The position numbers and the translations under genes were made by a program. Below the pieces are notes generated by a model. The model was not told where the DNA came from. It worked only from the letters and a program-made list of their open reading frames with translations, and made no database searches. A DNA stretch of 22,711 bases from positions 1 to 22,711 of the IMG/VR virus record IMGVR_UViG_3300031603_000032; one strand, given 5' to 3'. This DNA is from a virus. Shown piece by piece: positions 1-22,711 of the stretch; the first letter of the stretch is position 1; each line of letters begins with the position of its first letter.

Positions 1-17
1 TTGATTCTGATAATTAC

Positions 18-335
18 CTACAGGTAATTTGGTCCGTAATAACCCCACGATGCTGTACCGTTTAGAATATTACCTCTACTTTTGTTAGCAGGTCCTTTGT
101 GGGAAGCTGGTTTTAATAAATCTCCGATATTAAATCCCTTTTTTAAATTATCACCCATTGAAACGAATGCCCATACTGCTGTACCACTCATAACTTTAGC
201 ATAAACTCTACCTATTTTATGGGTAAGTGGTTCATATGGTTTATATGTAAATTTAGAGTTCCATTCCGTTTCTCTTTTACTATTTACTGTCTCAAGCCAT
301 AATTCTAATTGTGTTGTCTTTATCATATTTTTCAA
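18..335 (-). CDS. Unrecognised 105-residue phage protein
   Basis: I do not recognise this protein. It is short and soluble, with no signal peptide, membrane segment or cysteines. Its C-terminal half holds two related Gly-Thr-Ala-x-Trp segments, SGTAVWAFV near residue 50 and NGTASWGYYGPNYL at the C-terminus, separated by a basic Gly/Lys/Asn-rich stretch. This may be an internal duplication of a small beta unit. It lies downstream of an intrinsic terminator (385-410), so it probably starts a new transcription unit; a weak promoter-like sequence overlaps that terminator. A 7-bp inverted repeat (12-29) overlaps its stop codon. The ORF is intact, in the same direction as all its neighbours, and ends 17 bases from the window edge, so its downstream context is unseen. 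Confidence 0.7.
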   Translation of the reverse strand: MKNMIKTTQLELWLETVNSKRETEWNSKFTYKPYEPLTHKIGRVYAKVMSGTAVWAFVSMGDNLKKGFNIGDLLKPASHKGPANKSRGNILNGTASWGYYGPNYL

Positions 336-374
336 TTTTTAATTGGTTTAGGAATTCCCCTATCTCTTACTATA

Positions 375-406
375 TAAAGATACGAAAAAAGCCTGGCATT
401 ACCAAG
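375..406 (-). promoter_or_regulatory. Weak promoter-like site overlapping a terminator
   Basis: Read on the minus strand, CTTG (403-406) is followed after exactly 20 bases by TATCTTTA (375-382). This resembles the -33/-7 pair seen elsewhere in the window, but both boxes deviate from the consensus. The spacer is mostly the terminator hairpin at 385-410. It could drive the 105-residue gene downstream; the match may also be accidental. Confidence 0.3.
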
Positions 407-410
407 CTTT
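385..410 (-). terminator. Intrinsic terminator after the homing endonuclease gene
   Basis: On the minus strand AAAGCTTGG and CCAGGCTTT form a 9-bp stem with one T-G wobble and a 5-base loop (TAATG). The stem runs straight into a T tract. This is a textbook rho-independent terminator, about 40 bases after the stop codon of the GIY-YIG endonuclease gene. It probably ends the transcription unit that starts at the promoter at 2769-2800. Confidence 0.75.
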
Positions 411-411
411 A

Positions 412-441
412 AATGTTAAAATATGTTAAAAAATGTTAAAA
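412..441 (-). repeat. Three 10-bp tandem direct repeats
   Basis: Three consecutive 10-base units, each (A/T)ATGTTAAAA on the plus strand, lie between the stop codon of the GIY-YIG gene and its terminator. The period of one helical turn would put copies on one DNA face. The sequence is very AT-rich, so chance or slippage is a plausible origin. No role can be assigned. Confidence 0.6.
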
Positions 442-449
442 TTTAGGAA

Positions 450-1112
450 TTACTTTCGACTTATTATTTGGTATATCCTACCATCATATACCCAAACACC
501 TGCTTTTAATCCTGCTCTAACCTTATGATGTGAAACATCTAAAAATGATATCAAATCCTTTTGCCTAGTCCAAACATTTCCTAAATCATCTTTAATGATA
601 ACCTGCTTAGCGGGTGCACGTTTCTTAATGCCATCTTTGAATTTCTTAGATGTTTTTATAGAAATTGAATGTTGGTACTTTTGTTCATCCGTAAACGAAC
701 GTGGTGGTCTGTTTTTGTAACAATCATAACCCAACTCTTTCATATTAACGCCAAGATTCCAAGGGATATTACCTTTCTTCGCACCCTGCTTCTTTTTCTC
801 TTTAGTAGATTTCATAGAAATAGTATCCCCACCTTCACCACCTTCAGTCATATTATACCCACATTTGTAGGTGTTGTGTTCTGATATGTGTTTTATTTCA
901 AGCTCATTCAATGTACCCTTCGATTCTGCATTATCTATAATTTCCCAAACAAAATCACCAGTACCATATTTTCTAATGGCTGAGTAGAAATTGGTTTTTT
1001 TACCCAATCTTGCATTCTTCAAATGCTGTTGCTTTCTATCCACCAACCGTTTGGTGGTTTGTCCTATATAAACCTTACCCGATGTGGTTGATGTTACTTT
1101 GTATATTATCAT
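450..1112 (-). CDS. Free-standing GIY-YIG homing endonuclease
   Basis: A GIY-YIG nuclease, likely a mobile homing endonuclease that cuts intronless or unoccupied sites. The N-terminal catalytic domain spans about residues 1-95. It has IYKVT (3-7) and KVYIGQT (13-19) for the signature pair, arginines 22 and 26 with His30, a glutamate-bearing helix (NELEIKHI, 69-76) and the closing YNMTEGG (86-92). A NUMOD3-like patch (NIPWNLG, 115-121) follows. Residues 171-216 look like a NUMOD1-type helix-turn-helix (DDLGNVWTRQKDLISFLDVS), the usual DNA-recognition tail of phage homing endonucleases. A good Shine-Dalgarno (AAAGGTG) precedes the ATG by about 6 bases, stronger than at most neighbours. It sits at the end of the gp62/DUF1599 unit and just before a terminator, a typical place for a mobile gene that has settled in a phage genome. 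Confidence 0.9.
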   Translation of the reverse strand: MIIYKVTSTTSGKVYIGQTTKRLVDRKQQHLKNARLGKKTNFYSAIRKYGTGDFVWEIIDNAESKGTLNELEIKHISEHNTYKCGYNMTEGGEGGDTISMKSTKEKKKQGAKKGNIPWNLGVNMKELGYDCYKNRPPRSFTDEQKYQHSISIKTSKKFKDGIKKRAPAKQVIIKDDLGNVWTRQKDLISFLDVSHHKVRAGLKAGVWVYDGRIYQIISRK

Positions 1113-1170
1113 TTATTCACCTTTATTATAAGTATGGTGTATTTCGAATAAACGATACGATTCACACCAT

Positions 1171-1590
1171 TTATTTACCCCACTTCATTCGTTGGACTAG
1201 TTGAGCTATAACACCATAAACTGCTAAGTCTTGATATGTATCGGCTACACTTTCACCAACTTCATCAGGTTGCCCGAAAACTACCATTTGTTTAATTCTA
1301 GATATCTTATCATTCATCCTGAAAAACAACCCTGTCAATGATAGTTTCACATCATTGTCATTTGCTAATGGAGTTCCTACTGATATGTTATCAGGTCCGT
1401 AGTTTCGTTGCTTTTTACAAAATGTAATGTACATCTCATCTAATATGTTTTTAAACTCATCAGTCGTAACCGGGTAGTTCTGTTCACAATACTCAACTGC
1501 ATCATGTTGGGGGTAAATTACACCCGATTTCTTTAAACTACGTTCGCCTGTATGAACTACCTTTGATTTTGCTTCTTTGATATTATCCAT
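1171..1590 (-). CDS. DUF1599 (nucleotide modification associated domain 1) protein
   Basis: The core matches what I recall of DUF1599, renamed nucleotide modification associated domain 1 because members occur beside phage DNA-base modification genes. Visible features are KKQRNYGPDN (59-68), the helix GLFFRMNDKISRI (87-99) and the acidic helix ESVADTYQDLAVYGVIA (113-129). The spaced acidic residues Glu113, Asp117 and Asp121 resemble the metal-binding helices of MazG/all-alpha NTP pyrophosphohydrolases, so a nucleotide substrate is plausible; this is inference. The first 45 residues are not recognised. The start overlaps the stop of the preceding 84-residue gene by 8 bases, which suggests translational coupling. 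A Mom-like modification gene lies elsewhere in the window (10391-11194), which agrees with a DNA-modification theme but does not prove a shared pathway. Confidence 0.7.
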   Translation of the reverse strand: MDNIKEAKSKVVHTGERSLKKSGVIYPQHDAVEYCEQNYPVTTDEFKNILDEMYITFCKKQRNYGPDNISVGTPLANDNDVKLSLTGLFFRMNDKISRIKQMVVFGQPDEVGESVADTYQDLAVYGVIAQLVQRMKWGK

Positions 1591-1837
1591 TTATTTGTTT
1601 CTTTGTAGGTTTAACAGGTGTAGGTGCTGGTGCTGGGATGAAGTATTTTTGTAATGCCTCTAATCTGTCATCAGCATCTACTAACATACTCAATGCTTCT
1701 TCAGCGTTTTTATAGAAATCCCCAGTCGAATGGTCACCTATACCAACAGGTCTAGTTTCTAATAACTCCAATGATAGGAGTGCTTTTGCTTTATCAGCCA
1801 TTGCTGATGTTCGTAACATGTCTACTAATTTACTCAT
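1583..1837 (-). CDS. Unrecognised 84-residue protein between gp62 and DUF1599 genes
   Basis: The family is not recognised. Residues 1-65 look helical and acidic (AEEALSMLVDADDRLEALQKYF), and the last 20 residues are a flexible Pro/Ala/Lys tail. There are no cysteines, signal peptide or membrane segment. The ATG overlaps the TGA stop of the gp62-like gene (ATGA arrangement), and the 3' end overlaps the DUF1599 start, so it is firmly embedded in the operon and likely translated by coupling. The context suggests a small accessory of replication or nucleotide metabolism, but nothing in the sequence defines a function. Confidence 0.75.
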   Translation of the reverse strand: MSKLVDMLRTSAMADKAKALLSLELLETRPVGIGDHSTGDFYKNAEEALSMLVDADDRLEALQKYFIPAPAPTPVKPTKKQING

Positions 1838-2298
1838 TTCTTTTTGTTTTTTAACAGTGCCGTAGCCTGCTTATCAGTTAATCCGTATTTCATTAATATA
1901 TCCAAAACTTCGTCTTTTGGTAGGAGTTCCATATATTGGATAACTTCCCTCTGCGAAACACTATACCAAGTAGATAGATATTTTAACATATCTTTGTTAT
2001 ACTTACCATCAGCTTTACCTTTGATGTATTTATCAAATGTTTTTTGCTTTGGTAAGAAGTCCAAATATACTTTATATGTATCTCTAGCAGATAAAAGTCC
2101 TATTGTATATTTTTGAAGAATATTAACAATAGGCAGTAAACCTATATTCATGCTTAACCATCGATTTATTATAAAGGGACTGAATGATTTCTTATCCATA
2201 TCTGATAGAGATTTCCAAGATGTTTTCTTTTCCTTTATACCCGATAAGTGATTGAATATAGATTTAGCTTTTACGCCTGTGCTTGCTTTTTTAGCCAT
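1834..2298 (-). CDS. 62: Clamp-loader small subunit, T4 gp62-like
   Basis: This 154-residue protein resembles T4 gp62, the small non-ATPase subunit that joins four gp44 subunits to load the gp45 clamp. Matching features are the N-terminal SFSPFIINRWLSMN segment (like the PF-x-VNR-x-LS patch of marine T4-like gp62), the central YLDFLPKQKTFDKYIKG (like the T4 segment around NYLMAAVPRGKRYGKWAK), and a C-terminal helical region with YSVSQREVIQYMELL. It is somewhat shorter than T4 gp62 (187). I chose the ATG at 2298 (MAKKAST). A longer in-frame start at 2346 would read through most of the end of the upstream zinc-ribbon gene, whereas the chosen ATG overlaps that gene's stop by one base (TAATG). 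Its partner gp44 is at 2823-3755. Confidence 0.8.
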   Translation of the reverse strand: MAKKASTGVKAKSIFNHLSGIKEKKTSWKSLSDMDKKSFSPFIINRWLSMNIGLLPIVNILQKYTIGLLSARDTYKVYLDFLPKQKTFDKYIKGKADGKYNKDMLKYLSTWYSVSQREVIQYMELLPKDEVLDILMKYGLTDKQATALLKNKKK

Positions 2299-2561
2299 TA
2301 TGGTAATAATTCTTTTGGTAAGAACTGCTCTGATACATTTCCACAATCAGCACATCTTTGTACCGGAATTGGTAACATAGATTTCTTGCCGTTTGGAGAT
2401 TGTACTGCTGGTACTACCTTATACATTGTTACTTCATTAAAGAATATACCTTCACATTCTTCACATCTAATTGTGTCCAACTTAGTTGGGTCTAACTGCA
2501 TATTTGGTGCAGCTGGTTGTGGTTGGTTCATGCCAACCACTTTTCCGCTTTTCTTCTTCAT
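2298..2561 (-). CDS. Small zinc-ribbon protein
   Basis: This 87-residue protein has two CxxC knuckles, Cys33/Cys36 (RCEEC) and Cys70/Cys73 (RCADCG). They are separated by a 33-residue beta-rich segment and form a classic zinc ribbon. The first 30 residues are Pro/Gln/Asn-rich and probably disordered, and Met11 is an alternative start. Zinc ribbons of this size in phages often mediate protein or nucleic-acid contacts; the specific role is unknown. Its start is 2 bases after the stop of the Hc1-like gene and its stop overlaps the gp62 start by one base, so the three genes are read as one unit. Confidence 0.8.
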   Translation of the reverse strand: MKKKSGKVVGMNQPQPAAPNMQLDPTKLDTIRCEECEGIFFNEVTMYKVVPAVQSPNGKKSMLPIPVQRCADCGNVSEQFLPKELLP

Positions 2562-2563
2562 AT

Positions 2564-2734
2564 CTATTTGCTTTCTTCTACTGAAACTTTTCTGTAATCA
2601 GTTACTAATTTTTTGATTTCTCCAATTGCTTTTCTAGCTCTACCTTTAGATGCTTTCGTTGTACCGTTGTGTTCTGTTTCAAACTCAGTATATAATTCTT
2701 TAATTGATTCGAAAATTTGTTGTGATGTGTTCAT
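2564..2734 (-). CDS. Hc1-like small histone (56 residues)
   Basis: A short lysine/arginine-rich gene. The product starts MNTSQQIFESIKELYTEFET and continues with a basic segment (KASKGRARKAIGEIKKLV, residues 27-44). The acidic helix, then K-G-x-R-A-R-K-x-x-x-E-x-K-K-L pattern matches the core of bacterial Hc1-type histone H1-like proteins, which are widespread in Bacteroidota and usually about 55-60 residues long in that form. It probably binds DNA without sequence specificity. It is the first gene after the strong promoter at 2769-2800, so it should be highly transcribed. No Shine-Dalgarno is clear; the leader is A-rich, as is common in Bacteroidota. The family call rests on pattern only. Confidence 0.75.
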   Translation of the reverse strand: MNTSQQIFESIKELYTEFETEHNGTTKASKGRARKAIGEIKKLVTDYRKVSVEESK

Positions 2735-2762
2735 ACTCTACTTTTTTTTGATTTACTAATTG

Positions 2763-2816
2763 TTTATACAAATATACGAAATTATTTCCGTATATCCTAA
2801 TTTATTTACGTTTATT
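2763..2816 (-). repeat. 54-nt promoter-containing repeat, copy 1
   Basis: This block matches 5766-5819 at 50 of 54 positions without gaps. It includes the whole promoter (-33, spacer, -7) and another 16 bases upstream of the -33 box. The conservation extends well beyond the two boxes, which suggests a shared upstream element or a recent duplication. Confidence 0.85.
2769..2800 (-). promoter_or_regulatory. Bacteroidota-type promoter for the Hc1/zinc ribbon/gp62 unit
   Basis: On the minus strand a TTAG -33 box (2797-2800) and a perfect TATATTTG -7 box (2769-2776) are separated by exactly 20 bases. The expected start lies near 2762, about 28 bases before the Hc1-like ATG. The spacer is close to those of the promoters at 5772-5803 and 18561-18592. 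Confidence 0.8.
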
Positions 2817-2822
2817 ATTGCA

Positions 2823-3755
2823 TTACTTAATATCAGTTATGATATCTAATAACATTGCCATGATATTAATTTCCTTATCCACGACTGATGAATCTTTATA
2901 TTGTGCATCTGCTATCTTTAATATAGTGTTACCAATTTTACCATTAGCGTAGTTATCCACTTCATCATACATAAATCTGTAAAATGGTGTGAAATCTCTT
3001 ACCTTTGAATCTGCGATGATTTTCCTTACATTATTGAATGTATCCTTAACACTACTATTTGATTGTAATATTGTAAGTACCTCATCCATATAGTTAGCCT
3101 GAATTGTTGATGTTTTATCAATTTTTAATACACCATCTATAACTTGTCGTTGTGCTGCGTTTAAAACTCTACGAATATCAGGGTATCCACTATTTACCAA
3201 TACTGCTAAATCGGGCATTTCATATGTTACCTCTTCCTCATCTAAGATTTGTTTCAATCTCATAGCCACATCCTTTTTAGATGGTGGTGTGATTCCGAAT
3301 GTTTGGCATCTACTTTGAATCGGGTCGATTATCTTCTCTACATAGTTACAAGTCAAAATGAATCTTGTAGTTCGGGAGAATGTTTCCATTAAATTCCTAA
3401 GTGCTGCTTGAGCATTTGGTGTTAAGTAATCAGCTTCATCTAATATTACGATTTTCCAATCTTTAAATCCCATTGATGATGCGAATCCACGAATCTTATC
3501 ACGAACTGCATCAACTGAATTCTCATCAGATGCGTTAATATACATTAAATCACAATCGATTTGATTTGTAATGATTTTAGCAAGAGTTGTTTTACCAGTC
3601 CCAGCTTGTCCGTATAGTAACAAATGTGGTACATCGTTATTCTCTATATAAATCTTTACCTTTTCAATGATGTGTTCATTACCAACATACCCCTCCATTG
3701 AGTCAGGTCGATATGCCTCCACCCATAACGAGTGCTTTTCTTTATTATTTACCAT
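2823..3755 (-). CDS. 44: Clamp-loader ATPase large subunit, T4 gp44-like
   Basis: An AAA+ clamp-loader ATPase of the RFC small subunit/T4 gp44 family, 310 residues (T4 gp44 is 319). It opens the sliding clamp and places it on primer-template junctions with gp62. Visible motifs are the N-terminal LWVEAYRPDSMEGYVGN (10-26), Walker A GQAGTGKTT (49-57), Walker B VILDEADYL (103-111), sensor-1 region RFILTCNY (131-138) and the SRC arginine-finger motif (148-150). The C-terminal helical collar is at about 230-310. The gene lies 27 bases after the DruA-like gene and has no promoter of its own, so it is probably read from the clamp promoter at 5772-5803. gp62, its partner, is in the next unit downstream. 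Confidence 0.95.
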   Translation of the reverse strand: MVNNKEKHSLWVEAYRPDSMEGYVGNEHIIEKVKIYIENNDVPHLLLYGQAGTGKTTLAKIITNQIDCDLMYINASDENSVDAVRDKIRGFASSMGFKDWKIVILDEADYLTPNAQAALRNLMETFSRTTRFILTCNYVEKIIDPIQSRCQTFGITPPSKKDVAMRLKQILDEEEVTYEMPDLAVLVNSGYPDIRRVLNAAQRQVIDGVLKIDKTSTIQANYMDEVLTILQSNSSVKDTFNNVRKIIADSKVRDFTPFYRFMYDEVDNYANGKIGNTILKIADAQYKDSSVVDKEINIMAMLLDIITDIK

Positions 3756-3782
3756 TTATGTATTATTTTCTTTTTAAATATA

Positions 3783-5000
3783 TTATCTTCCAATTTCTGA
3801 AAAGTATTTAGCTTTGAAATCAACCCAACTCATCCCAATTCCCTGGATGTAGAACAAATGTTCCGGCTTTAGCCTACCCTCTGAATGTAACTTCTTATAA
3901 CGATTGATAGCTTTCTTTTTCCACCAATTATTAATATACGGAATCCCATCTACGAACTTCTTTTTCATTACTAATTCAGATTCTTCAATTTCATCTCGTA
4001 AGAACGCCTGACCGTTGTCGTACATCATTGCCAAATACACGCCCCTGGCGAAACCATGATGGTATGCTGCTTGTTTGATACCACATTCTTTGAAAATCTT
4101 ACTAAGAATCTTTTGTTTGATACCACTTACAGGCCCGCCTTGTCCTGCAGGTAATCCCATACTTATACCATTACGAATACGTTCGTTGATGATTGCTTCT
4201 TCATACCACTCAGAATGTTCTTCTTTAATATGCTGATGCCATGGTTCGTAAAACTTATCATCAGGTTTCAACGAAATCTTTCCTGCTGATTCACCTAATG
4301 TTTTAAAGTGAGGTATCCCATTGTATTGAGAATGAACCCCATATAATGATGTTGTACCAACTGCGATTAACGTTTGTCCGTATTTAGTTTTCCAATAATC
4401 TCGTACTTCAGGAACAGTAGTCATCATAGCGACTAATTTCCCACCTAAGAAATTATACCCTAATGGTTGAGTACAAACAATAGTAGAAGCGATTGTAGTA
4501 TGATTCAGTTTTCCTTTTTTAAACTTATCATCCTTAGTCCACCCAATGTAGTTATCTCTAACTGCCATTGAAGTTACATCCGATGCCAATGATATTTGTC
4601 CTAAGAGTTTACCACTCTTTCTATCCTTAACATTGATTTTAACGTTACGACCAGGGTTTGCTGTAAAGTCCATTGAATGAATCATTCTACGAGCATATGT
4701 CCACTTAATGGTATCTTTGGGATCATCAATGATTTCAACATAAGGTTCTAACTCTTCAATCTCTTTGATAGTTTGTTCCAAATTGTTAATATCGGCTGGT
4801 TTCCATTGGGTATCATACATTGATGCTATTTGTGATTTATCTCTAATCATCTTAGTATCTTGTAATTCTATCCACTTTTTATATAGAACCTGCTCTTGTA
4901 CAGACATTTCAGCGAGATAATCCATATTCTGAATTAATGCTACTTTCTGTGTTTCAAAATCAAATTCCGGCTTATCCGGTGTTGTATCCCAAAAATCCAT
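3783..5000 (-). CDS. DruA-like (DUF4338-type) protein
   Basis: A 405-residue protein whose middle part resembles the DUF4338/DruA family, named after a component of the Druantia anti-phage system. Landmarks in the family order are GKLLGQISLASDV, then AVRDNYIGWT (about 148-157), KLNHTTIASTIVC, GGKLVAMM, WKTKYGQTLIAVGTTSLYG and IPHFKTLGESAGKI. The N-terminal 100 residues are acidic and helical; the C-terminal 130 are basic (VMKKKFVDGIPYINNWWKKK) and could bind nucleic acid. The biochemical role of DruA proteins is not settled as far as I know. The gene sits between the sliding clamp and the clamp loader, so a function in replication or in counter-defence can be imagined, but neither is shown. 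No other Druantia genes are present. The match is by motif order only. Confidence 0.6.
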   Translation of the reverse strand: MDFWDTTPDKPEFDFETQKVALIQNMDYLAEMSVQEQVLYKKWIELQDTKMIRDKSQIASMYDTQWKPADINNLEQTIKEIEELEPYVEIIDDPKDTIKWTYARRMIHSMDFTANPGRNVKINVKDRKSGKLLGQISLASDVTSMAVRDNYIGWTKDDKFKKGKLNHTTIASTIVCTQPLGYNFLGGKLVAMMTTVPEVRDYWKTKYGQTLIAVGTTSLYGVHSQYNGIPHFKTLGESAGKISLKPDDKFYEPWHQHIKEEHSEWYEEAIINERIRNGISMGLPAGQGGPVSGIKQKILSKIFKECGIKQAAYHHGFARGVYLAMMYDNGQAFLRDEIEESELVMKKKFVDGIPYINNWWKKKAINRYKKLHSEGRLKPEHLFYIQGIGMSWVDFKAKYFSEIGR

Positions 5001-5042
5001 ACTTATTTATTTTTAATTGTTTACGTTGGTGTTATTTTATCT

Positions 5043-5738
5043 CTACTTAATTTCCACGAGAAAATAATTTGAAACTAAACCATCTCTTTCGAACTTAACA
5101 TGTGCTAATCCAGCTGATGCTATTTTCAAAGTTGCTGATTTAGAACCTTTATTTGCGTTTAATATCTCTTTTAGATATTTTGCTGAGAATGATATTGGTT
5201 TGATATCCGTATCACATTTACAATCTACATTCATAGAGATTCTATTTGTGTTAATTGTTGAATAACCCAATACAACTTCACCTTTGCCGCCTGTACAAGT
5301 AAATGTAAATGTATCCGATTCGTTAAGTGCTCCTTTAGATTTAACAAATCTACTCGTAAACTCATCATCTAATGTAATGTCAGCATCGAATGGTGGAACT
5401 TGCTTTAAATCCGGAACTACAGGAATAACTGATAAATCTGCTAACATATAGTTTACAGATGTTCCTTTATCTGAAAATGTAAGATGTGATTTGTGTGCTT
5501 TAACATCTAAGTTAGATTCTACTACACCTAATAGTGCTTTCATTTGAGATGTGGTATAAATACCAAATTCTCCGTTCGGGAATCCACTTTCTGCGGATAC
5601 TACCGTTCCTAATAGTGTTTTATCATCTGAGATAAAACTTACTTTCATTGAATCATCAGTTGATTCAATCTTTACTGATTCTACTTCGCCACCTAAGTTG
5701 TAACGATTGATGAATTGTTCAATACTTGCTTTTTTCAT
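5043..5738 (-). CDS. 45: Sliding clamp, T4 gp45-like
   Basis: A 231-residue protein, close to the 228 of T4 gp45, the trimeric clamp that tethers the polymerase and activates late transcription in T4. Overall beta-rich composition, two-domain size and the C-terminal strand pair (AGLAHVKFERDGLVSNYFLVEIK region, like the AAKFEGEHANYVVALE end of T4 gp45) support the call. Sequence identity in this family is low, so position also counts. It lies directly downstream of the polymerase gene and in the same unit as the clamp loader gp44, with the DruA-like gene between. A strong promoter (5772-5803) sits 34 bases upstream of its ATG, so the clamp can be made independently of the polymerase. Confidence 0.85.
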   Translation of the reverse strand: MKKASIEQFINRYNLGGEVESVKIESTDDSMKVSFISDDKTLLGTVVSAESGFPNGEFGIYTTSQMKALLGVVESNLDVKAHKSHLTFSDKGTSVNYMLADLSVIPVVPDLKQVPPFDADITLDDEFTSRFVKSKGALNESDTFTFTCTGGKGEVVLGYSTINTNRISMNVDCKCDTDIKPISFSAKYLKEILNANKGSKSATLKIASAGLAHVKFERDGLVSNYFLVEIK

Positions 5739-5765
5739 GCTTTAAAATTTATTGTTTATTGTTTA

Positions 5766-5819
5766 TTTATACAAATATACGAATTCTTTTCCGAATATCC
5801 TAATTTATTTACGTTTATT
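5766..5819 (-). repeat. 54-nt promoter-containing repeat, copy 2
   Basis: This is the second copy of the block at 2763-2816, with four mismatches, all within the -33/-7 spacer. The 16 bases upstream of the -33 box are identical in the two copies. Confidence 0.85.
5772..5803 (-). promoter_or_regulatory. Bacteroidota-type promoter for the sliding clamp unit
   Basis: TTAG (5800-5803) and TATATTTG (5772-5779) are separated by exactly 20 bases on the minus strand. It lies in the gap between the polymerase stop codon (5834) and the clamp start (5738), giving a leader of about 27 bases. Confidence 0.8.
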
Positions 5820-5833
5820 TTCAGGGTGTTTGA

Positions 5834-8530
5834 TTAAAATGAAAAGAATTGCCCTATCTTTTCTAAGTTTGGATTTGGGTTCTCCCAATTCATGGCGGAA
5901 TAGAAATCATCCAATTTATTCTTTAGTTCACGTTCCCATAATTTATCATAATCGATGTACTGCTCTACTAAATCTAATATCTCCTTCGGATCATTATATC
6001 CAGTTAATCCAACGGTTTCTAATCCTAATGGATTGTTCTTCAAATACACATACTTTATTTTATCACCATCTTTCATTGGTTCATATTTAAACCCCGCCTT
6101 ATAGTAATCCAATAGTTGATTATATGTGATTGCTGCTTTTACGTGTGCTGGTGTACCTTTCATAAACTGCCCCATTACTTGAGTAGCTGATGTGTACTTA
6201 CTAATATCCTTAATTGCTGAGTTTTTAGCTATATCAACTGTATTGACATTAACCATATTATCTTTGTAATCCAAAATCTTACCATCAAGTGTAAGTTTAT
6301 CCTCTGCTTTTAGGATATCCCATAATACAGTTGACATTACTTCTTTAAAGTATGTTGGAAATGAACTACGTTTTACATCTAAACCTTTTACATCTAACTT
6401 ATCACAGTTTACTGAATTATCATTGATAATCCATTGTGCGTATCTTTTCTTTGATACCCAAAAACCACCTTTTGCGATAGTCTCTTGCTTTATATCAAAT
6501 CTATGATTAGTTACATTAAACATCTTAGCTGCCATAGGAGTGTACATATTATTTATATGATCTTGTACTTCCTTTGCTACTGATAGAATTGCAGGAATCA
6601 TCTGTGCATCATCATTTACATCAATTTCAGGATTCCTAACTTTAACTAATGGTTCTGCTTGATAAAAGACTGAATCTGTATCAACATAAATGTTGTAATC
6701 CTTATCTTCACCTGTAATTTTACTGTAATATTGATTTGCAATTAACTCAGTAGTTTTAATTACAGCTTGACCTGTAAGTGTAGTAGCTTCTGCGTTTTTA
6801 ATGTTATAAAATCTGAACGATTCTAATCCCATAACACCATATAATGAGTTCAGCATAATCTTTTGTACTAACTGTCGTTGATGATAGAATTTATATTTAT
6901 CATCATCACCAGCTTTTCCGTATTTCTTCATCTCATCTTTATACTCAACACGCTTATCAAACCACACATTAAGAATCTCCGGTATTACACCCACACTACT
7001 TTGGTCGTACATTGTACCATTTGCAGCCACACTTATATTCATTTCCTTAATGAAATCATCGAATGTTTCCCTATCCATTGGTTTTGATATATTACCATGC
7101 ACATCTGTTATTTCAAACTTAGGGATTTCGTTTTTCATATACCTATCCGTTGAGTAGTTGGTAATATTACCAATCTGCGTTTCGGGTGATATATTAATAC
7201 TTATAATAATCATTGGATATAATGATGTTAAATCCAAATCATAAACCCATTTATAAAGTCCTGGAATTGGTGCTTTTACATATGCACCTTCAAAATCTAG
7301 TTTAATTAGATAGGTAGATACCATATCAAATGGTATTGGATTCTTTAATATAAACGAATTGGTGCTGAAATCAATATCATCATACTCAAGTGAAACCTTA
7401 GATGATTTCGTTTTGAATATTTTTAACTTACCCGAACGGGGTGTTAATGATGGTAGTGAATTAACATATAATTTAGTTTCACCGGCTCTACCCGATGTTA
7501 TTTTCATTGATATTCTATCAGGTTTGTTCGGAGCTACTCTACCACTTCTACGTAAGAATGTTAACATTGCACCCTCTAACCATTTTGATGAGAATAGGAA
7601 ATCTTCATAGAACACATGCCCCGTATGGCATATTGCCCTTGCTAAATCAATATATTGTAGCTTCGCATCCATATCAACGATTAATTCAACATCCACTAAA
7701 TTGTATTCAATGAATTTCTCTAAATCATCTCTGAATAGTTGATCTAAATTTCCATCATATTCAATTTTACCTCTACCTAATGTCATACGAGCGATAGTGT
7801 CTAATCTATAATTCGGATGTTCAGTATATGTAAAGTTTTTGAATAGAGCCATATAATCTAATGCAGATACTCCGGCTATGATATAACGTTGTCTGTATTT
7901 ATTCCAATGTACTTTCTGTATTGGTGATAATCTGTTTGCGTTTTTTCTACCTAACAAGCGTTTCATTCTATTGTACAGATATGTAACATCAAAGAAATCA
8001 ATATTCCACCCAGTAATAATAGTAGGTGATATTTCTTCCCATTTGTTTAAGAATGCTGATAACATATCTTCTTCACTTTGGAACGAACGAACCATAGCAC
8101 CTTTGATAGTTTTATTGATTTCTGCACCTGGATTTATAACATATACATAATAATCATTTGTTACTGAATCATGGAATGCTACTGAAGTCATTGCGTTTTC
8201 AGCTTCGGTAACATCTGGTAGGCCTGAATTCATTTCTACCTCTATATCAAATGTTAATACAACATTTCCTTTGGAAACTTCATCTGAATCTCCATATTCA
8301 TCAATTAGGAAACGAGTTATCTCATTTACATCAGATTCATATAATTTCAGTTTATCTTCACGATTCCAATAATCTATTTTCTTTAATCTTTCACCGTATA
8401 TCGATTCATATGAACCGTTACCATCTTGCACATATGCATAGTTTCTATACTTCTTTGTGAAGTAACCTTTTTGATCATCCCAACAATGGATAATATTCGC
8501 CTCTTTTTCAAAATATACATTTTGGTACAT
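5834..8530 (-). CDS. 43: Family B DNA polymerase, T4 gp43-like
   Basis: The replicative polymerase with 3'-5' proofreading, 898 residues, the same length as T4 gp43. Exonuclease motifs are FDIEVEM (94-100, Asp95/Glu97), GWNIDFFDVTYL (174-185) and YNLVDVELI (276-284). Polymerase motifs are DLDLTSLYP (431-439, motif A), KIMLNSLYG (557-565, motif B), YVDTDS (615-620, motif C with both catalytic aspartates) and KKRYA (694-698). The last residues, EKIGQFFSF, resemble the hydrophobic C-terminal clamp-binding peptide of T4 gp43. All catalytic residues are intact, so it should be active. The 43-base gap upstream holds a -7-like TATATTTA (8556-8563) without a clear -33 box, so it may also be read through from the upstream gene. 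Confidence 0.98.
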   Translation of the reverse strand: MYQNVYFEKEANIIHCWDDQKGYFTKKYRNYAYVQDGNGSYESIYGERLKKIDYWNREDKLKLYESDVNEITRFLIDEYGDSDEVSKGNVVLTFDIEVEMNSGLPDVTEAENAMTSVAFHDSVTNDYYVYVINPGAEINKTIKGAMVRSFQSEEDMLSAFLNKWEEISPTIITGWNIDFFDVTYLYNRMKRLLGRKNANRLSPIQKVHWNKYRQRYIIAGVSALDYMALFKNFTYTEHPNYRLDTIARMTLGRGKIEYDGNLDQLFRDDLEKFIEYNLVDVELIVDMDAKLQYIDLARAICHTGHVFYEDFLFSSKWLEGAMLTFLRRSGRVAPNKPDRISMKITSGRAGETKLYVNSLPSLTPRSGKLKIFKTKSSKVSLEYDDIDFSTNSFILKNPIPFDMVSTYLIKLDFEGAYVKAPIPGLYKWVYDLDLTSLYPMIIISINISPETQIGNITNYSTDRYMKNEIPKFEITDVHGNISKPMDRETFDDFIKEMNISVAANGTMYDQSSVGVIPEILNVWFDKRVEYKDEMKKYGKAGDDDKYKFYHQRQLVQKIMLNSLYGVMGLESFRFYNIKNAEATTLTGQAVIKTTELIANQYYSKITGEDKDYNIYVDTDSVFYQAEPLVKVRNPEIDVNDDAQMIPAILSVAKEVQDHINNMYTPMAAKMFNVTNHRFDIKQETIAKGGFWVSKKRYAQWIINDNSVNCDKLDVKGLDVKRSSFPTYFKEVMSTVLWDILKAEDKLTLDGKILDYKDNMVNVNTVDIAKNSAIKDISKYTSATQVMGQFMKGTPAHVKAAITYNQLLDYYKAGFKYEPMKDGDKIKYVYLKNNPLGLETVGLTGYNDPKEILDLVEQYIDYDKLWERELKNKLDDFYSAMNWENPNPNLEKIGQFFSF

Positions 8531-8555
8531 AACTTCTTTTTTTGTTTTTCAATGT

Positions 8556-8563
8556 TAAATATA
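8556..8563 (-). promoter_or_regulatory. 43: Possible -7 box upstream of gene 43
   Basis: TATATTTA on the minus strand preceded by GTTG, as in the better promoters of this window, ends about 25 bases upstream of the polymerase ATG. No TTNG box occurs 20 bases further upstream (the bases there read AAAG), so this is at best a weak or activator-dependent promoter. Confidence 0.35.
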
Positions 8564-8573
8564 CAACTTTATT

Positions 8574-8981
8574 TTATTTAAAGCTTTCACCTGTTTTTAA
8601 ATAATTAAAATTAGTAATGAATTCACTCATACTCCCAACAGTTCCAATGCAGAAACTACGACCATCTAACTGACGAACTTTATCGAAATTATATCGGTAA
8701 GCTTTTGATTTCATCCAATCATGTTTCTCACGTAGATACACTACATATGATTTTTGTTTAGTTTTATCACTAACCGATTTTAACAATCCCCGAACAAAAC
8801 TTACTTCTCCAAATTTACTGGGAGACATACGGAATATAATATTAAGTGATTCACCCACATATATATCAGAATTAGATTGTAATAATTTGAAGCCACCTGT
8901 TTTCATAATAGGTGAAATTATAGTTTTCATTAATTCTTTCTTTGCTTTTACATCCTCTTTGGGATTTCCTGATTTTATCAT
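8574..8981 (-). CDS. Unrecognised 135-residue protein upstream of gene 43
   Basis: I do not recognise the family. The product is basic, with an N-terminal helix (KEDVKAKKELMKTIISPIMK), a central beta-rich part (YVGESLNIIFRMS; SYVVYLREKHDW) and an aromatic C-terminal segment (FITNFNYLKTGESF). A single cysteine is present; there is no signal peptide or membrane segment. It lies 27 bases after the stop of the GIY-YIG-like gene and 43 bases before gene 43, so it is probably co-transcribed with one or both. The reading frame is intact and non-overlapping, which supports it as a real gene. Confidence 0.7.
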   Translation of the reverse strand: MIKSGNPKEDVKAKKELMKTIISPIMKTGGFKLLQSNSDIYVGESLNIIFRMSPSKFGEVSFVRGLLKSVSDKTKQKSYVVYLREKHDWMKSKAYRYNFDKVRQLDGRSFCIGTVGSMSEFITNFNYLKTGESFK

Positions 8982-9008
8982 AACTTTTTATTTTTTATTT
9001 TTTAATTA

Positions 9009-10256
9009 TTAGTATTTATCCATAAATTCAAAATTAACCCAACCTATTTGGTAGTGGTCTAATAATGATTTCATTACATTGTCTGCAGCTGTATTTCCTC
9101 TTTTATTCCAAGATGAGATATCTCTATAAGATGCGAAGTGTACCAATATTCCAATGTTTCCAAATTTCTGAACATTACTATTACCCCTTCCCTCATTTGC
9201 TACTAACTCCTTTAGTATATCCTCATATCTAATAATCGATGATGAAAAACAAAACCACTTAGTTTTACTCAGTTTACTTTGAAGAACTTCTACTTTTGCT
9301 TTAGTTTTATGCTTATTAGATTTCTGAGAATATCGTATAAGTGGTACAAGTTGAAGTGAAGCACCTTGGTCAATCTGTGCAATTGCTTCATTTATAACCG
9401 ATTTATATTCCTTTGAGTTGAACTTCAATATATCACAGATGTATTCTCTATTAGATTCATCTTTAATTGGTCTATTAAGATTTCGGTACGCTTCCATCAC
9501 ATACATAACTGCATCAGGAGTGTTAGTTGGACTGGTTGGTTTTTCTGGTTTTGGATTTAGAGCCAATCCCAATGCTCTCCTATCACTGTCATTAAAGGTT
9601 GAAACTCTACTCCATGGGATAACTTTATACTTCAATTTAGTACCATGCTTTGAATCTATGGTAGCTTGTGCTGTAGTACTTCCATTTATTAATCTACATA
9701 ACCCATTCGAATCCTCTATTAGAATTAACGGATTAGTGTTTGAGGTATCACCCTTATCATCAATTAATGTTTCAATAGTTTTGGTGAATGAAGGATCACT
9801 AGCGTTTATTCTAACCTGAATACCATTATCAAGTAATTTCTGTATCCCTTCGATATCTAATTCATCATCTTGCAACCATATATCACTAGCGATATCTGTA
9901 CAGATGGATGAAATCAGTTGGTTTTTAGATGCCGAATAAGCATCACCACCATTGGTTAAATTGTACCAAAGATCACTCTTTGATGCATCTCCTGTCTTTA
10001 ATTCCTTACGTTCATAGTTTGATACTTCATCTAAAGTTCCATAAAACGTTACAAAATATTCCCATTGATGTTTCATATTTTGAAAGTCATCAATCATTTT
10101 TGGATTTTGTGATGAGTGATGATATCCATCATTCACATATCCCTTATGTTTTCCACCATACATTTTGTTGGTTGTCGTATTCTTCCACATATAGTAGAAG
10201 GCTGCATATCCTCCAGCTGGTGCTGGGGTAATATGACTTTTAGTTAAATTTGCCAT
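9009..10256 (-). CDS. Divergent GIY-YIG-like protein with an unknown C-terminal region
   Basis: A 415-residue protein. Residues 18-110 look like a divergent GIY-YIG domain: AFYYMWKNTTTNKMYGGKHKG (19-39) in place of the GIY and YIG strands, a helix with Trp65 leading to FVTFYGTLDEVSNYERKEL (68-86, Glu82 or Glu85 as candidate metal-binding glutamate) and LWYNLTNGGDAY (96-107), the common closing motif of phage members. YGG replaces YIG, and the usual arginine after it is not obvious, so activity is uncertain. Residues 110-415 are not recognised; they include a Pro/Thr linker (about 236-247) and a basic region near 310-325. The gene has its own promoter (10323-10354) with a leader of about 60 bases. 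It could be a homing endonuclease, or a domesticated nuclease attacking host or competitor DNA. Confidence 0.6.
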   Translation of the reverse strand: MANLTKSHITPAPAGGYAAFYYMWKNTTTNKMYGGKHKGYVNDGYHHSSQNPKMIDDFQNMKHQWEYFVTFYGTLDEVSNYERKELKTGDASKSDLWYNLTNGGDAYSASKNQLISSICTDIASDIWLQDDELDIEGIQKLLDNGIQVRINASDPSFTKTIETLIDDKGDTSNTNPLILIEDSNGLCRLINGSTTAQATIDSKHGTKLKYKVIPWSRVSTFNDSDRRALGLALNPKPEKPTSPTNTPDAVMYVMEAYRNLNRPIKDESNREYICDILKFNSKEYKSVINEAIAQIDQGASLQLVPLIRYSQKSNKHKTKAKVEVLQSKLSKTKWFCFSSSIIRYEDILKELVANEGRGNSNVQKFGNIGILVHFASYRDISSWNKRGNTAADNVMKSLLDHYQIGWVNFEFMDKY

Positions 10257-10322
10257 TATATTTATTAATGATTAGTTGAGCTTTTCATATGAGGGTGTCA
10301 ACTGTTAAACCGTATTATATTA

Positions 10323-10354
10323 CAAATATACGACAATTAGTTGGATTTACCAAA
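10323..10354 (-). promoter_or_regulatory. Bacteroidota-type promoter for the GIY-YIG-like gene
   Basis: Perfect TTTG (10351-10354) and TATATTTG (10323-10330) boxes separated by exactly 20 bases on the minus strand, in the gap after the Mom-like gene. This is one of the two copies matching the Bacteroidota consensus at both boxes. Confidence 0.85.
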
Positions 10355-10390
10355 TGTGTATCATTTTATTTCAATAAAGTTATCAACATT

Positions 10391-11194
10391 TTACCAAAAG
10401 TTTATTGAATTTGATTCTTCAGGTGGGTGTGTTGTATGAGTTATAACTTCGGTGTTGTAGTCATTTAATTCTTTTGGATAAGGTCTAATTTCATGCTTTA
10501 AGCTTTTCATTAGATTCTTCTTTTCCTTTTTGCTTTGAGCAAGTATCTGAATGTACCTATGTTTTGGTGGTTCTTCACGTCTCCAAAATTCAGCATATCC
10601 TTCTTTGCCGATTTCTTTACGAAGATGTTCTAAGTTACCACTACCCCATAATGAATATACAGTTCTACTATGAATCCAATTATATGGTTCTTTACTTAAT
10701 GAGATACCCCAGTTTGCCATCAATGCGTAATCTGTGTTTAATCCCTGATAAATCCAATTGGTAGCTTTGTAAATACCACCAACGTGTCCTTGTCCGTTGT
10801 TAGCATAAGAAAGAAGAACTTTTATATTCTTATCGTTTTGTTTTAACCATTTAAAGGTTTGAGCCATTACGTGAGATTCAATATTAGAACCGTAACCATC
10901 ATCTATATACAATCTAGTAAGTTCCAAAACATTATCTTTTGTTAATTGTTCAGAAATTGATGTTGCTGCTCTAGCTCCTACTGGGAATCCATATACTGCT
11001 ACTCCAATTAATTTATCATCTCCAAATTGTAATGAATCTTCATCAGCTTTATAGTAAACACCTAATGCGTATCTACACATACTCCATGCGTGGGTATAGT
11101 GTTTTTTGATAATCATATCTTTAGCGATACTCTTAGCGATTGGTGCTATATGCACGCGTGATACATCGCAATATTCTTTACCTACCTCTTTCAT
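10391..11194 (-). CDS. Mom-like GNAT-fold DNA modification protein
   Basis: This 267-residue protein resembles phage Mom proteins. Mu Mom converts adenine in DNA to N6-(1-acetamido)-adenine and protects phage DNA from restriction. Matching features in order are AKDMIIKKHYTHAW (24-37), LIGVAVYGFPVGA (62-74), the GNAT-core-like ELTRLYIDDGYGSNIESHV (91-109) and LLSYANNGQGHVGGIYKATNW (127-147), where Mom relatives carry a similar S-Y-A-D/N ... G-H-x-G ... Y-x-A-T/N pattern. The last 60 residues are basic and poorly structured. No SAM-binding motif is visible, which argues against a methyltransferase. It begins 6 bases after the stop of a small HTH gene and probably shares its promoter at 11430-11461. 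Chemistry and substrate are inferred from the family. Confidence 0.7.
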   Translation of the reverse strand: MKEVGKEYCDVSRVHIAPIAKSIAKDMIIKKHYTHAWSMCRYALGVYYKADEDSLQFGDDKLIGVAVYGFPVGARAATSISEQLTKDNVLELTRLYIDDGYGSNIESHVMAQTFKWLKQNDKNIKVLLSYANNGQGHVGGIYKATNWIYQGLNTDYALMANWGISLSKEPYNWIHSRTVYSLWGSGNLEHLRKEIGKEGYAEFWRREEPPKHRYIQILAQSKKEKKNLMKSLKHEIRPYPKELNDYNTEVITHTTHPPEESNSINFW

Positions 11195-11200
11195 AACTGC

Positions 11201-11404
11201 TTATTGATAATTATTAAATTCCCCGAACAATAAATGTCGCCAGGTTTCTCCTTTTACAATCCTACGGATATTAGCAGGTGATACCCCATTATTTCTTGCC
11301 AAAACTTTGATGTTTCGGTGTCCTACTTTATATAGGTTTCTAATAGATTTCACTTGCTCTTCTGTAAGCTTATGTGCTGGGTGTGATTCTCCTCGTAGTG
11401 CCAT
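11201..11404 (-). CDS. Small helix-turn-helix DNA-binding protein
   Basis: A 67-residue protein with a helix-turn-helix in KLTEEQVKSIRNLYKVGHRN (12-31) followed by VLARNNGVSPANIRRIVKGETW (34-55). The pattern GE-x-H-x-A-x-KLTEEQV ... LA-x-x-x-GVS-x-x-x-I-x-x-I-x-x-x-x-TW is the one found at the C-terminus of many phage HNH and other homing endonucleases, here without any nuclease domain. It may be an endonuclease remnant or a small regulator. I prefer the ATG at 11404 over an upstream in-frame ATG at 11452, because the -7 box at 11430-11437 would place the transcript start near 11423, inside the longer version. It directly precedes the Mom-like gene and could regulate it, though no operator is visible. 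Confidence 0.7.
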   Translation of the reverse strand: MALRGESHPAHKLTEEQVKSIRNLYKVGHRNIKVLARNNGVSPANIRRIVKGETWRHLLFGEFNNYQ

Positions 11405-11429
11405 TCTCTTTCGTAACTGTTTCTTATTG

Positions 11430-11461
11430 TAAATATACAACTTTTTTTTCAATATTCCTAA
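11430..11461 (-). promoter_or_regulatory. Promoter for the HTH/Mom-like unit
   Basis: TTAG (11458-11461) and TATATTTA (11430-11437) are separated by exactly 20 bases on the minus strand, immediately next to the thioredoxin stop codon. The last base of the -7 box is A rather than the consensus G. The leader to the ATG at 11404 is about 19 bases. Confidence 0.65.
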
Positions 11462-11462
11462 T

Positions 11463-11702
11463 TTATTTCAATGCATTTAAGTAAGTAGATGCTGATTGCA
11501 CTCCACTAAACCTTTTTACTTCCATTCCAGCATCTATTAATATAACTGTTGGAACACTTCTGATATTGTATTGTGATGCTAAATCGGATTGTTTATCCAC
11601 ATCAATTTTTTGAACTTCAATAGATTGTCCTACTTGATTCATAATTGGTGCTAACGATTTACAGGGATTGCACCAAGATGCACTAAAGTATAAGTATTTC
11701 AT
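11463..11702 (-). CDS. trx: Thioredoxin (short phage form)
   Basis: A 79-residue minimal thioredoxin with the redox site WCNPC (10-14), the conserved cis-proline context RSVPT (48-52) and a final glycine turn (FSGVQS). It lacks the first strand and helix of full thioredoxins (about 105 residues), like other short phage members. The start at 11702 (MKYLYFSASW) is chosen over an upstream ATG at 11759, because the upstream in-frame stretch runs through a strong hairpin and encodes nothing thioredoxin-like. It lies downstream of the class II reductase, whose C-terminal cysteine pair needs a thiol donor, so reduction of that enzyme is the likely role. The start is only about 32 bases after a terminator-like hairpin. 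Confidence 0.93.
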   Translation of the reverse strand: MKYLYFSASWCNPCKSLAPIMNQVGQSIEVQKIDVDKQSDLASQYNIRSVPTVILIDAGMEVKRFSGVQSASTYLNALK

Positions 11703-11734
11703 ATTATTTTGTTTTTTTGTTTTATTAAAAATGA

Positions 11735-11760
11735 AGTGGGGGTGTAGCGAACCCCCCACT
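11735..11760 (-). terminator. Terminator-like GC-rich hairpin between reductase and thioredoxin genes
   Basis: On the minus strand AGTGGGGG and CCCCCACT form an 8-bp stem around a 10-base loop, followed by TCATTTTTAATA. It is by far the most GC-rich short stretch in this gap. It could terminate or attenuate transcription after the reductase, or stabilise the upstream message by blocking 3' exonucleases. No promoter is visible between it and the thioredoxin start, so full termination would leave that gene unread. Confidence 0.55.
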
Positions 11761-11763
11761 CCT

Positions 11764-11779
11764 CCGTTACTAGTAACGG
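11764..11779. repeat. Perfect 16-bp palindrome
   Basis: CCGTTACTAGTAACGG is a perfect inverted repeat with no spacer, 3 bases from the terminator-like hairpin. As RNA it could form a small hairpin; as DNA it is a possible site for a dimeric protein. Confidence 0.7.
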
Positions 11780-11803
11780 TCCTAAAGAATGGTTTTTACA
11801 CCA

Positions 11804-11820
11804 TACTTAATTATTAAGTA
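11804..11820. repeat. 17-bp inverted repeat spanning the reductase stop codon
   Basis: TACTTAATTATTAAGTA is a perfect odd-length palindrome that includes the last codons and TAA stop of the reductase gene. It is AT-rich, so it would be a weak RNA hairpin. Confidence 0.5.
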
Positions 11821-13673
11821 ATTTCACAACTCCCACCAGCACACGCCAATTCGCCTGTTAAATCAGTTTCATCATCTAATTCTACGATTTTTGTTAAATC
11901 AATTGAATTTAGAGTTTTTACCATTTTATCATAAGTGTATTTAGTACAATCGGTAAAAGGTGCTTGAGAATAACTGCCCCCATCCTGTGGGAGAACTGAT
12001 AATCCATTGAAATGATTCCTGTGCTTCCACATCCATTCGCCTGTCTCTTTCCACTCATCAGGTCGTAATGAAACTGTTGCTGATACGTTATGTGTATTCA
12101 TTCCTTTTGTATGACCAGGTGCAACCCATTCATCATATACTACTTTTACTCGTTCTAAGAAATCCGATGCTGATTCAGTTCTTAGTACGGAATTTTTAGG
12201 TGATTTTTGAGGGACCATAATTATTCCAGTCGTATGAGGTGAGAATATATCATCTTCTAATAACTCAGGATGATTTTCTGCTAAATACGAATAAATTGCT
12301 TCGCTCTTATTCACTCTAATACGTCTGATATAATAATCATTATGCCATGCATGTATACCTGATGATGTACCTAATACTAATGAAGTCGTTCCGCTGGGTT
12401 TAACCGTTGTACTACGAGCTGATTCATTAATACCAATTAGATTTGCTATTCTTTTATTTTCTTCTTTAACCAACTCTGCGGTTTTAGTCATATCATATTT
12501 AAGTACTTTACCCGAACCGATACCAGTCATTGAGATTCCAATAAGTGCATCTTTCTCAGTTGTACGTTTCCAAATATCTCTTAAATAATGGAAGTTGGTG
12601 TATCCTGCTTGAAGTGTACCAATAAATGCTGCTGCTGTTGCACGTTTATCGAAATCTTCTTGCGATTCTATATCCGATGCGTTGATTTCACATAGATTAC
12701 AGAATTGGAACGGTCTTAATGCTATCTCAGCACAAGGGTTAGTTCCCCAATCCTTATCATTTGAAAAGTAGATTCCAGGTTCACCTGCGTTTGATAACTC
12801 AACTCTCTTAAATAAATCTAAAAAGAACTTCTTTGATATCTTACTTCTTAAAAGAACTGCTGAATTGTTAGATCTTCCTCTTTGTGGATTTAATTCCCAC
12901 CAATTGCCCGATTTACAAGAAACCATGTCCATATCATCAGCGCTGAATAGTGAAATTAGTGCTGCTCTTCTAATACCACCCGTTAATACTGCATCTGCAA
13001 TATGACAAATGATATCATGTACTTCTACTGATGTTAATTGAGTACCATTTTGTTTTGCATCAAATATTTTTTGAATATTATGTACACAATCCTTTAATGG
13101 TTGAGGTCCTGGAGCTTTACCACCAGAAGTTATCAATCTAGCACCTTTAGGTCTAATATCTGAATAATCGAAATTTGGATGTGATTGAACTTTACCGAAA
13201 TACGATTTCATTAGTATTTTAATTGCATCTGCCCAACCCTCAATTGAATCGTTAATTAAATACCTACGAGTCTTACCCTCTAATGGTTTAATGATTGGAG
13301 GTAATTCAGCAACATGATGTTGTTGAACACTATACCCAACCCCAGTTCCACCTAACAATAAGAACATAATTTCACCAAATGCACGATAATCATCGATTGG
13401 TGCGTATGCACAGTTGTAAATTCTATTAGGAGAAATCTCAATTGGTTTTCCACCGAACTGCAATGACCTCATAGATGGTAACACCTTTTTGTCATAGACA
13501 AATTGATATGCTTTGATAATCTCATCCTCTAACTGTGGGTATGAGTTTATGTGCATTGCACGGTTACGTGTTACTAACTCTTCCCAGCTTTCACGTCTAT
13601 TATGTTCAGGCAGATACCGTGCGTATTTCATATACACCGATATATCCGATAAGATTTTGTTTGAAATTTCCAT
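11814..13673 (-). CDS. nrdJ: Class II (adenosylcobalamin-dependent) ribonucleotide reductase
   Basis: Makes deoxyribonucleotides using an adenosylcobalamin-derived radical. At 619 residues it fits the short monomeric form, like Lactobacillus leichmannii RTPR (739). Cys88 (YNCAY) and Cys325 (FCNL) would be the substrate-reducing pair, and Cys314 with Glu316 (NPCAEIAL) the thiyl-radical site. The 11-residue spacing of 314 and 325 equals that of Cys408 and Cys419 in the Lactobacillus enzyme. The C-terminus has Cys611 and Cys616 (CAGGSCEIT), the swinging pair reloaded by thioredoxin, with the same spacing as Cys731/Cys736. No R2-type subunit or NrdD activase is nearby, agreeing with class II. The host must supply or import cobalamin. 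The gene follows dUTPase by 11 bases and is followed by thioredoxin. Confidence 0.93.
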   Translation of the reverse strand: MEISNKILSDISVYMKYARYLPEHNRRESWEELVTRNRAMHINSYPQLEDEIIKAYQFVYDKKVLPSMRSLQFGGKPIEISPNRIYNCAYAPIDDYRAFGEIMFLLLGGTGVGYSVQQHHVAELPPIIKPLEGKTRRYLINDSIEGWADAIKILMKSYFGKVQSHPNFDYSDIRPKGARLITSGGKAPGPQPLKDCVHNIQKIFDAKQNGTQLTSVEVHDIICHIADAVLTGGIRRAALISLFSADDMDMVSCKSGNWWELNPQRGRSNNSAVLLRSKISKKFFLDLFKRVELSNAGEPGIYFSNDKDWGTNPCAEIALRPFQFCNLCEINASDIESQEDFDKRATAAAFIGTLQAGYTNFHYLRDIWKRTTEKDALIGISMTGIGSGKVLKYDMTKTAELVKEENKRIANLIGINESARSTTVKPSGTTSLVLGTSSGIHAWHNDYYIRRIRVNKSEAIYSYLAENHPELLEDDIFSPHTTGIIMVPQKSPKNSVLRTESASDFLERVKVVYDEWVAPGHTKGMNTHNVSATVSLRPDEWKETGEWMWKHRNHFNGLSVLPQDGGSYSQAPFTDCTKYTYDKMVKTLNSIDLTKIVELDDETDLTGELACAGGSCEIT

Positions 13674-13684
13674 TTATGTTTTAT

Positions 13685-14113
13685 TTATTTGCCAGATGAG
13701 CCGAAACCGCCATCACCACGCTCTGTTGTTGTTAATTCTGTTACTTCTTCTATAATCATTTTTGGGTATGGCATTATAATCAATTGCCCTACTCTATCAC
13801 CAACATCGTATTTTACCGGTGCTGATTCTGATGTTGGTTTGAATTTAAATATAAGTTCACCACGATATCCAGAATCAATTACACCAACTGAGTTGGCTAG
13901 GTTCATTGTGTATTTACTTATACTACTTCTAGGGAATATATACCCAACATACCCATTTGGAATTTCTATTGATAACCCAGTACCGTACTGATGATTACCA
14001 TATTTATCCATTACTGCTGTTACCGCAGTTAAATCCATCCCAGCATCACCATCTTTGGCATATCTGGGTATTACGGCGTTTGGGTGTAGTTTCTTTACTT
14101 TAATGTTTACCAT
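13685..14113 (-). CDS. dut: dUTP diphosphatase (trimeric dUTPase)
   Basis: Hydrolyses dUTP to dUMP, lowering uracil incorporation and feeding dTMP synthesis. All five motifs of the trimeric family are visible in 142 residues: GDAGMDL (22-28), PRSSI (61-65), GVIDSGYRGEL (77-87, with the catalytic aspartate), GDRVGQLI (105-112) and the C-terminal RGDGGFGSSG (132-141) that closes over the active site. The gene lies 66 bases after the helicase and 11 bases before the reductase, in a nucleotide-metabolism unit that probably starts at the promoter at 15545-15576. No promoter of the window's consensus lies directly upstream. Confidence 0.97.
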   Translation of the reverse strand: MVNIKVKKLHPNAVIPRYAKDGDAGMDLTAVTAVMDKYGNHQYGTGLSIEIPNGYVGYIFPRSSISKYTMNLANSVGVIDSGYRGELIFKFKPTSESAPVKYDVGDRVGQLIIMPYPKMIIEEVTELTTTERGDGGFGSSGK

Positions 14114-14179
14114 ATTTTTATGTTTATTTTGCTTTAAGTTTTTAATGTTTTATTAATTGAGTGGTTATATATATATCAA

Positions 14180-15538
14180 TTAAAAATCGATATCTCCCTT
14201 TAATTCGTTATACTTTTGTAATAAATTCTGGCGTACCATACTTTCTCCCTTATTCATTTCGGTTTTAGTATTTTGACCGTCAATGGAGTTATCTGAATAT
14301 ATACTCATTCTCCCATTACTCATATTTGCTTTAGATGGTAGAGTCATTCCATCAGGTCCGAATCTATTTTTAATAACATGCCATCTTCCAGTACCTGCTA
14401 ACTTATCTTCAATCTTTCTACTTAATGAAACAACAAAATCTGCTGTCATTAACTTAGAGAATGAACCTGCTATTGATGTACCTGTAATAACATCTGCATC
14501 TGCACCACTTCTATTAATTTGAGATGCTGTATATAACGGGCATTCATATTCACCTGCGATACCTCTCAATCCCTCTACTAATTCTTCGAGTTCTTCGTGT
14601 CGTTCCTTTCTACTGTTTCCTTTCAATAAATCAGCGTAATCACAAATTATTACATCAGGTTTCTTTCCCTGTAATATTAATTTATCTAAACTAGCTCTCA
14701 TTGCGTTCAATCCAGCTGATTTAGTAGGCCAATACTTAACTATCAATTCACCTTTTAAATTACCAACTTGTCGTTCTACATCTTCAATGTTAAATTTAAG
14801 GTTCTGTACTGCTGTACCTGTTAGTATAGCATCATATCTCTGACCTACATAACCCTCATTTAACTCTAATGTATAATGAACTACGGTTTTACCAGCTTTT
14901 ACTGCTGCCATACCAACATTTATTAATGCCCACGATTTACCAATACCCGGAGGTGCTGCAAATAGTATAAGTTCACCTTTTCCAAATCCACCATCTGTTA
15001 ATTCATCGATTACATCCCAACCAGTCGGAATAACATTCCTAATGTTTTGTTCGTATCGTGCTTTAACATCTAATTTGTATTCATGTCCGATATCAGTATC
15101 TTGCCCCTGTTTCATAGCGTTATCAATCTTTTCTTTGATAACATCGAACTTTCCCTCTTCGAGTAATTGTACAGATTCCAATATTGCACTCTTAAAGTTT
15201 TGGTTTTTACAAAACTCTAATGTTTGTTCCTTAACATAATCCAAATCATCGGATTCTAATTGATTCCAAACTTGCTTTAAGTTATCTAAAACTGATTGCT
15301 TTAATACATCTCTTTGAACTTTGTTCACCTCAACTTTAAAAACATCTAAAGTAGGTAGTGCCCCAAATTCATCAAAATGTGATAATATTATCTTTACTAA
15401 CCATTCGTTAGCCTCAGAATCAAATGCATCTGGTTTTAATATATCATAAACCGTTTGTAGGAATACTCTGTCAGATAGTAACGCTGATATTATTTTTATT
15501 TGGAACGATGTCCCGAATTTTTGCCCAAATTTCTCCAT
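14180..15538 (-). CDS. 41: Replicative DNA helicase, T4 gp41/DnaB-like
   Basis: A hexameric RecA-fold helicase of the DnaB/gp41 family, 452 residues (T4 gp41 is 475). The N-terminal helical domain covers about 1-150. The core contains Walker A APPGIGKS (195-202), a catalytic-glutamate segment YTLELNEGYVGQR (222-234), Walker B VIICDYADLL (296-305), the glutamine sensor YTASQINRSG (336-345) and NRFGPDG (391-397) near the expected arginine-finger position. It unwinds the fork ahead of the family B polymerase. The ATG lies only 6 bases after the -7 box of the promoter at 15545-15576, so the transcript may be leaderless or nearly so. No separate primase domain is fused to it. Confidence 0.93.
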   Translation of the reverse strand: MEKFGQKFGTSFQIKIISALLSDRVFLQTVYDILKPDAFDSEANEWLVKIILSHFDEFGALPTLDVFKVEVNKVQRDVLKQSVLDNLKQVWNQLESDDLDYVKEQTLEFCKNQNFKSAILESVQLLEEGKFDVIKEKIDNAMKQGQDTDIGHEYKLDVKARYEQNIRNVIPTGWDVIDELTDGGFGKGELILFAAPPGIGKSWALINVGMAAVKAGKTVVHYTLELNEGYVGQRYDAILTGTAVQNLKFNIEDVERQVGNLKGELIVKYWPTKSAGLNAMRASLDKLILQGKKPDVIICDYADLLKGNSRKERHEELEELVEGLRGIAGEYECPLYTASQINRSGADADVITGTSIAGSFSKLMTADFVVSLSRKIEDKLAGTGRWHVIKNRFGPDGMTLPSKANMSNGRMSIYSDNSIDGQNTKTEMNKGESMVRQNLLQKYNELKGDIDF

Positions 15539-15544
15539 ATGATG

Positions 15545-15576
15545 TAAATATACAATTATTATTTTAAACTACCAAA
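15545..15576 (-). promoter_or_regulatory. Promoter for the helicase/dUTPase/reductase unit
   Basis: TTTG (15573-15576) and TATATTTA (15545-15552) are separated by exactly 20 bases on the minus strand, filling almost the whole gap between the RNase H stop and the helicase start. The predicted transcription start falls within a few bases of the helicase ATG. Confidence 0.7.
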
Positions 15577-16614
15577 CTATTTCCTAGTTTGTTTTGAATA
15601 TGTATCTAATTCTGTCCAAGTATTAGCTAACCACACCTCAATATTCCTAAAAGCTGTATATAGTTTATCAACCATAAAGTCTTTTTTGAACTGAAATGAG
15701 TTTAATCCCTCAATTGGTGAATTAATCATATTACGAACGGTTGAGGTTATTGCTGCACTCAACATATCCGGTTCTTCTAACTGCATTAAGTCATAGTTCA
15801 ATGTTAATACATCTTTACTATCCATTATCTTTGCCTTTAGCTTCTCATCATCTAACTTTAACACATTTTCAAATAGTTTATCCATACTCATATTATCTTC
15901 TTGTAAGAATGGTAACTTATTTATAATGGTTTTCGGTCCGACCCCTCTAACTCCTGGGATATTATCTGATTTATCTCCATCGAATATTCTGAAATACACC
16001 AAATTCTTTGATGGTACTCCATATAATTCTTTTACATCATCGGGATGCATCCATTTCTTCTTAGTTGGTTGATATACAGAGATTCTGTCATCAACTAATT
16101 GTAAGAAATCTTTATCGGATGAGATTATCATAACTTCTTTTTTGAATACGTGCCTAGCCGCATATGCCATAATGTCATCTGCTTCAACGTGGTCTACAAA
16201 ACACACATCTATAGGTAGTAAATCTAAATACCGTATTATAGTATTGAATTGATTCTTCATAGATTCCCTTTGGTCCTCTAAATCTTCATATCCTGCTAAT
16301 CGGTTTACCTTTGTCATACCAGCTCTTCCTTCCTTATAACCTTTATACATTTTCTTTCTACGAGCTGAACCGCCCTTTCCATCAAATACCATAAAAACTC
16401 TAGTAGGTTTATTATTTCGGATAAGAGCGCCGAGAGATAACAGAAACCCTGTTACCCCACCGACGTGATTCCCATCATCATTTAAAGTTGGAACTGCTCC
16501 AAAACATCTGATAAACATATTAAGACCATCAACAATCATTACTTTATCATTAACATCGCCGTGCTTTGTTTCTGATAGATTGCCAAGTATTTCTTTATAT
16601 TTCGTGTCCATCAT
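15577..16614 (-). CDS. rnh: RNase H / 5'-3' flap exonuclease (T4 Rnh-like)
   Basis: A FEN-superfamily 5' nuclease, 345 residues (T4 RNase H is 305), which removes RNA primers and 5' flaps from lagging-strand fragments. Metal-binding motifs are MIVDGLNMFIR (26-36, Asp29), FMVFDGKGG (74-82, Asp78), VEADDIMAY (143-151, Glu144, Asp146, Asp147), ISSDKDF (164-170) and FDGDKSDNIPGVRGVG (211-226), the last being the helix-hairpin-helix that grips duplex DNA. Two adjacent ATG codons (16614 and 16611) could each be the start. The start overlaps the end of uvsX by 20 bases, which suggests translational coupling. Residues after about 290 have no obvious counterpart and may hold a partner-binding tail. 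Confidence 0.93.
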   Translation of the reverse strand: MMDTKYKEILGNLSETKHGDVNDKVMIVDGLNMFIRCFGAVPTLNDDGNHVGGVTGFLLSLGALIRNNKPTRVFMVFDGKGGSARRKKMYKGYKEGRAGMTKVNRLAGYEDLEDQRESMKNQFNTIIRYLDLLPIDVCFVDHVEADDIMAYAARHVFKKEVMIISSDKDFLQLVDDRISVYQPTKKKWMHPDDVKELYGVPSKNLVYFRIFDGDKSDNIPGVRGVGPKTIINKLPFLQEDNMSMDKLFENVLKLDDEKLKAKIMDSKDVLTLNYDLMQLEEPDMLSAAITSTVRNMINSPIEGLNSFQFKKDFMVDKLYTAFRNIEVWLANTWTELDTYSKQTRK

Positions 16615-17716
16615 CTAATTTAGTTGTATCTGTGTTTGCGTTTTCGGATGCTTCTTTGTATCCTAAAATATATGCATCACAGATTTGTTTATAAATCTCG
16701 TCCTTTAAATCTGGTCTGTCATCTAATTTCTTTTCGAAATCTTTTGCTTGAAATTTGACAATCTCACCAGTCGTTTCCGAAGTCCACGTATACCATGCAC
16801 CACCTTGTTCTAATAATTTATATGTTTTCATAGTGTTAAGCCATGAAGCATATCTATCAATACCTCTATCAAAATAAATCTCAAAATCAATTGAACGTAA
16901 TGGTGGTCCCATTCTGTTTTTAATGACCTGAACTCTTGTCTTAATACCAACCGGCTGTTCTACACCACCGATTTTAGCGTTAAGTTTTCCCATCTGTTTC
17001 ATTCTCAATCTACAGGATGCGTGAAACCCTAATGCTTTACCACCTGATGTTGTATATGGGTCACCAAATGATACCCCCATTCTAACTCTAAGTTGGTTTG
17101 TGAATACTACTAATATTCTTTCTCTTCCGATAAGGTTAGTAATCTTTCTCATTGCCTTTGAAATGATTATAGCCTTTTGGGTTGCGTAACCCGCTTGGTC
17201 ATAATCAGCTGCAAGTTCAACCTTAGTGGTTGCTGCTGCTACTGAATCAACTACAATTGTTACTAATCTTTTCTTATCTGATTTTCTTACAGATTCAATA
17301 ATAGAATCCATTGCATCAAAGATATCTTCCACAGTTTCTAACGGTACATAAAGTAACGTATTTGTGTCAACACCTAATGCTTCTAAAAATTCTTTATTGA
17401 TTGCGTTCTCTGTATCAATATACACTGCTAATCCACCTTTCTTTTGGCAGTTTGCTAATGTATGTGCTGATAACAAAGATTTTCCACTTGCTTCTAAGCC
17501 CGTAACCTCAACTATTCTTCCAACAGGAAACCCACCATTTGGTCGGTTTGATATTGCTAAATCTAACATGTCATCTCCGGTAGACACCCATTCCGTTAAA
17601 TCGGTGGGTGTCTCCTCAGAGCCATCTAAGAAATATGCAACTTGTGCCTGTCCTTTGAATTTTTTATTAAGATTAACGGCTAGAAGTGATGCTAATTCAT
17701 CTCTATTAGTTGCCAT
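16595..17716 (-). CDS. uvsX: UvsX/RecA-like strand-exchange recombinase
   Basis: A RecA-family recombinase of 373 residues (T4 UvsX about 390), needed for recombination-dependent replication and repair. Walker A is GLEASGKS (73-80), followed by YIDTENAINKEFLEALGVD (a RecA-like segment ending near residue 117), the Walker B region VTIVVDSVAA, the QxxGYATQKAIIISKAMR region, the L2-like FTNQLRVRMGVSFGDPYTTSGG and the ATP-cap region VQVIKNRMGPP. Several of these segments look closer to bacterial RecA than to T4 UvsX. The acidic C-terminus (NTDTTKLDDGHEI) resembles that of RecA. It starts 13 bases after the gp32-like stop and overlaps the RNase H gene, so the three form one unit. A strong intragenic hairpin lies over codons 35-45. 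Confidence 0.95.
   Translation of the reverse strand: MATNRDELASLLAVNLNKKFKGQAQVAYFLDGSEETPTDLTEWVSTGDDMLDLAISNRPNGGFPVGRIVEVTGLEASGKSLLSAHTLANCQKKGGLAVYIDTENAINKEFLEALGVDTNTLLYVPLETVEDIFDAMDSIIESVRKSDKKRLVTIVVDSVAAATTKVELAADYDQAGYATQKAIIISKAMRKITNLIGRERILVVFTNQLRVRMGVSFGDPYTTSGGKALGFHASCRLRMKQMGKLNAKIGGVEQPVGIKTRVQVIKNRMGPPLRSIDFEIYFDRGIDRYASWLNTMKTYKLLEQGGAWYTWTSETTGEIVKFQAKDFEKKLDDRPDLKDEIYKQICDAYILGYKEASENANTDTTKLDDGHEI
17582..17613 (-). other. Strong inverted repeat inside uvsX
   Basis: AGACACCCA and TGGGTGTCT form a perfect 9-bp stem, with an inner CCG/CGG extension of 3 bp after a 2-base bulge and a 6-base loop. It covers codons 35-45 of uvsX, just before the ATPase core. It is far more GC-rich than the surroundings. 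Whether it acts as an RNA structure is unknown; the codons read through it normally. Confidence 0.6.
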
Positions 17717-17729
17717 TTTCTCTTAATTT

Positions 17730-18521
17730 TTAGTTGTTAAATAAATCATCAAATGCATCTTTCACATTAGCTACTTTAGCTGATGGAGTTGTTGATGCTG
17801 ATGTGTTTTGTGTAGGTGTTTGTGGTTTCTGTGCGGGTGCACTTTCTGCTTCTGCAGAATCTCCAACTTGCCCAGTTTCCATCCATGTTTCTAATAAACC
17901 TTTCATATCATCATATGAATGTTTTTTGAACATTCCAGGTAACTCAATCTGGTCTTTTACCATTGTCAACACATTCTTATCTTCTGAGATAGATGTTTGA
18001 TTTGGTTTAACTCTGATATAAGTTTCAGGGTAGTTTTTACCTAATTCTTTTGCTGTTTTGAATTCTACGGTGATATCTCTCCCACTCATTGGGTCAGTTA
18101 AATCTCCATAATCCGGGTCAGCGAAGAATGCAAGTAGTTCTTGGTAAACTGTTTTACCGAATCCCCAAAATTTAACTCCCTCTGATTCTTCACCACGAAC
18201 CAATACTGGAACGTAAGTTCTCATCTTAGGTGTTAATTGTTTTGATAAATTCCAATCATTTCTATCGCCTGTTGCTTTAAGTTGATTAGCGAACTCCACT
18301 AAAGGGTCAGCCTCACCAAAGGTTTGAGGTGAAAGAAGATTCTTACCACCAAATCCATAGTGAAAGAATAATTCAATAAAAGGGTTGGATTCGTTGTGCG
18401 TATAAGGAACTATCCTTACTTGCTGTTTGCCTGGTTTAGGTTTCCACAGATTATCTGTTTTCGTTACCTTTGTCTGTAGACTGTCTAGTCTGTTGCGGAT
18501 TGCATCTAAATCGATTGCCAT
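17730..18521 (-). CDS. 32: Single-stranded DNA-binding protein, T4 gp32-like
   Basis: Coats single-stranded DNA and organises the replication and recombination machinery. At 263 residues it is a little shorter than T4 gp32 (301). Supporting features are the N-terminal basic/aromatic stretch (NLWKPKPGKQQVRIVPY, 24-40), aromatic OB-fold segments (ELFFHYGFGGKN; VKFWGFGKTVYQELLAFFADPDYGDLTDP), a long Ala/Pro/Thr/Gln linker and a short acidic-aromatic C-terminus (KDAFDDLFNN), as in T4 gp32, where that tail binds partner proteins. The protein contains no cysteine, so the zinc site of T4 gp32 (three Cys and one His) is absent. It is followed by uvsX after 13 bases and preceded by a structured leader with two promoters. 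Confidence 0.88.
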   Translation of the reverse strand: MAIDLDAIRNRLDSLQTKVTKTDNLWKPKPGKQQVRIVPYTHNESNPFIELFFHYGFGGKNLLSPQTFGEADPLVEFANQLKATGDRNDWNLSKQLTPKMRTYVPVLVRGEESEGVKFWGFGKTVYQELLAFFADPDYGDLTDPMSGRDITVEFKTAKELGKNYPETYIRVKPNQTSISEDKNVLTMVKDQIELPGMFKKHSYDDMKGLLETWMETGQVGDSAEAESAPAQKPQTPTQNTSASTTPSAKVANVKDAFDDLFNN

Positions 18522-18560
18522 AATTTTTCCATTTTTTAGTTAAATAATAATTAATTAATA

Positions 18561-18592
18561 CAAATATACGAATTATTTTCCAATAATCCTAA
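18561..18592 (-). promoter_or_regulatory. Proximal promoter of the gp32-like gene
   Basis: TTAG (18589-18592) and TATATTTG (18561-18568) with exactly 20 bases between, on the minus strand. The spacer resembles those of the promoters at 2769-2800 and 5772-5803, sharing GGA near the -33 box and AATTTCG or AATTCG before the -7 box. Confidence 0.8.
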
Positions 18593-18737
18593 TATTTTTC
18601 AGTTTTTATTTTCAACGTTAATTTAAACCCATACGTTGACCTGGTCTTAATTTTTTATAGTGGATTAAAAACCACCGATTATTTATTTTTCTGTGAGCGA
18701 ACTTTACGCTAATTCAAAATAACCAATAAATATACTA

Positions 18738-18769
18738 CAAATATACAAAAAAGATCTGGACTTTCCAAA
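18738..18769 (-). promoter_or_regulatory. Distal promoter of the gp32-like gene
   Basis: Perfect TTTG (18766-18769) and TATATTTG (18738-18745) boxes separated by exactly 20 bases on the minus strand. It lies just after the 121-residue tagged gene and would give a leader of about 210 bases before the gp32-like ATG. Confidence 0.85.
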
Positions 18770-18780
18770 CCTTTCTGTAT

Positions 18781-18798
18781 ATTTTATTCTTTTATTTA
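18781..18798 (-). repeat. 18-bp repeat at the end of the first tagged gene
   Basis: ATTTTATTCTTTTATTTA (plus strand) is identical to 19181-19198. Each copy overlaps the stop codon of one of the two tagged genes, but at a different offset. It marks the 3' boundary of what looks like a duplicated or exchangeable gene cassette. Confidence 0.7.
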
Positions 18799-19157
18799 AT
18801 TAGCTTCGTAATTATGCTTATCATTTTTTTCATATGTGAATCGTAATTTGGTAAGCCACCTTCATATTCATTAGAATCTGTTGAATATTTATCTAATGCA
18901 TTTATGATGTTTGCCGCTAATTTATTTAAGTTAGATTCACTTTTAGCTAATTTTCCAATTACATTTACCATTTTTGTCATATGTGCACCATGAGTTGACA
19001 AACCGTATGTGTATTCATCCACATCTCCAGCATATTTATCTAATGCGTTTATGATGCTTTTAGATTGGTTATCAGATATACTGATGCTTTCGTTTAGATT
19101 TCTTAATGCTTTGATTTGCTTATCCATTAAGATTCTGTGTTCGTTTATGTTTGCCAT
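18792..19157 (-). CDS. Possible internal head protein with shared N-terminal tag (121 residues)
   Basis: The function is not recognised. The first 15 residues (MANINEHRILMDKQI) differ from those of the next gene upstream (19196-19585) at one position, and the shared region ends in LNE (residues 21-23) followed by Ser. This resembles the L-x-E cleavage motif of the T4 prohead protease, which removes capsid-targeting leaders from internal proteins. The body is an internal tandem duplication: residues about 32-72 and 81-121 match at roughly 21 of 41 positions, both containing IINALDKY, EY, GL, HM and K-M. The repeats look helical. A good Shine-Dalgarno (AAGGA) lies 7 bases before the ATG. If the targeting idea holds, the product would be packaged with the DNA and injected; this is inference. 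Confidence 0.7.
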   Translation of the reverse strand: MANINEHRILMDKQIKALRNLNESISISDNQSKSIINALDKYAGDVDEYTYGLSTHGAHMTKMVNVIGKLAKSESNLNKLAANIINALDKYSTDSNEYEGGLPNYDSHMKKMISIITKLIK

Positions 19158-19186
19158 AATTTATTCCTTTTTTTGTTTTTATTTTA
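19114..19186 (-). repeat. Shared 5' leader and tag-coding repeat, copy 1
   Basis: These 73 bases are almost identical to 19542-19613: one substitution and one extra T in a T run. The block covers the upstream A-rich leader, the ribosome-binding site, the ATG and the first 15 codons, then similarity stops sharply. Conservation of the non-coding part shows recent duplication or gene conversion, not only selection on the peptide. Confidence 0.9.
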
Positions 19187-19198
19187 TTCTTTTATTTA
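19181..19198 (-). repeat. 18-bp repeat at the end of the second tagged gene
   Basis: The second copy of the sequence at 18781-18798. It overlaps the stop codon of the 129-residue tagged gene and abuts the 73-base leader repeat of the other tagged gene. Confidence 0.7.
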
Positions 19199-19585
19199 GT
19201 AAGCGAATGCCCCTTTGTGCTTTTTAGCCATTTTCATAGCGGCTTTCATTGCAGTAGCTTCATCTTTGATATCACTAAATCCGAATTCGAATTCGTTAGC
19301 CCATATTTTCATACCTTTCTTAGCTCTTAATGTTACAACCCAATAACCATCCATATCCTCTTCAACATCTAATGTGTTTTTTCCACCGGGTGTACTGAAT
19401 CCTGTGATGACCGATACTCTACCATTTTTTTTAGTTTTGTGTTCGATTTCACCACCGATGATATTTTCTAAATCTTTCATTAGTCTGTTACCGTTACCGG
19501 ATGACATTCCCATTCCTTCATTTACTGTTTTAAATGATGCAATTTGCTTATCCATTAAGATTCTGTTTTCGTTTATGTTTGCCAT
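19196..19585 (-). CDS. Possible internal head protein with shared N-terminal tag (129 residues)
   Basis: The function is not recognised. It shares the N-terminal tag with the neighbouring gene (MANINENRILMDKQI here), and the tag region ends in VNE (21-23) followed by Gly, close to a T4-type prohead-protease site. Beyond the tag the two proteins are unrelated. The body has a beta-rich middle (GRVSVITGFSTPGG; MDGYWVVTLRAKKGMKIW) and a lysine/alanine-rich helix near the C-terminus (EATAMKAAMKMAKKHKG), giving a compact basic protein of about 100 residues after removal of the tag. The same Shine-Dalgarno and leader precede it. Small basic proteins behind a common targeting leader match the pattern of T4 internal proteins IPI-IPIII, but no sequence similarity to those is claimed. 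Confidence 0.7.
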   Translation of the reverse strand: MANINENRILMDKQIASFKTVNEGMGMSSGNGNRLMKDLENIIGGEIEHKTKKNGRVSVITGFSTPGGKNTLDVEEDMDGYWVVTLRAKKGMKIWANEFEFGFSDIKDEATAMKAAMKMAKKHKGAFAY

Positions 19586-19613
19586 AATTTATTCCTTTTT
19601 TGTTTTTATTTTA
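19542..19613 (-). repeat. Shared 5' leader and tag-coding repeat, copy 2
   Basis: The second copy (72 bases) of the block at 19114-19186, covering the leader, ribosome-binding site and first 15 codons of the 129-residue tagged gene. Confidence 0.9.
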
Positions 19614-19641
19614 AGTGTGTATTAATAAGTATTAAGTTATT

Positions 19642-20031
19642 TTAGATAACATCAACTATTCTGAATAGACGTGTTTTCATTATCTTATAGGTATCACCAT
19701 CGGTTAATACCATTGAATTTTTGTAATTTTGCCAATCAACCTGATATGATTTATCCATTGTTCCACCGTTTAAGTCTACTATCAAACTATTTAAAGCGTT
19801 AATAGTGTACATAGTGTTACTTTCTTTCTTACGATGTACCATTATAGTACTTGGTAAGAATTTAGTGGTTCTATCTGGTATTATATTATAACTTATCACC
19901 AACTCTTTGGAAGGGTCTAGCTTTAATATAAATATCTTTCTGCTGAATATCTCATATCTTTCAAATACTTTTGCAAGTAAATCTTCGAAAGATGCCTCAT
20001 CTGTAAATGTACATAGTAGTTGTGTACGCAT
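19642..20031 (-). CDS. Unrecognised 129-residue protein
   Basis: No function can be assigned. The sequence is well ordered, with alternating strands and helices: MRTQLLCTFTDEASFEDLLAK at the N-terminus, IFILKLDPSKELVISYNI, STIMVHRKKESNTMYTINAL in the middle and MVLTDGDTYKIMKTRLFRI at the end. It has no membrane segment and one cysteine. It starts 15 bases after the stop of the large 753-residue gene, so it is probably co-transcribed with it. The compact fold-like composition suggests a conserved phage family, but I cannot name it. Confidence 0.75.
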   Translation of the reverse strand: MRTQLLCTFTDEASFEDLLAKVFERYEIFSRKIFILKLDPSKELVISYNIIPDRTTKFLPSTIMVHRKKESNTMYTINALNSLIVDLNGGTMDKSYQVDWQNYKNSMVLTDGDTYKIMKTRLFRIVDVI

Positions 20032-20046
20032 TCATCTCTCCTGTAT

Positions 20047-22308
20047 TTATCCGTTCTTTAAGCACTTTTGTAAATCTTTACCAAAATTACCTAAAAGTGA
20101 ATTTACACCCACACCCTTAGTTCTATATTGTTCACTTCCAATCTCAATAACCTTACCGTTCTCATTATTATTGAATGTCAATGATTGATTTTTTGATGAC
20201 ATTTGCATAGTTTTTCTTAGATGTGCCATAAGTTGCTTCTTCCCATCAATCGAATCTAAATCACCACTATATCCAGATAAATTAGATATACAATTTCGTA
20301 TCATTTTCGAATTAACAGTCTTACCATCTACATTCATATCACCAATATCCTCTTCTTCCCCCATTATGTATCTATCCCAATGCATTTGCTTCATATATGA
20401 TTCAATATATGCCTGCTTATGTGGTCCGTTGAGTGGTGGTTGTGGTGGGTTCGGTGCGTTTTCTTTTTGGTATTTTTTGTCTGATATATCTAAATCGGTT
20501 ACAATTTGCGTATGTGCCTGTGTCATTGCATCTCGGCTACCATCACCTATCGGTAAAACCCAATCCAGCTCTGGTGATAACAATGCATTTAATGAATCGG
20601 AATCAAATGGGGTGGAATCACTATTCTTATATCCATTTAAAGTTTCCAATGTTTTTTGCTTTATCTCATCATCGGATAATGTGGGATTTTTATCTCTAAT
20701 TCTACTATGAACTTCTCGTGCTAACTTAACGTTATCGGAAAGTTTAACTATCATTTTATTTACACTTGTCGTTGTATCACCTGCTTTAGATACATCTATT
20801 ACCGCTCCCGCTATATCATCATCGGAATATGGTGGTTGAATCCCAGCTCCTTCTAAAACTTTAATTACCTTTTTACCAATACCAGCATTGTTGGAGATTT
20901 CTTCTTTAATTTTAGCTAAATAATTAGTTCTACCCTTTGAACCTGCGCCAAAGTTTTTAAATTGATTACCCAATTTATGTTTTTTTGAAAATTCAAAGGA
21001 ATCACTTACGTTTCCTTGCACCGTTCCACTCGGTCCCTTTGATGCTAGCTTGATATTCCCTGCTGCAGTTTGGATTATAGTATCAATACTACCTATTATT
21101 TCATTAGATTTTACTTCACTTAAATTATATTCATCTGCGATAATAGGTAGTATTGATTTCATCACTTTACCACGCTGATTAACCGTAGTATTAAATACCG
21201 GGTCCCCGAATTTCTTTTTATTTGAAGTGTGCTTGAACCCAATATAACCTTCGGTGGTTTCATATAAAATACCCGTATCAGTATCCTTCCGCTTCTGAAT
21301 GAAGTTTAGTTGCCTTTTATAGTGAGTAATGGCCTTCTTATCATTACCTGATGTAGCTTCTATTATTTTTTGTTTAAATACATCTATTAATTTTGCCTTT
21401 GCACTTCCAGAATTGTTAACCGGATCCATAACACCAATTGGGTATGGTTTACTTTGGGGGTTCTTAAATCTATATTTTTCATTACTTCGTAATTCACCCA
21501 CTTCGCTCCGGCCCGTTTTATATGCGACCTTTAACCAATCTTTTATACCAACCTCTGTCATTCCTTTACTAATTGGGGAATCCCTAACTTCATTATAATT
21601 TTTACCAATAAAGTCATCTTCAGATAATTCCGATTCATAAAAATCCTCAACGGCTACACTGCCATACATTTCACCGACCGCTGATCCACCTGTTCCCGGT
21701 GGTGATTTATCACCTGATAATATTTCACCCATTTCGCCTGAAAATGATTTAATTATTTCTTCTGCAGAAGGGGTGTTTGTTGTTGAAGTATCCTTTTCAG
21801 CACCAGTCCTACCGTTAGCGAAATCTTTTCCAATAGTATCTGCTTTTGTTGCAGGTTCTGCTGTTGGTGGAGTTTCCTCCTTTTCTGGCACCGAGCCATC
21901 TAATTCAGTATGTGTACCTGCAGCAATTCCTGCATCTTTGTTTTCTTGAGATTTAAAATCTGTTTTCAATCCACTTGCAATGTTTATAGCTGTATAAGCA
22001 CTATCTTCATTTAATTCACCATCATCTTCAGTTTCTTCCTCATCATAATCAGGATGTATTTTTGCTGATACTGCTGTTTGATTTTTACCAACTTTGATTC
22101 CGGAATCGTGATCTCCATGTAAAACAAAGTTAGTAGGTGTTTTATTAACACTCTCTACTATATAATCTATAAATTCACTATCTAATTCGAAATCTTCCCT
22201 CAAAATTGTTTTAAGGGCTTTAATAGCTACTTCTGATTTAGGGTTTTTTAATTCAGTTCCTGCTTCAACCCACCATAACCGTATAATCTCTTTAAGGAAA
22301 TCTTTCAT
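20047..22308 (-). CDS. Large unrecognised protein (753 residues), possibly virion-associated
   Basis: I do not recognise this family. Residues 1-55 are helical (MKDFLKEIIRLWWVEAG). Residues about 85-225 are low-complexity, acidic and rich in Glu, Thr, Gly, Pro and Ser, and are probably disordered. From about 245 the protein becomes basic and ordered, with charged helices (AKAKLIDVFKQKIIEATSGN), Gly/Lys/Asn-rich loops and a C-terminal domain (after about 620) that follows a Pro/Asn-rich linker. I see no transmembrane segment, signal peptide or catalytic motif. The length, disorder and lack of an enzyme signature suggest a structural, scaffold or injected protein, but this is a guess. It starts 5 bases after the stop of the polymerase A-like gene, and its codon use looks like that of the neighbours. 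Confidence 0.8.
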   Translation of the reverse strand: MKDFLKEIIRLWWVEAGTELKNPKSEVAIKALKTILREDFELDSEFIDYIVESVNKTPTNFVLHGDHDSGIKVGKNQTAVSAKIHPDYDEEETEDDGELNEDSAYTAINIASGLKTDFKSQENKDAGIAAGTHTELDGSVPEKEETPPTAEPATKADTIGKDFANGRTGAEKDTSTTNTPSAEEIIKSFSGEMGEILSGDKSPPGTGGSAVGEMYGSVAVEDFYESELSEDDFIGKNYNEVRDSPISKGMTEVGIKDWLKVAYKTGRSEVGELRSNEKYRFKNPQSKPYPIGVMDPVNNSGSAKAKLIDVFKQKIIEATSGNDKKAITHYKRQLNFIQKRKDTDTGILYETTEGYIGFKHTSNKKKFGDPVFNTTVNQRGKVMKSILPIIADEYNLSEVKSNEIIGSIDTIIQTAAGNIKLASKGPSGTVQGNVSDSFEFSKKHKLGNQFKNFGAGSKGRTNYLAKIKEEISNNAGIGKKVIKVLEGAGIQPPYSDDDIAGAVIDVSKAGDTTTSVNKMIVKLSDNVKLAREVHSRIRDKNPTLSDDEIKQKTLETLNGYKNSDSTPFDSDSLNALLSPELDWVLPIGDGSRDAMTQAHTQIVTDLDISDKKYQKENAPNPPQPPLNGPHKQAYIESYMKQMHWDRYIMGEEEDIGDMNVDGKTVNSKMIRNCISNLSGYSGDLDSIDGKKQLMAHLRKTMQMSSKNQSLTFNNNENGKVIEIGSEQYRTKGVGVNSLLGNFGKDLQKCLKNG

Positions 22309-22313
22309 ATTGC

Positions 22314-22711
22314 TTACTTTTTACTGTTTATATCAACGGAAACCATATCTGAATACGTTATTCCGATTTCTACCTTTGATGGGAATCCATTCCCTTCTAT
22401 AAGTAGTTTTAAATCTTTTATTAACCCAATTTCTGTAGGGTGTATGTCCAATAAATATGAATCATAAGTGTATAACACCATTTTAGACTTCATATCTTTT
22501 AAATACTCCATCATTTTTTTAAGTATCACCATATTCAACTCAGTTTCAGTTGCCTGTAAAACATAATTAAATAGTTTATTAGCGTTCATATCATTTAAAT
22601 TCGTTTTAAGGAGCTTTCTTCCCATTGGGGTTGTTATATACCCATTACGTGTGAACTCCATCCACAACCTATCTATTTTGTGTGATACATTCTTAAATAA
22701 AGGTATATGTA
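22314..22711 (-). CDS. Family A DNA polymerase-like protein, C-terminal part (cut by window edge)
   Basis: The reading frame is open to the right edge, so only the last 131 or so residues are visible. They match the end of a Pol I-type palm and fingers. RNGYITTPMGRKLL corresponds to the GYVETLFGRRR segment, NYVLQATETELNMVILKKMM to the NxPIQGTAADIIKLAM helix, and VLYTYDSYLLDIHP to motif C (VHDELVFE in Pol I). The catalytic aspartate is kept, but the flanking His and Glu of the HDE triad are Tyr and Ser. The phage also has a full family B polymerase, so this is a second, possibly specialised or inactive polymerase. An in-frame TTG at 22667 is not a credible start because the match continues upstream of it. 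Whether the protein includes an exonuclease domain cannot be seen. Confidence 0.78.
   Translation of the reverse strand, partial: HIPLFKNVSHKIDRLWMEFTRNGYITTPMGRKLLKTNLNDMNANKLFNYVLQATETELNMVILKKMMEYLKDMKSKMVLYTYDSYLLDIHPTEIGLIKDLKLLIEGNGFPSKVEIGITYSDMVSVDINSKK

Follow-up and report, generated by a model that had tools for sequence, protein, structure and literature searches.

The window analyzed here is a whole virus contig of 22.7 kb. It carries a T4-like replication module that includes a UvsX-like recombinase and a gp32-like single-strand DNA-binding protein (SSB). It also holds a C-terminal piece of a family A DNA polymerase (22314-22667), and on the same contig an 898-aa gene (5834-8530) has the look of a family B polymerase. 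Inside the replication module lie two small genes, A and B, which share a nearly identical N-terminal leader, hereafter the tag. Both are on the minus strand, and gene B is transcribed first. In order of transcription, the features of the locus are:

19642..20031, minus strand: conserved 129-aa gene (MRTQLLC...), the left border of the slot in transcription order
19625..19634, minus strand: late-type promoter-like motif TAATACTTAT, 40-49 nt upstream of gene B
19542..19613, minus strand: shared DNA block, gene B copy (leader DNA, ribosome-binding site and first codons; blastn)
19196..19585, minus strand: tagged gene B, 129 aa, a 23-aa leader MANINENRILMDKQIASFKTVNE and a 106-aa body
19517..19585, minus strand: gene B leader, codons 1-23, ending in VNE, with a predicted cut before G24
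19172..19204, minus strand: 3' repeat at the end of gene B, family D16, overlapping the leader DNA of gene A
19114..19186, minus strand: shared DNA block, gene A copy (blastn against the gene B copy)
18792..19157, minus strand: tagged gene A, 121 aa, a leader MANINEHRILMDKQIKALRNLNE and a 98-aa body
19089..19157, minus strand: gene A leader, codons 1-23, ending in LNE, with a predicted cut before S24
18772..18804, minus strand: 3' repeat at the end of gene A, family D16
17730..18521, minus strand: gp32-like SSB gene, the right border of the slot (Pfam gp32, E 3e-14; PHROG 1192)

The original prediction described two unrelated small proteins behind a common N-terminus, and the locus bears this out. 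By blastn, the shared block is identical at 71 of 73 nt (E 1.4e-31), with the single substitution and single indel that had been reported, and blastp finds no similarity between the bodies of gene A and gene B. Both leaders are 23 residues long and end where they were said to end, at VNE|G in gene B and LNE|S in gene A. The repeat claimed for the 3' ends is also real. It spans 33 nt with 85% identity between copies (blastn E 1.3e-6), contains an exact A+T-rich core of ~19 nt, and in both genes lies over the last codons and downstream of the stop.

Family libraries returned only marginal matches to the bodies. Gene B belongs to no Pfam, PHROGs, NCBIfam or PADLOC family, and no relative of the whole gene A protein was found among viral contigs; the gene A body contains an internal repeat (IINALDKY...). 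The structure models of gene B (pLDDT 54.6) and gene A (helical, pLDDT 48.7) are too weak for fold assignment. At this low confidence, the gene B model has a leader helix at residues 3-22, a loop and then an alpha-beta5-alpha domain. Foldseek found nothing at E <= 0.001, and VIA-align matches stayed at the level of common arrangement; the absence of the T4 IPI* fold among the matches listed carries no weight.

The tagged set comprises 12 proteins with ~8 unrelated bodies. In related contigs, all of them lie in the slot between the 129-aa gene, which keeps the same place in the relatives examined, and the gp32-like SSB gene. The eight bodies counted are the B-type, A, L010-type, L166, G014, L195, L189a and L189b bodies (pairwise blastp E > 0.1). 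The tag has the consensus MANINENRxLMxxQI... and a length of 23-26 residues. Besides genes A and B, the tagged genes are:

L003/L004: MANLNENRRLMEAQIKSLRNINE then ALGM, body as in gene B
L005-L009: MANLEENRKLMMEQIKSFKSLNE then SGNH
L010: MANINENRKLMIEQIARAKAELNE then GTKY
L162 and L192: body as in L010
L166: MANINENRKLMVENMKRVRAQLSE then SAIK
G014/L163/L168: MANIQKNRKLMVEQMGSIRKLLTE then YGTM
L195: MANIEQNRKLMVEQMKTLKQPKLIKE then GKLT
L189, a second tandem pair with a diverged tag: MSIKQNRDLMVENIKKVRTQLNE then HISW, and MSIKQNRKLLIENIKKMRSLKE then FSKS

Relatives therefore do carry the tag on different bodies, as had been anticipated. The expectation of a tagged set distributed over the genome did not hold: the tag is restricted to a single slot, where a phage has one or two such genes. 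When a tag profile was run over 9,286 ORFs, including those of the 100-kb G001 and 175-kb G014 contigs, no tagged ORF was found outside the slot.

The content of the slot varies. In many relatives, the more distant ones among them, it is empty or holds other genes. The gene B body has orthologues in L004 (84% identity) and L005 (82%). L166 and L004 have much the same slot neighbors (129-aa gene and SSB) and different bodies; on this sequence comparison, cargo has been exchanged behind a retained leader type. In L005, an 81-residue module lies between the tag (LNE|S) and the gene-B body, and the module ends with LSE|G at the start of that body. The module is thus inserted at the predicted cut site, with such sites flanking it on both sides. 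In each of its two contigs, the G014-type gene breaks off at a stop that follows residue 69, and this interrupted gene is probably a decayed cassette. Its stop is an in-frame TGA (L144:1545-1754 in G014; L163, L168), past which the open frame continues for ~73 codons.

Upstream of the slot lies a 753-aa gene (window 20047-22308; L137:16838-19051) in which the N-terminal MKDFLKEI..WW is kept and the C-terminal parts are exchangeable. The G012 version of this gene has several internal LxE|[SAG] sites (LNEGLSDFF, LNEAKKPS).

The shared block could be a recombination handle and nothing else, with repeats that favor gene swapping or doubling and a common N-terminus that is a functionless by-product. 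The near-identical DNA of genes A and B and the 3' repeats at both genes are what such a handle would leave, as is the second tandem pair in L189, whose leader DNA is 78% identical. However, between phages the silent sites of the tag have drifted and the peptide has been kept (pS 0.50, pN 0.23), which argues against a mere handle. Moreover, conservation extends as far as a specific [LIV]xE site and no further, and the insertion at the L005 junction is left unexplained. We regard this reading as quite unlikely.

The junction itself is highly regular. The tag ends in [LIV]xE in 12 of 12 tagged proteins, directly before the body, and homology stops at that E. The residue that follows is S, A or G in nine proteins and Y, H or F in the other three. 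We compared protein classes for [LIV]xE|[SAG] within the first 40 residues. The site is present in 57 of the 60 distinct N-termini of gp23 (12.8 expected by shuffling), 37/41 of gp21 (4.7 expected), 40/45 of gp22 (8.6 expected) and seven of eight tags (1.0 expected), and in replication proteins it is at chance level (8/108, 8.6 expected); members of a class are related and the trials are not independent, so it is the contrast between classes that counts. Over all N-termini of a genome, the excess of [LIV]xE[AGS] is slight and is informative only when compared by protein class. The gp21 sites are mostly INES and LNES, and N is often the P2 residue in gp21, gp23 and the tags of this lineage. V at P3, as in the VNE|G of gene B, also occurs at the gp23 capsid site VKE|A, near T4 LTE65|A in the alignment.

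If the tag is cut at this site, then a gp21-type prohead protease should be present, and the original prediction had called for one. Of 22 related records, 18 encode such a protease (PF03420; E 1e-26 to 1e-38), and its gene lies shortly upstream of gp22 and gp23. The 22 records are those in which the capsid protein of G001 (L011:2378-4024; PHROG major head protein, E 4e-75) has a relative. The Peptidase S77 (gp21) match is above the curated cut-off with the H/S/D motifs conserved, and alignment with T4 gp21 shows conservation of GEL(D/N)HP, SSRG and a later D. The protease is therefore present in the lineage, and in one case, G014, gp21, gp22, gp23 and a tagged gene are on the same contig. PF03420 had no match in the window or in the first eight tagged records, since these contigs stop short of the part of the head module where it would lie; G001, a 100-kb relative, starts just past the expected place of gp21. 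The window contig is without head genes, and we infer its protease from relatives.

The intergenic regions of G001 and G012 (L011 and L136) contain two cleanly separate classes of promoter-like motif, TTCGTATATTTG at replication genes and ATATTTATA at virion genes. The second lies ~30-45 nt upstream of the virion genes and is a candidate late promoter of these phages. Within the 100 nt before the gene, its core, ATAYTTAT, occurs at 8 of 10 lead tagged genes and 19 of 38 virion genes, but at only 4 of 83 replication genes; with body families merged, p = 4e-4, for a core that was relaxed after the tagged genes had been seen. When scored by a matrix that was trained on virion genes, strong motifs (10.8-13.5 bits) are limited to the L010 family. 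The gene B motif is weak by this score (5.0 bits, p = 0.12), and the late motif is absent upstream of the lead tagged genes of L166 and L189. L004 and L005 have an early-type motif as well, ~40 nt upstream. By their motifs, the tagged genes may be expressed late. Elsewhere in the window, a probable GIY-YIG homing endonuclease gene, recognized by eye (450-1112), has a strong late-type motif upstream (12.3 bits), unlike its neighbors.

The tag could instead be an uncut docking helix that acts during DNA replication and brings accessory proteins to a complex, for example gp32 and the replisome or the host RNA polymerase. The tagged genes lie inside the replication module, beside gp32, and the early-type motif of L004 and L005 would suit such a role. 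Set against this is the late core at most lead tagged genes, and replication proteins lack the N-terminal excess of [LIV]xE|[SAG] that tags and head proteins share. T4 ip genes, too, are found among non-structural genes: ipII and ipIII, our positive control, are adjacent between denV and e. We consider a docking helix unlikely.

Body charge and the cut site bear on another alternative, in which the tagged proteins help to build the prohead as scaffold or minor core components (like gp67 and gp68), recruited by the tag and cut, and are not delivered as effectors. Their site is the same as that of core proteins, and body pI is mixed. It ranges from 4.9 to 9.8 and is not uniformly basic, with only the gene-B body alone and the L010 family on the basic side. 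However, a slot that is so often empty or otherwise filled indicates that the genes are dispensable, and, unlike assembly factors, they exchange whole bodies between close relatives. This makes a scaffold or core role very improbable.

Judged by the major capsid protein, the lineage has its closest cultured relatives in Microcystis phage Mel-JY01 (59.7%), Flavobacterium phage immuto (55.7%) and Rhodothermus phage RM378 (36.7%). Together with the Bacteroidota-like promoter motif TTCGTATATTTG, these capsid relatives make Bacteroidota the likely host of the lineage. In the same slot, immuto gene 3 (QQO91921.1; L173:1803-2318) starts with MENFDLKKFLVENRLTYNSKLINE then GQAL, so that its N-terminus ends in LINE|G. 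The slot genes of Mel-JY01 (L172:4253-4585 and 4598-5884) start with MKNENKNDFVSDTEYVINELKKMFKETARINE then GAID and with MQFKQYILGE then SSLS, ending in RINE|G and LGE|S. The leaders of immuto and Mel-JY01 differ in sequence and end alike.

MQFKQYILGES of Mel-JY01 looks close to the T4 capsid-targeting sequence (CTS), MKTYQEFIAEA. T4-CTS-like gene starts also occur in a cluster of G001 (L015:5790-6392, 7244-9322 and 5035-5793) and in its orthologues in G009, G012 and G019. These starts are MKKSEFISE..., MNLKEFIQ(S/N/T)E... and MKLKELILE|GMYDK, one of them with a HAD-like FDFDDT motif right after the leader. The genes of this cluster are candidates for further internal proteins.

Taken together, the presence of the tag on different bodies in relatives, gp21 in the lineage and a junction that matches head proteins make a leader removed by the prohead protease the best explanation. 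We give a probability of about 0.7 to the reading that the tag serves as a capsid-targeting leader in the manner of T4 internal proteins, with cargo that is packaged, trimmed and delivered. Tagged proteins would be made late, and their leader, a predicted helix, would recruit them into the prohead scaffold. The gp21-type protease would cut after the [LIV]xE at the leader end at the same time as it processes gp21, gp22 and gp23; once free, the body would remain in the head and enter the next host with the DNA. The slot beside the gp32 gene would serve as an exchange site, where bodies are swapped, doubled or lost between close relatives while the leader stays functionally constant. For the capsid-targeting leader originally predicted, the tag on different bodies, the protease and the shared cut site all speak in favor at the level of the lineage, which supports that prediction in part. 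Encapsidation, cleavage and injection of the tagged proteins are what these sequences lead us to expect, and an anti-defense function of the bodies is suggested by analogy.

A larger claim is possible, and we put it forward tentatively. T4-like phages, probably of Bacteroidota, may possess a modular delivery cassette with a leader unrelated to that of T4, at least eight new injected proteins, a two-cargo chain that is cut twice, and cargos that inhibit immediate host defenses. If so, the T4 principle of cargo that is addressed and then trimmed would exist with a different address in a large uncultured marine T4-like group. The tag and cut site would then offer a sequence handle for injected phage proteins, and hence for candidate anti-defense proteins, useful in hosts where no injected or anti-defense proteins are known. 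The tag would also be a second natural packaging signal to set beside that of T4. Our search of open-access papers turned up none that describes a leader of this kind in Bacteroidota or marine T4-like phages.

The internal proteins of T4 are a varied group with only the CTS in common (PMC3012670; PMC9026906). By itself the CTS is enough to package foreign proteins, and gp21 removes it (PMC9026906). Of these proteins, IPI* inhibits the GmrSD nuclease (PMC3012670) and IPIII is required for infecting strain ECOR17 (PMC9391042). The tagged set differs from this system in several respects. The T4 leader (MKTYQEFIAE; 10-19 residues, against 23-26 for the tag) shows no resemblance to the tag by eye, in agreement with the original prediction that the peptides differ. 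The tagged genes adjoin gp32, unlike T4 internal-protein genes; V is allowed at P3; N is often found at P2, unlike in T4 gp21 substrates; one tagged chain (L005) has two bodies; and the bodies are not all basic. For want of leader homology, as judged by inspection, and of uniformly basic bodies, we do not file the tagged proteins as members of the T4 internal-protein family. In phiKZ and SPN3US, the paralogous inner-head proteins gp53 and gp54 have their first 15 residues in common, together with a protease motif (PMC5694885). These ejection proteins, unlike the tags, belong to giant phages with another protease family branch and motif and mostly long propeptides. The likeness to T4 lies in the arrangement. 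As with IPI, IPII and IPIII, a short N-terminal leader is common to unrelated small proteins with diverse and dispensable bodies, and it ends at what is, by sequence, a gp21-type (L/I)xE site. The lineage also has the Peptidase S77 protease and, in gp21, gp22 and gp23, the same [LIV]xE|[SAG] head-protein sites as the T4 substrates. T4 ipII and ipIII resemble genes A and B in layout: they are neighbors, their leader DNA and CTS codons are 80% identical over 121 nt, and the bodies that follow are unrelated.
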